The notes under the pieces are model-generated. The model worked only from the letters and a program-made list of their open reading frames with translations. It made no database searches and was not told the origin of the DNA. A stretch of DNA of 64,000 bases from an uncultured Eudoraea sp. (GTDB lineage Bacteria > Bacteroidota > Bacteroidia > Flavobacteriales > Flavobacteriaceae). Position numbers and translations under genes: made by a program. The stretch covers positions 496,001 to 560,000 of the forward strand of contig NZ_CANLGX010000001.1 of NCBI RefSeq assembly GCF_947490415.1, given 5' to 3'. Of this stretch, positions 1 to 64,000 are shown in pieces (the first letter of the stretch is position 1; every line of letters starts with the position of its first letter).

Positions 1-578
1 CTGAAGTTATGGTAATGTTGGTTGTATTGGTACTTTCCACATTCTGGAATCTGGTTTATGCTGTTGGCATAGGTCTTATCATTGCTTCTTTAATGTTTAT
101 GAAAAAAATTGGAGATCTTACCGCTCAACGGTCGGATGTTAAACCTTTACTTAAAGAAAAATCATGGGCAGATGAGAAGAACTTTCCTGAAAACCTAAAA
201 CAGGATGTTTTTATTAAACATCTAAAGGGTCCACTTTTTTTCGGAACTACGAGTGATTTTCTGCGGCTGGCGGAGCAAATTCCCAAAACAGCCAGGATAG
301 TTATCTTACGACTTGGCCGGATGCAATATATGGACCAATCGGGACTTTATGCAATGGAAGAAGTACTGCAAGAATTGAGGAAGAATGATATCATGCCTCT
401 TTTTGTAAATATTTTGGACCAGCCAAAATATATGATGGAGCGGATAGACATTATTCCAGATCTTGTTCCTAAGGAACATATTTTTAAAAAGTTTGATGAA
501 TGTGTTAAATGGATAGAGCAATGGGATATGGTTGACAAAGTAAAGAAAGATGGTTTTATCATAAATATGCCGCCTTGA
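1..578 (+). CDS. SulP-family anion permease, C-terminal part (5' end outside window)
   Basis: This is the end of a SulP/SLC26-type anion transporter, a family that carries sulfate, bicarbonate or related anions across the inner membrane. The frame is open from the window edge, so the start is missing. What remains is a last hydrophobic segment rich in V, L, I and G, a short linker, and a cytoplasmic STAS domain with the characteristic stretch RLGRMQYMDQSGL. The domain closes normally before the stop, so the 3' end is intact. The substrate cannot be told from this part. The ATG at 9 lies inside the membrane region and is not a real start. Confidence 0.85.
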   Translation, partial: EVMVMLVVLVLSTFWNLVYAVGIGLIIASLMFMKKIGDLTAQRSDVKPLLKEKSWADEKNFPENLKQDVFIKHLKGPLFFGTTSDFLRLAEQIPKTARIVILRLGRMQYMDQSGLYAMEEVLQELRKNDIMPLFVNILDQPKYMMERIDIIPDLVPKEHIFKKFDECVKWIEQWDMVDKVKKDGFIINMPP

Positions 579-645
579 TAGATAATTATTATAAATTTGC
601 CTTTTCTATTGCCTTTTGCTATGATTAGAAGGCTATTTATTAAAA

Positions 646-1671
646 ATGATGATGATAGACCAGCTGAAAAAGCACCTTACCGAAGTAAATGACTTCTCTT
701 CAGATAATGCTCAGGAAATTGAGGCTTTCCGAATTCAATATCTGGGAAAAAAGGGTCTCTTGAATCATTTCTTTTCCGAATTCAAAAATATCCCTGCCGA
801 GGACAAAAAAGAATTTGGTCAAACCATTAACGAACTTAAAAGTAAGGCAACTGAAAAGGTAAATACCCTTAAAAAAGCCATTGAACTTGGAAGCCAGGAA
901 AAAAGGATATATAATGATCTTACAAGACCTTCCGAGCCTATGGAACTCGGAGTGCGCCATCCTATTTCCATAGTAAAAAACCAAATCATAGATATTTTTT
1001 CCAGAATAGGTTTTAATGTTTCCGAGGGTCCTGAAATTGAAGATGACTGGCATAACTTCACTGCTTTAAACTTGCCGGAACACCATCCCGCCAGAGATAT
1101 GCAGGACACCTTTTTTATTCAAACTAATCCAGACGTGCTCTTGCGTACCCATACGTCTTCTGTTCAGGTGCGGTATATGGAAAACAACAAGCCACCAATC
1201 CGAACTATCTCTCCAGGCAGAGTATATAGAAATGAGGCAATTTCTGCCAGGTCGCATTGTTTTTTTCATCAGGTAGAAGGACTCTATATCGATAAGAAAG
1301 TATCCTTTGCAGATCTAAAGCAAACACTGCAGTTTTTTACCACAGAGCTTTTTGGGAAGTCCAAAATCAGGCTTCGTCCATCGTATTTTCCGTTCACAGA
1401 GCCTAGTGCTGAGGTAGATGTCTATTGGGGACTGGAAACAGAAACAGACTACAAGATGACTAAAGGAACTGGCTGGTTGGAAATAATGGGATGCGGTATG
1501 GTAGATCCGAATGTCTTAGATAATTGTGGGATTGATAGTAAAACCTATTCTGGTTTTGCTTTTGGAATGGGTATAGATCGCATCGCTTTGCTGCTTCATC
1601 AAATTTCAGATATCCGCTTGCTCAGTGAAAATGACGTAAGATTCCTAGAACAGTTTAAAAGTGCTTTTTAG
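646..1671 (+). CDS. pheS: Phenylalanyl-tRNA synthetase alpha subunit
   Basis: PheS carries the catalytic core of the alpha2-beta2 enzyme that charges tRNA-Phe with phenylalanine. The 341-residue length is normal for the family. An N-terminal coiled-coil tRNA-binding region (about residues 1-90) is followed by the class II synthetase fold. Motif 2 is seen in GRVYRNEAISARSHCFFHQVEG, with RNE and FHQVEG intact, and motif 3 in GFAFGMGIDRIALLLH. Three consecutive ATG codons (646, 649, 652) leave the exact start open. pheT is not adjacent, which is common in Bacteroidota. The gene converges on the CYTH gene, and I see no terminator between them. Confidence 0.96.
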   Translation: MMMIDQLKKHLTEVNDFSSDNAQEIEAFRIQYLGKKGLLNHFFSEFKNIPAEDKKEFGQTINELKSKATEKVNTLKKAIELGSQEKRIYNDLTRPSEPMELGVRHPISIVKNQIIDIFSRIGFNVSEGPEIEDDWHNFTALNLPEHHPARDMQDTFFIQTNPDVLLRTHTSSVQVRYMENNKPPIRTISPGRVYRNEAISARSHCFFHQVEGLYIDKKVSFADLKQTLQFFTTELFGKSKIRLRPSYFPFTEPSAEVDVYWGLETETDYKMTKGTGWLEIMGCGMVDPNVLDNCGIDSKTYSGFAFGMGIDRIALLLHQISDIRLLSENDVRFLEQFKSAF

Positions 1672-1698
1672 ATTGAGTCCTGTTTAATAATTTTCATT

Positions 1699-2172
1699 TC
1701 ACACTTTCCATTCTTTAAAAGGGCTTTTGCTTAACTGAGAGTTGTAATATTTGATATCCCCTGTTACCTCTAATCCAACCCAGGACGGCACTTCAATATT
1801 GTCCTCTTCTTTTTCAAATTCAATTTCTGCTATCACCAACCCCTGGTTTGAACCAAGAAATTCATCTACTTCAATTATATGGGTTCCTGTTCTCACAAAA
1901 TAGCGGATTTTCTCCAAAATTTCTTTTTCACATAGCTCTAAAAGTAGCTTAGCCTCCGGGGTTGGTATCTCTTTTTCCCATTCAAATCTGGTAGTGCCTG
2001 CAGAATTTGATCTGCCCTTCACAGTCAAAAAGGCTTTATCATCTGCTATTCTTATTCGCACTACTCTATCCGGATGTGAATTTAAAAACCCCTGAACAAT
2101 ATGTGACTTGGAAAAGGCTAAAGATCTATAATCCTTTGAATTCACCAGATACTTTCTTTCTATTTCTATCAT
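1699..2172 (-). CDS. CYTH-domain (triphosphate tunnel) protein
   Basis: A 157-residue single-domain protein of the CYTH/triphosphate tunnel metalloenzyme superfamily. It begins with the diagnostic ExExK motif (IEIERKYLV) and continues with alternating charged beta strands, for example VVRIRIADDKAFLTVKGR and HIIEVDEF. Characterised relatives hydrolyse tripolyphosphate or thiamine triphosphate, or act as class IV adenylate cyclases; the sequence alone does not decide between these. It is probably cytoplasmic, with no signal peptide. It lies 36 bp downstream of the NAD(P)-binding gene on the same strand and could be cotranscribed with it. Confidence 0.88.
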   Translation of the reverse strand: MIEIERKYLVNSKDYRSLAFSKSHIVQGFLNSHPDRVVRIRIADDKAFLTVKGRSNSAGTTRFEWEKEIPTPEAKLLLELCEKEILEKIRYFVRTGTHIIEVDEFLGSNQGLVIAEIEFEKEEDNIEVPSWVGLEVTGDIKYYNSQLSKSPFKEWKV

Positions 2173-2208
2173 ATTTGTTCAAACTTAAGCTTTAGATGTG
2201 GATAACTC

Positions 2209-2877
2209 TTAAGTTTCAATTTCTCCCAACTTTACGATCTCATCAGAAGGAATTTTAACTCTTTTATATGAATTATTTGCCAGCCATACCATACAACGGG
2301 CTATTGTTTGAGGATATATAGATCTGTATTTCCTAAATGGTCCTACTAAAATAGCATTCAAAATAAGAAAGGCTTTCTTTGCAAGCCATTCCCCGGGCCT
2401 TTTCTCCTCCCTATAACCCCCAATAAGTGATGGCTGTAAAATATGAATTTTTGGAATTTTCTTAGAAACCACAGCATTTTCCATTTGCCCCTTTAGTTTA
2501 TTATAAAAAACATTGCTTTCAGCGTTTGCTCCTAATGCAGAAATTACAACAAATGTTCTTATTTTGTTTTTTTTACACAATTCTGCAGCGCTGACAGGAA
2601 TGCCGTAGTCAATTTTTTTATAAAGGTCTTTATCCGGGGTTTTAGCCTTGGTAGTTCCTATACAGCAAAAAACTTCATCTGCCAGGAAATCACTCTCGTA
2701 ATCGGATAATTCTAGCAGGTCAATCAAGTGCTCCTGCAGCTTTTCATCCTTTATTCCAACTGTTTTCCTCGAAAATAATTTTATTTTCTTATACCGCTCG
2801 TCATTTAGAAGCATGTGCAATAGAATGCTTCCGCATAAGCCGGTAGCTCCTAATATAATTGCTGTTTTTTGTCCCAT
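2209..2877 (-). CDS. NAD(P)H-binding short-chain protein (HTATIP2/atypical SDR-like)
   Basis: A 222-residue Rossmann-fold protein. The N-terminal GATGLCGS glycine motif binds the dinucleotide. CCIGTTKAK and FVVISALGA follow, and a YNKLKGQME segment provides the YxxxK pair of atypical short-chain dehydrogenases. It resembles the HTATIP2/oxidoreductase group, whose substrates are mostly unknown. No signal peptide is present. It is divergent from dinB with only a 33-bp gap between the chosen starts, and the two promoters appear to be packed back to back. Confidence 0.8.
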   Translation of the reverse strand: MGQKTAIILGATGLCGSILLHMLLNDERYKKIKLFSRKTVGIKDEKLQEHLIDLLELSDYESDFLADEVFCCIGTTKAKTPDKDLYKKIDYGIPVSAAELCKKNKIRTFVVISALGANAESNVFYNKLKGQMENAVVSKKIPKIHILQPSLIGGYREEKRPGEWLAKKAFLILNAILVGPFRKYRSIYPQTIARCMVWLANNSYKRVKIPSDEIVKLGEIET

Positions 2878-2888
2878 TTCAATTAGAC

Positions 2889-2907
2889 TAAATATACCTT
2901 AAATTTG
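2889..2907. promoter_or_regulatory. Back-to-back -7 boxes for the NAD(P)-binding gene (-) and dinB (+)
   Basis: A perfect TAAATTTG box (TAnnTTTG) lies at 2900-2907 on the plus strand. TATATTTA (7 of 8 matches) lies on the minus strand at 2889-2896. Only 3 nt separate them, so polymerase could probably not occupy both at once. No clear TTG -33 element was found for either. Confidence 0.45.
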
Positions 2908-2910
2908 AAT

Positions 2911-4011
2911 ATGCACAATGATTTCCCTTTACGAAAAATAATACATGTAGACATGGATGCATTTTATGCCTCGGTTGAGCAATTGGATAATAGTGAGCTT
3001 AGGGGTAAGCCAGTTGCAGTGGGTGGGAGTGAAAAAAGAGGGGTGGTATCTGCTGCAAGCTACGAGGCTCGAAAATATGGGGTGAAAAGTGCGATGAGCG
3101 GATATTTGGCAAGGCAAAATTGTCCGCATATTATATTTGTAAAACCACGATTTTACAGATACAAAGAGGTATCGCAACAAATTCGTGAAATCTTCCTGGA
3201 CTATACGGATTTGGTGGAGCCACTTTCATTGGATGAAGCTTATCTGGATGTTACGATGAATAAAAAGGGTAACCCTTCCGCCACCCTAATTGCCCAGGAA
3301 ATAAGGCAGAGAATTTTTAATGAATTAGGCTTAACCGCTTCGGCAGGAATATCTATTAACAAATTTGTAGCCAAAATTGCCAGCGACTATAACAAACCCA
3401 ATGGACAAAAAACAGTAAATCCTGAGGAAGTATTTCAATTCCTCGAGGATCTAGAAATAAGAAAGTTTTACGGTGTTGGCAAAGTCACTGCTGATAAAAT
3501 GTATAAACTGGGTATTTTCACTGGGAAAGATTTGAAAAGCAAATCACTGGAATTTTTGGAAGAACATTTCGGAAAGAGCGGAGCTCATTATTACCATGTA
3601 GTAAGAGGTATTCATGATAGTGCTGTCAAGGCGGAACGGATTCCTAAATCCGTAGGTGCCGAACGAACTTTTAGTGAAAACCTTAGTAGTGAGATTTTCA
3701 TGTTAGAACGATTAGATCATATTGCCAAGGAACTGGAAGACAGGTTAAAGAAATCGGAAATAGCAGGTAAAACAATAACCTTAAAGATAAAATATAGTGA
3801 TTTTAGTCTCCAAACACGAAGCAAAACTTTACCCTATTTCGTAGCAGGTAAAGATCTAATATTAGAAACCGCCAAAGAGTTATTATATCAGGAAAAAATG
3901 GAAAATTCGGTTCGCTTATTGGGTATTTCGCTTGCTAATTTGAATACGGACATCAGGGAAACGGATAAGATGAAAGATGTTGTAACAGTTCAACTCAGGT
4001 TTGATTTCTAA
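2911..4011 (+). CDS. dinB: DNA polymerase IV
   Basis: Y-family translesion polymerase of 366 residues, able to synthesise past DNA damage at the cost of fidelity. The catalytic fingerprint is complete: HVDMDAFYASVEQ at the N terminus, the steric SYEARKYGVKSAM region, and PLSLDEAYLDVT with the second acidic pair. Helix-hairpin-helix and little-finger regions follow. A longer frame opens at a TTG at 2905, but that TTG is part of the TAAATTTG promoter box, so I start at ATG 2911. That leaves a leader of a few bases at most. A C-terminal beta-clamp-binding peptide is plausible (VTVQLRFDF) but not proven. Confidence 0.93.
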   Translation: MHNDFPLRKIIHVDMDAFYASVEQLDNSELRGKPVAVGGSEKRGVVSAASYEARKYGVKSAMSGYLARQNCPHIIFVKPRFYRYKEVSQQIREIFLDYTDLVEPLSLDEAYLDVTMNKKGNPSATLIAQEIRQRIFNELGLTASAGISINKFVAKIASDYNKPNGQKTVNPEEVFQFLEDLEIRKFYGVGKVTADKMYKLGIFTGKDLKSKSLEFLEEHFGKSGAHYYHVVRGIHDSAVKAERIPKSVGAERTFSENLSSEIFMLERLDHIAKELEDRLKKSEIAGKTITLKIKYSDFSLQTRSKTLPYFVAGKDLILETAKELLYQEKMENSVRLLGISLANLNTDIRETDKMKDVVTVQLRFDF

Positions 4012-4322
4012 TTTACCACCTAATTTCTTCTTATTTATCCTGTCAAAAATCCCCTTTTTAAAGAACATACTTTATCATTAATTAGCAGTCTTACCAATAG
4101 AAAATAAAAAAAATTTGTTTATAGTTAAGAAATAAAAATAGCCCTGTTCGCTTCAATTATTAAACAAAACTGTTAATAAGCACTGTAAATTTTACCACTC
4201 AAATATCTTTTAGTACTCTTGATGTAAATTGCTATAAAAAAGAACACCTTTTTTAATGGTCTTCCTGGCTTATTATTTAAACATGCCAGGAATTCTTTAA
4301 TTATGTTTTTAATTTTTAAACA
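4012..4322. other. 311-bp AT-rich intergenic region
   Basis: Apart from the inverted repeat at 4262-4292 I see no gene, RNA or convincing promoter here. The region is strongly AT-rich and has no TAnnTTTG match that I could defend. Confidence 0.5.
4262..4292. repeat. Inverted repeat upstream of the arylsulfatase
   Basis: TTCCTGGC at 4262-4269 and GCCAGGAA at 4285-4292 form perfect 8-bp arms around a 15-nt AT-rich spacer, 57 nt before the chosen sulfatase start. The GC-rich arms stand out from the surrounding AT-rich DNA. This could be an operator dyad for a regulator, or a leader hairpin. Confidence 0.5.
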
Positions 4323-4349
4323 ATGATTAGAAATGAAAATAACTATAAA

Positions 4350-6686
4350 ATGAAAATAAAACTGAACCTAATTTTATTCGTACCCATTCTTTTCTTCCTT
4401 ATAGGGTGTAGCGAATCGCAACAAAATTCTGAATCCGAAAAAGAATCTCAAGTTGAGTTCAAAGGAAAAATTGCCAAAACATATGAAGAATCTGTTGAAG
4501 CTTGGCCTGAGAAAAAAAGACCTCCGAAAGATGCCCCTAACGTTATCATCTTCTTGCTAGATGATGTCGGTTTTGCGCAAGTTGGAAGTTTCGGTGGATT
4601 AATTGAAACACCAAACATTGATCAATTAGCTGATAACGGATTACGTTATAATAATTTTCACACCACCGCATTATGTTCCCCATCCAGAGCTACACTCATG
4701 GCAGGTAGAAATCCTCATATGATTGGGTTGGGTAGTCATGCACTTACAGCCATGGGATTTCCCGGCTATAACGCGATTGTGCCTCCATCTGCTAAATCAG
4801 TTGCAAATTATCTTGAAGAGGAAGGTTATGTAAATTATGCACTTGGGAAATGGGATCATACTCCTTTATATGAAGTTTCGCAAGTGGGCCCATTTGATCG
4901 TTGGCCAAGTGATGAAGGATTTGCGCATGCTTATACTTTTATGGCTGCAGATGTTCATCAATTTATACCAGTGATGTGGGACGATCATCATCCTGAGCCA
5001 TACAGAAAAGCCGATCACCTTGATAAGGATTTAGCTGATAGGGCTATAGAATGGATAACCGGTCATAAGTCATTGGACAAGGATCTACCGTTTATGATGC
5101 TATGGGCTTCTGGATCAATGCATTCACCTCACCATGCTCCGGATGAATATATTGCCAAGTATAAAGGCAAATTTGACATGGGTTGGGATAAAGCCAGGGA
5201 AATGATTCTTGAAAATCAGAAAAAGTTGGGTGTCGCCCCTGGAAATACAAAGCTCTCCGCCAGAATAGCAGAAATTCCAGCTTGGGATTCTTTAAATGAT
5301 GATGAAAAAAAAATGTATGCTAAGCAAATGGAAGTTTTTGCAGCTCAAATGGATCATGTGGATCATCAGATTGGTAGGGTAATTGAGACCCTAAAGAGAA
5401 TCGGAGAATTTGATAATACCTTGATTATGGTCACTGCAGATAATGGAGCTTCGGGAGAAGGTGGACTTGCAGGTACATTTAATGAAACCTATGTCTTAAA
5501 TGGAATGCAAACCCCTTTTGATGCTAATATGAGGAATTATGATAATTGGGGACAATGGGATAGTTATCCACATTATCATGCTGGTTGGGCAATGGCAGGA
5601 AACACTCCATTTCCGTATTTTAAACAATCAGAACACAGAGGAGGCCAACAAGATGCGTTAGTGGTTCACTGGCCGAACGGAATAAAGTCAAAAGGAGAAG
5701 TCAGAAGCCAATATCATCATATCAGTGACATTGCGCCTACCATTATGGAGGCAGTTGGAGTTGAAAGACCAGATGAATACCATGGAATAGAACAACAACC
5801 CTTCACTGGTGTATCTATGAATTACTCTTTTGATAATGCTGATGCACCAAATGCTAAAAAGCGCCAGTATTACGAAATGTTTGGCAACAGAGCCATATGG
5901 GTAGATGGATGGAAAGCTGTTACCTTGCATGCTAATAGAATGCCATGGGATGTTAACTTAGTTGCGCCATTTGAAGATGATGTGTGGGAGCTATATCACG
6001 TCGCAGAGGATTTTTCTGAAAGCAAGGATCTTGCGGAAGAATTTCCAGAAAAATTAGAAGAGCTTAAGAAAATATTCGAGGAAGAAGCATGGGCAAATCA
6101 AGTTTACCCCATGTATGACGATATGCTGGCGAGATTAAATGCAGTTAACTATGTTCTTTTTGGGGATAAGAAGGAGTTCACCTATTATGCTCCCGGAGCC
6201 GTCCGCATAGCGGAAAAAGCATCTGTTCCTGTTAAAGGCAGATCACATAAAATTGAAACCACCATCGACCTAAAAGGAGATGAAAAGGGCGTAATTGTTG
6301 CCTGTGGTGGTATGACCGGTGGATATACTATGTACATAAAGGGTGGCAAGCTACACTTTGATTATAACTTCCTGGACGGTGTACATTATCATTTAACATC
6401 TCCTAAATTACCGACAGGGCAAACCGATCTGAAATTCAATTTTATTCTTGACAGATCAAAGATAGATGGAACACTTAAACCTTGGTCAGGAACAGGTGAA
6501 CTCTATGTGAATGGTGAAAAAGTTGATGAGGATTATTTTGAAATGATGCATATATCCACCTATTCGCTTGCTGAAACATTTGATGTCGGAATGGATTCCG
6601 GGACACAAGTTGACAAGGATTATGAAGGTGATCCTTTTACGTTTACAGGAATTTTGGATCGAGTAATCATAACACTGACCGACTAA
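4350..6686 (+). CDS. Lipoprotein arylsulfatase (type I, formylglycine-dependent)
   Basis: A 778-residue secreted sulfatase that hydrolyses sulfate esters. Its N terminus is a lipoprotein signal ending in the lipobox LIGC (Cys 20 from the chosen start), so it is probably tethered to a membrane. The metal-binding VIIFLLDDVG and the modification motif CSPSRATLMAGR (Cys about 109, converted to formylglycine) are intact, as is the later TADNGASGEGG. After the alkaline-phosphatase-type fold, roughly the last 170 residues form a beta-rich tail. An upstream ATG at 4323 would add nine residues before the signal. No sulfatase-maturating enzyme, permease or other sulfatase is nearby, so the substrate is unknown. 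Confidence 0.9.
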   Translation: MKIKLNLILFVPILFFLIGCSESQQNSESEKESQVEFKGKIAKTYEESVEAWPEKKRPPKDAPNVIIFLLDDVGFAQVGSFGGLIETPNIDQLADNGLRYNNFHTTALCSPSRATLMAGRNPHMIGLGSHALTAMGFPGYNAIVPPSAKSVANYLEEEGYVNYALGKWDHTPLYEVSQVGPFDRWPSDEGFAHAYTFMAADVHQFIPVMWDDHHPEPYRKADHLDKDLADRAIEWITGHKSLDKDLPFMMLWASGSMHSPHHAPDEYIAKYKGKFDMGWDKAREMILENQKKLGVAPGNTKLSARIAEIPAWDSLNDDEKKMYAKQMEVFAAQMDHVDHQIGRVIETLKRIGEFDNTLIMVTADNGASGEGGLAGTFNETYVLNGMQTPFDANMRNYDNWGQWDSYPHYHAGWAMAGNTPFPYFKQSEHRGGQQDALVVHWPNGIKSKGEVRSQYHHISDIAPTIMEAVGVERPDEYHGIEQQPFTGVSMNYSFDNADAPNAKKRQYYEMFGNRAIWVDGWKAVTLHANRMPWDVNLVAPFEDDVWELYHVAEDFSESKDLAEEFPEKLEELKKIFEEEAWANQVYPMYDDMLARLNAVNYVLFGDKKEFTYYAPGAVRIAEKASVPVKGRSHKIETTIDLKGDEKGVIVACGGMTGGYTMYIKGGKLHFDYNFLDGVHYHLTSPKLPTGQTDLKFNFILDRSKIDGTLKPWSGTGELYVNGEKVDEDYFEMMHISTYSLAETFDVGMDSGTQVDKDYEGDPFTFTGILDRVIITLTD

Positions 6687-6703
6687 TCACTATTTACAAC
6701 ATT

Positions 6704-6733
6704 GTCTAGAGGGCATTATTATGCCCTTTAGAC
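6704..6733 (+). other. Strong hairpin between the sulfatase and PAS genes, no U-tract
   Basis: GTCTAGAGGGCAT (6704-6716) pairs over 13 bp, with one G.U, with ATGCCCTTTAGAC (6721-6733) around the 4-nt loop TATT. The bases that follow (TAACAGATAG) contain no T-run, so this is not a canonical intrinsic terminator. It may stabilise or process the mRNA, or uncouple the two genes. Confidence 0.6.
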
Positions 6734-6748
6734 TAACAGATAGAGTAT

Positions 6749-7270
6749 ATGAAAGAACTAAACAATTATGACAGAGCAGCGTCTAAGTTCTATACCAATA
6801 AAAAGCTAAATAGCTTTCCAATATCTTCCTGGGATCATTCAGGGCCTAATTTTGATCAGATTTGCAGAGATTTTGATGATCTTAGATTTCTAAAAAACCT
6901 TGCTCAAGCTAACCGTTGGTCATACAGGAACTCTTTTAATGAGGAACTCTTAGATAAAGAAGAAGTTATCCTTGTAACAGATCCTGAATTAAAAATTGTC
7001 TATGCCACGAATAATGTTTTTAATATGAACGGTTATACCCTAAATGAGATTAAGGGTAAAACTCCGAGAATTTTTCAGGGTGAAGAGACCAGCAGGGAAG
7101 TTAGCGCAACCATAGGAAAAGCTGTTAAAAACAAGAAGCCTTTTGAAGCAATAGTAGTTAATTACAGAAGAGATGGCTCAACTTACAACTGTTGGATTAA
7201 AGGCGAACCCATTTTCAACAAAAAGGGTAAGATTGTAAACTTTATTGCTTTCGAGCGAGAAGTGGCTTAA
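6749..7270 (+). CDS. Single-domain LOV-like PAS protein lacking the adduct cysteine
   Basis: A 173-residue protein with an N-terminal extension of about 70 residues and one PAS domain (about 72-172), and no kinase or other output domain. The PAS core follows the LOV pattern closely: NGYTLNEIKGKTPRIFQG (94-111) and NYRRDGSTYNCW (138-149), with the flavin-contacting Gln110, Asn138 and Asn147 positions kept. The photoactive cysteine of the LOV motif GxNCRFLQG is proline here (Pro106). Flavin binding without adduct chemistry, or another ligand, is possible. It lies 62 bp after the sulfatase, separated by a strong hairpin. Confidence 0.82.
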   Translation: MKELNNYDRAASKFYTNKKLNSFPISSWDHSGPNFDQICRDFDDLRFLKNLAQANRWSYRNSFNEELLDKEEVILVTDPELKIVYATNNVFNMNGYTLNEIKGKTPRIFQGEETSREVSATIGKAVKNKKPFEAIVVNYRRDGSTYNCWIKGEPIFNKKGKIVNFIAFEREVA

Positions 7271-7301
7271 AATATTCTAATAAATTATTCTGAAAATAGG
7301 T

Positions 7302-8744
7302 CTAGAAGCTACATGTTTCAATTTCTGTAACCCTTAGAGTATTTACCATACCCTTGCTCTTTATTGGCATTGCAGCCAAACTTATAAGCATATCACCGAC
7401 GTCTAAAAAACCTTTTTTACAAGCAATGCTGTTTACATCTTCAATGGTCTCGTCTGTTGAAACAAATTTATCATAATAAAATGTTTTAACTCCCCAAAGC
7501 AGGTTTAGCTGGGTTAATATTCGTCTGTTAGAGGTAAATACCAATATATGAGCACTTGGTCGCCATGCTGAAATTTGGAAAGCTGTATAACCACTGTTGG
7601 TCAGTGTAGATATGGCTTTTGCTTTAATTTCATTCGCCATAATGGCCGCATGATAACAAACAGATTTGGTAATATACCTTTTTGTGCGAATATGTGGTGG
7701 TTCCTGAGGAACTTGAATTAAATCAGATCCTTCAACACTATGCAGGATACTGGCCATTTTTTGTATAACTTCAACCGGATAATTTCCTACAGAAGTCTCC
7801 CCCGAAAGCATTACCGCATCTGCCCCATCCATTACAGAGTTTGCCACATCATTAACCTCAGCCCTTGTAGGCGTAAGGGAGGTAATCATAGTTTCCATCA
7901 TTTGAGTGGCGATAATTACAGGAATCCTTGCTCTTTTCGCTCTCAGCACCAATTTCTTCTGGATAAGTGGCACTTCCTGAGCGGGAACTTCCACTCCTAA
8001 GTCTCCTCGTGCAACCATAATCCCATCACAATAAGAAACAATTTTGTCAATATTTTTTACTGCTTCTGGTTTTTCAATCTTTGCAATAATTGGAATCTTG
8101 TATTTAGAGTGTTCTCTGATTAAGTTTTGAAGGTCAATAAGATCCTGACTAAATCTTACAAAAGACAAGGCAATCCAATCTACATCGAGAGATATTGCGA
8201 AAATAGCATCTTCAATATCCTTTTCAGTAAGAGCAGGTAAGCTAATGTTTGTGTTTGGCAGGTTTACTCCTTTTTTCGATTTCAATGGACCTCCCTGAAT
8301 TACTTTCGCCTTTACCTCATTCTCCCTATTCGTGGTAAGGACTTCAAACATCAGTTTTCCGTCGTCTAGCAAAATACGCTCCCCAGGGTTTACATCTTTT
8401 GGAAAGCTCGAATAATTCATATAAACTTTTTCGGCATTTCCTTCAAATGGTTCACCAGTTACAAAAGTAATTTCGTCTCCTGGTACGACAATAACTTCAC
8501 CCCCCATAACCCCAACTCTTAATTTCGGGCCTTGTAAGTCGGCAAGAATGGCCGTATACATTCCCAATTCCTCGTTAAGTGAACGAATCATTTCAACGCG
8601 CTGGGAAACATCTTCATAATCTGCATGGGAAAAATTAATTCTAAAGACATCCACTCCGGATACTATCATCTCCTTTAGGACCTCTCTTTTACTCGTTGCC
8701 GGCCCCAAGGTGGCTACAATTTTTGTCTTTTTTGTATTAGGCAT
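7302..8744 (-). CDS. pyk: Pyruvate kinase
   Basis: This glycolytic enzyme converts phosphoenolpyruvate and ADP to pyruvate and ATP. The 480-residue length is normal. Visible motifs are KIVATLGPAT at the N terminus, the Lys/Mg region IPIIAKIEKPEAVKNID, MVARGDLGVEVP, and the family block PTRAEVNDVANSVMDGADA followed by SGETSVGNYP. The C-terminal alpha/beta domain is present. It is the last gene of a five-gene minus-strand cluster (acpP, fabF, rnc, IPExxxVDY, pyk), 4 nt after the preceding gene, so translation may be coupled. Confidence 0.97.
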   Translation of the reverse strand: MPNTKKTKIVATLGPATSKREVLKEMIVSGVDVFRINFSHADYEDVSQRVEMIRSLNEELGMYTAILADLQGPKLRVGVMGGEVIVVPGDEITFVTGEPFEGNAEKVYMNYSSFPKDVNPGERILLDDGKLMFEVLTTNRENEVKAKVIQGGPLKSKKGVNLPNTNISLPALTEKDIEDAIFAISLDVDWIALSFVRFSQDLIDLQNLIREHSKYKIPIIAKIEKPEAVKNIDKIVSYCDGIMVARGDLGVEVPAQEVPLIQKKLVLRAKRARIPVIIATQMMETMITSLTPTRAEVNDVANSVMDGADAVMLSGETSVGNYPVEVIQKMASILHSVEGSDLIQVPQEPPHIRTKRYITKSVCYHAAIMANEIKAKAISTLTNSGYTAFQISAWRPSAHILVFTSNRRILTQLNLLWGVKTFYYDKFVSTDETIEDVNSIACKKGFLDVGDMLISLAAMPIKSKGMVNTLRVTEIETCSF

Positions 8745-8748
8745 ACTG

Positions 8749-9213
8749 CTATATAATTAAGTTTTGCTTGGATTTTAGATTATTGGTTTCAATTTGGTAT
8801 GCAGTAATTATCTTGGGTATTTCAAGAATAGTATCCAGCATATCACTATCTATTTCATCTTCTTCCTGCTCAATTTTTAATAAATAATCAACATCCTTGT
8901 ATTCCGGTATTACGTGATAAACGGTAGAGGATGTTTCATTGCTAAAAAGATCATGAAATTCCAAATATTCCTCCTTAATACTGGTATTAACAATTAAAGT
9001 CCAATACCTTTCATTTAGTTTATCTTTCCATTCATAAATAGGAAAGGAGGTTTCATTCGATATATCAAGATCTGTCTTCGATCTTATTAAACTTATTTTA
9101 AGTGTCCTATTTAATGTATAGGCTAAAGCATAATCTTCCAAATCACTATGTAATGCAATGAGTACATAATTTTCTTCACAAAAATCATCAGAAAATTTAT
9201 GCATTGTGATCAT
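8749..9213 (-). CDS. IPExxxVDY family protein
   Basis: A 154-residue protein restricted to Bacteroidota and recognised by the signature IPEYKDVDY (about residues 102-110) that names the family. Its function is unknown. It has no signal peptide or membrane segment and is acidic, especially in the C-terminal half (KIEQEEDEIDSDMLD). It always seems to sit between rnc and pyk in this lineage, and here it has gaps of 30 and 4 nt to those genes. That suggests cotranscription but does not reveal the role. An internal ATG three codons in is an alternative start. Confidence 0.85.
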   Translation of the reverse strand: MITMHKFSDDFCEENYVLIALHSDLEDYALAYTLNRTLKISLIRSKTDLDISNETSFPIYEWKDKLNERYWTLIVNTSIKEEYLEFHDLFSNETSSTVYHVIPEYKDVDYLLKIEQEEDEIDSDMLDTILEIPKIITAYQIETNNLKSKQNLII

Positions 9214-9243
9214 TTCTTCGAGTAAACTGTAAATATAAGATTA

Positions 9244-9987
9244 TTATATCTGTATCTTCCCCATTTTATCCTGCAGCGCAAAAAATGCTCTTTTAGATGC
9301 TTTTTCTTCAGCTTTCTTTTTTGAAGTAGCCCTTGCCTTAGCCATTACTCTTTCATCTATTGAAAGTTTCACCGCAAAATGCTTTAGAGGATCTTTACCG
9401 GTATCCTCATATACCTTGTAATTGAATTCCTTTTTCTGCTTTTGGCACCATTCAATAACCAGGCTTTTATAACTAATTACTTGTCCTTCCAGCTGTTCAA
9501 TATCTACATACGGCTCTATTACCCGATCGTTAATGAACTTTTCGCAATATTTATAACCCCTGTCTAAATAAATTGCCCCTACCAGAGCTTCAAAAACATT
9601 TCCATGTATATTATCGCCAAAATGTGATTTGGGGATTCTACTTTCTACATATGATATAAGATTTAAATCTTTCCCCAATTCATTTAAATGTTTTCTGCTC
9701 ACTATTTTAGAGCGCATTTTAGTTAAGTACCCTTCATCCCCATTGGGAACTTCATTATATAAGTATCGGGAAATAATAGTCCCTAACATAGAATCGCCAA
9801 GAAATTCAAGTCTTTCATAATTCAATGGAAGGCCATTTTTATCTTTTTTATTAGCAGATCTATGAAGAAAGGCTTTTTTGTAAACACTTAGTTTTTTGGG
9901 TTTAAATCCTAATATCTTTGAAATCCCTAAAAAAAAATCCCCATCCTCTTTAGAATGGGAATTAAATATATTTGAAGGAAAGTTCAT
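9244..9987 (-). CDS. rnc: Ribonuclease III
   Basis: Endonuclease for double-stranded RNA that matures rRNA precursors and acts on structured mRNAs and antisense pairs. The 247-residue protein has the catalytic signature NYERLEFLGDSMLG (about 56-69), the second acidic cluster HGNVFEALVGAIYLD, and a C-terminal double-stranded RNA-binding domain ending in ATSKKKAEEKASKRAF. It lies 8 nt downstream of fabF. The sRNA-like array at 16.1 kb and the strong hairpins in this window are the kind of substrates this enzyme family acts on, though that link is inference. Confidence 0.96.
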   Translation of the reverse strand: MNFPSNIFNSHSKEDGDFFLGISKILGFKPKKLSVYKKAFLHRSANKKDKNGLPLNYERLEFLGDSMLGTIISRYLYNEVPNGDEGYLTKMRSKIVSRKHLNELGKDLNLISYVESRIPKSHFGDNIHGNVFEALVGAIYLDRGYKYCEKFINDRVIEPYVDIEQLEGQVISYKSLVIEWCQKQKKEFNYKVYEDTGKDPLKHFAVKLSIDERVMAKARATSKKKAEEKASKRAFFALQDKMGKIQI

Positions 9988-9995
9988 CTTGCTTT

Positions 9996-11246
9996 TTAGC
10001 TATATTTCTTGAATACCACACACGCATTGTGTCCGCCAAAACCAAAAGTGTTGCTCATTGCCACATTAACCTCCCTTTTCTGGGCTTTGTTAAGCGTTAA
10101 ATTTAACTTTGGGTCTATATTTTCGTCTACCACAGAATGATTTATAGTCGGTGGAACCAAGCTATACTTCATTGCTAAAATTGAAGCTATTGCTTCAATC
10201 GCACCAGCAGCACCCAATAAATGTCCTGTCATTGATTTAGTAGAATTAATATTTATATTCGGAGCATGATCACCAAAAACCTGGCTAATTGCTTTTAATT
10301 CAGCAACATCTCCCAACGGGGTAGCTGTTCCGTGTGTATTTATGGCATCAACATCTTCTGGTCTAAGATTCGCATCGCGTAAACAATTTTCCATTACCCT
10401 TACAACGCCAATACCTTCAGGATGTGGCGCGGTCATGTGATATGCGTCACTGGATAATCCTCCTCCAACTAATTCTGCATATATTTTGGCTCCTCTCGCT
10501 TTTGCATGTTCCAATTCCTCCAGAATTAATGCCCCGGCTCCTTCGCCAAGAACAAATCCATCTCTGGTTGCATCGAAGGGTCTAGAAGCTGTTCCCGGGC
10601 TATCGTTGCGGGTTGACAGAGCATGCATGGCATTAAAACCTCCCATCCCTGCAATCGCCACTGCTGCCTCGCTTCCTCCTGAGACAACAATATCACAATA
10701 ACCCAATCTTATATAATTTAATGCATCAATCATAGCGTTGGCAGAAGATGCACATGCTGAGACTGTGGTGTAGTTAGGTCCCATAAAACCGTGCTTAATT
10801 GAGATATTGCCCGGGGCAATGTCTGCAATCATTTTAGGAATAAAAAAAGGATTGAACCTTGGTGTTCCGTCTCCGGCAGCGAAATTTAATACCTCATTTT
10901 GAAAGGTTTCCAAGCCACCAATTCCAGCGCCCCAGATAACGCCTACTCTAAATTTATCTATTTTTTCTAAATCTAATCCTGAATCTATAATAGCTTCATC
11001 TGAAGAAATTAAGGCATATTGAGCAAACTTATCTAATTTCCGCGCCTCTTTTCTATCAAAGTAGTTTTGAGCATCAAAATTTTTTAACTCGCAGGCAAAT
11101 TTAGTTTTGAATTTTTCAGTATCGAAATAGGTAATAGGTGCCGATCCGCTTTTGCCTTCCTTTAAGCCTTGCCAGTATTGTTCAATGTTATTGCCAATAG
11201 GTGTTAAGGCACCAAGTCCAGTAACCACAACTCTTTTTAATTGCAT
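9996..11246 (-). CDS. fabF: 3-oxoacyl-ACP synthase II (beta-ketoacyl-ACP synthase)
   Basis: Elongating condensing enzyme of fatty acid synthesis; it joins malonyl-ACP to acyl-ACP. The 416 residues include the active-site cysteine in TVSACASSANAM and the two histidines in INTHGTATPLGD and KSMTGHLLGAAGA. GFGGHNACVVF forms the C terminus. It follows acpP, but an intrinsic terminator lies in the 110-bp gap, so fabF is expressed either by read-through or from its own promoter. A 7-of-8 match, TAAAATTG, lies on the minus strand just before the start. Confidence 0.96.
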   Translation of the reverse strand: MQLKRVVVTGLGALTPIGNNIEQYWQGLKEGKSGSAPITYFDTEKFKTKFACELKNFDAQNYFDRKEARKLDKFAQYALISSDEAIIDSGLDLEKIDKFRVGVIWGAGIGGLETFQNEVLNFAAGDGTPRFNPFFIPKMIADIAPGNISIKHGFMGPNYTTVSACASSANAMIDALNYIRLGYCDIVVSGGSEAAVAIAGMGGFNAMHALSTRNDSPGTASRPFDATRDGFVLGEGAGALILEELEHAKARGAKIYAELVGGGLSSDAYHMTAPHPEGIGVVRVMENCLRDANLRPEDVDAINTHGTATPLGDVAELKAISQVFGDHAPNININSTKSMTGHLLGAAGAIEAIASILAMKYSLVPPTINHSVVDENIDPKLNLTLNKAQKREVNVAMSNTFGFGGHNACVVFKKYS

Positions 11247-11287
11247 TTAACCCAATTTTAAATTGATGTCTAACCCAAGCGTAAATT

Positions 11288-11329
11288 AAAAAAAATTATC
11301 CATGCAGCACGATTACCGCATGGATAATT
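11288..11329 (-). terminator. Intrinsic terminator/attenuator between acpP and fabF
   Basis: Read on the minus strand, AATTATCCATGC (11329-11318) pairs perfectly over 12 bp with GCATGGATAATT (11305-11294) around a 12-nt loop and runs into eight T residues (11295-11288). It ends about 42 nt before the fabF start. This should release most acpP transcripts and let a minority read through. Confidence 0.82.
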
Positions 11330-11356
11330 ATAAATCTTTATCAAGAAATCATAAAT

Positions 11357-11590
11357 TTATTTGGCTTCTTCTATATAACTAATAGCTTGGCCAACTGTTG
11401 CGATATTTTCTGCTTGATCGTCAGGGATTTGAATATCAAATTCCTTTTCAAATTCCATTATCAACTCAACAGTATCCAATGAATCTGCCCCTAAGTCGTT
11501 GGTAAAGCTAGCTTCGGCTACAACTTCATTCTCATCAACTCCTAATTTATCAACGATGATAGCTTTTACTCTTGATGCAATGTCTGACAT
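11357..11590 (-). CDS. acpP: Acyl carrier protein
   Basis: A small, strongly acidic 77-residue carrier that holds growing acyl chains on a 4'-phosphopantetheine arm. The attachment serine is in [10 protein letters not shown], inside the standard DSL motif. It is the first gene of the acpP-fabF-rnc-IPExxxVDY-pyk cluster, with a -7 promoter box upstream and a perfect intrinsic terminator just downstream. It is therefore probably made mainly as its own short, abundant transcript, which fits the high level of ACP needed by the cell. Confidence 0.97.
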
Positions 11591-11623
11591 AATAATTTTG
11601 GTTTTAAAAATTTAAATCGATGG

Positions 11624-11631
11624 CAAAAATA
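11624..11631 (-). promoter_or_regulatory. -7 box of acpP
   Basis: TATTTTTG on the minus strand matches TAnnTTTG perfectly, 33 nt before the acpP start. I see no TTG at the -33 position, so this rests on the single box. Confidence 0.5.
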
Positions 11632-11843
11632 AAAAACTTATGGTGTAATAACACTATTTGACGTAAAAATGTATCGTAATTTAAGAAATTTAAACTCAAG
11701 AATATTAGTTTGATCACAAATTTTCTGTCTACAAAATGCCTAAAATCAATAAAACGTATGCTTTTTTCTATTTAAGAAGTAGCCAATTCCGGGCAGTGAC
11801 GTATCTTATCTTCAATAAACTTAGGACTTAATTTCAAAAAGAA

Positions 11844-11851
11844 TAATTTTG
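11844..11851 (+). promoter_or_regulatory. -7 box of purN, implying a leaderless or nearly leaderless mRNA
   Basis: TAATTTTG matches TAnnTTTG perfectly and ends 5 nt before the purN ATG. In the sRNA array the same box sits 5 nt before the conserved RNA core, so the purN transcript may begin at or next to its start codon. Confidence 0.45.
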
Positions 11852-11856
11852 TCTAA

Positions 11857-12426
11857 ATGAAACGAATAGTTCTTTTTGCTTCAGGCTCGGGTTCAAATGT
11901 TGAAAACATTATTCAATATTTTTCTGATAATACACAAGTTGAAATAGTCGCTGTCCTAACAAACAGAAAAGACGCCAAAGTTTTAGACAGGTGCGCGCGA
12001 CTTAATATTAGTGCTTTATATTTTAACAGGCACGCCTTTGTGGAATCTAACTTAATTTCAGATTTTTTAAATAATCTCAATCTCGATTTAATTGTCCTCG
12101 CTGGTTTCCTATGGCGAATTCCAAAAAGATTAATTGATTATTTTCCAGATAGAATTATAAATATTCATCCTGCGTTACTACCAAAATACGGAGGAAAAGG
12201 AATGTATGGAATGAAGGTTCACGAGGCTGTAAAAGAGAATTCAGAACCCGAAACAGGAATTACTATACATTATGTTAATGAGCATTATGATGAAGGGGCC
12301 ATTATCATGCAGGTAAGAACATTTGTAGATGCCGGGGATACCCCAGAAATTATAGCACAAAAAGTACATGAACTGGAATATGAGCATTTTCCAAGGGTAA
12401 TCGAAGAACTGTTATTTAAGGGGTAA
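11857..12426 (+). CDS. purN: Phosphoribosylglycinamide formyltransferase
   Basis: Third step of purine synthesis: transfers a formyl group from 10-formyltetrahydrofolate to glycinamide ribonucleotide. The 189 residues start with FASGSGSNVENII, which binds the phosphate. They carry the catalytic INIHPALLPKYGGKGMYG with its Asn and His, and GITIHYVNEHYDEGAIIMQ with the closing acidic residue. The stop overlaps the rnhA start by one base (TAATG), so the two are translationally coupled. The PfkB and PurF-like genes further down extend a ribose-phosphate/purine neighbourhood. Confidence 0.95.
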   Translation: MKRIVLFASGSGSNVENIIQYFSDNTQVEIVAVLTNRKDAKVLDRCARLNISALYFNRHAFVESNLISDFLNNLNLDLIVLAGFLWRIPKRLIDYFPDRIINIHPALLPKYGGKGMYGMKVHEAVKENSEPETGITIHYVNEHYDEGAIIMQVRTFVDAGDTPEIIAQKVHELEYEHFPRVIEELLFKG

Positions 12427-13061
12427 TGGCAAAAAAGGACAAATTTTATGTGGTTTGGAAAGGCAAAAGACCCGGGATATATGAAAGTTGGGATGATTGC
12501 AAAGCTGCAATATCTGGTGCAAAAGGAGCCCAATATATGTCATTCCCCAGTTTTGAAATAGCCAAAAAAGCCTATAACAGTAATTACGATGCTTATAAAG
12601 GAAAGAAAAAAAACAGCCCTCAGCTTTCCCCTCAGGATCTTCTTAAAATAGGAGAACCAAATTATCATTCTATTTCTGTGGATGCGGCATCCAGTGGAAA
12701 TCCAGGAATAATGGAATACCAGGGTGTTGATACCAAGACAGGGAAAAGACTATTTAAACAAGGCCCCTTCCAAGAAGGCACCAACAATATAGGTGAGTTT
12801 CTTGCGATAGTTCACGGATTGGCTTTTTTAAAGCAGAAAAATAGCGATCGTGTTATTTATACAGATTCCAGGACTGCTATGAGCTGGGTGAGGAAAAAAA
12901 GCTGTAATACCAAGCTTTTGGAGAACAAAAAAAACAAAGCCTTATTCGATCTCATCCGAAGGGCGGTTGAATGGTTAAAAAATAATTCATATAACACCCC
13001 GATTGTCAAATGGGAAACAAAGGCATGGGGAGAAATCCCTGCAGATTTTGGTCGAAAATAA
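12426..13061 (+). CDS. rnhA: Ribonuclease H (viroplasmin plus RNase HI domains)
   Basis: Degrades the RNA strand of RNA-DNA hybrids. The 211-residue protein has an N-terminal hybrid-binding viroplasmin domain (FYVVWKGKRPGIYESWDDC, about 6-25, and the YMSFPSFEIAKKAY strand), a linker, then an RNase HI domain. All four catalytic acids are visible: Asp in SVDAASSGNPG, Glu in NNIGEFLAIV, Asp in IYTDSRTAM and Asp in IPADFGRK. It overlaps purN by 1 nt. The C terminus ends right after the last catalytic residue, as is usual for this shorter Bacteroidota form. Confidence 0.93.
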   Translation: MAKKDKFYVVWKGKRPGIYESWDDCKAAISGAKGAQYMSFPSFEIAKKAYNSNYDAYKGKKKNSPQLSPQDLLKIGEPNYHSISVDAASSGNPGIMEYQGVDTKTGKRLFKQGPFQEGTNNIGEFLAIVHGLAFLKQKNSDRVIYTDSRTAMSWVRKKSCNTKLLENKKNKALFDLIRRAVEWLKNNSYNTPIVKWETKAWGEIPADFGRK

Positions 13062-13092
13062 TTATGCCCTTTTTAGTTTTTAATTACGATTA

Positions 13093-13118
13093 TTTGGGAT
13101 TTCAAAAGTGTATATTTG
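13093..13118 (+). promoter_or_regulatory. Promoter of the PfkB kinase gene
   Basis: TATATTTG at 13111-13118 matches TAnnTTTG, with a TTTG at 13093-13096 upstream. The spacing of 14 nt is shorter than the usual 17-23. The TTG inside the -7 box (13116) opens the longest reading frame, so it should not be taken as the start codon. Confidence 0.55.
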
Positions 13119-13142
13119 CAGCGTATTTCAAAAAAAATATCT

Positions 13143-14069
13143 ATGGGAAAACTTTTAATTGTTGGTACTGTTGCCTTCGATGCTATTGAAACCCCTTTTG
13201 GCAAAACCGATAAAATTCTTGGAGGAGCTGCCACATTTATTGGTCTGGCAGCTTCGCAATTTGATGTAGATGCAGCGATTATCTCTGTAGTAGGCGATGA
13301 TTTGCCTTATGAATATCTACAATTTCTGGCAGATAAAAATATTGATATTTCCGCTATAGAAATTGTAAAAGGGGGTAAGACCTTTTTTTGGAGTGGTAAA
13401 TATCGTAACGATCTCAACACCAGGGATACAATTAGTACAGAACTGAATGTACTGGCAGATTTTAATCCAGTTGTGCCCGAAAACTATAAAAATTCAGAGG
13501 TGGTTATGTTGGGGAATTTACATCCCAGCATCCAAATGAGCGTTATCAATCAAATGGAGAAAAGACCAAAGTTAATTGTCCTAGATACTATGAACTATTG
13601 GATGAATAATACTTCGGAAGAATTAAAAGAGGTCATAAAACATACAGATATTATTACCATAAATGATGAAGAAGCAAGACAACTAACTAATGAATATTCT
13701 TTAGTAAAAGCTGCAGCCCAAATTCATACTATGGGACCGAAATATGTAGTCATAAAGAAAGGGGAGCATGGTGCTTTACTTTTCCATAATGATAATATAT
13801 TCTTTGCCCCAGCTCTTCCTTTAGAAGAAGTTTTTGATCCTACCGGCGCAGGTGATACTTTTGCAGGAGGTTTTGTAGGTTATCTGTCAGAGACACAAAA
13901 CGAATCATTCAACAATTTAAAGAATGCTGTTATCCATGGATCCAATCTCGCTTCATTTTGCGTAGAACGTTTTGGAACAGAAAGAATGGCAAATTTAAAA
14001 AAAGAAGACGTGGAGAGAAGGTTACATCAATTCAGGGAATTGACACAATTTGATATTGAATTACAATAA
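13143..14069 (+). CDS. PfkB-family sugar/nucleoside kinase
   Basis: A 308-residue ribokinase-fold kinase. Signatures are the N-terminal GTVAFDAIETPFGKTDKILGGAA substrate-lid region (seen from about residue 7) and the C-terminal DPTGAGDTFAGGFVGYL motif with the catalytic Asp and anion hole. The substrate cannot be read from sequence; ribose, adenosine and fructose are family options. Lying just before a PRPP-using PurF-like protein hints at ribose or nucleoside salvage. I start at ATG 13143 because the upstream TTG at 13116 belongs to the -7 promoter box. A terminator follows the stop. Confidence 0.88.
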   Translation: MGKLLIVGTVAFDAIETPFGKTDKILGGAATFIGLAASQFDVDAAIISVVGDDLPYEYLQFLADKNIDISAIEIVKGGKTFFWSGKYRNDLNTRDTISTELNVLADFNPVVPENYKNSEVVMLGNLHPSIQMSVINQMEKRPKLIVLDTMNYWMNNTSEELKEVIKHTDIITINDEEARQLTNEYSLVKAAAQIHTMGPKYVVIKKGEHGALLFHNDNIFFAPALPLEEVFDPTGAGDTFAGGFVGYLSETQNESFNNLKNAVIHGSNLASFCVERFGTERMANLKKEDVERRLHQFRELTQFDIELQ

Positions 14070-14077
14070 TAAAACAC

Positions 14078-14102
14078 GCCTCGAATTAACGGGGCTTTTT
14101 TA
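14078..14102 (+). terminator. Intrinsic terminator of the PfkB gene
   Basis: GCCTCG and CGGGGC pair (one U.G) around AATTAA and are followed by a T-rich tract. It sits between the PfkB stop and the PurF-like start. Confidence 0.7.
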
Positions 14103-14115
14103 ATTCATTTAAATA

Positions 14116-16014
14116 ATGAGTGACGCCATTAAACACGAATGTGGAATATCTTTAATAAGGCTATTAAAACCTTTAGATTATTATAAGGAAAAGTACGGCA
14201 CTATTTTTTATGGTGTAAACAAGATGTATTTAATGATGGAAAAACAGCACAATCGCGGTCAGGACGGTGCAGGTTTTGCCAGTATTAAATTAGACATGGC
14301 TGCCGGAGAGCGCTATATGAGCAGAGTGCGTTCTGTAGAAACACAACCAATACAAGATATTTTTGCGCAGATTAATGACCGTATTAATACTGCTTTAAAA
14401 GAAAACCCTGAATATATAGACAATACAGATTTACAAAAAAAGAATATCCCATATATTGGTGAAGTACTCCTGGGGCATGTTCGATATGGGACTTTTGGAA
14501 AGAACAGTATTGAAAATGTACATCCTTTCCTTAGGCAAAATAACTGGATGCATAGAAATCTTATTGTTGCCGGTAATTTTAATATGACCAATGTTGATGA
14601 ACTCTTTGATAATTTGATACAACTGGGCCAGCATCCTAAGGAAATGGCAGATACCGTTACGGTCATGGAAAAAATAGGGCATTTTCTTGATGATGCCGTA
14701 GCAAAACTATACCGGCAAATTAAAAAGGAGGGCTATAATAAGATGGAGGCATCACCTTTGATTGCCGAAAGATTAAAAGTTTCCAAAATACTCAAAAAAG
14801 CTTCAAAGAATTGGGATGGTGGTTATGCAATGGCCGGGATGTTCGGGCATGGAGATGCCTTTGTGCTAAGAGACCCTTCAGGAATAAGACCTGCCTATTA
14901 CTTTAAAAATGACGAGGTAGTTGTAGTAGCTTCCGAAAGACCTGCTATTCAAACAGTTTTTAATGTCGGGTATGACGATATCAAAGAACTTGACCCCGGC
15001 AACGCATTAATTATTAAGAAAAATGGAACGGTAAGCGCTACTGAAATTTTAGAGCCAAAAGAAAGAAAAGCCTGCTCATTTGAACGAATATATTTTTCCA
15101 GGGGCAGCGATAAGGAAATATATCAGGAGCGCAAAGAATTGGGTAAGTTAATTTTCCCGCAAATATTGACTGCTATTGATGAAGATATTAGAAATACGGT
15201 TTTTTCTTATATCCCCAATACCGCAGAGACTTCTTATTTAGGAATGATCAAAGAAGCGCAGAATTATTTGAATAAGAAAAAAGAAGAACAGATCCTTAAA
15301 TTAGGACCCGGCATAACAAGAGTGCAACTAAATGAAATTTTAGATGTTCGCCCCAGAATTGAAAAAGTAGCCATAAAGGATGCAAAATTAAGAACGTTTA
15401 TTACACAGGATAGCAGCAGGGATGATCTCGTTGCACACGTTTATGATATTTCTTATGGCTCTGTAAACAAAAATGACAACCTTGTTATTATAGATGATAG
15501 TATTGTTAGGGGTACTACATTAAAGAAAAGTATTTTAAGGATTTTGGACAGGCTATCACCTAAGAAAATAATAGTTGTTTCCTCCGCACCGCAAATTCGC
15601 TATCCCGATTGCTATGGCATAGATATGGCTAAACTGGAAGATTTTATAGCTTTCAAAGCTGCGCTTGAATTGCATAAGGAGCAGAATTCAATGCAGAAAG
15701 TAGAAGAGATATATCATAAATGTGTTCAACAAATTCGCACCGCTGATAAAGATGTCGTTAATTATGTAAAAGATTTCTATCAGCCGTTTACCGCTGATCA
15801 AATATCGAAGAAAATTGGTGAGCTACTGAGCCCGGCAGACATTAAAGCTGAAGTGCAGATCATTTATCAAACTATTGAAAGTTTACATCAGGCCTGCCCA
15901 AAAAACCTGGGCGATTGGTATTTTACAGGTGATTATCCCACTCCCGGTGGAAACAGGGTTGTAAACAGGGCCTTTATAAACTTTTATGAGGGCAAAAACG
16001 AAAGGGCATATTAA
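14116..16014 (+). CDS. Long PurF-like amidophosphoribosyltransferase family protein
   Basis: A 632-residue class II glutamine amidotransferase fused to a phosphoribosyltransferase. Its N terminus, SDAIKHECGISLI, places a Cys9 where PurF has its processed catalytic cysteine. GHVRYGTFG and AGNFNMTN continue the glutaminase site. The PRPP loop is canonical (LVIIDDSIVRGTT). It is well over 100 residues longer than standard PurF (about 470-500), with extra C-terminal sequence and an insertion after HVRYGTFG. Bacteroidota often carry this form besides a normal PurF, so I do not assign purF. It could make phosphoribosylamine or a related product. A strong hairpin follows the stop. Confidence 0.82.
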   Translation: MSDAIKHECGISLIRLLKPLDYYKEKYGTIFYGVNKMYLMMEKQHNRGQDGAGFASIKLDMAAGERYMSRVRSVETQPIQDIFAQINDRINTALKENPEYIDNTDLQKKNIPYIGEVLLGHVRYGTFGKNSIENVHPFLRQNNWMHRNLIVAGNFNMTNVDELFDNLIQLGQHPKEMADTVTVMEKIGHFLDDAVAKLYRQIKKEGYNKMEASPLIAERLKVSKILKKASKNWDGGYAMAGMFGHGDAFVLRDPSGIRPAYYFKNDEVVVVASERPAIQTVFNVGYDDIKELDPGNALIIKKNGTVSATEILEPKERKACSFERIYFSRGSDKEIYQERKELGKLIFPQILTAIDEDIRNTVFSYIPNTAETSYLGMIKEAQNYLNKKKEEQILKLGPGITRVQLNEILDVRPRIEKVAIKDAKLRTFITQDSSRDDLVAHVYDISYGSVNKNDNLVIIDDSIVRGTTLKKSILRILDRLSPKKIIVVSSAPQIRYPDCYGIDMAKLEDFIAFKAALELHKEQNSMQKVEEIYHKCVQQIRTADKDVVNYVKDFYQPFTADQISKKIGELLSPADIKAEVQIIYQTIESLHQACPKNLGDWYFTGDYPTPGGNRVVNRAFINFYEGKNERAY

Positions 16015-16020
16015 CATTTT

Positions 16021-16058
16021 TATCGATGAAATGCACAATTTTGTGCGTTTCATCGATA
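16021..16058 (+). other. 18-bp hairpin after the PurF-like gene
   Basis: TATCGATGAAATGCACAA (16021-16038) pairs along its whole length (one U.G) with the arm at 16041-16058, leaving only TT between. No T-run follows on the plus strand, although TTTTTA precedes it. It may protect or process the mRNA end, or terminate weakly. It also marks the border of the sRNA locus. Confidence 0.6.
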
Positions 16059-16105
16059 ATATGTGCTATTTATCGGCTTTTTAGCTGCAGCGAACTAAAG
16101 GCGGT

Positions 16106-16113
16106 TACTTTAG
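16106..16113 (+). promoter_or_regulatory. -7 box of sRNA unit 1
   Basis: TACTTTAG (TAnnTTTG with one mismatch) ends exactly 5 nt before the core CCATAG. The same 5-nt distance occurs in all four units, which supports its reality. Confidence 0.6.
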
Positions 16114-16118
16114 ACCTG

Positions 16119-16189
16119 CCATAGCATAAGTAGGTTAAGTTCATGGTAAGATTTGGGGCAAAAAAGGTGGAGACTTCTCCACCTTTTTT
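16119..16189 (+). ncRNA. Tandem sRNA unit 1
   Basis: A predicted RNA of about 71 nt. The 40-nt core (16119-16158) consists of CCAT, the 20-nt segment AGCATAAGTAGGTTAAGTTC, ATGG, then TAAGATTTGGGG. CCAT and ATGG can form a short stem (5 bp counting a G.U) that displays the 20-nt segment as a loop. The terminator stem GGTGGAG-ACTT-CTCCACC, extended by A-T pairs, ends in six T residues. The core is identical to units 2 and 3, while the flanking DNA differs. I infer a trans-acting regulatory RNA; no function is known to me. Confidence 0.78.
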
Positions 16190-16274
16190 ATTTATAATTA
16201 ATTTTGATTTTATTTTTCCACACATTTAATACGACTTTTCTTCACCTATTATAGTATAATAGCCAGTCAAAGGT

Positions 16275-16346
16275 ATTTCAACCAATTAAAAAGAAGTTTA
16301 GCCAAAATTTTAAGGGACTCCAATGCATTAGCATACATTTGGTGGA
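16275..16346 (+). promoter_or_regulatory. Upstream control block of sRNA unit 2
   Basis: The -7 box TACATTTG (16334-16341, perfect) ends 5 nt before the core. From ATTTCAACC at 16275 to the core, the sequence is nearly identical to the block before unit 3. A CCAAAATTT element at 16302-16310 also occurs before unit 4 at almost the same distance from the box (22 versus 23 nt). Confidence 0.65.
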
Positions 16347-16414
16347 CCATAGCATAAGTAGGTTAAGTTCATGGTAAGATTTGGGGAAAAAGGCAGGTGA
16401 AAACCTGCCTTTTT
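16347..16414 (+). ncRNA. Tandem sRNA unit 2
   Basis: A predicted RNA of about 68 nt with the same 40-nt core as unit 1 (16347-16386), preceded by A so that ACCAT can pair with ATGGT. The terminator stem differs from unit 1: GGCAGGT pairs with ACCTGCC around a GAAA tetraloop and runs into five T residues. A perfect -7 box lies 5 nt upstream. The invariant core between changed flanks is the main evidence that the core is the working part. Confidence 0.82.
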
Positions 16415-16494
16415 ATATTATATGCCCTCTCCAAATACCTCCTTTCACATATAATTCAATTTTACACCTTTTATAATAAAATATCAGGTAGCGC

Positions 16495-16567
16495 ATTTCA
16501 ACCGATTAAAAAGAAGTTTAGCCAAAATTTTAAGGGACTCCAATACTATTAGTTTACATTTGGAGGA
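16495..16567 (+). promoter_or_regulatory. Upstream control block of sRNA unit 3
   Basis: TACATTTG at 16555-16562 lies 5 nt before the core. The preceding 60 nt duplicate the block before unit 2 apart from a few substitutions and a 1-nt insertion after CTCCAAT. Confidence 0.65.
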
Positions 16568-16636
16568 CCATAGCATAAGTAGGTTAAGTTCATGGTAAGA
16601 TTTGGGGAAAAAGGCAGGTGCAAACCTGCCTTTTTT
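16568..16636 (+). ncRNA. Tandem sRNA unit 3
   Basis: A predicted RNA of about 69 nt. Its core (16568-16607) is identical to units 1 and 2. The terminator GGCAGGT-GCAA-ACCTGCC ends in six T residues; the loop is GCAA instead of the GAAA of unit 2, so both are GNRA tetraloops. Together with its upstream block it looks like the most recent duplicate of unit 2. Confidence 0.82.
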
Positions 16637-16735
16637 ATTTCTGATTCTCAGTAAATTACAACTTTTAAGGTCAATATTTTTCTTCCTTTTCCAGCCTGAA
16701 GTATTAGTTGAAAGCCTAAAATTTACCAAAATTTC

Positions 16736-16766
16736 TTTGTTATTTCTCACAATACCAGTAATTTAG
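16736..16766 (+). promoter_or_regulatory. Promoter of sRNA unit 4
   Basis: TTTG at 16736-16739 and TAATTTAG at 16759-16766 are separated by 19 nt, a normal -33/-7 spacing for this phylum. The box ends 5 nt before the core, as in the other units. Confidence 0.6.
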
Positions 16767-16771
16767 TACTG

Positions 16772-16842
16772 CCATAGCATAAGTAGGTTAAGTTTATGGT
16801 AAGATTTGGGACGAAAAGGGTGGAGGCTTCTCCGCCCTTTTC
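16772..16842 (+). ncRNA. Tandem sRNA unit 4
   Basis: A predicted RNA of about 71 nt. The core (16772-16811) has two differences from the others: the base before ATGG is T instead of C, and the last G is A. The terminator is GGGTGGAG-GCTT-CTCCGCCC; relative to unit 1 a T-A pair has become T.G and an extra G-C pair is present, so pairing is kept while the sequence changes. A T-rich tract follows. It ends just before the superoxide dismutase terminator on the other strand. Confidence 0.78.
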
Positions 16843-16850
16843 TATGGAAT

Positions 16851-16882
16851 AAAAAAACCCCCTTAATTAATTAAGGAGGTTT
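16851..16882 (-). terminator. Intrinsic terminator of superoxide dismutase
   Basis: On the minus strand AAACCTCCTTAATT (16882-16869) pairs with AATTAAGGGGGTTT (one U.G) and ends in seven T residues (16857-16851), 38 nt after the stop codon. Confidence 0.85.
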
Positions 16883-16920
16883 AATTTCAAATAAATTTTG
16901 GATTAAAGTCTAATTTGTTC

Positions 16921-17529
16921 TTACATATTTGAACTGTACAACTCAGCAACTTTATCCCAGTTGATAATATTAAAAAAAGCGCTAATATAATCTGGCCTTC
17001 TGTTTTGATAATTTAAATAATAGGCATGTTCCCAAACATCCAGTCCCAAAATTGGGTGGCCTCCACATCCGGTTCCAGGCATTAATGAATTATCTTGATT
17101 TGGTGTTGAGCAAACTTCTACCTTGCCTCCCTTATGTACACAAAGCCAAGCCCAACCAGACCCAAATCTTGTCGCTGCAGCTTTGCTGAAAACTCCCTTA
17201 AAGGCATCAAAAGAACCAAAGGCCTGATTGATGGCTGCAGCAAGGTCTCCGCTTGGCTCACCTCCGCCATCAGGGGACATTATTTCCCAATATAAGGAAT
17301 GATTGTAATAGCCTCCTCCATTATTGCGGACCGCAAGATTGGACATGTCTAAATTTTTCAATATATCCGTAATAGATTTATTTGCAAGATCTGTGTTCTC
17401 AATGGCTGCGTTAAGATTCGTAGTGTAGCCATTGTGATGCTTTGTATGGTGTATTTCCATAGTTCTTGCGTCAATATAAGGTTCTAATGCATCATATGCA
17501 TATGGTAGTTTTGGTAATTCAAATGCCAT
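16921..17529 (-). CDS. Superoxide dismutase (Fe/Mn type)
   Basis: Converts superoxide to oxygen and hydrogen peroxide in the cytoplasm. From the chosen start the protein has 202 residues, the usual size. The metal ligands are all visible: His in [10 protein letters not shown], His in NHSLYWEIM, and Asp and His in [16 protein letters not shown]. The glycine-rich SGWAWLCV is typical. The sequence does not let me decide between iron and manganese. A longer frame begins 11 codons upstream, but [19 protein letters not shown] is the standard N terminus. A perfect -7 box lies 34 nt upstream and a terminator follows, so it is monocistronic. Confidence 0.95.
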
Positions 17530-17563
17530 TTCTAAACGTTTTAAGTTAATAATTAGAGTCACT

Positions 17564-17571
17564 CAAAGTTA
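17564..17571 (-). promoter_or_regulatory. -7 box of superoxide dismutase
   Basis: TAACTTTG on the minus strand matches TAnnTTTG. It sits within a small dyad (AGAGT ... ACTCT at 17554-17575) that could be an operator. Confidence 0.5.
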
Positions 17572-17647
17572 CTCTATTTAACATATATATTGGCCTAATT
17601 ATTTGTTAAGAACTCTTTAAGATTATGTAATTTGCAACAAAAAATTA

Positions 17648-20600
17648 GTGCAGAGCAACTCATTTAATATCTACAATGCTTCGGCCGGATCGGGGAAAAC
17701 CTTTAAACTGGTACAAGAATATCTGAAAATTGTACTCTCTACAGAAAATTCAAATAGTTTTAATCAAATCCTAGCAATCACTTTTACCAATAAGGCTGCC
17801 AACGAAATGAAAAGTCGCATTCTTGATAGTCTTTTCGAATTTAGTCATCCTGAAAATCCTGAAAAAACTTCCACCTTATTTCAATTATTAGCTAAGGATC
17901 TAAATATTGAATATGATCATTTACAAAAAAGGGCTAACATCACATTAAAGCAAATCCTTCATAATTATGCTTTTTTTGATATATCGACCATCGATAAATT
18001 TACACACCGACTTATTAGAACCTTTGCTAAAGACCTTAAAATTCCTCAAAATTTTGAAGTTGTATTGGATACAGACCTTTTATTAGTAGAAGGAATTGAC
18101 CGGTTAATAAATAAAGCCGGAACGGATAAGGTTTTAACAAAAGTTCTGATCGACTTTGCTTTGGAAAAAATTCAAGACGATAAAAGCTGGGACATAGCGT
18201 ACGACCTTACTAAAATGGGTAAATTGTTATTTGAGGAAAATCAATCTTATCATCTTGACCTATTAAAAAATAAAAGTCCTCAGGATTTTTTAACCCTCAA
18301 AAAATTAATTCAAAAAAAAGTCACCCTTATAGAGGATGAAGTTAAAGACCTGGCAAAGCAAGCTACAGAAACAATAGCCGAATCCGGTATTGATTTGGAA
18401 GTATTTCCCAGGAAAACCTTGCCCAACCATTTTACTAAAATTTGTGATTTGGAATTTAATCCTGCTAAACTTTACAATAACCAATTAGAAAATAATCTAA
18501 AGGAAGGTAAAATTTTTAAATCAGGATTTCAGGCGCCTAATACGGAATTGGTATTCGTCCTTCAAAAATATTTTTTAGAAATTAAAAAAAGGATCTACGA
18601 TAGAGCCTTTTTACGGAATGCTTATTTAAATATTGTGCCATTAACGGTTTTAAATGCCATCCAACAAGAAATTAAAACAATTCAGTCAGAACGGGATCAG
18701 ATACCAATATCCTCATTTAATACGATTATTTCAGATGAAATACGTAACCAACCCGCACCCTATATTTATGAACGATTGGGCGAAAAATACCGTCATTACT
18801 TTATTGATGAATTTCAAGATACTTCACGAATGCAATGGGAGAATCTCGTTCCTTTAATAAGTAATGCACTCGAAAGCGAAGATGAACAGGGCAATATGGG
18901 GACCTTATTATTGGTTGGCGATGTAAAACAAGCCATCTACAGGTGGCGTGGTGGACGCGCTGAACAATTCCTGAACCTGATTAACAAAGAAACAAATCCT
19001 TTTGTGGTAGAACCACATATCAGAACACTGGAAACAAATTATAGAAGCCGAGAGGAGATTGTAAAATTCAACAACGCCTTTTTTACAGTTACCAGTCCTT
19101 TCCTTACCAGTCCGCAATACAATTCACTTTTTACAGATGGAAATAAACAAGATTTTAATAAAAAAACAGGTGGGTATGTAGATTTGAATTTTATTAAAAT
19201 GCCCAAGGAGAATAAGGATTTAGAGTATTGTAACGAGGTTTTGAGAGCAATTAAAGATGCAAGCGTCGATAAGTATAATTATGCTGACATATGTATTCTC
19301 ACCAGAAAACGAAAGCATGGTATAATTTTAGCCGATTTTCTTATAGAACAAAATATTCCAATAATTTCTTCTGAGACGCTTTTGCTGAAGAATAATCCAA
19401 AAGTCAACTTTCTAATCAATTTATTAAAGCACATTAACGCACCCGAGGATTCAGAAATTTGCTATGAGGTTCTATATTTTCTTGCCTCAAACAGAGAAAA
19501 CAAACATGAGTTTATTCAAAAATATATAAACGATTTGCCATCTCTACTAAAAGAGGATTTCAACTTTAACATGGAACAAATAAGGTATACCTCTTTATAT
19601 GATGGGCTGGAATACGCAATAAAACAATTTAAGCTGGTTGAGCATTCAGATGCTTACCTGACTTACTTTATGGATGAAGTCATAGATTCTGAACAAAGGG
19701 ACGATAACAGTATCACTTCATTTTTAGACCATTGGGAAAAGAAGAAAGAGAGGCTGAGTATTGTAGCTCCCGAAAATTTAGATGCCGTGCAGATAATGAC
19801 TATACACAAGGCAAAGGGATTAGAGTTTCCAATTGTCATTTACCCTTTTGCCAACACTAAAATTTATGACGAACTAGAACCCAAATTGTGGCTGCCTGTT
19901 GAGGATTTTGGAGAATTTAAGGAAGTACTGATAAATAAGAAATCAGAAGTTTTACATTATGGGGAAACAGCCAAAACAATTTATGAAGAAGAACAACATA
20001 AACTCGAATTGGATGCATTTAACCTGCTATATGTAGCACTTACACGCGCTGTCGATAGGCTGATCATAATAACAGAAATGCTGCTTAATGCTAAGAATGA
20101 ATTTAGATTGGATAACTATTCCGGATTATTTATCCACTTTTTAAAAGCACAAGGAGTTTGGGATATAAACAAAGTCAGATATTCCTTTGGATCAGCTGAA
20201 TTAAAGGAACAAGAACGACACCTCCCCAAAGCGCAACCTCATATTCCTTTTATCTGTACTCAAAAGAATGATGCCAATTTTAATATCATTACCCAGTCTG
20301 GTAATCTTTGGGACAGCAAAAGAGAAGAAGCAATTATAAAAGGGAATGTAATACACTATGCGCTGGGACTTATTAAAACCGAGAGCGATATTGACCCCTC
20401 AATTACCCATATGATCAGAAAAGGAGATCTTAAAGTTGAAGAGGGGGCTCAAATAAAAGAAACTGTACAACAAATCATTTGGCATCCCAAACTGAAATCA
20501 TTCTTTACAACCGAAAATAACGTTAAGAATGAAAGTGAAATTATAACAGAAAATGGCCTAATTTTGAGACCGGATCGCATGGTATTTAATAATAACAAGG

Positions 20601-20755
20601 TCACAATAATTGATTATAAAACCGGGAAAAAAGCTCAAAAATATTATGAACAATTATACACCTATGCCGATGCACTGAAAACCATGGGATATTTAGTTGA
20701 AAATAAGATAATAGTCTATATTGATAAAAAAATTACACCAGAATTTATTAATTAA
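17648..20755 (+). CDS. UvrD-like helicase/nuclease, AddA-type recombination subunit
   Basis: A 1035-residue helicase-nuclease that would process double-strand DNA ends for RecA. Superfamily 1 motifs appear in order: Walker A ASAGSGKT (11-18), [51 protein letters not shown] and [14 protein letters not shown]-terminal PD-(D/E)XK nuclease follows: [15 protein letters not shown] and IIDYKTGKK. The start is GTG. Its probable partner, the AddB-like protein, is encoded 2.7 kb downstream beyond kbl and an OmpA gene. kbl begins 2 nt after the stop, so those two are likely cotranscribed. Confidence 0.9.
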
Positions 20756-20757
20756 TT

Positions 20758-21951
20758 ATGTACGGAAAAATTAAAGAATATTTAAAAGAAGAACTTAAGG
20801 AAATAAAAGACGCAGGGCTTTATAAAGAAGAACGCATAATTACTTCGCCTCAGGGAGCAGTGATTAGAGTTTCCAGCGGACAGGAAGTAATAAATTTTTG
20901 TTCAAACAATTATTTAGGTTTATCCGCTCATCCCGAAGTAATCAGAGCAGCCAAAGAAACCCTTGATAGCCATGGCTTTGGAATGTCTTCAGTACGTTTT
21001 ATTTGTGGCACCCAGGATATCCACAAGGAATTGGAAGACAGAATTGCTAAATTCTATGGTACAGAGGACACCATATTATATGCCGCAGCTTTTGATGCCA
21101 ATGGTGGTGTATTTGAACCATTGTTTTCAGAAGAGGATGCAATTATATCAGATGCCCTAAATCATGCGTCGATAATTGATGGTGTTAGATTATGTAAGGC
21201 CAAGCGATATAGGTACGCCAATAGTGATATGGTTGATCTGGAGACTAAATTAATACAGGCTAATAAAGATAAGGCCCGTTTTAAAATAATTGTTACAGAT
21301 GGTGTATTCTCTATGGATGGCTTATTGGCACCATTGGATAAAATATGTGATCTGGCAGAAAAATATGATGCCATGGTAATGATAGATGAATGCCACGCAA
21401 CCGGGTTTATAGGGGAAACCGGGAGAGGTACTTTGGAGGAAAAAGGGGTAATGAACAGGATAGATATTATTACCGGAACGCTGGGCAAAGCATTAGGCGG
21501 TGCAATGGGCGGTTATACAACCGGTAAAAAAGAGATCATTGATCTGTTAAGGCAACGATCCAGGCCATATTTATTTTCAAACTCACTTGCCCCGGCAATC
21601 GTTGGAGCTTCTATTAAAGTATTTGAAATGCTTGAAACGGATACCACTTTAAGAGATAAGTTGGAAAAAAATACAAAATACTTCAAAAAAGGAATGCAAA
21701 AAGCCGGGTTTGATATTATTGATGGCGATTCAGCAATAGTACCTGTAATGCTCTATGACGCCAAATTATCACAAAAAATGGCAAATATGTTGCTCGAAAA
21801 TGGTATTTATGTTATTGGTTTCTTTTATCCCGTGGTTCCGAAAGATAAGGCGAGAATACGGGTGCAATTATCTGCCGCTCATGAAATTGAGCATTTAGAC
21901 AAAGCCATCAATGCTTTTATAAAGGTAGGTAGAGAGTTAAAAATTATCTGA
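20758..21951 (+). CDS. kbl: Glycine C-acetyltransferase (2-amino-3-ketobutyrate CoA ligase)
   Basis: A PLP enzyme of the alpha-oxoamine synthase family that splits 2-amino-3-oxobutanoate with CoA into glycine and acetyl-CoA in threonine breakdown. The 397 residues contain [35 protein letters not shown] and the PLP-lysine motif [15 protein letters not shown]. Length and motifs favour Kbl over the related BioF and serine palmitoyltransferase. No threonine dehydrogenase gene lies in the window. It starts 2 nt after the AddA-like stop, an association for which I see no functional reason. Confidence 0.93.
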
Positions 21952-21998
21952 ATCTTAGTTTAAACCTTAAAAAAGCCTTAAAAAAAATAGGAAATTGA

Positions 21999-22030
21999 TT
22001 TTGTTAATAATTTTTAACAACTTACATTTG
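21999..22030 (+). promoter_or_regulatory. Promoter of the OmpA-family gene
   Basis: TTTTG at 21999-22003, a 19-nt spacer and TACATTTG at 22023-22030 make a textbook Bacteroidota promoter. The predicted leader is about 30 nt and A-rich just before the ATG. Confidence 0.8.
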
Positions 22031-22065
22031 CAGCTAAATAAACACTTAAACTTAAAATTTTGAAC

Positions 22066-23409
22066 ATGAAACAGCTTAGCAGATTATTAGTTGTTGGCCT
22101 ATTAGTATTGGCCTCTAACAGCATACAAGCGCAAGATGAAGATAATCCTTGGCAAATTGGATTTGGAGTAAACGCAGTTGACTTTTATCCAACAGGTAAA
22201 GTAAGTTCATTCGGTAGTCAATTCTTTAATGCCAATGATCACTGGAACATCCTGCCATCCATCTCTTATGTTGGAATTTCGCGTCACGTTGGTGATGGTA
22301 TCTCCGTTGGCGTTAGAGGTTCTTTAAACCGTATTAAGAAAATTGGTGACCTTCAAGTTGACGACTTGTCTTACTATGGCTTGGATGGAACTATTAAATA
22401 CAATTTTATAAAAAACACAACTATTGATCCCTTCGTTGAAATTGGAGGTGGTTATAGCTGGGTTGCTGATATTGGAGCCGGTACTATTAATGGTGGTATA
22501 GGTGCCAATGTTTGGATGAACGATAACATTGGTTTCACTCTTCAAACACAGTATAAGCACTCTTTTGAAGACTATTTGCTTCCACATTTCCAACATATGT
22601 TGGGACTTTCCATAAAATTTGGTGGATCTGATACAGATGGAGATGGAATCTATGACAAAGATGATGCTTGCCCAGAAGTACCTGGTTTAGAAGCATTCAA
22701 TGGTTGTCCTGATACTGACGGTGATGGAATTGAAGACAGCAAAGATGCTTGTCCAAATGAAGCCGGTCCTAAAGAATTGAATGGTTGTCCTGATTCTGAC
22801 GGCGATGGAATTGCTGATAAAGATGATGCTTGTCCAAATGAAGCTGGTTTAGCTGCTTTAGCTGGTTGCCCAGATGCAGACGGTGATGGTATTGCTGACA
22901 AAGATGACCAGTGTCCTAATGAAGCAGGTCCTGCTGAAAACAACGGATGCCCATGGCCAGACAGAGACGGTGATGGTATTTTAGATAAAGATGATCTATG
23001 TCCAGATCTAGTAGGAACTGTTGCAAACAAAGGTTGTCCTGAAGTTACCGAAGCTGTTCGTAAAACATTAAACGATTATGCTAAGACTATTTTATTTGAT
23101 ACTGGTAAAGCATCTATAAAAGATCGCTCTGCAGAAGTCTTGAATAATATTGTAGCTATCTTAAATGAATATTCTTGGGCTAGGTTTACTATAGACGGAC
23201 ACACTGATAGTGTAGGAAGTGAAGCATTAAACCAAAAACTTTCTGAAGAAAGAGCCTATTCCGTTATGAATTACTTAATTGAAAACGGGGTTGCTTCCAG
23301 CAGATTAGAAGCTACAGGATATGGTGAATCCAAACCAATAGCTGACAACGGTACCGCTTCCGGAAGGAAAACGAATCGTAGAGTTGAAGTTAACTTGATT
23401 AGACAGTAA
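22066..23409 (+). CDS. OmpA-family outer membrane protein with thrombospondin type 3 repeats
   Basis: A 447-residue envelope protein. It has a signal peptide (start [18 protein letters not shown], cleavage probably after QA), an N-terminal beta-barrel domain (about 25-185), then five calcium-binding thrombospondin type 3 repeats with the unit DxDGDGI and following cysteines (about 188-325). A C-terminal OmpA peptidoglycan-binding domain has [20 protein letters not shown] and [10 protein letters not shown]. It should anchor the outer membrane to the cell wall. A TTG two codons upstream is not needed as start. It has its own strong promoter and terminator, so it is probably abundant. Confidence 0.95.
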
Positions 23410-23442
23410 ATAATTTATTAGAACTTAATATATTAGAAAAAG

Positions 23443-23467
23443 GCTCCGCAAATGCGGAGCTTTTTTT
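23443..23467 (+). terminator. Intrinsic terminator of the OmpA-family gene
   Basis: GCTCCGCA and TGCGGAGC pair perfectly around AA and end in seven T residues. The addB-like start follows only 11 nt later, so that gene needs read-through or a promoter overlapping this element. Confidence 0.92.
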
Positions 23468-23477
23468 ATTTTTAAAA

Positions 23478-26228
23478 ATGCAAAGTTTTTTAAATCAGAT
23501 TGCAGAAGAATTATGGGAAAAGAATGATTCTTTTGATAATCTTGTTTTTATCCTTCCTGGTAAACGTGCAGGAACTTTCCTTAAAAATAACATCTCCCAA
23601 GTTGTCCGTAAGACAATTTTTGCCCCGGAAATCTATAGCATTGAATCATTTATTGAAATGATTTCGGGTCTTTTCTATGCAACCAATACACAACAATTAT
23701 TTGAATTATATAATGCCTATTTAAATATAGGGAGTGAAGAAAAGGAAAGTTTTTATTCCTTTTCAAAATGGGGTCAAATTCTATTGCAGGATTTCAATGA
23801 AATTGACAGGTACCTGGTGCCTCCTGATAAGCTTTTTTCATACTTATCAGTTATCCAGGAAATGAACCAATGGCATCTGAAACCCAATAAAACCAAATTA
23901 ATAGAAGATTATCTCAGCTTTTGGAATAATCTTGAAGAATTACATACTGCCTTTAATAAAAATCTTTTAGAAAATGGTTCGGGCCATCAGGGATTGGTTT
24001 ATAAAGAAGCATGTAATAACCTATCTGACTACATTAATACATCAAAAAATAAAAAGCACGTTTTTATTGGATTCAATGCTTTGAATACAGCAGAAGTATT
24101 TATTATTAAAGAATTTTTAAAAGAAGGTAACAGCGATATTTATTGGGATGTAGACAACTGTTTTCTGAAAGATAAAGTTCATGATGCGGGGTTTTTTATT
24201 CGTCAATACCAAAAGGAATGGGGCTATTTTAAAAACCACTCGCTAAAGGGATTAAGTGAATATTATAGCACCACAAAAAATATCCAAATTACCGGTGTGC
24301 CTAAAAATGTATCACAGGCAAAGTATGTTGGCGATTTGATATTACACCTGAATGAAAAGGACCCAAATCAAATTAAAAATACCGCTGTTATCCTGGGAGA
24401 TGAAACACTACTGAATCCCATATTAAACTCGCTTCCGGCTGAAATAAATCAGGTAAATATCACCATGGGGTATCCCTTAGATAAAACCCCTGTTGCCGGC
24501 ATGTTTACTCAACTCTTCGACCTTTATATCCAATTAGATTCACAGGGTTGGTTTTATAAAAACCTGCTATCATTTTTGGTTCATCCATATGTTCAGAAGA
24601 TTCTTTCTTCAGAAGACAAAAATATAGTTAATGGCATAAAAGCGGAAGTAAATAAACGCAATTGGATTTATATAACTCCTTCTAAATTAAAATCAATCTT
24701 TCCTGAAACAACAGAAGGATTAATGCTCCTGTTTTCATACGAAAATGCAGAACCTTCCCATTTTCTAAACAATGTTATCGCACTTATTGAACTCTTAAAA
24801 AGCAAATTTCAACTACAGGAAAACCATTTGGAACTGGAATATTTATATCACTTTTATACTTTGTTTAATGAGCTAAAAATGCTTTCTGGCGAATATCCAT
24901 TTTTAAATGACTTAAAGGCTTTACAGAGCATATTTAAGGAGTTGATATCTATAGAAAAAGTAAATTTTAGGGGCGAGCCTCTTGAAGGATTACAGATCAT
25001 GGGGATGTTGGAAAGTAGAAATCTTGATTTTGAAACTGTAATAATTACATCGGTAAATGAAGGTATCCTTCCGGCAGGTAAGACCAATAACTCATTTATT
25101 CCTTTCGATATTAAAAGAGAATTTGGTTTACCTGCCTACAAAGAGAAAGATGCCGTCTATACCTATCATTTTTACAGATTGTTACAACGAGCCAAAAACA
25201 TCTATCTTATCTACAATACTGAACCTGATGTTATTGAAGGAGGTGAAAAAAGCAGGTTTATTTCACAATTACTTACAGATGAACATCACATAGAAAACAT
25301 AGTAACGAAAATTGCGGTTCCTCAGATAAATTCAATACTTAATACACCGGTTTCTATTGAAAAGGATACCGATATTATGAGTAAAATAAGCGCTGTTTTT
25401 AAAAAAGGACTTTCTCCCTCGTCACTGACAAACTATATTAAAAACCCTATTAATTTTTACAAGCAAAAGATTTTAAAATTAGAAGAAACTCTTGAAGTTG
25501 AGGAGACTATTGCTTCAAAAACCTTTGGGACTATTTTACACAAGGCTATGGAAATTTTATATGAGCCATTCCTTGGTGCTTATCTGACTGAAGGTAAGCT
25601 AAAGGAACAAAGACCTAAAATAAGAGGCGCAGTTAAACATGAACTTCTGAAAACTTATGCAGAAGAGGATATTTCAAGAGGAAAAAACCTTATTGCCTTT
25701 AATGTTATCGTCGCTTATATAGATGGTTTCATTTTAAAAGAAATAGAAAACATTAAACACCATACTATTAAAATAATAGCACTTGAAAAAGATCTGTCAG
25801 TTGATATAGATGTACCGGGGATAGATACTCCTGTTATATTAAAAGGAACATTAGACAGGATTGATGAAAAGGATGGCATACTAAGAATAATTGATTATAA
25901 GACCGGGAGTGTTCTTAGCTCTAATGTAGAAGTAGTTTTATGGGATGAAATCATCGAAAATTATGATCGTAGCAAAGCATTTCAGTTGCTCTGTTATTCT
26001 TTCATGTATCAAATTATTAATCCCATTGAAAAAATGAGTGCAGGAATTATTTCCTTCAAGAATTTGAGATCTGGCCCGTTTTATTTTTCAACAAAAAATA
26101 GCAGGAATACCTCAAAAAAGGATTTCAACATAACCAAAGATACCCTCGATCTATTTCAGGAACAGTTGGTTAAACTAATTCAGGAAATTGCAAATCCAGC
26201 AGTCCCATTTATTGCTAAAGAAGATTAG
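23478..26228 (+). CDS. PD-(D/E)XK nuclease, AddB-type recombination subunit
   Basis: A 916-residue protein that would form the second nuclease arm of an AddAB-type end-processing complex. The N terminus has a degenerate helicase region (ILPGKRAGTFLKNNIS). The C terminus carries the RecB-type nuclease: TFGTILHKAMEILYEPF, then GTLDRIDEKDGILRIIDYKTGS. I do not see the four-cysteine iron-sulfur pattern that surrounds this nuclease in Bacillus AddB. It begins 11 nt after the ompA terminator and ends 3 nt before the convergent SDR gene. Separation from the AddA-like gene by two unrelated genes is unusual, since the pair is normally adjacent. Confidence 0.85.
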   Translation: MQSFLNQIAEELWEKNDSFDNLVFILPGKRAGTFLKNNISQVVRKTIFAPEIYSIESFIEMISGLFYATNTQQLFELYNAYLNIGSEEKESFYSFSKWGQILLQDFNEIDRYLVPPDKLFSYLSVIQEMNQWHLKPNKTKLIEDYLSFWNNLEELHTAFNKNLLENGSGHQGLVYKEACNNLSDYINTSKNKKHVFIGFNALNTAEVFIIKEFLKEGNSDIYWDVDNCFLKDKVHDAGFFIRQYQKEWGYFKNHSLKGLSEYYSTTKNIQITGVPKNVSQAKYVGDLILHLNEKDPNQIKNTAVILGDETLLNPILNSLPAEINQVNITMGYPLDKTPVAGMFTQLFDLYIQLDSQGWFYKNLLSFLVHPYVQKILSSEDKNIVNGIKAEVNKRNWIYITPSKLKSIFPETTEGLMLLFSYENAEPSHFLNNVIALIELLKSKFQLQENHLELEYLYHFYTLFNELKMLSGEYPFLNDLKALQSIFKELISIEKVNFRGEPLEGLQIMGMLESRNLDFETVIITSVNEGILPAGKTNNSFIPFDIKREFGLPAYKEKDAVYTYHFYRLLQRAKNIYLIYNTEPDVIEGGEKSRFISQLLTDEHHIENIVTKIAVPQINSILNTPVSIEKDTDIMSKISAVFKKGLSPSSLTNYIKNPINFYKQKILKLEETLEVEETIASKTFGTILHKAMEILYEPFLGAYLTEGKLKEQRPKIRGAVKHELLKTYAEEDISRGKNLIAFNVIVAYIDGFILKEIENIKHHTIKIIALEKDLSVDIDVPGIDTPVILKGTLDRIDEKDGILRIIDYKTGSVLSSNVEVVLWDEIIENYDRSKAFQLLCYSFMYQIINPIEKMSAGIISFKNLRSGPFYFSTKNSRNTSKKDFNITKDTLDLFQEQLVKLIQEIANPAVPFIAKED

Positions 26229-26231
26229 TCA

Positions 26232-26945
26232 CTATTTTTTGTCTGGTCTGCTGGGTCTCACTTCTATTTTACTGGGTAGGGTTCTCGGATGCATTTTTAG
26301 CAGATCAACCACCAGCTCGCCTATATCCTCCGGTTGTATTTTCCAGGCATCTTTTTGGGAAGGTTCATTATTATTGAAATGAGTTGCTACTGAACCGGGC
26401 ATAATGGTAGATACTTTAATATCATATTTACGGAGATCTAACATCGCCGCCTGGGTAAAACCAACAACACCAAACTTTGTTGCATTGTATCCAGCCGCAG
26501 TTGCGAAAAAATTGGTCCCGGCCAAACTGGCCAGAGTTATATAATATCCTTTTGAGTCTTTTAGGGCATCTACGGATGCCTTTAAAGTATGAAATACGCC
26601 GTTAAGATTAGTATCAATCATTTGATGCCAGTCGCTTTCAGATAATTCATCTACCGGAGCAAAACGCCCAAGTCCGGCATTGGCCAGAACTACATCAAGC
26701 TTTCCCCATTTTTGAATAATTTGAGCTACAGCCTTATGCTCATTGTCAAGTTTAGTGACATCACTAACAAGCGCCATAACATTTGGTCCAGCACCTAATT
26801 GCCGTAGAGCTGCATCCAAGCTTGATTTGTTTCTGCCGCTGATTGCAACCTTACACCCCGAGTCCAGTAACTTCTTCGCCACTCCAAGACCAATCCCTTT
26901 TGAACCGCCTGTTATATAGGCAACTTTACCTGTTATATCTATCAT
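26232..26945 (-). CDS. SDR-family oxidoreductase
   Basis: A 237-residue classical short-chain dehydrogenase/reductase. It has the cofactor motif TGGSKGIGLG, the structural NAGLG, a catalytic Ser in TLASLAG and Tyr/Lys in YNATKFG. The acidic residue expected after the second strand in NAD-specific forms is replaced by SGRNKSSL, which favours NADP(H). It is probably cytoplasmic. The substrate is unknown; close families reduce 3-oxoacyl groups or sugars. It converges on the AddB-like gene with 3 nt between stops. Confidence 0.88.
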   Translation of the reverse strand: MIDITGKVAYITGGSKGIGLGVAKKLLDSGCKVAISGRNKSSLDAALRQLGAGPNVMALVSDVTKLDNEHKAVAQIIQKWGKLDVVLANAGLGRFAPVDELSESDWHQMIDTNLNGVFHTLKASVDALKDSKGYYITLASLAGTNFFATAAGYNATKFGVVGFTQAAMLDLRKYDIKVSTIMPGSVATHFNNNEPSQKDAWKIQPEDIGELVVDLLKMHPRTLPSKIEVRPSRPDKK

Positions 26946-27013
26946 GTCAATTGAAATTTCTTTAGTTAATTATCCGCGCTCACTTAAACATTAAAAGACC
27001 TAGATAATAAAAT

Positions 27014-27051
27014 AAAAAAACCCTCTTACAGTACTTTGAAGGAGGGTTTTT
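27014..27051 (-). terminator. Intrinsic terminator of tRNA-Ala
   Basis: On the minus strand AAAAACCCTC pairs with GAGGGTTTTT over 10 bp around a 16-nt loop and ends in a run of T residues, directly after the tRNA 3' end. Confidence 0.85.
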
Positions 27052-27126
<75 letters not shown>

Positions 27127-27199
27127 GTCTTTTAAGGAATGTCAAAGGAACTACTTTTTGAATAAGTTTCAAAATTCCTCCGAATAAATTTTATCTTCT

Positions 27200-27997
27200 C
27201 TAGTCCTTCTTAACACTTAATACAAGAACAGGAATACGTACTGAAAACTCAGATTTTAGAACCGCATTCTTCTCCCATAAATTTTTAAAAAATCCTCGTT
27301 TTCTTCTGAATACACAAAGCAAATCAGGATTTGTGGATTGAAAGTGTTCTAAAACTCCTAAATAAGTTGTGGCATGCTCCGTAACCGTTAATTGAGAACA
27401 CAAATCCATAAGAGAAGTATTTATTTTAAGGTCTTCATCTGAATAACCCGGAGTCTTTACAAGGAGTAAATTTATTTTTGATTTAAATTTCTTCTTTATA
27501 ATTTTTAATGGCTCAAGGATTCTCCGTTGGGTTAAAATTCCAGATTTAAATGCTGTTAGAATATTTTTAATAGGCTTAAAAATAGTACCTCTTGGTACAA
27601 TTAAGGTTGGAATATCTGTTCTTTTAACAATTCTCCCTGTAGTATGTCCCAGATATAATTCCTCTTTAATATCATTGCACCTGGGGGCAATTATAATAAG
27701 ATCTATCCCAAGTTCTTTGTCTATTTCCTTTAGTCCATCTATTAAATCCCCATTATAAGTGGCAATCTTCATATCTACGTTCCTGGAATCTACCTTTTCA
27801 ATAACTTCCTTGACATGCTTCTTACTACTTTCTTCCACCTTCTCTGATATATTCTTCAACTCCCCTGCTCCAGACTTGGCCGAAAATACTTCCATGACAT
27901 AAATACTTGAAGAAAATTGCGCAGCAAAGTCCACGGCATATTGTAAAGTCTCATGCGCATTAGGGGAAGTTCCTATGGGTACCAATATGTTCTTCAT
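27200..27997 (-). CDS. Universal stress protein, tandem UspA domains
   Basis: A 265-residue protein with two Usp-fold halves. The first begins KNILVPIGTSPNAHETLQYA and ends with the nucleotide-binding style segment GHTTGRIVKRTDIPTLIVPRG. The second half (about 145-265) is more divergent and lacks a clear G-2x-G-9x-G motif, so only the first may bind ATP. Proteins of this kind are induced by starvation, oxygen stress or other insults. The divergent GNAT gene starts 50 bp away. Confidence 0.9.
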   Translation of the reverse strand: MKNILVPIGTSPNAHETLQYAVDFAAQFSSSIYVMEVFSAKSGAGELKNISEKVEESSKKHVKEVIEKVDSRNVDMKIATYNGDLIDGLKEIDKELGIDLIIIAPRCNDIKEELYLGHTTGRIVKRTDIPTLIVPRGTIFKPIKNILTAFKSGILTQRRILEPLKIIKKKFKSKINLLLVKTPGYSDEDLKINTSLMDLCSQLTVTEHATTYLGVLEHFQSTNPDLLCVFRRKRGFFKNLWEKNAVLKSEFSVRIPVLVLSVKKD

Positions 27998-28047
27998 AAG
28001 GTTTGGTATTATTAATTTAAATTTACAACTTATTTGATGAATTATTC

Positions 28048-28548
28048 ATGATTAGATGTGCAAAGATACTGGAAATCCCGGAAATTCTTGGGCTTACCAA
28101 AGCCTGCGCAAAACAAATGGAAAAAAGAGGGATATTTCAATGGAATGAAGAATACCCTTCCAGAGAAGCTTTTGAAAATGATATTTCCCGAAAGGAATTA
28201 TTTGTTCTTAAATCTGAAAATACTCTTATAGGCTGCATAACTATTACCACATATATGGATGAGGAATATGTTCCTATTAAATGGCTAACACCAAATGAAA
28301 ATAACGTATATATTCACAGGCTTGCCGTTGACCCCAAATTCCAGGGCAAAGGCTATGCCCAAATGTTAATGAATTTTGCTGAAAATTATGCGCTCGAAAA
28401 TAAATATATATCTATCCGACTCGATACATTTAGTAAAAACAAAAGGAATCAAAAATTTTATGCACAAAGGGGATATCAAAAACTGGGAAATGTCTATTTT
28501 CCTAAACAAAGTGATTCTCCCTTTTATTGCTATGAGCTCGTATTGTAA
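28048..28548 (+). CDS. GNAT-family N-acetyltransferase
   Basis: A 166-residue acyl-CoA-dependent acetyltransferase. The acetyl-CoA motif A is seen in IHRLAVDPKFQGKGYAQMLM (R/Q-x-x-G-x-G/A type), followed by ISIRLDTFSKNKRNQKFYAQRGY, the motif B helix with its Asn and Tyr. There is no signal peptide. The acceptor, whether an amine, protein or antibiotic, cannot be predicted. It is followed by a MATE exporter 12 bp downstream, so the two may be cotranscribed. Confidence 0.88.
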   Translation: MIRCAKILEIPEILGLTKACAKQMEKRGIFQWNEEYPSREAFENDISRKELFVLKSENTLIGCITITTYMDEEYVPIKWLTPNENNVYIHRLAVDPKFQGKGYAQMLMNFAENYALENKYISIRLDTFSKNKRNQKFYAQRGYQKLGNVYFPKQSDSPFYCYELVL

Positions 28549-28560
28549 TCCATTATATTT

Positions 28561-29895
28561 TTGAAAACAGTTGTAAGTTTTAAAACCATAAATAGCTTAG
28601 CTATTCCTGCAACTATAGCCGGTATAGCGGAACCTGTACTATCTATAACGGATACTGCTATTGTTGGCAATATTCCAACATACGGCCTGGAATCACTCGC
28701 GGCAGTTGGTATCGTCGGTTCCTTTTTGTCCATGCTTATTTGGATCCTTGGGCAAACCCGAAGTGCCATATCTGCAATTATCTCTCAATATTTGGGTGCA
28801 GGCAAACTAGATGAGGTTAAGAATTTACCGGCGCAGGCCATTTTTTTTAACGTAACTCTTAGCGTATTGCTGCTGCTTTCTACCATATTTATTGTAGAGG
28901 AGATTTTTGAATTATTAAATGCCTCGGGGAAAATATTAGAATTTTGTATTACTTATTACTCCATTCGTGTTTGGGGGTTTCCATTAACACTTTTCGTATT
29001 TGCCGTTATGGGAATTTTCAGAGGACTGCAAAACACATATTGGCCCATGCTTATAGCTATTACAGGGGCCCTGTTAAACATCGTATTAGATTTTATTCTG
29101 GTTTATGGTATATCAGATATAATTCCTGCTTTAAACCTGGAAGGCGCGGCCTGGGCCAGTCTTATCTCCCAGGGGGTTATGGCGATAATGGCATTCGTCT
29201 TACTGCGATTAAAAACCAATATTAGCCTTATCCCAAGATTTCCAATACACAGAGAGTTGGGGCGCCTGGCGCTAATGAGTTTCAATCTTTTTATCCGTGC
29301 GATTGCACTTAATATTACGCTTATTCTTGCTGTGCGAGAAGCTGCAGCGCTGGGCGACAGATATATCGGAGCGCATACTATAGCCATAAATCTTTGGCTT
29401 TTTGCTGCCTTTTTTATAGATGGTTATGGTGCGGCGGGTAATATTATGGGGGGTAAATTACTTGGAGCTAAAGATTACAATACCTTGTGGAAATTAGCCA
29501 AAAAAATTGCTCTATATGGTGGAATGGTAAGTTTATTTTTAATGTTGAACGGTTTTATCTTCTACAGACCGCTGGGACGTCTTTTTTCAAATGACCCTAT
29601 TGTACTGGAGACCTTCTACTCGGTTTTCTTTATCCTTATCCTGGGATTGCCAATGAATTCTATTGCCTTTGTTTTTGATGGTTTGTTTAAGGGCTTGGGT
29701 GAAATGAAATTTCTCAGAAATGTCCTGTTGACAGCCACTTTTTTAGGTTTTATTCCTTTGTTATTCTTAAGTAAAGTCTTCGGTTTTGGTCTGCAAGGAA
29801 TTTGGATTGCACTTACCTTGTGGATGATAATTAGAGGTAGTGCCCTGGTATGGAAGTTCCGTAGAAAATTTCGTCCACTATTACAAAAGGTTTAA
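28561..29895 (+). CDS. MATE-family efflux transporter
   Basis: A 444-residue inner-membrane protein with about twelve hydrophobic segments in two halves, typical of sodium- or proton-driven multidrug exporters. The family's first helix pattern is seen in SLAIPATIAGIAEPVLSITDTAIVGNI, and the motif GAAWASLISQGV appears in the middle. The start codon is TTG at 28561; the next ATG would remove part of helix 1, so the TTG is preferred. It is preceded by the GNAT gene and followed 20 bp later by an enoyl-CoA hydratase. Confidence 0.9.
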   Translation: MKTVVSFKTINSLAIPATIAGIAEPVLSITDTAIVGNIPTYGLESLAAVGIVGSFLSMLIWILGQTRSAISAIISQYLGAGKLDEVKNLPAQAIFFNVTLSVLLLLSTIFIVEEIFELLNASGKILEFCITYYSIRVWGFPLTLFVFAVMGIFRGLQNTYWPMLIAITGALLNIVLDFILVYGISDIIPALNLEGAAWASLISQGVMAIMAFVLLRLKTNISLIPRFPIHRELGRLALMSFNLFIRAIALNITLILAVREAAALGDRYIGAHTIAINLWLFAAFFIDGYGAAGNIMGGKLLGAKDYNTLWKLAKKIALYGGMVSLFLMLNGFIFYRPLGRLFSNDPIVLETFYSVFFILILGLPMNSIAFVFDGLFKGLGEMKFLRNVLLTATFLGFIPLLFLSKVFGFGLQGIWIALTLWMIIRGSALVWKFRRKFRPLLQKV

Positions 29896-29915
29896 TTTTA
29901 CAAAAAACAATTCAA

Positions 29916-30683
29916 ATGGGCACAAACAGACCCAACGGGAGTCTTTATACCAAAATTGAGAATAGGACTGCTACTATAGAATTTGGCCATCCCGCAAGTA
30001 ATTCTTTTGTAAGAGAACTTTTAGATCGATTAACTGATGAGCTTAAAAAAATTTCTTCAAATGAGGCAGTTTCTGTTGTAGTATTAAGATCCGAAGGGGA
30101 AAGGGCTTTTTGTGCGGGTGCCTCCTTTGATGAATTGCTCGCCATATCCAACCCAGACGAAGGGACAACTTTTTTTAGCGGTTTTGCTAATGTTATCAAT
30201 GCCATGCGAGAATGTACACAACCAATAATAGGAAGAGTACAGGGTAAAGCAGTAGGCGGCGGAGTTGGCCTCGTCGCTGCTTGCGACTATGTCTTTGCTT
30301 CTGAAGCTTCCGCTATAAGGCTTTCTGAACTTTCTATTGGGATAGCGCCGCTGGTGATTGAACCTGCGGTTCAACGTAAAATAGGAATCGCTGGTTTTAC
30401 CGAATTGGCATTGTCACCTACCGAATGGAAAAATGCCTATTGGGCTCAGGAAAAAGGACTATATTCTAAGGTTTTTAATTCCATTAAAGAAATGGACAAA
30501 GAGTTGGAGTTTTTTATGGCATCTTTGGCATCCTATAATCCAGAAGCCTTAAGAGCTATAAAAAAGATTCTTTGGGAAGATACTACATCCTGGAGCGAAT
30601 TATTGACCAAGCGAGCTGAGATTTCCGGTAAATTAGCCCTTTCACCAGCTAGCAAGAAGAAATTAAAAAGTCTTAAAAAATAA
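29916..30683 (+). CDS. Enoyl-CoA hydratase/isomerase family protein
   Basis: A 255-residue crotonase-fold protein. The oxyanion-hole segments are visible in FCAGASFDELL and GRVQGKAVGGGVGLVAACD. The usual first catalytic Glu position in the helix after GGG appears replaced (GVGLVAACDYVFA), and the second region reads RLSELSIGIAP with a Glu. It may therefore act on an unusual CoA ester rather than as a standard hydratase. No other beta-oxidation gene is nearby. It is probably cotranscribed with the small membrane peptide downstream. Confidence 0.85.
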   Translation: MGTNRPNGSLYTKIENRTATIEFGHPASNSFVRELLDRLTDELKKISSNEAVSVVVLRSEGERAFCAGASFDELLAISNPDEGTTFFSGFANVINAMRECTQPIIGRVQGKAVGGGVGLVAACDYVFASEASAIRLSELSIGIAPLVIEPAVQRKIGIAGFTELALSPTEWKNAYWAQEKGLYSKVFNSIKEMDKELEFFMASLASYNPEALRAIKKILWEDTTSWSELLTKRAEISGKLALSPASKKKLKSLKK

Positions 30684-30687
30684 TAGT

Positions 30688-30801
30688 ATGAAAATTTTTG
30701 AATTCCTAAATGGGGATCTTCTCTTTCCAATGCTGGCTCTTTTGGTAGTAGCTATATATATTTTTAATAGAATTAGAAACAGGAGAAAATTTAAAAAATA
30801 A
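30688..30801 (+). CDS. 37-residue single-span membrane peptide
   Basis: A short open frame 4 nt after the enoyl-CoA hydratase stop. The predicted peptide has a short N terminus (MKIFEFLNGDLLF), one hydrophobic helix (PMLALLVVAIYIF) and a strongly basic tail (NRIRNRRKFKK). The positive-inside rule puts the tail in the cytoplasm. The layout of anchor plus basic tail is that of real small membrane proteins rather than of random translation. No family is recognised. Confidence 0.6.
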   Translation: MKIFEFLNGDLLFPMLALLVVAIYIFNRIRNRRKFKK

Positions 30802-30859
30802 GCATCTCTCCCTCAATATTACCACACAAAATAGTCTGTGCTCCCCTGTAAAGATTTTA

Positions 30860-30867
30860 TACATTTG
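30860..30867 (+). promoter_or_regulatory. -7 box of queD
   Basis: TACATTTG matches TAnnTTTG perfectly and lies 17 nt before the ATG. The -33 region shows CTG rather than TTG. Confidence 0.6.
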
Positions 30868-30884
30868 TAGAAGATTTAAAACGA

Positions 30885-31334
30885 ATGCATAAAATAAGGA
30901 TTACCAAACAATTCACTTTTGAAACCGGCCATGCGCTTTATGGCTACGATGGTAAATGCAGAAATGTACATGGCCATAGTTATAAACTTTCGGTTACCGT
31001 AATAGGAATTCCAATTACGGATACATCCAATGTTAAACTTGGAATGGTCATTGATTTTGGTGACTTAAAAAAAATAGTAAAAGAAGAAATTGTTGAGCCT
31101 TTTGATCATGCTACGGTATTTAACAAAAATACGCCTCATATGGAATTGGCAAAAGAATTAAAAGACCGGGGGCATAAAGTAATCCTTGCAGATTACCAGC
31201 CCACAAGTGAAAATATGGTAATTGATTTCGCTAGCAAAATTAAAGCCCGCTTACCTAAAGAAATACAATTGCATTCAATTAAACTTCGCGAAACAGAAAC
31301 TGCCTTTGCCGAATGGCATGCCGGTGATAACTAG
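30885..31334 (+). CDS. queD: 6-pyruvoyl-tetrahydropterin synthase/QueD family protein
   Basis: A 149-residue pterin-fold enzyme; in bacteria this is usually 6-carboxy-tetrahydropterin synthase of the queuosine pathway. Zinc-binding and catalytic residues are visible: His in FETGHALYGY, Cys in DGKCRNVHGHSY with the HGH pair, and the terminal Glu in RETETAFAEWH. QueC, QueE and QueF are not in the window, so a biopterin-type role is not excluded. It has its own promoter box and lies 25 bp before lpxH. Confidence 0.88.
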   Translation: MHKIRITKQFTFETGHALYGYDGKCRNVHGHSYKLSVTVIGIPITDTSNVKLGMVIDFGDLKKIVKEEIVEPFDHATVFNKNTPHMELAKELKDRGHKVILADYQPTSENMVIDFASKIKARLPKEIQLHSIKLRETETAFAEWHAGDN

Positions 31335-31359
31335 GCTGCATTATGTATCTTTACACTAA

Positions 31360-32124
31360 ATGAAAAGCATCTCTGTTCCAATAGGTAAAAAGGTATATTT
31401 TGCCAGCGATAACCATTTAGGTGCCCCAACATGGGAACAAAGTCTTCCCCGGGAAAAGAAATTTGTGGCATGGTTGGATGAAGTTAAGGAGGATGCTGCG
31501 GCTATTTTCCTGCTTGGAGATTTATTCGATTTCTGGTTTGAATATAAAACGGTTGTTCCTAAAGGATTTACACGAACCCTTGGTAAGCTTGCAGAAATTA
31601 CAGACTCAGGCATTCCTATATTCTATTTTGTCGGGAATCATGATCTCTGGATGAATGGGTATTTCGAAAATGAACTCAACATTCCCGTTTATCATAAACC
31701 TCAACTATTCAAAATCAACAGCACTACATTTTTTATTGGTCATGGGGATGGATTGGGGCCTGGTGATAAAGGTTATAAGCGAATGAAGAAACTTTTCACA
31801 AATCGGTTAGCGCAATGGTGTTTCCGTTGGTTACACCCCGATCTGGGAGTTAAGTTAGCACAATATTTCTCCATAAATAACAAACTAATATCAGGGGAGG
31901 AGGACATTCACTTTTTGGGAGAAGACAAAGAATGGCTCGTGCAATATTCGATAAGAAAACTAAAAGAAACGCACTGCGATTACTTCGTGTTCGGGCACAG
32001 GCATTTACCTCTTGAAATAACATTAGGTGAAACATCTACCTACGTAAACCTGGGCGATTGGATTTCTTATTATACTTATGGGGTATTTGATGGCACCAAA
32101 CTATCACTGGAAACTTTTGAATAG
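31360..32124 (+). CDS. lpxH: UDP-2,3-diacylglucosamine diphosphatase-like phosphoesterase
   Basis: A 254-residue calcineurin-fold metallophosphoesterase of the LpxH type, which makes lipid X during lipid A synthesis at the inner face of the cytoplasmic membrane. All metal motifs are present: FASDNHLG, LLGDLFDFWFEY, VGNHDLWM, GHGDG and FGHRHLP. GDKGYKRMKKLF matches the lid region of LpxH proteins. A 7-of-8 promoter box (TATCTTTA, 31346-31353) lies 6 nt before the ATG. It converges on recJ with a 9-bp gap. Confidence 0.85.
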   Translation: MKSISVPIGKKVYFASDNHLGAPTWEQSLPREKKFVAWLDEVKEDAAAIFLLGDLFDFWFEYKTVVPKGFTRTLGKLAEITDSGIPIFYFVGNHDLWMNGYFENELNIPVYHKPQLFKINSTTFFIGHGDGLGPGDKGYKRMKKLFTNRLAQWCFRWLHPDLGVKLAQYFSINNKLISGEEDIHFLGEDKEWLVQYSIRKLKETHCDYFVFGHRHLPLEITLGETSTYVNLGDWISYYTYGVFDGTKLSLETFE

Positions 32125-32133
32125 TAGATGCCT

Positions 32134-33822
32134 TTATCTTAAATCCTTGATTTTCAATTGTAAGTTAACCATGCCATTCCAGTGATTTTCTTCTAAAGAG
32201 AAAACGGCACTAAATGGTTTTCCATTCTGCACGACCGGAAGTTTATTTCCCAAATTAAATCCTATAGCCCCAACCGGACCAACACCATTTTGAGTTACCG
32301 CTAGTTTAAGATGCCTATTCTCCTCTCCAACCCCTTTTGCATAGCCGGTATCCCGGAGGTTTTCCGACATAAAAACAGGAGTCATATTACCCGGGCCAAA
32401 AGGGGCAAATTGTTGTATTATACGCAAGAGCTTAGGACTTATCTGATCTAAATCGAGTTTTGCATCAATGGTGATCTCCGGGGTCAAAAGATTTGGGTCT
32501 ATCGTTTCAGCTACCACCTTTTCAAATTGCGTCTTAAATATTTCATACTGCTCTTCAACTAACGTTAGCCCTGCAGCGTATTTATGTCCCCCGAATTGCT
32601 CAATAGAATCAGAGCAAAGTTCTAAGGCATTATAAACGTCAAAACCCTTGACGGACCTGGCCGATGCCGCCAGTTTATCACCGCTTTTTGTGAACACTAA
32701 TGTTGGCCTATAGTAAGTTTCAGTAAGTCTGGAAGCTACTATACCAATGACTCCTTTGTGCCAGTTGTCTTTATAAACAACGGAAGTAAATCTATCTTCT
32801 TCCTTATTCTGGAGAATCATGGTAAGGGCTTCCTCTGTTATCTCCCGGTCCAAACCTTTCCTGCTGGTGTTAAATTCTTCGATTTCTGAAGCATATTTAA
32901 GAGCCTGCTCCATATTTTGCTCTATTAATAGATTTACCGCATATTGACCATGTCTCATGCGTCCTGCCGCATTTATTCTGGGAGCAATTATAAAAACGAC
33001 ATCTGTAATGGTGAGTTTTTCCTTTTGGAGGTTTTTAATTATTGCCTTAAAACCAGTTCTTGGAGCTGAATTAATTACCTCTAACCCAAAATAAGCCAAT
33101 ACCCTGTTTTCTCCTGTTATGGGTACTATATCTGCCCCAATGGCCGTTGCTACCAGATCCAGGTATGGAATGAGTTTCTCAAAACTATCCTCTCTCTTAA
33201 TGTTAAGTGCCTGTATAAGTTTAAAACCAATACCACATCCGCATAATTCATCATATGGATAGGTGCAATCATTTCTTTTAGGATCTAAAACGGCTACAGC
33301 ATCTGGTATTTTCTTTCCAGGCCTGTGGTGGTCACAAATGATAAAATCAATCCCTTTTTCATTTGCATAAGATACCTTTTCTATTGCCTTTATACCGCAA
33401 TCCAGTGCAATAATAAGTGTAAAATCATTGTCTTCTGCAAAGTCAATACCGGCATAAGATATCCCATAGCCTTCCGCGTATCTGTCAGGAATATAAGTGG
33501 CCACATTTGGATATTGGGTGAGTAAATATGATGACAGCAAAGCTACCGCCGTAGTTCCGTCTACATCATAGTCACCGTAAATAAGGATGTTTTCATTTGC
33601 CAGTATTGCATTTTCTATACGGATAACAGCAAGTTCCATATCCTTCATAAGAAATGGGTCATGGAGGTCAGAGAGTTGAGGCCTGAAGAACTTTTTGGCC
33701 TCTTCATAAGAAGTAACACCGCGCTGCAGCAATAATTGTGCAATCAGCAGATCTACTTTGAGTATTTCGGCCAAAGCTTTTATTTGCTCATCATCTTGTT
33801 TTGGTTTTAATGTCCAGCGCAT
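32134..33822 (-). CDS. recJ: Single-stranded-DNA-specific exonuclease RecJ
   Basis: A 5'-3' exonuclease for single-stranded DNA in recombination and mismatch repair. The 562 residues include the DHH phosphoesterase motifs IYGDYDVDGTTAVALL, IALDCGIKA and IICDHHRPG, then the DHHA1 region with the Gly-rich SARSVKGFDVYNALELC and FGGHKYAAGLTL. The C-terminal OB fold ends in NLQLKIKDLR. Length and motif order are normal. Together with the AddAB-like proteins and DinB it makes this window rich in DNA-repair genes, though they are not linked. Confidence 0.96.
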   Translation of the reverse strand: MRWTLKPKQDDEQIKALAEILKVDLLIAQLLLQRGVTSYEEAKKFFRPQLSDLHDPFLMKDMELAVIRIENAILANENILIYGDYDVDGTTAVALLSSYLLTQYPNVATYIPDRYAEGYGISYAGIDFAEDNDFTLIIALDCGIKAIEKVSYANEKGIDFIICDHHRPGKKIPDAVAVLDPKRNDCTYPYDELCGCGIGFKLIQALNIKREDSFEKLIPYLDLVATAIGADIVPITGENRVLAYFGLEVINSAPRTGFKAIIKNLQKEKLTITDVVFIIAPRINAAGRMRHGQYAVNLLIEQNMEQALKYASEIEEFNTSRKGLDREITEEALTMILQNKEEDRFTSVVYKDNWHKGVIGIVASRLTETYYRPTLVFTKSGDKLAASARSVKGFDVYNALELCSDSIEQFGGHKYAAGLTLVEEQYEIFKTQFEKVVAETIDPNLLTPEITIDAKLDLDQISPKLLRIIQQFAPFGPGNMTPVFMSENLRDTGYAKGVGEENRHLKLAVTQNGVGPVGAIGFNLGNKLPVVQNGKPFSAVFSLEENHWNGMVNLQLKIKDLR

Positions 33823-33934
33823 TGTACCACGTTATAGGTGTATTGTAATATAAGACGAATTAGTGCATTTTAAATGCAGAAATAACTCTTTTAGTTCTTT
33901 TTAGATGAATCTGTGCTCCCCTCAAGAATGGGTG

Positions 33935-34363
33935 TCAATCTTTATGGAATATTGTTTTTATTTCAAGTTTTGCAAACTTCCTAAACATTTCCATTACCCC
34001 ACAATACTTCTCAACTGAAAGATCTACAGCTCTTTGCAATTTTTTTTCTTCCAGATTGCCTCCCCAAAAGTGATATTCTACGGTAACGGCATCATAGTAT
34101 TTTGGATGTTCATCCGTTAAATTAGCAATGGTCTCTATACTGAAGTTTTCCACATCAAGTTTCATCTTTTTAATAAGCATAGCTACATCAAGACCCGAAC
34201 ACCCTGCTAAAGCTGAAAGCATAAGAGCTTTGGGTTTAAGGCCATTGCCCTCTCCCCCAGCATCAGGACCAGCATCTATAGTAAAATTTAATCCGGATGG
34301 ATTATTACTTTCAAAGGCCATCTTCCCTAACCATTTGGTGGTAATTTGATTTGTAGTGCTCAT
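33935..34363 (-). CDS. OsmC/Ohr-family protein
   Basis: A 142-residue OsmC-type protein, a family of thiol peroxidases that reduce organic hydroperoxides. The two conserved cysteines are in LAGCSGLDVAMLI and EKYCGVMEMF. I begin at MSTTNQITTKW; the longer frame upstream would run through the promoter box at 34387 and into the start of the divergent CMD-family gene. The two genes share a 39-bp gap and both belong to redox families, which suggests joint regulation. Confidence 0.88.
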   Translation of the reverse strand: MSTTNQITTKWLGKMAFESNNPSGLNFTIDAGPDAGGEGNGLKPKALMLSALAGCSGLDVAMLIKKMKLDVENFSIETIANLTDEHPKYYDAVTVEYHFWGGNLEEKKLQRAVDLSVEKYCGVMEMFRKFAKLEIKTIFHKD

Positions 34364-34386
34364 ATTTTTTCGTTTCTTGTGGAGTA

Positions 34387-34394
34387 CAAAAATA
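34387..34394 (-). promoter_or_regulatory. -7 box of the OsmC gene
   Basis: TATTTTTG on the minus strand is a perfect match, 23 nt before the ATG at 34363. It lies within the 39-bp gap shared with the divergent CMD-family gene. Confidence 0.6.
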
Positions 34395-34402
34395 CGACCG
34401 CT

Positions 34403-34993
34403 ATGCCACTTGTACAACCTCTGGACCCAAACCATGATACTCAAACTAAAGAATTAGCAGAATTCTTCAATGAGACCCTTGGGTTTTGTCCAAATTCTGT
34501 CCTCACCATGCAACACAGACCGGCAATATCCAAGGCTTTTATTAACCTTAATAAGGCGGTTATGGCCAATGAAGGAAAGGTAACTTCTGCTCTTAAGCGA
34601 ATGATTGCCTGGGTCAGCAGTAATGCAACTGGTTGTCGCTATTGCCAGGCACATGCAATAAGGGCTGCAGAGCGTTATGGTGCAGAACAAGAGCAATTGG
34701 ATAATATTTGGGAGTACAGAACCCATCCTGCCTTTTCGGACGCTGAACGTGCTGCTCTTGACTTTTCTTTGGCCGCTTCTCAGATACCCAATGCCGTGGA
34801 TAAAAACATCAAGAACAAATTATATAAGTACTGGAATGAAGGTGAAATTGTTGAAATGTTGGGCGTAATTTCTCTTTTTGGTTACCTAAACCGTTGGAAC
34901 GATTCTATGGGAACAACTATTGAGGATGGAGCTGTAGAAAGTGGAGAACTCTATTTGGGTAAATATGGATGGGAAAAGGGGAAACATAAATAA
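34403..34993 (+). CDS. Carboxymuconolactone decarboxylase (AhpD-like) family protein
   Basis: A 196-residue helical protein with the AhpD-type redox motif CRYCQAHAIRAAE (CxxC then His), which in relatives cycles between thiol and disulfide to support peroxide reduction. The reading frame opens 19 codons earlier, but MPLVQPLDPNHDTQTKEL is the conserved N terminus and avoids overlap with the divergent osmC gene. The extra C-terminal part (NRWNDSMGTTIEDGAV) is typical of the peroxidase-related branch. The substrate is unknown. Confidence 0.85.
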   Translation: MPLVQPLDPNHDTQTKELAEFFNETLGFCPNSVLTMQHRPAISKAFINLNKAVMANEGKVTSALKRMIAWVSSNATGCRYCQAHAIRAAERYGAEQEQLDNIWEYRTHPAFSDAERAALDFSLAASQIPNAVDKNIKNKLYKYWNEGEIVEMLGVISLFGYLNRWNDSMGTTIEDGAVESGELYLGKYGWEKGKHK

Positions 34994-35052
34994 ATTGCTG
35001 TATTAAAACGAAAGTTGATAAGCTTTTCGTCCGGACTTCAGAATGAAAATAA

Positions 35053-35730
35053 TTATTTTTTTCCTGCAACCACGATTACAAATTCTCCTTTTGGTGGTTT
35101 GCTTTCAAAATGCTCTAATACTTCTGAAGTAGTTCCTCTAATGGTTTCTTCATACATTTTAGTAAGTTCCCTGGAAACAGATATTCGTCGTTCCGGGCCA
35201 AAACAGATTACAAATTGTGATAACGTCTTTAGAAGCTTATGTGGGGATTCATAGAAAACCATAGTACGGGTTTCTTCTGCCAGATCATTTAATCTGGTTT
35301 GTCTTCCTTTTTTTATTGGCAGGAAGCCTTCAAACGCAAAGCGATCGTTAGGAAGTCCGCTATTTACAAGTGCAGGGACAAAAGCAGTTGCTCCCGGAAG
35401 GCATTCAATTTCTATTCCCTGTTCAACACAGGCCCGACTAAGTAAAAACCCCGGATCGGAAATAGCGGGAGTACCTGCGTCAGAAATTAGTGCAATTTGC
35501 TCTCCACTTTTAAGTTTTCGAACAATACCATCTACCGTTTTATGCTCATTATGCATATGATGGCTCTGCATTGGGGTATTTATGTTGTAGTGTTTTAAAA
35601 GTTTATTGCTTGTGCGGGTATCTTCAGCCAATATTAGGTTTACTTCCTTAAGAACTTTAATTGCTCTTAAGGTAATATCCTCCAAATTTCCAATAGGAGT
35701 CGGAACAATAAATAACTTGCCTGTCAGCAC
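35053..35730 (-). CDS. rsmI: 16S rRNA (cytidine(1402)-2'-O)-methyltransferase
   Basis: Methylates the ribose of C1402 in the ribosomal P site. The 225 residues contain the family patterns KLFIVPTPIGNLEDITLRA, ILAEDTRTSNKLL, ALISDAGTPAISDPG and CLPGATAFVPALVNSGLP. The tetrapyrrole-methylase fold is complete, but the C-terminal extension seen in longer RsmI proteins is absent. It is on the minus strand downstream of the conserved hypothetical gene, with 81 bp between them. Confidence 0.93.
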   Translation of the reverse strand: MLTGKLFIVPTPIGNLEDITLRAIKVLKEVNLILAEDTRTSNKLLKHYNINTPMQSHHMHNEHKTVDGIVRKLKSGEQIALISDAGTPAISDPGFLLSRACVEQGIEIECLPGATAFVPALVNSGLPNDRFAFEGFLPIKKGRQTRLNDLAEETRTMVFYESPHKLLKTLSQFVICFGPERRISVSRELTKMYEETIRGTTSEVLEHFESKPPKGEFVIVVAGKK

Positions 35731-35811
35731 TGTTTTAAGATCTTACCTTCTTTTTGAAGAATTATGAGCAATATACATTTCTTATAATGGCAGTAAATCC
35801 GGTATTAGAAA

Positions 35812-36507
35812 TTATGAGAATCTACGCTCTATAAGAGCAAGAAACCTGGTTTCATATTCTTCCTTTCCTGCCCATTGATTGTAATCTGGTTTAACCATAT
35901 TATCAATGAAGGCCATAGAACGTTCATGAGAATCAATGGTGTTCAGTTGGGAAATTACCCTGTTGAAGTCTTCTGTACTATCATTAAAAAGATGTTTAAC
36001 AAAAGCAAGCCTGTCATTTAAACCCACCGTTATTTCCTTATTTGTGAGTTTATCATTCAATGATTTTGGCTTAGAAACTTCTTTTATTTCCCGAGAAATA
36101 TTTGCCGTGGTTTTGTTATTCTCAGCCTTAGCGGTTTCAGGTTTTGCAACAAATTCTGCAAATAGCCTGTCATTATCCTCACTGTTTGGCATTTCAGATA
36201 CCATGCCTTTTATGGTATCAATACCCTGAGTAATAATATCTTCTTCGTGGGGATTATTTTCAGGAACCAGTTTACTTTCATTCATAACGGCATTCGCCAT
36301 TTTTTCAAACCTGGATGCCAGAACATTTTTGGATACGTCTATTTCAATATCGTTGAGTTTTTCATCAATGAACCTAAGAACGGCCAATTTTTCGTATAGA
36401 GTTCTCGCAGCTTCATATAATTCCGGTATCTCCATCTCTGTAAGACCCCTGGAGGTAATTATATCTGTGGACATCTTAATTAATTCCTCTTTCAGTTTTC
36501 GCTTCAT
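35812..36507 (-). CDS. Conserved Bacteroidota protein of unknown function
   Basis: A 231-residue soluble, acidic protein with no recognised catalytic motif. The N-terminal third is helical and rich in leucine and glutamate (LYEKLAVLRFIDEKLNDIEID). A low-complexity linker (about 90-150) follows. The C-terminal part contains LNDRLAFVKHLFNDSTEDFN and RVISQLNT, a segment I have seen in other Bacteroidota hypotheticals. No signal peptide or membrane span is visible. It lies between rsmI and the divergent tdk. I do not assign a function. Confidence 0.75.
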   Translation of the reverse strand: MKRKLKEELIKMSTDIITSRGLTEMEIPELYEAARTLYEKLAVLRFIDEKLNDIEIDVSKNVLASRFEKMANAVMNESKLVPENNPHEEDIITQGIDTIKGMVSEMPNSEDNDRLFAEFVAKPETAKAENNKTTANISREIKEVSKPKSLNDKLTNKEITVGLNDRLAFVKHLFNDSTEDFNRVISQLNTIDSHERSMAFIDNMVKPDYNQWAGKEEYETRFLALIERRFS

Positions 36508-36574
36508 TTCTTTTTGTTTAGACTAAACAGTAAAGGTCTATCTTTTTTAATACTTTTATATTTCGTTTCACAAA

Positions 36575-36593
36575 TAAGGGAATAAAGCCCTTA
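36575..36593. repeat. Small dyad before tdk
   Basis: TAAGGG and CCCTTA form 6-bp inverted arms around a 7-nt spacer, next to a TACTTTG that resembles a -7 box with one base deleted. It may be an operator or only a weak hairpin. Confidence 0.35.
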
Positions 36594-36613
36594 CTTTGGT
36601 TTAAAATTACAAA

Positions 36614-37258
36614 ATGTTTCTCGAAAACACTGTTAATCATAAGGAACAATTCGGTTGGATAGAGGTTATCTCTGGCTCAATGTTTTCCGGGAAAACGGAA
36701 GAACTGATTCGCAGGCTTAAAAGAGCTCAGTTTGCAAAGCAAAAGGTAGAAATTTTTAAGCCAATTGTAGACACCAGATATCATGAAGAGAAGGTAGTCT
36801 CTCATGATGAAAATGAAATTCGTTCCACGCCTGTGCCTGCGGCGGCAAATATCCGCCTTCTGGCAGACGACTGTGATGTGGTGGGAATAGATGAAGCACA
36901 GTTCTTTGATGATGAAATTGTGACTGTATGCAATGATCTGGCAAATATGGGAATACGTGTTGTTGTTGCCGGACTCGATATGGATTTTAAAGGCAATCCT
37001 TTCGGACCAATGCCTGCTTTAATGGCTACTGCGGAATACGTAACCAAAGTCCATGCTATTTGCACGCGTACCGGCAATCTTGCCAATTATAGTTTTAGAA
37101 AATCTAATAATGATAAATTGGTGCTGCTTGGCGAAACCGAAGAGTACGAACCTTTAAGTCGCGCGGCATTTTACAAAGCTATGCTCAAAGAAAAAATTAA
37201 TGAAATGAAGGTAGATGCCGAGGAGATAAAACAAGGTAAAAAAGATACCAATGCCTAA
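36614..37258 (+). CDS. tdk: Thymidine kinase
   Basis: Salvage enzyme that phosphorylates thymidine to dTMP. The 214 residues have the P-loop [19 protein letters not shown], the Walker B/catalytic [11 protein letters not shown] and the lasso region. The usual zinc ribbon has four cysteines, but here only one remains: the first knuckle reads [10 protein letters not shown] and the second YEPLSRAAF in place of a CxxC. The C terminus is extended with a lysine/glutamate-rich helix. The stop overlaps the alr start by 8 nt, so the two are translationally coupled. Confidence 0.93.
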
Positions 37259-38360
37259 AGCCAGAGAGACTACATTGGAATTGGATCTTGTTGCTTTAGA
37301 ACATAATTACGATTATATAAGAACCAAAATACATACTTCAACCATGTTTCTGGCCGTGGTAAAGGCTTTTGGCTATGGTAGTGATTCTGTGATCATCGCA
37401 AAAAAACTGGAGAAACTAGGGGTAGATTATTTAGCGGTGGCTTATGCCCATGAAGGGAAGGTTTTAAGGGAGGCAGGGATTAAAACCCCTATACTTGTAT
37501 TGCATGCACAGCCTTGTAATTATTCAATGGTTATAAAATATTGCCTGGAACCCAGCCTATATTCCCCCAGAGTACTCCGAGAATTCATTAAGGCTTCAAA
37601 GGTGCAAAAGCAAAAGGCTTATCCTGTCCACTTAAAATTCAACACAGGCCTTAACAGGCTTGGATTTTCGGAAAATGATATTGAATATATTGCCAATGTG
37701 CTTGAGGGCAGAGATGAATTGAAAATAAAATCAATTTTTTCTCATTTGGCCGCCTCCGAAGATAAGTCTGAAGAAGAATTCAGCAAAAATCAAATCAGAT
37801 CCTTTGATAAGATTGCTAAGGAATTTACTTCCAAATTAAGAATTAGTCCATTTATGCATATTCTTAATACCTCCGGAATATTCAATTATCCTGAAGCACA
37901 ATTCGACATGGTTAGAAGTGGTATTGGCCTTTATGGATATGGAAATGAAGCCAGGTATGATGATAAGTTGCGGCCTGTAGCAACATTAAAAACAACCATT
38001 TCCCAGATACACAATATAAAACCAAATGAAAGTGTAGGTTACAATAGGGCTTTTACGGCTGAGGAATACAAAAAAACCGCAACACTACCTCTTGGACATG
38101 CGGATGGGATTGGCAGACAATATGGTAATAGAAAAGCTTCAGTTATAGTGAATGGTAAGGAGGCGCCTATTATTGGAAATGTTTGTATGGATATGATCAT
38201 GATAGATATAACGGGTATTGAATGCAAGGAAGGTGATGAAGTTGTTGTCTTTGGAAAAGGGCATTCCGCAGAGACTTTTGCAGCAGGAGCAAACACAATT
38301 TCCTATGAACTTCTTAGTGGTATTTCTCACAGAGTTAATAGGATAATTACAGGAACCTAA
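37251..38360 (+). CDS. alr: Alanine racemase
   Basis: A PLP enzyme that converts L-alanine to D-alanine for peptidoglycan. The 369 residues include the PLP lysine in [12 protein letters not shown] (the usual VVKANAYGHG pattern, with F and S substitutions), [11 protein letters not shown], the catalytic tyrosine in [10 protein letters not shown] and [12 protein letters not shown]. Overlap with tdk by 8 nt suggests coupled translation. This is a stand-alone racemase; the fused MurF-Alr form found in some Bacteroidota is not seen here. Confidence 0.95.
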
Positions 38361-38443
38361 TTAACTAATTAACATATTGTTACGAATGCTATTTTGAGTA
38401 TCTTGTAATTGCATTTATTATCTAACCATTTAAAACAAATAAC

Positions 38444-38845
38444 ATGTTAAAAGAATTTAAGAGTTTTATTATGACCGGCAATGTAATTGATTTTGCAGTT
38501 GCTGTAATTATGGCCGGAGCCATGGGGCTTGTTATCAATGGATTTGTAACGGACATTATTATGCCAATTGTGGGTGAATTTGCAGGAGGTGTAGATTTTT
38601 CCAATTTAAAATATGTCCTCACAGAGGCTTCAGGAGCTGAAGGAGAAGCTGGCTATGTAGCAGAAAATGCTGTTCGCTGGGGAGCATGGGTAAATACTAT
38701 TGTTAATTTACTTGTTGTAGGATTTGTAATGTTTATTATTGTTAAGGCTTATAACAAAACAAAAACACCACCTGCACCGGCTGCTCCCTCGGGTCCAAGT
38801 CAGGAAGAACTATTAACACAAATAAGAGATTTATTGAAAAAATAG
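38444..38845 (+). CDS. mscL: Large-conductance mechanosensitive channel
   Basis: An inner-membrane safety valve that opens under hypo-osmotic tension. The 133-residue protein has the N-terminal amphipathic helix (LKEFKSFIMTGNVIDFAVAV), the pore helix with the conserved IMPIVGEF region, a periplasmic loop carrying a short acidic insertion (EASGAEGEAGYVAE), a second helix (NLLVVGFVMFIIV) and a cytoplasmic bundle ending in LLTQIRDLLKK. A terminator follows. Confidence 0.96.
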   Translation: MLKEFKSFIMTGNVIDFAVAVIMAGAMGLVINGFVTDIIMPIVGEFAGGVDFSNLKYVLTEASGAEGEAGYVAENAVRWGAWVNTIVNLLVVGFVMFIIVKAYNKTKTPPAPAAPSGPSQEELLTQIRDLLKK

Positions 38846-38903
38846 TGAGAAATAAAACTTCCTTTCCGGGAGATACCGCTACATTACTAAACTAATTTAA
38901 AGG

Positions 38904-38946
38904 CCACCAATACGTTTTCGCAAACTGAATTGGTGGTTATTTTTTA
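38904..38946 (+). terminator. Intrinsic terminator of mscL
   Basis: CCACCAAT (38904-38911) pairs with ATTGGTGG (38929-38936) around a 17-nt loop, followed by a T-rich tract. Confidence 0.75.
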
Positions 38947-39000
38947 TATTTGTTCTATTTATAACAATATGTTATATTTTTATATATACAACAAAAAGTC

Positions 39001-39031
39001 TTGTTCATCAACATTGGTTGCAATACCTTTG
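39001..39031 (+). promoter_or_regulatory. Promoter of asd
   Basis: TTG at 39001-39003 and TACCTTTG at 39024-39031 are 20 nt apart, a good Bacteroidota promoter. The ATG at 39051 gives a leader of about 15 nt. The TTG at 39018 that opens the longest frame lies upstream of the predicted transcript start. Confidence 0.7.
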
Positions 39032-39050
39032 GGTCCTAAATAATAAAAAC

Positions 39051-40040
39051 ATGAAGGTAGCTGTAGTTGGCGCAACCGGAATGGTTGGCGAAGTAATGCT
39101 AAAAGTACTTAAAGAACGGAGTTTTCCAATAACTGAACTATTATTGGTCGCCTCTGAGCGATCTGTAGGTAAAAAAATATCCTATAACGGGGAATCCATC
39201 AGCGTAATAGGCCTTGCGGATGCCGTTGCTGCTCGTCCGGATCTGGCTATTTTTTCGGCCGGAGGAGATACATCACTAAGGTGGGCGCCAAAATTTGCAG
39301 CAGCCGGCACCACGGTAATTGATAATTCGTCTGCATGGCGTATGGATCCTGAAAAAAAATTGGTCGTCCCGGAAATCAACGCAAATAAATTAACCAAAGA
39401 AGATAAAATAATTGCAAATCCCAATTGTTCTACCATTCAACTTGTTATGGTACTGGCGCCCTTGCATACCAGATATCAAATGAAGCGGGTCATAGTTTCA
39501 ACCTATCAATCCGTTTCGGGAACAGGAGTAAAAGCTGTTAAACAGTTGGAGAATGAAATGGCCGGAATACAAGGTGAAATGGCCTATCCATATCCTATCA
39601 ACAGGAATGCCCTGCCGCATTGTGACGTTTTTATGGAAAATGGGTATACCAAAGAAGAAATGAAATTGGCCCGGGAGCCACAGAAGATACTAGACGACCG
39701 CTCATTTTCAATTTCAGCAACCGCCGTGCGAATTCCTACTGCAGGAGGTCATTCTGAATCCGTTAACGTTGAATTTGAATCGGACTTTGAACTGAATGAG
39801 GTAAGAAAAATTCTAAGTAATACCCCGGGAGTTGTTGTGCAGGACAATCCGGATACCAACACTTATCCAATGCCTGTATATGCCCATGACAAAGACGATG
39901 TTTTTGTAGGACGTATACGAAGAGATGAAACGCAACGAAACACACTAAATATGTGGATAGTTGCCGATAATCTCAGAAAAGGTGCTGCAACCAATGCCAT
40001 TCAAATAGCAGAATACCTGTTGCACAAAAAACTCATCTGA
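39051..40040 (+). CDS. asd: Aspartate-semialdehyde dehydrogenase
   Basis: Makes aspartate semialdehyde, the branch point to lysine/diaminopimelate, threonine and methionine. From ATG 39051 it has 329 residues: KVAVVGATGMVGEVMLKVL binds NADP, the catalytic cysteine is in IANPNCSTIQLVMVL, and RIPTAGGHSESVNVEF carries the substrate-binding and catalytic residues. The earlier TTG start (39018) is rejected because it lies before the -7 box. It is monocistronic, with its own promoter and a perfect terminator. Confidence 0.96.
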   Translation: MKVAVVGATGMVGEVMLKVLKERSFPITELLLVASERSVGKKISYNGESISVIGLADAVAARPDLAIFSAGGDTSLRWAPKFAAAGTTVIDNSSAWRMDPEKKLVVPEINANKLTKEDKIIANPNCSTIQLVMVLAPLHTRYQMKRVIVSTYQSVSGTGVKAVKQLENEMAGIQGEMAYPYPINRNALPHCDVFMENGYTKEEMKLAREPQKILDDRSFSISATAVRIPTAGGHSESVNVEFESDFELNEVRKILSNTPGVVVQDNPDTNTYPMPVYAHDKDDVFVGRIRRDETQRNTLNMWIVADNLRKGAATNAIQIAEYLLHKKLI

Positions 40041-40063
40041 CGGGGCTATTATAAAAACTGTTA

Positions 40064-40099
40064 AAACCTTTTGGTTCATTCGTACTAAAAGGTTTTTTT
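40064..40099 (+). terminator. Intrinsic terminator of asd
   Basis: AAAACCTTTT and AAAAGGTTTT form a perfect 10-bp stem ending in seven T residues. The next gene's -7 box starts 5 nt later. Confidence 0.8.
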
Positions 40100-40103
40100 A
40101 TGG

Positions 40104-40111
40104 TATTTTTG
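40104..40111 (+). promoter_or_regulatory. -7 box of the prolyl oligopeptidase gene
   Basis: TATTTTTG is a perfect TAnnTTTG match 18 nt before ATG 40130. It lies downstream of the alternative ATG at 40100, which supports the shorter start. Confidence 0.6.
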
Positions 40112-40129
40112 ATCCTTAAAAAATCTATT

Positions 40130-42286
40130 ATGAAAAATGTTGGGATTATTCTACTTCTTGTTTTAATTAATATTTCTTGCAAGAATTCAGAACAAAAAGA
40201 TACCATTACCGTGAATTATCCGATGACTAAAAAAGTAGATACTGTTGACAACTATTTTGGAACTTCAGTTAGCGATCCATATCGCTGGTTAGAAGATGAC
40301 CGGAGTACGGAAACGGAAACCTGGGTTAAAGAAGAAAACGCTGTCACTTTTGGCTATTTAGAAAAAATACCGTTCAGAAAAGATCTGAAGAACAGATTAG
40401 AACAACTATGGAACTATGAGAAAATAAGTTCCCCTTTCAAGGAGGGTGATTATACCTATTTTTATAAGAATGATGGTCTGCAAAACCAATATGTAGTGTA
40501 TCGTCAAAAAGAGAATGAGGAAGCCGAAGTATTTTTAGATCCAAATAGTTTTTCGGAAGATGGAACTACTTCATTAATGGGGTTGAGTTTTACTAAAGAT
40601 GGTTCTATGGCTGCTTACTCCATTTCCGAGGGAGGTAGTGACTGGAGGAAGGTAATTGTAATGGAAACCGAAGGTAAGACTATTGTTGAAGACACGCTCA
40701 CTGATGTAAAATTTAGCGGCCTGTCCTGGTATGGTAATGAAGGGTTATATTATTCAAGTTACGATAAACCTGAAGGAAGTGAACTCTCTGCTAAGACAGA
40801 CCAACATAAACTGTATTACCATAAGCTGGGTACTCCACAAAGTGCTGATGCATTAATTTTTGGAGGTATTCCTGAAGAAAAGCACAGGTATGTAAGCGGA
40901 AGTGTGACTGAGGATAATAATTATCTTCTTATTTCAGCTGCAAACTCTACTTCGGGTAATAAGCTTTATTTAAAAGATTTGAGAAAGCCGGATAGTAAGC
41001 TGATAAATATATTGGATCATGAAAATTCAGATACTGATGTCCTTGAAAATGTTGGCTCAAAGCTTTACCTAGTTACCAATTTAAATGCCCCTAATAAGAA
41101 GATCATAACTGTAGATGCTTCAGATCCAGGTCCGGAAAACTGGAAAGATTTCATTCCTGAAACAGAGAATGTTCTTAGTCCAAATACCGGCGGGGGTTAC
41201 TTCTTTGCAGAATATATGATAGATGCCATATCTAAAGTTTTTCAGTATGATTATGAAGGGAAGCTTATACGTGAAATAGAGCTTCCTGGCATAGGCAGTG
41301 CAAGTGGTTTTGGTGGTAAAAAAGAAGAAAAAGAATTCTATTTTTCATTTACTAATTATTACACTCCTGCATCCTCTTATAAATACAATGTGGAAACAGG
41401 TAATTATGTCCTTTACTGGAAACCGGAAATTGATTTTAATCCGGATAATTATGAGTCTAAGCAGGTATTTTATGCCTCCAAAGATGGAACAGAGATCCCA
41501 ATGATTATAACCTATAAAAAGGGACTAAAACTCAATTCCAAAAACCCCACTATTCTTTATGGATATGGCGGGTTCAATATAAGTCGTACCCCCTCTTTTA
41601 GTATTGTCAATGCTGTTTGGATGGAACAAGGAGGTGTTTATGCTGTACCCAATTTGCGAGGGGGTGGAGAATATGGAAAAAAATGGCATAATGCAGGTAT
41701 AAAAACCAAAAAGCAAAATGTGTTTGACGATTTTATAGCCGCTGCGGAGTATCTTATAGAGAACAAATATACCTCATCAGAAAACCTGGCAATAAGAGGG
41801 GGTTCTAATGGCGGTCTTTTAGTAGGTGCTACTATGACCCAAAGACCCGAACTTATGAAAGTAGCGCTACCTGCTGTAGGTGTTCTGGATATGTTGCGTT
41901 ATCATACTTTCACTTCAGGAGCAGGATGGCATTATGATTATGGAACTTCTGAGGATAGTGAAGAAATGTTTCAGTACCTGAAAGCTTATTCTCCCGTTCA
42001 CAATGTAAAAGAAGGAGTAGAATATCCTGCCACCTTGATTACAACAGGAGACCATGATGACCGGGTTGTGCCGGCCCATAGCTTTAAATTTGCGGCCGAA
42101 CTGCAGGAAAAGCAGTCAGGTCCTAACCCTACTCTTATTCGTATTGAAACTAACGCCGGCCATGGAGCAGGGACCCCTGTTAGTAAAACAATTGAACAAT
42201 ATGCCGATATTTTTGCATTTACCCTTTACAATATGAATTATAGGGAGTTGCCAAATAAGGCAGTGATAAAGGAATTTAAAGAGTAA
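40130..42286 (+). CDS. Prolyl oligopeptidase (S9A) lipoprotein
   Basis: A 718-residue secreted serine peptidase that cuts short peptides after proline. The lipoprotein signal ends in ISCKNSEQ (Cys about 17), so it is probably periplasmic or outer-membrane anchored. A seven-bladed propeller domain beginning at [12 protein letters not shown] is followed by the alpha/beta-hydrolase domain with the catalytic Ser in [11 protein letters not shown], Asp in [10 protein letters not shown] and His in NAGHGAG. The start at 40130 fits both signal peptide and promoter. It is flanked by terminators, so it stands alone. Confidence 0.94.
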
Positions 42287-42304
42287 CTATAAATAATTCA
42301 GAAC

Positions 42305-42334
42305 AAAATCCGTTTCTGTAGAAACGGATTTTTT
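42305..42334 (+). terminator. Intrinsic terminator of the prolyl oligopeptidase gene
   Basis: AAAATCCGTTTC and GAAACGGATTTT pair over 12 bp around TGTA and end in T residues. Confidence 0.88.
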
Positions 42335-42360
42335 ATTAGAAGTCGTTTAAGATAATAATC

Positions 42361-43335
42361 ATGTTAAAAATAACCGGTCTATCTTTTGCCTATGACAAGG
42401 ATTCGGTACTGGATGATATTAACTTTTCTGTTGATAAAGGTGAACATCTGGGCATAATGGGTGAAAGTGGTTGTGGTAAAAGCACCTTATTACAACTGGT
42501 TTATGGATCTCTCCAGCCGGCCCAAGGAGATGTATATTGGGGAAGGAAACAAGTTAAGGGGCCTCTTTATAAACTTGTCCCAGGAGAGTCTTACATGAAG
42601 TATATGTCCCAGGGGTTCGACCTTATGGGAGCTACTACAGTATCTGAAAATATTTCTGAATATCTATCCGTGTTTTATCCCAAAGAACTAAAAGAACGTA
42701 CTGAGGAGTTGCTTGAGATTATCGAAATGAAAAGGTTTGCAAAAACCAAAGTAAGGCATCTGAGCATCGGACAGCAACAGCGCGTTGCTCTGGCCAGGGC
42801 TCTGGCTCAGAAACCTGAGGTGCTGCTATTGGATGAACCATTCAGTCATATAGATAATTTCAGAAAAAACAGCTTAAGAAGAAATCTATTTAACTATCTG
42901 AAGGAAGAGGAGATAACCTGCTTAACGGCTACCCATGACCGCAATGATATATTGCCATTTGCAGACCGGGTACTTGTTCTTAAGGATAGACAGGTATTAG
43001 CTGAGGAACCCATATTGGAGATGTATAAGAACCCGGGAAATCTTTACATTGCTTCGCTTTTTGGTGAAGCTAATCTGGTTCCAATCAATATTATCAAATC
43101 ATATGCAGATACCAAACGAAAAATTATTGTCTACGCCCATGAATTTAAAGTATCCCGAAATTCCGGTCTTCCTGTGTTTGTAAAAAAAACATATCCGATG
43201 GGAAGTCATTATCTGGTTGAAGGATATACAGAAGAGCAAATAATATACTTCCATTCAGAACGGGATATGGAAATTGAAACAAGAGTTTTTCTCAATATTT
43301 CTCTTGAAACAATTAACCAAAGGCTAAAACTCTAA
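42361..43335 (+). CDS. ABC transporter ATP-binding protein (importer type, no permease nearby)
   Basis: A 324-residue ATPase. Walker A is GESGCGKST, the signature is LSIGQQQRVALARAL, Walker B is VLLLDEPFSHID and the switch histidine is in LTATHDR. The remaining 100 residues look like a TOBE-type regulatory domain, as in iron(III), spermidine or sugar importers (PotA/FbpC type). No permease or binding protein is adjacent, so its partners must be elsewhere. It sits 15 bp before arfB. Confidence 0.88.
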   Translation: MLKITGLSFAYDKDSVLDDINFSVDKGEHLGIMGESGCGKSTLLQLVYGSLQPAQGDVYWGRKQVKGPLYKLVPGESYMKYMSQGFDLMGATTVSENISEYLSVFYPKELKERTEELLEIIEMKRFAKTKVRHLSIGQQQRVALARALAQKPEVLLLDEPFSHIDNFRKNSLRRNLFNYLKEEEITCLTATHDRNDILPFADRVLVLKDRQVLAEEPILEMYKNPGNLYIASLFGEANLVPINIIKSYADTKRKIIVYAHEFKVSRNSGLPVFVKKTYPMGSHYLVEGYTEEQIIYFHSERDMEIETRVFLNISLETINQRLKL

Positions 43336-43349
43336 TCGCAATTTGCACG

Positions 43350-43754
43350 ATGAACAAAGACTTGCTTTTACAGGAATTAAAGTTCAGAGCCGTCCGAAGC
43401 GGGGGTGCAGGTGGCCAGCATGTTAATAAAGTTTCTACAAAAGTGGAACTTTCCTTAAACCTTGGTAGTTCCAGGGCGTTTAATGAATCTGAAAAGGAAC
43501 GCTTATATAAAAAACTCAATAAACGACTTACATCCGAAAACAAACTCCTGGTTCAATGTGACGAATCCCGGAGCCAACATAAGAATAGGGAAATTGCAGA
43601 AGACCGTATGCTGAAATTAATTGAGGAAGCACTTAAAGTTCCAAAAAAACGAAAAAAAACTTCTCCTTCTAAAGCTTCGGTAGAAAAACGATTAAAAACT
43701 AAAAGAGTAGTAGCAATGAAGAAAACGAGTCGACAAAAACCAGAAGATAATTGA
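43350..43754 (+). CDS. arfB: Alternative ribosome-rescue factor / peptidyl-tRNA hydrolase ArfB
   Basis: A 134-residue release-factor-like protein that frees ribosomes stalled at the end of broken mRNAs. The catalytic GGQ is in RSGGAGGQHVNKVSTKVELSL. The rest of domain 3 reads LLVQCDESRSQHKNREIAEDRM. The C-terminal tail is very basic (KKRKKTSPSKASVEKRLKTK), as needed to enter the empty mRNA channel. Probably cotranscribed with the ABC ATPase gene. Confidence 0.93.
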   Translation: MNKDLLLQELKFRAVRSGGAGGQHVNKVSTKVELSLNLGSSRAFNESEKERLYKKLNKRLTSENKLLVQCDESRSQHKNREIAEDRMLKLIEEALKVPKKRKKTSPSKASVEKRLKTKRVVAMKKTSRQKPEDN

Positions 43755-43759
43755 ATAAA

Positions 43760-44599
43760 CTACTGGTCAACAGTATTTATTAAGGTGCCAATTCCATCAA
43801 TTTCAATCTTAATTTCATCTCCTTTTTGCAAAGTAAAATCGGTTGAAGGAACTATCCCGGTTCCTGTCATTAACATGCTGCCGTTAGGGAAAGAATTTTC
43901 CGCATAGAGGTAACTCACCAAATCTTCAAACTTACGTTTAATTTGATCAATCCCTATCTCCCCGCTGAAAACCTGTTTGTTCTCTCTGCGTATTTCAAGC
44001 CTTATTTTCGTTGTTTTAGGAAGAGGTCCTTCAACAACTAAAATACAGGGGCCAATAGCAGCGGACCCATCGTAAGTCTTTGCCTGGGGCAAGTACAAAG
44101 GATTTTCTCCTTCAATACTTCTGGAACTCATATCATTCCCAATAGTGTATCCAATAATTTTACCGGTGGAGCTAATTACAAGTGTTAACTCGGGCTCTGG
44201 AACGTCCCAGGTAGAGTCTTTTCTTATTCGGACCTTTCCTCCGGAACCAATAGCTCTGTGCCCCATAGACTTAAAGAACAATTCCGGCCTTTCTGCCACA
44301 TATACTCTGGCATAAAAATTACTCCCTCCTTTTTCTCTTGATTCTTCTTCACGTCCCAGTTTGCTATTGAAATAGGTGACGCCACTAGCCCAGATCTCCT
44401 GACTCTCAACCGGAGCAAGGAGGCCCTTTTTTAAATAAGCTTCCGGATCTGGTAAAGGCTCTATCCCGGATATCAAATGCTTAATCTTCGTAAAAAGGTT
44501 ATTGTCATTAATAAATGAATCCCAATCTTCCCCTTCCAGAAGATAAAAGATTCCTTTATTTTCAATCAGAATCCCTTTATATACCTTATAAACTTTCAT
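43760..44599 (-). CDS. Fumarylacetoacetate hydrolase (FAH) family protein
   Basis: A 279-residue FAH-fold protein that hydrolyses or decarboxylates oxo-acids with a divalent metal. Metal ligands are in DVPEPELTLVIS (ExE) and the later DMSSRSIEGENPLYLPQAKTYDGS with its Lys. GSMLMTGTGIVPSTDF near the C terminus is typical. Sugar-acid dehydratase relatives (2-keto-3-deoxy type) share this layout, so the substrate is open. It converges on arfB with a 5-bp gap. Confidence 0.88.
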   Translation of the reverse strand: MKVYKVYKGILIENKGIFYLLEGEDWDSFINDNNLFTKIKHLISGIEPLPDPEAYLKKGLLAPVESQEIWASGVTYFNSKLGREEESREKGGSNFYARVYVAERPELFFKSMGHRAIGSGGKVRIRKDSTWDVPEPELTLVISSTGKIIGYTIGNDMSSRSIEGENPLYLPQAKTYDGSAAIGPCILVVEGPLPKTTKIRLEIRRENKQVFSGEIGIDQIKRKFEDLVSYLYAENSFPNGSMLMTGTGIVPSTDFTLQKGDEIKIEIDGIGTLINTVDQ

Positions 44600-44706
44600 G
44601 TCAATATGGGTTATGTAATTATTTAAAAGTTACCGGTAGCACATAACAATTTATTGAAAAAAAATGTGAATCCGAGTAGTTTTAGGGAATTCCTTTATTA
44701 AAAACG

Positions 44707-45168
44707 TTACAGAACCTTTTTAATACAAATCTTTTTTTGATTAAAATCAAAACAATGGCCCCGGGATTTTCCCAATAAGTTTTTTCCAATAGGGCTAAGT
44801 GAAGAAACGCAATATATTAGGGTAGGGCCCTTTTTGAATGCTCCTGCCGAAATTGAAATGTAATACATGCCATCTGAAGTAATCACAAGACTGCCCTGAC
44901 CAATATTTGCAGGGCTTGCCAGAGTAGTAATTCCAACTAAAGCCCGTCTCATCTTTTCCGCTTCATATAGCTGATGTCCCAGCTTCTCCCTTTCAAGTTG
45001 AATCATAGCCCTTCCTGTCTCATGCTTATCCCCGGCGCTACTTTTTGTCTCGGATTTTAGAGATTCGTTAATGTTATTTATATTATTTTGGATACGTCCA
45101 ATCCTATCTTCTACAAATGATTCACAAAATCTGCGCAATTCATCCTTGATGGCTACTGAAATTTCCAT
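44707..45168 (-). CDS. GreA/GreB-like protein
   Basis: A 153-residue protein with an N-terminal coiled-coil hairpin (NNINNINESLKSETKSSAGDKHET, then LEREKLGHQLYEAEKM) and a C-terminal FKBP-like part with SSLSPIGKNLLGKSRGHCFDF. This is the arrangement of transcript-cleavage factors GreA/GreB, although the hairpin is shorter and the acidic tip differs. Such Bacteroidota proteins are often named 3-oxoacyl-ACP synthase in databases; nothing in the sequence supports that. It starts 1 nt after the stop region of the FAD oxidoreductase, so they are coupled. Confidence 0.7.
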   Translation of the reverse strand: MEISVAIKDELRRFCESFVEDRIGRIQNNINNINESLKSETKSSAGDKHETGRAMIQLEREKLGHQLYEAEKMRRALVGITTLASPANIGQGSLVITSDGMYYISISAGAFKKGPTLIYCVSSLSPIGKNLLGKSRGHCFDFNQKKICIKKVL

Positions 45169-45169
45169 A

Positions 45170-46282
45170 TCAGGTTAAATCAGCTAAATTTTTTCCCACC
45201 AAACTACCTATAGCAATCCCCATACCCCCTAACCTCACTCCACATATTACGTTATCTGAAAGTTCCTTTACAATTGGTTTCTTTGTATTTCCTATCCCCA
45301 TAATACCACTCCATCTACGTTCAATCTCAAAATCTGTGTCAGGTAATATGATTTCGCGCAACATACTATCCAATCGATTCTGAATCAGCTCTGTCTGTCC
45401 AAATTCTGATGTTTCTTCCGTTTTAAAATCCAGATTTCGCCCACCACCTAAAAGAACGCGATTTTCTATATTTCTGAAATAATAAAAACCTTCGTCCAGG
45501 TGAAAAGTTCCCTTAATCTCAAGATTTTTGATGGGTTTTGTAATCAATACTTGAGCCCTTGCAGGCTTAACTTCTTGATCTAAAAGCTCATTAGCAAATC
45601 CATTGGTTGCGATGATAAGTTTTTTTGTCTCAAATTCGAATTGATTGGTGTAAACCTTTACACTTCCGTGGCTGTCATCAAAGGAAGTAACGCCAATAGA
45701 ATTTAAAATATTTACGCCGGAATGACGGACCAAGGACAGCAAAGAATCCATCATGGTTCCGGTATTTATTTGAGCTTCAAACTGACTGGAGATATATTGA
45801 TTTACAATGTTATTAAATTTAAACGTGTTTCGATGGAGAAAATATGCATCCTCACCATAAACCGGCTTAAGTAGCTCATTGATGTTACTTAGAGCTTCAG
45901 AACAATCATTAAATAGTTTAGTGTTTTCCTTTAAAAAAAGTTCATGCCCTCCATGCTGCTGAAAATCCATTTTGGAATCCCCCAGAGTAGATCGTAATAA
46001 TTGAATCCCTTCCCATCTGCTTCTGACCAGTTCCAGCACTTCTTCCTGAGAATGGGTTTTAAGGTCGCTAACAATTTCTGAGATACTTCCAAAACACGCA
46101 AATCCAGCATTTTTAGTGCTTGCGCCCTGGGGTAAAGTCCCTTTTTCAAGAATAAGGATTTTGGCTTTAGGGTGTTTTTTGCTCAAATAATATGCGCAAT
46201 TTAGACCAACAATACCACTCCCAACAATAGTAAAATCGATGTTGGACAACCATGTCTTATATTCCCAATAACTAAGATTCAT
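45170..46282 (-). CDS. FAD-dependent oxidoreductase (DAO family)
   Basis: A 370-residue flavoprotein with the dinucleotide motif FTIVGSGIVGLNCAYYLSKK near residue 18, ASTKNAGFACFGS (the flavin-contacting loop typical of amine oxidases) and the C-terminal GVRLGGMGIAIGS. It should oxidise an amine or amino acid, similar to glycine oxidase or D-amino acid dehydrogenase; the substrate is not deducible. It lies downstream of accC but an intrinsic terminator ends only 8 nt before its start, so its expression may be low or conditional. Confidence 0.88.
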   Translation of the reverse strand: MNLSYWEYKTWLSNIDFTIVGSGIVGLNCAYYLSKKHPKAKILILEKGTLPQGASTKNAGFACFGSISEIVSDLKTHSQEEVLELVRSRWEGIQLLRSTLGDSKMDFQQHGGHELFLKENTKLFNDCSEALSNINELLKPVYGEDAYFLHRNTFKFNNIVNQYISSQFEAQINTGTMMDSLLSLVRHSGVNILNSIGVTSFDDSHGSVKVYTNQFEFETKKLIIATNGFANELLDQEVKPARAQVLITKPIKNLEIKGTFHLDEGFYYFRNIENRVLLGGGRNLDFKTEETSEFGQTELIQNRLDSMLREIILPDTDFEIERRWSGIMGIGNTKKPIVKELSDNVICGVRLGGMGIAIGSLVGKNLADLT

Positions 46283-46290
46283 CGTGCTAT

Positions 46291-46316
46291 AAAAAACTCC
46301 GACGATGGCCGGAGTT
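46291..46316 (-). terminator. Intrinsic terminator between accC and the FAD oxidoreductase
   Basis: On the minus strand AACTCCG pairs with CGGAGTT around GCCATCGT and ends in six T residues, 7 nt after the accC stop. Confidence 0.75.
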
Positions 46317-46322
46317 CATATT

Positions 46323-47675
46323 CTATACTTCTGGTTTAGGATCCATTTTAAAATCTTCCATGAATTTAGTGGTATAATTCCCCGCCAGGTAATCCGGATG
46401 GTCCATTAATTGCCTGTGAAACGGAATAGTTGTTGCAATACCTTCAATTACAAATTCGTCTAAGGCCCGTTTCATTTTATTAATTGCCTCTTCCCTGGTC
46501 TGGGCCGATGTAATAAGCTTGGCAATCATAGAATCATAATTAGGAGGAATGGTATACCCACTGTATACATGGGTATCCAGTCGAATCCCATGACCTCCCG
46601 GGGTGTGCAATGTGGTTATTTTACCCGGTGAAGGCCTGAAATCGTTATAAGGGTCTTCTGCGTTGATCCTGCATTCAATAGCGTGAAGTTTGGGAAAATA
46701 ATTTTTACCTGAAATAGGCACTCCACCAGCTACCAGAATCTGTTCCCTAATAAGGTCATAATCCACTACCTGTTCTGTGATGGGATGTTCTACCTGAATA
46801 CGTGTATTCATTTCCATAAAATAAAATTCGCGGTGCTTATCTACCAAAAATTCGACGGTGCCCGCACCTTCATATTTTATATATTCCGCTGCTTTTACCG
46901 CTGCGTTTCCCATAGCTTCCCTCAGGCTATCTGTCATAAAGGGGGAAGGAGTTTCTTCAGTAAGTTTCTGATGTCTTCGTTGAATTGAACAATCTCGTTC
47001 TGAAAGGTGACATGCATTCCCATATTGATCCCCGATAATTTGAATTTCAATATGCCTTGGTTCCTCAATAAGTTTTTCCATATACATGGCGCCATTTCCG
47101 AAAGCGGCCGTTGCCTCCTGAACAGCACTTTCAAAAGCCGCTTCAATATTCTCTTCCTTCCAAACCGCACGCATACCTTTTCCACCACCCCCAGCAGTAG
47201 CCTTTAGCATTACGGGGTACCCCATTTTCTTCGCTTCTTTTTTGGCATGCGCAACATCTTTCAGCAAACCTTCCGAGCCCGGAATTGTAGGCACACCTGC
47301 CATTCTCATGGTTGCTTTAGCCGTAGCCTTGTCGCCCATTTTATCTATTTGTTCTCCGGAAGCACCAATGAATTTAATTTCATGCTCTGCACAAATTCTG
47401 GAAAATTTTGAATTTTCCGATAAAAATCCATAACCGGGATGAATTGCATCTGCATTCGTAATTTCTGCTGCTGCAATTATATTGGGTATTTTCAAATAGG
47501 ACTGGCTACTTGGTGCCGGGCCAATGCAAACCGCTTCATCTGCGAAACGCACATGCAAGCTCTCTTCATCTGCCTTGGAGTAAACAGCCACGGTTTTAAT
47601 GCCCATTTCCTTGCAGGTCCGTATAATACGCAAGGCTATTTCACCTCGGTTTGCAATTAGTATTTTTTTAAACAT
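46323..47675 (-). CDS. accC: Acetyl-CoA carboxylase, biotin carboxylase subunit
   Basis: ATP-dependent carboxylation of biotin on AccB, the first step of malonyl-CoA synthesis. The 450 residues begin [21 protein letters not shown]. The ATP-grasp glycine-rich loop is [15 protein letters not shown], and catalytic residues are in [16 protein letters not shown]. It follows accB with a gap of 79 bp. The carboxyltransferase genes accA and accD are not in the window. A terminator directly follows. Confidence 0.96.
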
Positions 47676-47754
47676 AGCTTTTACTAAAGAATTCTCAAGA
47701 ACCCGAATTCAAATACAAAAAAGTGTTTTTGATTACAAGTCCTTCTAAATAAAC

Positions 47755-48252
47755 TTATGAGGGATCTACCAGGAACAAAGGTTGGTCAAATTCTACCGGA
47801 GAAGAATCCTCAACTAACATTTTTATGATTTTCCCTGAAACTTCAGATTCAATATCATTGAATAATTTCATTGCCTCAATTACACACAATACATCACCCT
47901 TCGCTATAGTATCGCCTACCTCAACAAATGCCGGTTTGTCCGGAGATGGTTTTCTGTAAAAAGTCCCAATAATTGGAGATTTGATAGTAATATACTTGGA
48001 ATCTTCCTCTGATTCACCAACATCTGCTTTAGCTCCTGAAGTATCTCCGCCAGCAGTTGGTGGAGGAGTCATGGGAGGAGCCGCTGCTGTAGTGCTTACG
48101 GGTATTTGCTGTAAATAGGTAGTAGTTTCCGGAGCAGAAGTTAATGCTCCAGTTCTAATAGTGATCTTAATATCATCGGTTTCAAGTTTTACTTCACTAG
48201 CTCCCGATTTAGCTACAAATTTTATTAGACTTTGAATTTCTTTTATATCCAT
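47755..48252 (-). CDS. accB: Biotin carboxyl carrier protein of acetyl-CoA carboxylase
   Basis: Carries biotin between the carboxylase and carboxyltransferase active sites. The 165-residue protein has an N-terminal dimerisation segment, a proline/alanine-rich hinge (about 45-85; PPMTPPPTAGG) and the C-terminal biotinyl domain with the acceptor lysine in VIEAMKLFNDIESE. It starts 6 nt after the fabH stop and precedes accC, the common fatty-acid gene order in this phylum. Confidence 0.96.
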   Translation of the reverse strand: MDIKEIQSLIKFVAKSGASEVKLETDDIKITIRTGALTSAPETTTYLQQIPVSTTAAAPPMTPPPTAGGDTSGAKADVGESEEDSKYITIKSPIIGTFYRKPSPDKPAFVEVGDTIAKGDVLCVIEAMKLFNDIESEVSGKIIKMLVEDSSPVEFDQPLFLVDPS

Positions 48253-48258
48253 GGAATT

Positions 48259-49266
48259 CTATTTTGATTCGTTATTGCCATTATATGCCCATTTTAAATA
48301 TATGGATCCCCAGGTAAATCCACCACCAAAGGCTGCAAATACCAGGTTATCTCCTTTTTTGAGTTTATTTTCGTAATCAGAAAGCAGTAGTGGTAATGTT
48401 GCCGAAGTTGTATTACCGTATTTTTCTATATTCATCATCACCTTTGAAGGTTCCAATTCCATTCTGTTTGCCGTAGCATCTATAATCCTTTTGTTCGCCT
48501 GATGCGGTATTAACCAATCTATATCATCATGTGTGAGATTATTACGTTCCATTATTTTGGCAGCCACATCGGCCATATTTGAAACAGCAAATTTAAAAAC
48601 CGATTTCCCGTCCTGATAAACATAATGTTTTTTGTTTTTGACGGTTTCTTCAGAAGAAGGCATTAATGAGCCCCCTGCTTCAATCTTTAAAAACTCTCTT
48701 CCCGTACCATCAGATCTCAAATATTCGTCCTGCAATCCTAATCCCTCGTAATTGGCTTCAAAGAGAACCGCTCCGGCCCCATCACCAAAAATAATACAGG
48801 TGGTTCTTTCAGTATAATCAAGAATAGAAGACATTTTATCAGCTCCTATCAGAAGGACCTTCTTATACTTGCCAGATTCTATATAGCGTGCTGCTGTAGA
48901 CATCCCAAATAGAAAGTTTGAACAGGCGGCCTGCATGTCAAAGGAAAAGGCATTTACGGCCCCAATTTGTGAAGCCACATAGGCTGATGTTGAAGCAACC
49001 GGCATATCAGGTGTTGCAGTTCCAACAATAACCAGATCAATTTCAGCAGGGTCCAAATTAGACTTACTAATTAAATTTTCGGCCGCTTTAATAGCCAGGT
49101 AAGAAGTCCCTTTATCCTTATCTTTAAGTATTCTTCTTTCTTTAATTCCTGTTCTGGTCGTAATCCATTCGTCTGTGGTATCCACCATGGTTTCCAACAT
49201 TTTATTGGTTAACCTGAAGTCTGGTACGTAAGCCCCTACAGCTGTAATTGCTGCTGTTATTCTACC
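48259..49266 (-). CDS. fabH: 3-oxoacyl-ACP synthase III
   Basis: Starts fatty acid synthesis by condensing acyl-CoA with malonyl-ACP; branched starters are common in this phylum. From MGRITAAITAVGAYVPD it has 335 residues. The catalytic triad is visible: Cys in DMQAACSNFLFG, His in DWLIPHQANKRII and Asn in EKYGNTTSATLPLLL. The longer frame adds eight residues of no family similarity. It is separated from rpmF by a terminator and by overlapping inverted repeats, so it probably heads its own fabH-accB-accC transcript. Confidence 0.95.
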   Translation of the reverse strand, partial: GRITAAITAVGAYVPDFRLTNKMLETMVDTTDEWITTRTGIKERRILKDKDKGTSYLAIKAAENLISKSNLDPAEIDLVIVGTATPDMPVASTSAYVASQIGAVNAFSFDMQAACSNFLFGMSTAARYIESGKYKKVLLIGADKMSSILDYTERTTCIIFGDGAGAVLFEANYEGLGLQDEYLRSDGTGREFLKIEAGGSLMPSSEETVKNKKHYVYQDGKSVFKFAVSNMADVAAKIMERNNLTHDDIDWLIPHQANKRIIDATANRMELEPSKVMMNIEKYGNTTSATLPLLLSDYENKLKKGDNLVFAAFGGGFTWGSIYLKWAYNGNNESK

Positions 49267-49332
49267 CATAATAAGTTTGGTTTTTATCAAGAAACCTTAA
49301 AAAATGGTCGAAAATTCGTGAAAAATAGTCAT

Positions 49333-49359
49333 TTTTTAGGACTTTTTGCCTAAAAAGTC
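49333..49359. repeat. Overlapping inverted repeats upstream of fabH
   Basis: Two perfect 8-bp dyads share bases: TTTTTAGG (49333-49340) with CCTAAAAA (49349-49356), and GACTTTTT (49340-49347) with AAAAAGTC (49352-49359). In RNA only one hairpin can form at a time; in DNA they could be a regulator's operator. They lie about 70-95 nt before the fabH start. Confidence 0.55.
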
Positions 49360-49387
49360 AATTTTTAAAGATTTTAGTCTACCCCAT

Positions 49388-49419
49388 AAAAAAACTCCCA
49401 ACAATTATAGGTGGGAGTT
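49388..49419 (-). terminator. Intrinsic terminator of rpmF
   Basis: On the minus strand AACTCCCA (49419-49412) pairs with TGGGAGTT (49400-49393) around an 11-nt loop and ends in seven T residues, 20 nt after the rpmF stop. Confidence 0.83.
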
Positions 49420-49439
49420 CAAAATTATAGCATGGTATG

Positions 49440-49637
49440 CTATACGGTTTCTTCTTCTGTCTTATCAATTAGAACCTGTCCGCGGTAATACAATTTACCT
49501 TCGTGCCAATGAGCTCTATGATAAAGGTGCATTTCTCCTGTTGTTGGATCCTTTGCAAGAGTAGGTGCTACAGCCTTGTAGTGAGTTCTTCTCTTATCTC
49601 TTCTTGTTCTGGATATTTTCCTTTTAGGATGTGCCAT
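49440..49637 (-). CDS. rpmF: 50S ribosomal protein L32
   Basis: A 65-residue basic ribosomal protein. It begins [21 protein letters not shown], the L32 signature. The zinc-binding CxxC pairs found in some L32 proteins are absent (no cysteine at all), so this is the zinc-independent form. It lies 8 nt after the DUF177 (YceD) gene, the standard partner, and is closed by a terminator before fabH. Confidence 0.96.
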
Positions 49638-49645
49638 TTTGTAAT

Positions 49646-50179
49646 CTATTTATCCGTTAATAATTTTTTTAATGCCTCCCATCTGGGATCTATTTTATTT
49701 TTGTCTTTCTTATTCTCTTTTGGTTGCAATTCTTCAAGCCTTTTAAGCGCTTCTGAATTTAATGTCCCGTCTAATACCCCAGGGTGTATCCGTTTGGAAG
49801 GTACTGACAATACTATCATTTCGTAAACGTATTGCGCAATATTCACCTGATATTCTCCGTGCGGGATAATGAGTATTTCATCATCTTCATCATTGTAAAC
49901 CTCCCCAAACTTTACCAAAAGTTTTAAAGACGCTTCTATTTTTTGATCAAAAGGTTCATTGGTAAGGTCGCAATAGAGATTCACTGTACCCTTAGCCTTC
50001 ATTTCAAGCTCAAGAACTGTGGACATTCTGTCTAATACAATGTGCAGTTTAATGGCTGCATCATTAAATTCATGGTAATCAAAAGATTCAAAGAACGTAT
50101 TGTCTATTTGATATTCAAACTTGTGCTTTCCTTGTTTTAATCCTGCAAAAGGAATAATGTATTCCTTATTCTTCATCAC
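49646..50179 (-). CDS. DUF177 (YceD) family protein
   Basis: A 177-residue protein of the DUF177/YceD family, almost always found just before rpmF and thought to take part in 23S rRNA or large-subunit maturation. Visible features are the beta-rich middle ([24 protein letters not shown], where family members often have a CxxC; only one cysteine is present), the acidic [12 protein letters not shown] and the C-terminal [10 protein letters not shown]. Together with rpmF it likely forms one short transcript. Confidence 0.9.
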
Positions 50180-50291
50180 GTTTTACACTAGTTTAAGGCG
50201 TGCAAAGATACTTTTTTTTTCTAAAACCCCAATTAAAAAGAAAATATATTTCCTTAGAATTCTGCTAAAAACTATTGGAGTTAAAACAATA

Positions 50292-51341
50292 TCATGCTCG
50301 TTTGATTTTCTGTTTTTGCAATGGGTTTTTGATGAGTTTTTGAAACTCTTTCCTTTTCCTGAAAATATTTATTGCCATAAAAACTGCTTCCTTAAATGAA
50401 CCGGGATCAGCTTCACCTTTACCCGCTATTTCGTATGCCGTGCCATGATCAGGAGATGTACGCACTTTTGACAGGCCTGCGGTAAAATTGACCCCCTTCC
50501 CAAAAGAGAGTGTTTTAAAGGGGATTAAACCCTGATCGTGATAAGCTGCAAGAATTGCATCAAAGCTCTTATATCCTTCAGATCCAAAAAAACTATCTGC
50601 TGCATAAGGGCCATATACCAAGTGCCCCTCATCTGATAATTCACGAATAGTTGGTTTTAATACTTCATCATCCTCCTTGCCAATGACACCATCGTCTCCA
50701 CTATGTGGATTAATCCCTAAAAGGGCTATTTTTGGTTTTCGTATGCCAAAATCCATAGTTAAGGCTTTTTCCATGATCCGGACTTTATTACGTATAAGTT
50801 CAGGTGTAATGGCCGCAGGTGCATCTTTTACGGCCAGATGATCTGTTAGTAATCCTATCCTTAAGCTCTCAGTAACCATAAACATTAAACTTTCTCCTTC
50901 CAGTTCACTAGCCAGATAATCTGTATGTCCCGGGAAGTTAAAATCCTTGGATTGGATATTGTTTTTATTTATTGGCGCTGTAACAAGTAAATCTATTTCA
51001 TTCTTTTTTAAGGCATTTACCGCTGCCCTAAGCGACTTTAAAGCATATGAGCCACTTTCTTCGGTAGCTTTTCCGTAGAGGATATTTGGAATCTCATTCC
51101 AGACATTTACCACATTAACTTTACCACTTATAGCTTTTGAAGCCTCTTTAATTCCATTGTAGTTAATATCGATTCCGAGGTCATTCTTCTGTTTAGATAT
51201 GGTCTTGTTTGATGCAAAAATAATTGGAGTGCAAAAATCTGTCATTCTGGGATCCTCAAATGTTTTAAGCACAACTTCACATCCTATTCCATTTAAATCA
51301 CCAATGGATATCCCTAACCTTATTTTTGCCTTTTCCTCCAT
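50292..51341 (-). CDS. pdxA: 4-hydroxythreonine-4-phosphate dehydrogenase
   Basis: Oxidises 4-phosphohydroxy-L-threonine in pyridoxal phosphate synthesis. From MEEKAKIRLGISIGDLNG it has 349 residues. Metal-binding histidines are in FPGHTDYLA, LLTDHLAVKD and AAYHDQGLIPFK, and the substrate motif SPDHGTAYEIAG is intact. The longer frame would add twelve residues upstream with no support. It is divergent from ribE with a 58-bp gap, a common arrangement in Bacteroidota. A perfect -7 box lies 33 nt upstream. Confidence 0.94.
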   Translation of the reverse strand: MEEKAKIRLGISIGDLNGIGCEVVLKTFEDPRMTDFCTPIIFASNKTISKQKNDLGIDINYNGIKEASKAISGKVNVVNVWNEIPNILYGKATEESGSYALKSLRAAVNALKKNEIDLLVTAPINKNNIQSKDFNFPGHTDYLASELEGESLMFMVTESLRIGLLTDHLAVKDAPAAITPELIRNKVRIMEKALTMDFGIRKPKIALLGINPHSGDDGVIGKEDDEVLKPTIRELSDEGHLVYGPYAADSFFGSEGYKSFDAILAAYHDQGLIPFKTLSFGKGVNFTAGLSKVRTSPDHGTAYEIAGKGEADPGSFKEAVFMAINIFRKRKEFQKLIKNPLQKQKIKRA

Positions 51342-51374
51342 GTTATCAAACTCTTTATTTCTACTTTTACAGAG

Positions 51375-51382
51375 CAAAACTA
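51375..51382 (-). promoter_or_regulatory. -7 box of pdxA
   Basis: TAGTTTTG on the minus strand matches TAnnTTTG and predicts a leader of about 28 nt. It lies in the pdxA-ribE gap, so the two promoters probably influence each other. Confidence 0.55.
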
Positions 51383-51399
51383 CTTATTTTAAATGATAC

Positions 51400-51990
51400 A
51401 TGTTTACAGGAATAATTGAAACTTTAGGTAAAATACACAGATTGAGAAAAGAAGGGAGCAATCTTCACATAACGGTTAGTTCCCTTATTACCGACGAATT
51501 AAAAATAGACCAAAGTATTTCACACAATGGGGTATGCCTGACAGTGGTCCAAAAAGAAGGAGCTTATTACACAGTTACAGCTATTGATGAAACCCTGCAA
51601 AAGACAAACCTTTCAGAACTAAATGAAGGTCAGGTAGTTAACCTTGAAAGAGCTATGGTCATGGGGTCAAGACTAGACGGACACCTGGTTCAAGGCCATG
51701 TAGACCAAACGGCTGTTTGTAGAAAAATAACAAGAAATGATGGTAGTTGGATGTTTACTTTTGAGTACGATCCAAAGCTTAATAATATTACCATAGAAAA
51801 GGGGTCCATTACAGTAGATGGGGTTAGCTTAACAGTCGTTAATTCTGAAAAGAATGCCTTTAGCGTCGCAATTATACCATATACTTATGAGCATACGCGA
51901 TTTAAAGAATATGAAATTGGTAGTTTGGTGAACCTGGAGTTTGATGTAATTGGCAAGTACGTAGCCCGGTATCTGGAATTACAATCCTGA
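51400..51990 (+). CDS. ribE: Riboflavin synthase (alpha chain)
   Basis: Last step of riboflavin synthesis: dismutation of two 6,7-dimethyl-8-ribityllumazine molecules. The 196 residues contain the two lumazine-binding repeats; the first starts MFTGIIETLGKI and continues to SISHNGVCLTV, and the second starts MGSRLDGHLVQGHVDQ and has ITVDGVSLTVV. It is divergent from pdxA, joining two vitamin pathways. I see no FMN riboswitch in the 58-bp gap. Confidence 0.96.
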   Translation: MFTGIIETLGKIHRLRKEGSNLHITVSSLITDELKIDQSISHNGVCLTVVQKEGAYYTVTAIDETLQKTNLSELNEGQVVNLERAMVMGSRLDGHLVQGHVDQTAVCRKITRNDGSWMFTFEYDPKLNNITIEKGSITVDGVSLTVVNSEKNAFSVAIIPYTYEHTRFKEYEIGSLVNLEFDVIGKYVARYLELQS

Positions 51991-52042
51991 TTATTAAATG
52001 TTTTTAATATCTCCTATGCAAATTGGAGCTTTTCCGGCAACT

Positions 52043-53131
52043 TTAAACCTTAATAAAAATTTTACGCCTGTACATTACATATGCTAAGAGCATATAAAAT
52101 GAAACTACCGTTAATCCATATAGGAGTGAGGATAACTCTACCTGCATAAAATCGTGAAGGTATATGTTCTGAAACAACCACTGATGAAGTGTTGTTTGCT
52201 CGTCAATTTTTATCGAATAAAATATTTTGGTTATAAAGCTTGATAAAAAATAAACCGTAATTGCGTTAGAGCCAGCGTACCGGAAAATGCTTCCAAATTT
52301 AAAGCCCTTAACATCGGTCAAATAGTAAATTAAGGCCAGAAATATATTCGCCCACCCAGCTGTAACTAGCACAAAACTACTACTCCATAGAGCCTTGTTA
52401 ATAGGAAATAGAAGATCCCAAAGATGTCCTGCTACTACAAGAGCTGCTCCCAGAAGAACTAGTACTATTTCTTTTTTTGCCCGTTTAGACAAAAGTATCA
52501 ACCCGGTAAATATGCCCATCAAAGAACTGGCTATAGAAGGAAGTGTGCTCAATAACCCTTCGGGATCATAATCTTCTTGGTACATATGGGTGCCAATTAC
52601 ATTGAGATCTATATAGTTAGCCCAGTTATTAGGTGCCCTGTCAAAAGTAGGCTCCATCCCATTAATTGGAATAAATCCCATCCATATCCAATACCCAAGT
52701 ACTATTGTTATGCAAATTCCAAGAAGTACCTTCCAGTTAAAATTTATAAATAAAATTGCTGCAAAAAAGAATACTATCCCTATACGTTGCAAAACACCCG
52801 GAAACCGAATACTTTCAAAATCCTTAAAAAAAGGAAAGTGGATTGTAAATGCCCCCAGAAAAAGTCCTAACCCAATTAGTTTTAAAGCTCTTACCGTAAT
52901 TTTCCTGTAGGTAGCCGAAGTTGCGGTTTTATTATTATACGCAAATGCTATGGAAGTTCCCACTATAAAAAGAAAGAATGGAAAAACCAGATCTGTAGGG
53001 GTATAACCATGCCACTTGGCATGCAAAAAAGGTGCATAAACATGAGACCAGGTTCCAGGTGTGTTTACCAAAATCATAAGGACTATGGTAAGGCCTCGAA
53101 AAATATCAACGGAAGTAATTCGTTCTTTCAC
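52043..53131 (-). CDS. DUF5009 / NagX-like membrane acyltransferase
   Basis: A 362-residue integral membrane protein with about ten hydrophobic helices. The start KERITSVDIFRGLTIVLMILVNTPG, with Asp in VDIFRG, and HAKWHGYTPTDLVFPFFLF are typical of the heparan-alpha-glucosaminide N-acetyltransferase/NagX group, which moves acetyl groups from cytoplasmic acetyl-CoA to amino sugars in the periplasm. It starts 4 nt after the sodium symporter stop, so the pair is an operon, probably for uptake or use of an amino sugar. Confidence 0.82.
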   Translation of the reverse strand: MKERITSVDIFRGLTIVLMILVNTPGTWSHVYAPFLHAKWHGYTPTDLVFPFFLFIVGTSIAFAYNNKTATSATYRKITVRALKLIGLGLFLGAFTIHFPFFKDFESIRFPGVLQRIGIVFFFAAILFINFNWKVLLGICITIVLGYWIWMGFIPINGMEPTFDRAPNNWANYIDLNVIGTHMYQEDYDPEGLLSTLPSIASSLMGIFTGLILLSKRAKKEIVLVLLGAALVVAGHLWDLLFPINKALWSSSFVLVTAGWANIFLALIYYLTDVKGFKFGSIFRYAGSNAITVYFLSSFITKIFYSIKIDEQTTLHQWLFQNIYLHDFMQVELSSLLYGLTVVSFYMLLAYVMYRRKIFIKV

Positions 53132-53135
53132 AATG

Positions 53136-54947
53136 CTATAAAATATTTTCTTTCATCCGGTTCCACACCCGCGCCAATAAAATTCCAGAAACAATTGCTA
53201 CTACGGTTAATATGGAGGCCAGTTTAATTTCCCCGTAAATCCAATACCCTGTGGCAAACATACAGGTATAAATAAGTACACAACCCAAAACCATTGCCGA
53301 AATTCCTTGCGGGACGCTCCATTTTTCATTGGGATCAGAAATTACGACCCCATCGGAGTTTGCATCCTTAATAACTTTCTCCCAGCCGGGGCCCCCCGGC
53401 TGTATTTTTTTATAGAAATCTCTTAGCACTGCTTTTGATTCCGGCTGAGTCATAAAAGTAGCCGCCAGCCAAATGATAGTAGTTGCCAAAACAACAAAAA
53501 TATACTCAGACCAGTCCGGGAAAACGCCGGTATCTGCTGCAAATAAAAATGGGCCCACTGCGGTAAGTTTAAGAACAATAGATATTATTCCGGAAGCAAA
53601 CATTGCAGTAATTTCACTCCAGGCATTAATGCGCCACCAAAACCACCTTAGAATAAATATTAATCCCGTGCCCGCACCAAAAACTAATAGCACTTCAAAT
53701 AATTGAAGTGCATTTTGCAGCAGCAAAGCAAGAAGGGCACTAAGTATCATTAGGCCTACTGTTGACAATCGCCCTACTGCAACCAATCTTTTTTCTGAAG
53801 CCTTTGGATTGATCTGTTGTTTGTAAAAATCATAGACTATATAAGAAGATCCCCAGTTTAACTGAGTGGAAATCGTACTCATGTAGGCAGCAATTAAAGA
53901 AGCTAAAACCAATCCCAGAAGCCCGCTGGGTAATTTTGTAAGCATGGCAGAATACGCCAAATCATGTCCTAATTTATCATCAGCCACGTTTGGGAAAGCC
54001 TCATGAATACTCGCAATATCCGGATAAATCACCAATGAAGCCAAAGCTACAAGAATCCACGGCCATGGCCTTAAAGCGTAGTGCATAATATTAAAGAAAA
54101 AGGTAGCACCTATAGCATGGTTTTCATTCTTGGCAGCCAGCATTCTTTGCGCAATATAACCTCCGCCACCAGGTTCTGCTCCGGGGTACCATGAACTCCA
54201 CCATTGTACTGCGAGGGGTATAATAAAGAGTGTAATTAAAGCCTGCTTATTGCTAAAATCCGGTAAAATAGAGAGTTTGTCTTTTACATTTTCGTTAGCC
54301 ATAATTGCCTCAATCCCTCCTACTTCGGGTAAATTTACCAAATAATATGCCGCGCCAATTGCCCCTCCCATTGCTACAAAAAACAATAAGAAATCTGTAT
54401 AAACAACACCCTTAAATCCACCTAAAGCGCTAAAAGTTACAGTAATTAATCCGGCGCTTATTACAGTCTGCCAGGGTTCCAGCCCAAGCATTATTCCTCC
54501 AATTTTAATGGCTGCCAGTGTTACCGCGGACATCGTGATTACATTAAAAATAACCCCGAGGTAAACAGCGCGAAACTTTCTTAAAAACCTTGCCGGCGAA
54601 CCGCCATAACGTAATTCATAAAATTCGAGATCCGTATTTACATTAGATTTTCTCCATAGTTTGGCATAAACAAATACTGTTAGCAGACCGGTAATAAGAA
54701 AGGCCCACCAGACCCAATTTCCTGAAACCCCATTCGTCCTTACAATATCGGTCACCAGGTTTGGAGTATCTGTAGAAAAGGTGGTTGCTACCATAGAAAG
54801 GCCTAATAACCACCAGGGCATAGTCCTTCCTGATAAGAAAAATTCTGAGGTATTCTTCCCTGATTTTTTGGAAACAAGGATCCCGATAAGAAGAACAATT
54901 GAGAAAAATACAATTATAAACGAATAGTCTAAAGTGCTTAGTTCCAT
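53136..54947 (-). CDS. Sodium:solute symporter (SSS family)
   Basis: A 603-residue inner-membrane transporter with about fifteen predicted helices. It shows the SSS signature around FFLSGRTMPWWLLGLSMVATTFSTDTPN and the sodium-site region SLIAAYMSTISTQLNWGSSYIV. The long C-terminal part adds further helices beyond the thirteen of minimal family members. It is the first gene of a two-gene transcript with the NagX-like protein, so an amino sugar is a possible substrate; that is inference from the neighbour only. Confidence 0.92.
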   Translation of the reverse strand: MELSTLDYSFIIVFFSIVLLIGILVSKKSGKNTSEFFLSGRTMPWWLLGLSMVATTFSTDTPNLVTDIVRTNGVSGNWVWWAFLITGLLTVFVYAKLWRKSNVNTDLEFYELRYGGSPARFLRKFRAVYLGVIFNVITMSAVTLAAIKIGGIMLGLEPWQTVISAGLITVTFSALGGFKGVVYTDFLLFFVAMGGAIGAAYYLVNLPEVGGIEAIMANENVKDKLSILPDFSNKQALITLFIIPLAVQWWSSWYPGAEPGGGGYIAQRMLAAKNENHAIGATFFFNIMHYALRPWPWILVALASLVIYPDIASIHEAFPNVADDKLGHDLAYSAMLTKLPSGLLGLVLASLIAAYMSTISTQLNWGSSYIVYDFYKQQINPKASEKRLVAVGRLSTVGLMILSALLALLLQNALQLFEVLLVFGAGTGLIFILRWFWWRINAWSEITAMFASGIISIVLKLTAVGPFLFAADTGVFPDWSEYIFVVLATTIIWLAATFMTQPESKAVLRDFYKKIQPGGPGWEKVIKDANSDGVVISDPNEKWSVPQGISAMVLGCVLIYTCMFATGYWIYGEIKLASILTVVAIVSGILLARVWNRMKENIL

Positions 54948-54989
54948 AGTTTGGTTTTGGTGGTGGTATAAAGATATTATTTTTTAGGA

Positions 54990-54997
54990 TACATTTG
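54990..54997 (+). promoter_or_regulatory. -7 box of the TauE/SafE gene
   Basis: TACATTTG is a perfect match; it implies a leader of about 37 nt before the TTG start at 55040. No TTG is found at the expected -33 distance. Confidence 0.5.
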
Positions 54998-55039
54998 CTT
55001 TTTGTTCTTTAAACCTAATAACCTCTTTAAACTCCACTT

Positions 55040-55777
55040 TTGGAAATCACAACCACCTCCTGGATATTGGCGTTTTTTGCTTCGGTAATCCTGGGGATTT
55101 CTAAAGCAGGACTTAAAGGTATCGCCATTATTATTGTTACCCTTATGGCGCTCGCCTTTGGAGCCAGAGAATCTACGGGTCTCATTGTACCTTTACTTTT
55201 GGTTGGTGATGTTTTTGCCGTAATTTATTACAACAGGCACGCACAATGGAAGTATATTTTACGCTTTCTACCCTGGATGATATCAGGTTTATTGATAGGG
55301 GTCCTGATTGGAAAAAACCTTCCCGAAAAGGCATTTAAAATTGGAATGTCGGGCATTATTCTGGCAAGTGTATTACTTATGTACTGGTGGGATTTACGAA
55401 AATCCAAATCTGTCCCCTCACATTGGGCTTTTGGTGGTTTTATGGGTGTAATGGCAGGTATTACCACTATGATTGGAAATTTGGCCGGGGCTTTTTCAAA
55501 TATTTATTTTTTGGCTATGCGACTTCCTAAAAATGTGTTTATAGGTACTGCGGCATGGCTGTTTCTGATCGTAAACGCCATAAAACTCCCTTTTCACATT
55601 TTTGTCTGGAAAACTATTAGCTGGGAAACATTGGTGATAGATTTAAAACTAATCCCCGGAATCCTATTAGGGCTGTTTATTGGCGTACGGTTGGTTAAAA
55701 TTATTCGTGAAAGTTTTTACAGGAAATTGATCCTGATTTTAACCGCCATTGGGGCAATCCTCATTCTGTTTCGGTAA
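55040..55777 (+). CDS. TauE/SafE-family anion exporter
   Basis: A 245-residue inner-membrane protein with about eight hydrophobic helices. The family's N-terminal pattern is seen in LAFFASVILGISKAGLKG, and the half-repeat in AFGGFMGVMAGITTMIGNLAG. Such proteins export sulfite, sulfoacetate or related organosulfur anions. The start codon is TTG (METT-type context at 55040), with a promoter box 43 nt before it. Its last 17 bp overlap the 3' end of the convergent nuclease/phosphatase gene. Confidence 0.88.
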   Translation: MEITTTSWILAFFASVILGISKAGLKGIAIIIVTLMALAFGARESTGLIVPLLLVGDVFAVIYYNRHAQWKYILRFLPWMISGLLIGVLIGKNLPEKAFKIGMSGIILASVLLMYWWDLRKSKSVPSHWAFGGFMGVMAGITTMIGNLAGAFSNIYFLAMRLPKNVFIGTAAWLFLIVNAIKLPFHIFVWKTISWETLVIDLKLIPGILLGLFIGVRLVKIIRESFYRKLILILTAIGAILILFR

Positions 55778-56612
55778 TAGCTAATTTTGCCAGAACAGGG
55801 AAATGATCTGAAGGATATCTCAAGTCTTTCGAATCGCTCAAAATGGCATATTTAAGAAGCTGAAAACCTGTTTTGGACAGGAAAATATAGTCGATTCTTC
55901 GTGTTATAGGTTCTGAAAAATTAAACCCATTAAATGTTCCTTCAGGCCCAAAAGCCTTATCCCCGGCAAGCAGATGGGTATCCTGCATAGCACTGGAGAG
56001 CAATAAGATACTCGGGTGATCCGGTTCCAGGTTAAGATCCCCTGTCAGTATTACCGGGAAATTCTCCGTGTTTAATTTTTGTATTCTTTCAATGATCTGG
56101 AATACACTTTCTTTTCTTGCTTCTTCTCCTATATGATCGAAATGCGTATTGAATACCCAGAAGTTTTGGCCTCCCCCTTTGGTTTTAAATAACCCGTAGG
56201 TACAAACCCGTTTTATGGCCGCATCCCATCCTTTTGATGGTATTTCAGGTGTTTCGGAAAGCCAGAAAGTGTTTTCTTCCAGTAATTCCAATTTCTCCGG
56301 ATTGTAAAAAATTGCCGAAAACTCCCCATTTTTAAGTCCGTCCTCTCTACCTTTTCCAATATAGGTGTATCCGGGCATCCCATTCTTAATTTCCTCCAAC
56401 TGATGCAGTAAGCCTTCCTGGATTCCAAAAACCTCAGGTTCATGAAAGTTGAGTTGACCAATTAAAAAATCCTTTCTATTATCCCAACGATTCAGGCTAT
56501 CAGAAGCCACGTCCAGGCGAATATTATATGAGAGCACGGTAATATCCTGTGCATTCAAATTTAGCGCTGTCAGCAAAAATAACATCGGCACAAAAAGCTT
56601 TATTTGTTTCAT
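55761..56612 (-). CDS. Secreted endonuclease/exonuclease/phosphatase family protein
   Basis: A 283-residue protein with a signal peptide (KQIKLFVPMLFLLTALNLNA, then QD) and one EEP domain. Catalytic motifs are VLSYNIRLDV, EVFGIQEG, FNTHFDH, ILTGDLNLEPD and RYPSDHFPVLAKL; all metal and catalytic residues are present. Substrates in this family range from DNA to phosphoinositides and sphingomyelin. The periplasmic or outer location suggests nutrient phosphate scavenging. It overlaps the TauE/SafE gene tail to tail by 17 bp. Confidence 0.9.
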   Translation of the reverse strand: MKQIKLFVPMLFLLTALNLNAQDITVLSYNIRLDVASDSLNRWDNRKDFLIGQLNFHEPEVFGIQEGLLHQLEEIKNGMPGYTYIGKGREDGLKNGEFSAIFYNPEKLELLEENTFWLSETPEIPSKGWDAAIKRVCTYGLFKTKGGGQNFWVFNTHFDHIGEEARKESVFQIIERIQKLNTENFPVILTGDLNLEPDHPSILLLSSAMQDTHLLAGDKAFGPEGTFNGFNFSEPITRRIDYIFLSKTGFQLLKYAILSDSKDLRYPSDHFPVLAKLAITETE

Positions 56613-56959
56613 AATTCAAATCGTTTGTTTTTAAACCGTACCTAACAATTCGGCATCTGTAATAAGCGTCTCAGCCCGCATATATGATCCATTTATCTTA
56701 TCCTCAAGAGTATTCTGCTCGTTACAGTTTCGCAAAAGGGATATATAGCCCAGGCCAGTGTTTCAGGCCAAATGATTGCAAACTTATTTAACGTGCTTTA
56801 CTATACGAGCTTTTATCAGATAAGTTACAAAACCTTTTTTAATTGTACTTCCTATCGGAAAGCAGTTAAAAAGGATACAAGAATGACTTTTTTTAATTAC
56901 CTTGTATATCATAATCTATTAACGGAGAATCATCATATCAATTCTTATAAAAAGAAATA
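56613..56959. other. 347-bp intergenic region
   Basis: I find no convincing gene, promoter or RNA here. A short open frame (56772-56960) has the composition of random AT-rich DNA. One weak hairpin, CCTTTTTTAA ... TTAAAAAGG (about 56832-56874), with an imperfect stem and a long loop, is the only structure seen. Confidence 0.5.
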
Positions 56960-57292
56960 ATGAAATTTAATTTAGCTGAAAAATTAGCCATAGTAAAAGC
57001 CATTGATGAGGTTATTCTGGTAGACGGAAAGGTTCAACAAAGTGAAATTGACTTCCTTACCCAATTAATGGATATTCTAAAATTTGACCGTGTTCTTATT
57101 GAAGAAGCCAGGAAGATTACGGCTAAGGAATGTATACAAGTCCTTAAGGCAATGCCTGAAAATAAAAAACACGCATTAGGAGTAATGTTGAGTGAGATGG
57201 CCAACGCCGATGGAGAGTTCAATGAGGATGAATACCGCTTAATTTTTAATCTTTTACTGGAAGCCGGTATTGATATTGAATCTGCACTTTAA
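56960..57292 (+). CDS. TerB-like protein
   Basis: A 110-residue all-helical protein resembling the TerB/DjlA-N domain. Two acidic segments of the family are visible: AIDEVILVDGKVQQSEIDFL near the N terminus and EMANADGEFNEDEYRLIF near the C terminus, each with the D-G-x-x metal-binding style turn. TerB relatives are associated with tellurite or general envelope stress, but single-domain copies like this have no defined job. It has no ter neighbours. Confidence 0.78.
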   Translation: MKFNLAEKLAIVKAIDEVILVDGKVQQSEIDFLTQLMDILKFDRVLIEEARKITAKECIQVLKAMPENKKHALGVMLSEMANADGEFNEDEYRLIFNLLLEAGIDIESAL

Positions 57293-57337
57293 ATACCAGA
57301 CTACTCAACGTTATTAACAAAACGAAACAAAAAATTT

Positions 57338-57369
57338 AAAATCCGACTTTTCGTAAAAAGTCGGATTTT
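57338..57369. terminator. Terminator after the TerB-like gene, possibly bidirectional
   Basis: AAAATCCGACTTTT and AAAAGTCGGATTTT pair perfectly over 14 bp around CGTA. The TTTT at the 3' end of the stem serves as a short U-tract in either direction, between two convergent genes. Confidence 0.72.
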
Positions 57370-57427
57370 CTATTAGGAAATATTCTCCTGCACATAAAGT
57401 AAAGTGGCTGGAAAATGAGATGTATTC

Positions 57428-57931
57428 CTAAAATTCTTTAGACAGATCTGCGGTATCATACCATTCTGCCTGATGGGTAATTTTGCCTTCTTCATTAAAA
57501 AAGTAGACAGCGTACCATTTTAGTCTTCCGTTTTTTCCGGTTTCTGCAAAATTAAACTTCCATAGCCCGTAAACTCTGACATCTCCATTAGGTTTTTGAT
57601 TTTCATCCAGGCCGGCAAAAAACTGAGCATCGGTTAATTTTTTGTTGTCAAACGTCTTCATAAATCCTTTCATGGCCTCTTCCCAGACAGCTTTCGGCAG
57701 AGAGTCTCTACCCACACTGGGCGGTGACCAGATAAAATCTTCAGTAACATAAGATCCAAAGTTAAGGGAGTCATTGTTAGAAAATGCCTCCAAAAAAGCT
57801 TTAGTAGTTTCAACGTTCTTATGGAATTTTTCCATATTCGGATCTGGCATCGGTGCTTCAGGTTCTTTTACTTTTTCCTGACAACTACCCAGAAGTACAA
57901 TAGCAGTAATTAAAAGAATAATTTTTTTCAT
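57428..57931 (-). CDS. NTF2-like lipoprotein
   Basis: A 167-residue lipoprotein: the signal ends in LLGSC (Cys about 17), followed by an acidic, proline-rich linker and a SnoaL/NTF2-like fold. The domain begins ETTKAFLEAFSNNDSLNFGS and closes with YFFNEEGKITHQAEWYD. This fold forms a small cone used for ligand binding or as an enzyme scaffold; no catalytic set is identified. It shares the pattern G-D-V-R-V-Y-x-L-W with the lipoprotein at 61720, of which it looks a distant paralogue. Confidence 0.78.
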   Translation of the reverse strand: MKKIILLITAIVLLGSCQEKVKEPEAPMPDPNMEKFHKNVETTKAFLEAFSNNDSLNFGSYVTEDFIWSPPSVGRDSLPKAVWEEAMKGFMKTFDNKKLTDAQFFAGLDENQKPNGDVRVYGLWKFNFAETGKNGRLKWYAVYFFNEEGKITHQAEWYDTADLSKEF

Positions 57932-58228
57932 GTTTTTATAAAGTGAATTAATGGTTAATAAATATACCTTAATACAAGGATATGTTGCCAGAATATAACT
58001 TTTAAGGGTATGATCCTAACAATGGAGGATGAAGTCAAGCTTTTTTTGTCCGAGCATGCTAATTTTTTTATCAAGAGAAAATTCATCGCCTTTAACATTA
58101 ATTCATATCAGAATATTTGTGTTACTCATTATGATTTTACGGCTTAACAAAACTTTGGTTCCCCAAAATACTTTAGTAAATTCACAATGTTTGGCACTCA
58201 ACTGATTAGATTAAAATTTAAAAGAAAA

Positions 58229-58930
58229 ATGAAATTATTTAAAGGAATCAGGCAGCAATTCATTCAAGAAAGCAACGTAAAGAAATACCTGCTTTATGCC
58301 ATTGGTGAAATTTTGCTTGTGATGATAGGAATTACCCTGGCATTTCAGTTAGATAATTGGAATGAAAACAGGGAGAAAAAAATTTCCGAAATAAGAACCT
58401 ATGAAAATATCAGAGACCAAATTATTGGAGATAAAGAACTAATTCAGAATCAAATAGATTATAACAATAACTACATGGACCAATTTGAATATGCCAGAAA
58501 GATTATTATGGCTAACGATCGTACCCAAATGGATACCCTAGGGGTTATAGTTGGAAATCTTACAAATTATTCAGATTTTGACAGAGAAGGCAATATATAT
58601 GAAACTTTGGTAAACAGCGGAGAAATACAATTATTGCGCAATCAAAGGATCGTCGATCGGATCCGGGTGTTGGAACAGCGCTATAATTATATTAACAGAA
58701 TGGAGAGTATCCATTATGATGTAATGTTAGACCACGCTGCTCGAAGTATAACCTCTGTTATTAATTTTGCTTCTGCTGAAGTTATTAAACCCGAACTTAT
58801 TTTTACCCATGAATTTCAAAACCTTATCTTTTTACTGGTACAGATTATGCAAGAAAAAGACAACACTTACCTTTCTGCAATAAATGAAATTGATGGAATA
58901 CTTGCATTAATTGATGAGGAGCTTAAATAG
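58229..58930 (+). CDS. DUF6090 family membrane protein
   Basis: A 233-residue protein typical of Flavobacteriaceae. It starts with a basic segment (KLFKGIRQQFIQESNVKKY), one transmembrane helix (LLYAIGEILLVMIGITLAF) and then QLDNWNENRE, followed by a long, mostly helical, hydrophilic domain with coiled-coil character. Its function is unknown. A longer frame starts at 58187; a near-match promoter box, TACTTTAG (58169-58176), allows either start, and I chose the one at the conserved basic segment. Confidence 0.78.
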   Translation: MKLFKGIRQQFIQESNVKKYLLYAIGEILLVMIGITLAFQLDNWNENREKKISEIRTYENIRDQIIGDKELIQNQIDYNNNYMDQFEYARKIIMANDRTQMDTLGVIVGNLTNYSDFDREGNIYETLVNSGEIQLLRNQRIVDRIRVLEQRYNYINRMESIHYDVMLDHAARSITSVINFASAEVIKPELIFTHEFQNLIFLLVQIMQEKDNTYLSAINEIDGILALIDEELK

Positions 58931-58958
58931 AACTAAATGCCTAAAACAAAAAATTGAA

Positions 58959-58979
58959 GGGAAGTCTGATAAACTTCCC
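58959..58979. terminator. Possible terminator between DUF6090 and DUF418 genes
   Basis: GGGAAGT and ACTTCCC pair over 7 bp around a 7-nt loop between convergent genes. A T-run (TTTTTT) follows 4 nt later on the minus strand only, so it would mainly serve the DUF418 gene. Confidence 0.5.
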
Positions 58980-59009
58980 CTCTGCTTAGTTCGATAATGG
59001 AACTAAAAA

Positions 59010-60323
59010 TTATTTTGAAATTTGTCTTTTAAAAGGTTGTATTTGTTTGTAGGTAAGTGACCTCCACATCCATTCTAAAGGCCCAAACCTATAGTATTTT
59101 AGCCATATTGGGCTAACTATCAACTGAAAGATCCAAATTGAAACCACCACATAATACAGCTCATAACGTTGTAATTTTCCAAACATGGAGAAGCCCACTC
59201 CTGTGAAAATTATTGCACAAATCACAGAGTGCATAATGTAGTTAGTAAGCGCCATGCGACCTACAGCAGCCAGTGAGTTTTTTAAAAAAACAATGATGTT
59301 TAATTTACAAAAAATCATGACCAGCCCAATGTGCCCAAAGGAAACCGCTATACGTCCTATGGCATATGTGCGTCCTGCCTTATGGAATGAGGGAACAGAG
59401 AAATTATCGTTCAAAATAAGCATGGTCTCATAGTAATTTACAGAAAGGCCAATTCCATAACCAACAACCATCATAATCAGGTAGGATTTATAGCTCAGCT
59501 CAGCAGTGATTACTCTTAGTTTGTACAAAGCAATGCCCAATAGCATCATGGCCAATATGTCCCAGGGATTATAATCGTAATTAAAAGTGCTTTGCATAAA
59601 CCTGTTTACGGGGGCAAGAAACAAGACAATATCAAAATAACCCTTATGCATACTCTCTGTATCTTCCAGTACTTTCTCTTCAGGAGTTTTCATCTCGGTC
59701 ACCAACGCTTCCCAGGCTTCTTTGCCTTCCTTTATGTCCTCAGGAATATCTGATTCATTCTCATAGGACTGTGCCATGGTATACTGTTCTAGATGTTTCA
59801 TGTCTTTAGAATAACCATAACTTGCCAAAGCAACCCCAATAAGTGTAAGGATAGCTGCAGCCATAATCAATTTTTTAGGAGAAGTATTTCTAAATGGAAA
59901 TAAAAACAGACCATAGAGGCCATAGGCAAATAAGATATCCCCAGTCCATAAAATTATATACCCGTGGATAACTCCAAAAATGAGCAACCATATGGTTCTT
60001 CGATAGTAAATATCTGCTACTTCAATACCGCCACCTTTATTAATCATTCTTGAGGTCATAAGTACCATCCCTACCCCAAAGAGCATAGAAAACATAGCCC
60101 TCATGGTGCCTTCAAAAAACATGTTGTTCATAACCCAGGCATAAAGGTTGTACCCTTCTGATCCTCCTTGTATAGTTGGATCCACATAAGCCCAAAAGAC
60201 CAGGCCAAAACCCGTAATGTTCATTAATAATATTCCCAGAAGAGCAACGCCTCTTAGGACATCAAGAGATCTAATTCGTTCAGCACCGGTAACGGGGCCA
60301 AGTTGGTTGGTTGTTTCATTCAT
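59010..60323 (-). CDS. DUF418 family membrane protein
   Basis: A 437-residue inner-membrane protein with about ten helices. The N-terminal ERIRSLDVLRGVALLGILLMNITGFG is the shared acyltransferase/DUF418 opening, and the DUF418 domain with its FGPLEWMWRSLTYKQ ending forms the C-terminal third. Relatives are widespread in Bacteroidota with no settled role; membrane-lipid or cell-wall modification is a guess. It resembles the NagX-like protein only in the opening. A perfect -7 box lies upstream. Confidence 0.88.
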   Translation of the reverse strand: MNETTNQLGPVTGAERIRSLDVLRGVALLGILLMNITGFGLVFWAYVDPTIQGGSEGYNLYAWVMNNMFFEGTMRAMFSMLFGVGMVLMTSRMINKGGGIEVADIYYRRTIWLLIFGVIHGYIILWTGDILFAYGLYGLFLFPFRNTSPKKLIMAAAILTLIGVALASYGYSKDMKHLEQYTMAQSYENESDIPEDIKEGKEAWEALVTEMKTPEEKVLEDTESMHKGYFDIVLFLAPVNRFMQSTFNYDYNPWDILAMMLLGIALYKLRVITAELSYKSYLIMMVVGYGIGLSVNYYETMLILNDNFSVPSFHKAGRTYAIGRIAVSFGHIGLVMIFCKLNIIVFLKNSLAAVGRMALTNYIMHSVICAIIFTGVGFSMFGKLQRYELYYVVVSIWIFQLIVSPIWLKYYRFGPLEWMWRSLTYKQIQPFKRQISK

Positions 60324-60366
60324 CTCAATTGGTTGGTTTAGTAAGCAAAAAAGACATCCCTAAAAT

Positions 60367-60374
60367 CAAATTTA
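60367..60374 (-). promoter_or_regulatory. -7 box of the DUF418 gene
   Basis: TAAATTTG on the minus strand matches TAnnTTTG and predicts a leader of about 38 nt. Confidence 0.5.
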
Positions 60375-60466
60375 GAATGCCCTGTTTGTGATTATGGTTG
60401 TTAAGATAAACTTTATTCCCCAATCACCTTTAATTTAGAAAGAAGTTTTTACAGAGATGAAATTCC

Positions 60467-61528
60467 TTATTTAAGCCTGGTGCGGTTAACTATATTTCTT
60501 TCGAATTTTTTGTCATCTTCCAGGATTTCATAAAAATCCTCGATAAATTCTTTTGCTGTTCGAAATTGACCAGGATCTCGGAAATATATTTCCAAACTTT
60601 CTATAGTGGCAAAGAATTGTTCTTTATGATCCAGGTAAGTTTGGCGTACCTTTTGGAATAATGCTTCATCACGATTATACCCCTTGTAGGCACGCTGGGT
60701 AACTTCATCTATTTGAGTGGGTATATTCTGGATATTGGATACAGTAGCATAATGGGTGTTCACAAGTCCGGACATATCAAAATCATAAGGAATTGCAATT
60801 ATTTTATCCTCTATAAACATAAGCCGTTGATTGTGTTGAATCCTAGCAGAATAGTCTGTATTTCCAATTAAATATTCGAAAAACGCATTTTCTACTGCAA
60901 AAGTAGGATCGTGCTGGAGTGGATGGATAACCCTTTTGATCTGCTTTCCATGTACACGTTCTGCTACATTATCAATATCTTCTATTAGGAACCCTTGTAT
61001 TTGATGCTTTTTTATCCGTTGTCCTTTCTCTTCAAGGAATTCAAGCTCCAACAATCTGGTTTTGAAATGATAGGGCGAAATATCTTCATATAACTTGTAC
61101 GCTAAATACTCTTTTATAACATAGTCATTGCCATTTCTCCCCTCCAAACAGGGCAGCACAACCTTAAGTTTTTTGTTTCCTTGAAAGATCGTTCCTTTTG
61201 TAGCAGATTTTTTTAGTTTAATTCGCAATGGAACGTAATAACAGTTGTCTCGTCTAAAATTACCCCGGGCTCTAAGCTTTATATTCATTGAATCCCATGC
61301 AGCTCCTTTATCATTGTACCATAACGTTGACATTATATAGGTGCTGTCATTAGTTTTCTCTCTTAAGTTTTTTGCAGAGAATCTTAATTTTACAGATAGC
61401 GCTTCCTGATTTTTAAAAAGCGCTGTAGTTTCTTTAAAACCCTCCTCCAGAATCGCTTGCTGGGAAAACATAACCTGGCCCAGGAACATATAATATGCAA
61501 GAATAAGAAGTACAGTCTGGCTTTTCAT
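60467..61528 (-). CDS. Secreted protein, possibly CotH-like atypical kinase
   Basis: A 353-residue protein with a signal peptide (MKSQTVLLILAYYMFLGQVM, then FSQQ). I do not recognise a named family with certainty. Several segments resemble the CotH protein-kinase fold: SMNIKLRARGNFRRDNC, KKLKVVLPC followed by DYVIKEYLAYKLYEDIS, the hinge-like GFLIEDIDNVAERV, then YLIGNTDYSARIQHNQ and AIPYDFDMSGLVN, which match the order of catalytic Asp and metal-binding Asp segments. If so it may phosphorylate extracellular proteins. No neighbour suggests a substrate. An in-frame ATG at 61561 is an alternative start. Confidence 0.6.
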   Translation of the reverse strand: MKSQTVLLILAYYMFLGQVMFSQQAILEEGFKETTALFKNQEALSVKLRFSAKNLREKTNDSTYIMSTLWYNDKGAAWDSMNIKLRARGNFRRDNCYYVPLRIKLKKSATKGTIFQGNKKLKVVLPCLEGRNGNDYVIKEYLAYKLYEDISPYHFKTRLLELEFLEEKGQRIKKHQIQGFLIEDIDNVAERVHGKQIKRVIHPLQHDPTFAVENAFFEYLIGNTDYSARIQHNQRLMFIEDKIIAIPYDFDMSGLVNTHYATVSNIQNIPTQIDEVTQRAYKGYNRDEALFQKVRQTYLDHKEQFFATIESLEIYFRDPGQFRTAKEFIEDFYEILEDDKKFERNIVNRTRLK

Positions 61529-61719
61529 ATTCAAAATTTCGGCCTTATTAAATATAATCATTTAAATTTCAATAGTATTTGGTTTTGCAGTTCCTTGGCT
61601 AGTTGTTTAAAATTCTAAATAGAAAATAACCGTATTCCCTCAATATTTTATCAGCAACTTCCATTACAAAAATTATAATTGTTAACTTTCTGGCTTAAAT
61701 CAACCTAAAAATCAACATT

Positions 61720-62232
61720 ATGAGAATTCTATTTTTTTATCTGTGCTTTGCTATCTTTTTAATAGGATGCAAAACTGAAGTTGACAATTCTGCCAACGAG
61801 GCTTTTGAAGCTAATTCAAAAACGGTATTGACTAATCTAGAGGGGTTTCAAAATGAAAATTTGGACTACTCAATGTATGCAAAAGAATTTTCCATGCTCG
61901 AAACTACCTTTGGAGCCGAAAAAGAATCCATCACCCTGGATGAAATGATAGCTAATGACATGCAAATGTGGGAAACTTTTGATTTTAAAATGCTAACAGA
62001 TCCACCCATTTTATTACCTGGTGTTAATCAGGATACTAAAATGCCAGACGGTTCAGTTAGGCATTACAGTGCATGGGAAGTGACTCTTCCTGCAACAGAT
62101 TCGACCGAAGCCAAAACCGGCGTTATTAATTTATATGAGTCTTTCGATTTTGACGCCGAGGGTAAAATCTTAACGCAACAGGTTTACGGAGATTTCACCG
62201 GATTGATGATGTACCTAAGCAGCAATAATTAA
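61720..62232 (+). CDS. NTF2-like lipoprotein
   Basis: A 170-residue lipoprotein: the signal ends in LIGC (Cys about 17). The remainder looks like an NTF2/SnoaL-type domain, with PDGSVRHYSAWEVTL and NLYESFDFDAEGKILTQQVYGD corresponding to the last strands. Related in pattern to the lipoprotein at 57428, but much diverged. Function unknown; the gene has its own terminator. Confidence 0.75.
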   Translation: MRILFFYLCFAIFLIGCKTEVDNSANEAFEANSKTVLTNLEGFQNENLDYSMYAKEFSMLETTFGAEKESITLDEMIANDMQMWETFDFKMLTDPPILLPGVNQDTKMPDGSVRHYSAWEVTLPATDSTEAKTGVINLYESFDFDAEGKILTQQVYGDFTGLMMYLSSNN

Positions 62233-62254
62233 TTTTATCTTGTTTTAAAAACTG

Positions 62255-62292
62255 AACAAGCCTTCATAAGACAATGAAGGCTTGTTTTTTTT
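62255..62292 (+). terminator. Intrinsic terminator after the lipoprotein gene
   Basis: AACAAGCCTTCAT and ATGAAGGCTTGTT pair perfectly over 13 bp around a 6-nt loop and end in eight T residues. Confidence 0.92.
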
Positions 62293-62314
62293 AATCCTGA
62301 AACCTTCCAACTAA

Positions 62315-63649
62315 ATGAAAAAGTTTCCGAATGCCCTTGTTATCATGATTGGGTTTATTTTGTTTTCTGCCGTATTAACCTATATTGTTCCTCAGGGTGA
62401 ATACGAAAGAATCATTAATCCAGATACTAGTCAGACAAAGGTTATTCCCGGGTCTTATGAGCAAATAGAAGCTCCGTCAGTTTCTGTTTTTGATATCTTA
62501 TTATCCATTCCTGAAGGGTTTATTGACAGAGCAGATTTAATTGCACTCATTTTATTAATTGGAGCCAGTTTTTTTGTTATTGAAAAAACCGGTGCCTTAA
62601 AAGATGGTATTGAATATCTGACCATGCTTTTAAACGGCAGGGAAGAAGTGGCTTTAATTGTAGTATCGCTGGCTTTTCTTGCCGGTGGAGCATTGAGCGG
62701 GCTTCAGGAAGAAATTATTGCCATGACCCCGGTGCTTTTATATCTGTCATCACGTATGGGCTACAATTCCTTTGTTGCAGTGGCTATAAGCTACGGCTCG
62801 GCTATTTTAGGCGCAGCGTTTAGCCCTATTAACCCTTTTGCGGTAGTTATTGCCCAAAAAGAGACGAATCTGGAATTTTTATCGGGCAGTGGTTTTCGTT
62901 TGGTGGTGATGGCGGTTGCGTTTTGTGTTTGGATGTTTATGGTAATCCGATATGCCAATAAAAATAAGGTGGTAAAAGAAGACGAACACCTATTTGTAAA
63001 AAAGAACCTCAACCTCAGAAGCGCCCTCATCCTGGGAATGGTGGCACTGGCCTTTGTGATATTAATTGTAGGCATCCTAAAGTACAATTGGGGTTTTAAT
63101 GAAATGTCAGCCGAATTTTTTGTGATAGGCATACTGGTGGGTTTAATAGGAAAACTGGGCTTAAACGGAACGAGTGAAGCCTATATTGAAGGTTTTAAGG
63201 CTATGATCTTTGCCTCGATGATTGTGGGGCTATCCAGCAGTATTTCCATTATCCTTGAGCGGGGAATGATCATAGATACACTGATTTACGGACTGTTTAC
63301 CCCTATGCAGTATTTGCCTACCAGCCTGTCTGCTATTTCCATGATGCTTTCGCAGTCATTGCTCCATTTGGTTGTTCCAAGTTATTCCGGACAAGCCGTT
63401 TTAACCATGCCTATTCTGGCGCCTTTATCAGACTTAATAGGGCTTTCAAGACAGGTTTGTGTGTTGGCCTATCAGTATGGCGCGGTGATGACAGATCTGA
63501 TCATACCCACCAACGGAGGGCTTATGGCCGTTCTTGCAATTGCCGGTATCTCTTTTGATAAATGGTTTAAATTTGCTATTAAATTCGTCCTGGTAATTTT
63601 TGGCATCAGTGCAATTGCCCTGGTAGTTGCTATAGCTACTAATTTGTAA
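62315..63649 (+). CDS. YfcC-type carboxylate/amino-acid carrier
   Basis: A 444-residue inner-membrane protein with about eleven helices, of the YfcC/DcuC-like (C4-dicarboxylate anaerobic carrier) superfamily. It begins FPNALVIMIGFILFSAVLTYIVPQGEYER, the typical first helix and periplasmic PxGEY turn. Half-repeat motifs are YGSAILGAAFSPINPFAV and QSLLHLVVPSYSGQAVLTMP followed by GAVMTDLIIPTNGG. Substrates may be dicarboxylates, basic amino acids or peptides. It sits 22 bp after a terminator and therefore needs its own promoter, which I could not find. Confidence 0.88.
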   Translation: MKKFPNALVIMIGFILFSAVLTYIVPQGEYERIINPDTSQTKVIPGSYEQIEAPSVSVFDILLSIPEGFIDRADLIALILLIGASFFVIEKTGALKDGIEYLTMLLNGREEVALIVVSLAFLAGGALSGLQEEIIAMTPVLLYLSSRMGYNSFVAVAISYGSAILGAAFSPINPFAVVIAQKETNLEFLSGSGFRLVVMAVAFCVWMFMVIRYANKNKVVKEDEHLFVKKNLNLRSALILGMVALAFVILIVGILKYNWGFNEMSAEFFVIGILVGLIGKLGLNGTSEAYIEGFKAMIFASMIVGLSSSISIILERGMIIDTLIYGLFTPMQYLPTSLSAISMMLSQSLLHLVVPSYSGQAVLTMPILAPLSDLIGLSRQVCVLAYQYGAVMTDLIIPTNGGLMAVLAIAGISFDKWFKFAIKFVLVIFGISAIALVVAIATNL

Positions 63650-63680
63650 ATCGAAATCATCGTTGTAACCAGCTAATAAA

Positions 63681-64000
63681 TTATACGGCTACCGGCATTT
63701 GCTGTTTCCAAAGCCTGTAATAATATCCCTGCGAATGAAATAGAAAATTATGTGAGCCTTCCTCCAATACCTTGCCTTTATTCAATACTACTATTTTATC
63801 TGCCTGCAGTACCGTGCTGAGTCTATGTGCAATCAGAATTATAGTTTTGTCGGCTTCTCTGAGGCTTGCGACAGCTCTTTGGACATAGTTTTCTGAGCTG
63901 CTATCCAGGGAGGACGTCGCTTCATCGAGCACTAAAATTTCCGGTTCTTTGTATAGTGCCCTCGCAATAGCTATCCGTTGTTTTTGTCCGCCAGAGAGGG
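63681..64000 (-). CDS. ABC exporter, C-terminal ATPase part (5' end outside window)
   Basis: The last 106 or so codons of an ABC ATPase of the exporter type. The frame enters from the window edge with the signature [15 protein letters not shown], Walker [14 protein letters not shown], and the switch histidine in [19 protein letters not shown]. It ends soon after ([13 protein letters not shown]), as in half-transporters with a fused membrane domain or in peptidase-containing bacteriocin exporters. The substrate cannot be told. Confidence 0.9.

Follow-up and report, generated by a model that had tools for sequence, protein, structure and literature searches.

A conserved tandem array of predicted small RNAs in Flavobacteriaceae is complementary to the start of a small-protein mRNA and to candidate sponge RNAs

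Introduction

Targets are known for only a few of the trans-acting sRNAs of Bacteroidota and, in the portions of the literature available to us, the best-studied cases come from Bacteroides (PMC11697453, PMC7366714). Among these, the FopS sRNAs, which associate with RbpB, act near the start codon to repress the translation of SusC, according to the accessible part of the report (PMC11697453). For Rfp18 of Flavobacterium psychrophilum, the available text places the pairing region in the third stem-loop and predicts metalloprotease targets; upon deletion of rfp18, two metalloprotease mRNAs decrease (PMC9723704). Outside the phylum, the sponge QrrX of Vibrio cholerae binds the Qrr1–4 sRNAs with the involvement of Hfq, and its transcription is separately regulated, as given in the sections of that paper at hand (PMC9732341).

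A sequence-only reading of DNA from an uncultured Eudoraea sp. proposed that a tandem array of short repeats encodes a trans-acting multicopy sRNA. The present analysis supports that proposal, as complementary partner RNAs were found elsewhere in the genome, and transcription remains unproven. Our literature search, with the sources covered in part, returned no paper describing the array RNA, though the supplementary sequences of Rfp18 and of the F. columnare sRNA candidates (PMC5395568) were not compared.

Results

The window, i.e., the whole 64,000-nt stretch analyzed here, contains a 40-nt core in four copies, with CCATAG starts at 16119, 16347, 16568, and 16772. Cores 1–3 are identical and core 4 carries two changes (C to T in GTTCATGG and the last G to A). 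Each copy is preceded by a −7 box of the type TAnnTTTG or TAnnTTAG whose 3′ end lies exactly 5 nt before CCATAG. All features of the array are on the plus strand. Copy 1 (16119–16189; core 16119–16158, terminator hairpin 16160–16189) follows the box TACTTTAG at 16106–16113, which is conserved over at least 295 copies; copies 2 (16347–16414) and 3 (16568–16636) both follow TACATTTG, at 16334–16341 and 16555–16562, respectively; and copy 4 (16772–16841; terminator GGGTGGAGGCTTCTCCGCCC) follows TAATTTAG at 16759–16766. A terminator-type hairpin and a T-run stand 3′ of all four, giving predicted RNAs of 68–71 nt with two predicted stem-loops each. The terminator sequences vary between copies with pairing retained. 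Folding of the four copies gave z-scores of −3.5 to −3.8, equalled by 0, 0, 1, and 0 of 200 shuffles. The core positions, the box spacing, and the terminators claimed in the sequence-only reading were all borne out, and its proposed Rfam check, run with Rfam 15 at the gathering score over the whole window, returned a single tRNA and no family at the array; sub-threshold Rfam matches there were mostly due to the terminator hairpins. Within the 3.89 Mb genome (18 contigs), a 23-nt pattern with up to three mismatches matched the four array places and no fifth, and the reversed 23-nt control gave no match in the same genome.

The array is flanked upstream by a purF-like gene (14116–16014, plus strand), for which TIGR01134 is the best NCBIfam match at 135 bits, under the cut-off of 350, and downstream by a convergent Fe/Mn superoxide dismutase (SOD) gene (16921–17526, minus strand). 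An inverted repeat with 19-nt arms occupies 16020–16059, and TTTCATCGAT in its right arm starts 77 nt upstream of the search-pattern start of copy 1 (16125). The 50-nt region upstream of copy 2 (16275–16324, plus strand) is 98% identical to that upstream of copy 3 (16495–16544, plus strand), from which we infer duplication or gene conversion. Upstream of the last copy stands a separate conserved block (TTATTTCTCACAATACCAGTAATTTAG, window 16740–16766), as it does upstream of the last copies of several other arrays. Copy 4 may answer to a different signal than copies 1–3.

The distribution of the core was surveyed in 60 genomes using a 25-nt pattern with up to three mismatches. Matches were obtained in 26 genomes, our own included, all belonging to the same family as the window, and in 0 of 23 genomes from other families of the order; the reversed 25-nt control gave one match over the 60 genomes. 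In GTDB genomes, at least 118 stretches contain the core, their titles naming either Flavobacteriaceae genera (Maribacter, Zobellia, Aquimarina, Winogradskyella, Flavobacterium, Kordia, and others among the matches listed) or less precisely named MAGs. Pooled, the surveys hold at least 295 distinct core copies at no fewer than 139 loci. Chance is excluded, because the 25-nt pattern recurs in 26 of 60 genomes and, among the matches listed, 284 of the 295 distinct copies share one of four 34-nt cores. As the copies were collected with the 25-nt pattern, part of the invariance within it is built in by the search; GATTTGGGG and CCATAR, which lie outside the pattern, are still nearly invariant in the copies among the matches listed.

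The neighborhood of the core is similarly stable. Among the matches listed, a purF-like gene lies upstream at 114 of 139 loci, a convergent SOD gene lies downstream at 98, and both are present at 82; no ORF was found upstream at 12 or downstream at 16 of these loci, partly as the loci end there. Judged by this context, the array is an orthologous locus rather than a local repeat. A minority of genomes have additional core copies elsewhere (e.g., G014, G015, G023, and G033). An exact search of IMG/VR viral contigs with a 22-nt core pattern gave no match, nor did a search of plasmids with copy 2. A mobile repeat is rejected, given that the neighbors are fixed in most listed loci and that neither the exact viral search nor the plasmid search produced a match. 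The sequence-only reading would have been refuted by a core confined to this genome as part of a mobile repeat; instead, a search of related genomes of the kind it suggested reveals a nearly invariant core at the same purF–SOD locus across many Flavobacteriaceae.

Two core forms, one base apart, were distinguished: long (GGTAAGATTT) and short (GGTAGATTT). Among the matches listed, 70 loci have only the long form (1–6 copies each), 63 have only the short form (1–3 copies each), and 6 have a mixed or aberrant form; at loci with at least three copies, 38 of 45 contain long-form cores only. In the terminator stem, GC, AU, and GU pairs interchange across 112 non-redundant copies from the matches listed, and standard pairs occur at two inner positions in 82 and 97 of these 112, the alignment being imperfect. 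The 5′ hairpin is nearly invariant, every pair being kept in 280–295 of the 295 copies among the matches listed, and its pairing therefore provides little independent evidence.

An unannotated small-protein gene located directly downstream of scoB (L270, G000:C1:928569, plus strand, in our own genome, G000) has a leader and start codon complementary to the core. The short form was then searched for complementary sites in 14 further core-bearing genomes, comprising ten short-form genomes, G036 (both forms), and the long-form genomes G021, G029, and G030. At three mismatches, 136 matches (self included) were obtained versus 124 in the control, so most of these matches are noise. Clusters of matches in several genera nevertheless proved to mark this one gene. 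Twenty stretches were fetched, of which six have the small-protein gene at the site and a seventh (L356, G036) has it just upstream; the other 13 (L350–L352, L354, L355, L357–L360, and L363–L366) were dropped. The gene was thus recognized in 7 of the 14 genomes, the remaining ones not having been exhaustively examined. As a separate observation, L350 and L351 (G016) are two occurrences of a dispersed repeat that includes a long anti-core segment, CCCCAAATCTACCATAACTTACC or a close variant of it.

Altogether the gene was recognized in ten genomes (G000, G006, G262, G014, G033, G022, G017, G018, G015, and G036; the loci outside our own genome are L269, L277, L347–L349, L353, L356, L361, and L362). 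A scoB-like gene lies directly upstream in all ten, and on this basis we take the small-protein gene as one orthologous locus; scoA and scoB were named by NCBIfam in our own genome only and by resemblance in the other nine. The encoded proteins span 25–42 codons as read, are mostly 40–42 aa long, and mostly end in a C-terminus like (T)KKLFML. Our own genome encodes a 35-aa protein, with CCCCAAATCTTAT in the mRNA leader. In G014 (L347), the frame is shifted, leaving 25 codons, and three leader sites are present. The one member searched against Pfam gave no match.

Anti-core segments lie in the leader and first codons of the gene. Core–leader duplexes from six genera range from −31.6 to −45.3 kcal/mol, with 0, 0, 1, 0, 0, and 0 of 300 shuffled cores pairing as well. 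These six leaders (G014, G033, G022, G017, G018, and G015) each contain 3–4 sites at ≤−12 kcal/mol, numbers matched by 0–9 of 100 shuffled leaders; those of G000, G006, G262, and G036 have 1–2 sites, which 14–59 of 100 shuffled leaders match and which are at chance level. Within 40 nt around the start, where no shuffle control was applied, weaker duplexes were obtained for G000 (−25.7 kcal/mol), G006 (−19.7), and G262 (−27.4; long form assumed). In this same interval, start-codon bases fall inside the optimal duplex in all ten genomes, with all three bases paired in nine and two in one. The sRNA 5′ end CAUAAGU pairs with ACUUAUG, start codon included, in the short-form genomes G014, G033, G022, and G018, and CCAUA(G) pairs with a UAUGG-containing stretch in G015, G000, G006, and G262.

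The primary sites in the genus and 14-genome searches were detected by core-derived patterns. When only sites that played no part in detection and whose two energies lie at least 1 kcal/mol apart are compared, five of five prefer the long form; four of these are in genomes seen with the long form and one is in G262, in which the core was not seen. The 15 RNAs found only by a promoter repeat plus CCCCAAAT (described below) divide into 11 that favor the long form and 4 that favor the short form, the latter by <1 kcal/mol. With detection sites masked, the three short-form leaders differing by at least 1 kcal/mol all favor the short form, G014 leans to the long form by 0.9, and two are near ties. 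In G036, which has both forms, the leader favors the long form by 4.7. The clearly discriminating sites thus prefer the core form of their own genome, in few cases that are not independent of phylogeny.

The promoters of the sRNA contain TTT-rich elements, approximately 77 and 57 nt ahead of the start of the search pattern, with a 20-bp period (excess identity 0.25 versus ≤0.07 at other offsets). Among the matches listed, TTCATCGA occurs at −76/−77 in 34 of 136 first copies, including copy 1 of the window, and at the same place in 0 of 156 later copies. The motif is also found upstream of the small-protein gene in five of seven genomes examined, in other genera as well, with a repeat spacing nearer 21 bp by hand count. 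LytTR domains bind direct repeats of about 21 bp. Control of the sRNA and the small-protein gene by a single regulator is suggested and not proven, since the spacing is 20 bp in the former and nearer 21 bp in the latter.

Partner RNAs other than the small-protein mRNA emerged from a search of ten same-genus genomes with the reverse complement of the core (up to three mismatches). Of the 79 matches, 33 were the arrays themselves, and the remaining 46 compare with 36 in the control; support for the two RNAs described here, A and B, accordingly lies in their recurrence and not in the number of matches. These recurrent non-coding places were found in ten of ten (B) and seven of ten (A) genomes. 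Both resemble small-RNA genes, in that each combines an anti-core segment with a −7 box and an intrinsic terminator. The length is approximately 160 nt for A and approximately 75 nt for B, and a second RNA of this type, A′, lies approximately 400 bp from A. In our own genome, successive masking gave 4, 3, and 1 sites at ≤−12 kcal/mol in A, A′, and B, counts that were equalled by 1, 5, and 24 of 100 shuffled sequences, respectively. Pairing as good as that of the core was reached by 0 of 300 shuffled cores for each of these three RNAs and for the small-protein mRNA. A, A′, and B look like sponges of the core sRNA; sponge action itself is inferred, without expression data.

Upstream of A, A′, and B is a direct repeat, TTCACAACA-N12-TTCACAACA or a one-base variant, which is common to these RNAs and the small-protein gene in the genus and near relatives. 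Searched family-wide together with CCCCAAAT, the repeat gave 15 matches in 8 of 120 genomes, four of them in our own genome, and none in the control; the fourth own-genome match is the small-protein mRNA and not a sponge. The repeat on its own, with up to three mismatches, has 32 matches in our genome against 10 in the control. With up to two mismatches, 12 sites remain. In six cases the RNA that follows is matched as well by no more than 3 of 300 shuffled cores (0 for each of A, A′, B, and the small-protein gene; 2 for C3:232342; 3 for C8:37941), C5:1801 is marginal (22 of 300), and five lack convincing complementarity (28, 87, 161, 167, and 240 of 300). Locus L292 (G000:C3:232342, plus strand) contains a 32-codon ORF whose start codon falls in the anti-core segment AACCAATCTTACCATG, behind a direct-repeat variant.

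RNA B is encoded between genes for a LytTR response regulator (PF00072 + PF04397) and a TPR-HisKA_2 histidine kinase (cluster L248, G000:C3:561423–562755, minus strand). This cluster also includes another terminated stretch that carries the direct repeat and no clear anti-core segment (site C3:561955). Of 30 genomes searched, five have a close ortholog of the LytTR regulator at E up to 1e-60, all of them long-form with 3–6 copies; none was found in the long-form genomes G021, G029, and G030. In G002 (94% complete; L260, L261) and G007 (60% complete; L256, L257), no array was found, though A and B are present; assembly gaps and true loss cannot be distinguished.

The start regions of 722 crudely called genes (~22% of the genome) are only weakly complementary to the core beyond shuffles, with 5 of 59 shuffled cores reaching the median, 17 of 59 the 5% quantile, and 8 of 59 the 0.5% quantile. 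The 8-mer sum (63 observed versus 49 expected) and 9-mer sum (20 versus 12.5) are suggestive only. A broad regulon, or general start-region targeting, is unsupported, the signal being weak and not significant over the 722 genes. A 20-mer antisense search of our own genome gave 3 non-self matches versus 7 in the control, i.e., no enrichment. In the genus, the antisense of the core 5′ half, ACTTAACCTACTTATGC, recurs at a single non-self site, which 3 of 10 genomes share.

The FopS family (RF04319) scored 17.2–20.2 bits in the window and did not reach its cut-off of 56; the alignment falls in the FopS seed (UUCAUGGUA--AGAUUU). With stricter filters, FopS exceeded the cut-off in 0 of 198 Bacteroidota genomes, the Bacteroides ihuae control passing. 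RRM_1 had no match in our own genome at E up to 0.001, and two control genomes, one of them B. ihuae, were positive. Pairing of the core with 30 susC start loci, of which those on the minus strand were not reoriented, yielded no common pattern in the readable part; L178, a plus-strand SusC leader, pairs at −22.9 kcal/mol. Membership in FopS is rejected on the sub-threshold score and on the absence of an RRM_1 match in the genome at that E-value. The one sub-cut-off FopS match in another genome (L160) reads as the reverse complement of an ordinary gene start, is probably due to chance, and was also set aside. Elsewhere, a FopS-like sequence was seen by eye immediately downstream of a tRNA-like sequence in a viral contig (L163), and the exact 21-nt FopS seed occurs in 16 viral contigs.

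Discussion

We consider it likely that the small protein is kept from being translated by a multicopy trans-acting sRNA, which co-induced sponges in turn titrate. The complementarity, the array anatomy, its conservation and locus, the core-form match, the shared repeat, and the sponge-like genes were computed directly. RNA production is inferred in the absence of transcript data; each copy would give rise to a ~70-nt RNA with a hairpin region at its 5′ end, followed by an intrinsic terminator. The ~34-nt core is predicted to pair with the leader of the separate small-protein mRNA, its 3′ part GAUUUGGGG anchoring on the leader sequence CCCCAAAUC and the sRNA 5′ end (CAUAAGU or CCAUAG) spanning the start codon, such that ribosome entry would be blocked. 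Tandem copies may provide dosage against multi-site leaders. For Eudoraea and its close relatives, induction of the small-protein mRNA probably goes through a LytTR-type two-component system that turns on A, A′, and B at the same time. These three RNAs would titrate the sRNA and release the small-protein mRNA; the identity of the repeat-binding protein is an inference. Our confidence is tempered by G002 and G007, which have A and B and no array, and by the weaker leaders of G000, G006, G262, and G036.

A more elaborate version, which we offer only tentatively, is a double lock throughout Flavobacteriaceae: start-codon-covering tandem sRNAs, multi-site sponges induced through LytTR in one lineage, a common TTCATCGA regulator, and a membrane-active or signaling peptide as the product. 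The occurrence of TTCATCGA in sRNA promoters and in several small-protein promoters may create an incoherent feed-forward loop.

The direction of control could also be reversed, with the core RNAs being the sponges and A, A′, and B the true regulators. The latter do have the appearance of RNA genes that are conserved, terminated, and equipped with promoter elements of their own, and A and B persist in two genomes without a detected array. This arrangement is nevertheless improbable, as the core is family-wide whereas direct-repeat RNAs occur in only 8 of 120 genomes, a close ortholog of the LytTR regulator is present in just 5 of 30, and the pairing of short-form leaders is independent of A, A′, and B.

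There is likewise only a slim chance that the locus encodes a trans-encoded antitoxin of a type I toxin–antitoxin-like module, in which a harmful small protein would be silenced by the tandem sRNAs. Type I antitoxin RNAs are antisense over the start of a small ORF. The predicted pairing similarly places an antisense RNA across the start codon of a small ORF, the sRNA is multicopy, and five of the small proteins have a basic C-terminus, their 18 final residues carrying a net charge of +1 to +5. Their hydropathy is modest, however (0.48–0.96 in the top 19-residue window of five proteins), and that of the usual membrane toxin is above this range. The partners also reside at two separate chromosomal loci, and the core had no match in the viral contigs or plasmids searched.

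Blockage of translation, rather than a positive effect, is itself inferred. Pairing that activates or stabilizes the small-protein mRNA without repression has a precedent in the positive effect reported, in the part of the source available, for another flavobacterial sRNA, rfp18 (PMC9723704), but we judge it very unlikely here because start-codon bases lie within the best duplex in ten of ten genomes. A FopS-type regulator of SusC/glycan-uptake mRNAs is scarcely tenable: the consensus UUCAUGGUAUUAGAUUU resembles UUCAUGGUAAGAUUU, the alignment to FopS is equalled by only 4 of 1500 shuffled cores, and L178 pairs at the energy given above, yet the score of ~20 bits is far from the gathering score of 56, no RRM_1 (RbpB-type) protein turned up in the genome, in contrast to the Bacteroides control, and SusC starts read correctly show no consistent pairing.

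With the preferred reading, translational blockage by a titratable multicopy sRNA, Flavobacteriaceae gain a conserved sRNA for which an orthologous target is predicted, the match of core and site form as an evolutionary test, and candidate sponges, and a small-protein gene beside scoB is newly revealed. If the pairing is confirmed, RNA-based control in the family becomes testable by a two-gene reporter, and copy number versus sponges becomes a case study of sRNA dosage. The sRNA and small-protein mRNA pair, with decoy RNAs in some members, suggests an undescribed control circuit of the family.

As with Rfp18, the array sRNA is conserved in flavobacteria; as far as the accessible text allows (PMC9723704), it appears to differ in having two predicted stem-loops and a complementary segment in the core, whereas Rfp18 is reported to pair through its third stem-loop with metalloprotease mRNAs, the sequences not having been compared. 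Like FopS and GibS, in the portions of the reports available (PMC11697453, PMC7366714), it is a multicopy Bacteroidota sRNA with a terminator, a seed near start codons, and a similar 15-nt stretch; in contrast to these dispersed sRNAs, the array copies are tandem, the predicted target is different, the family score is sub-threshold, and no RRM_1 protein was found. The FopS seed and the core both read as anti-start-codon sequences, making convergence possible. Unlike type I antitoxins, the array is unlinked to its predicted target, and the encoded peptide lacks strong hydrophobicity. A functional class with a similar mechanism is that of Qrr/QrrX, of which the sequence-only reading was reminded by the redundancy of the copies: by analogy, the mechanism would combine several related sRNAs with a dedicated complementary RNA, as the available part of the QrrX report describes (PMC9732341), without kinship having been tested. 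Two features of this class are present: several near-identical predicted sRNA genes, each with a box and terminator, and the separate complementary RNA genes A, A′, and B. It departs from the described part of the Vibrio system in that its copies are tandem, its predicted target is a small-protein leader, and its sponge-like RNAs share a promoter repeat with that target.
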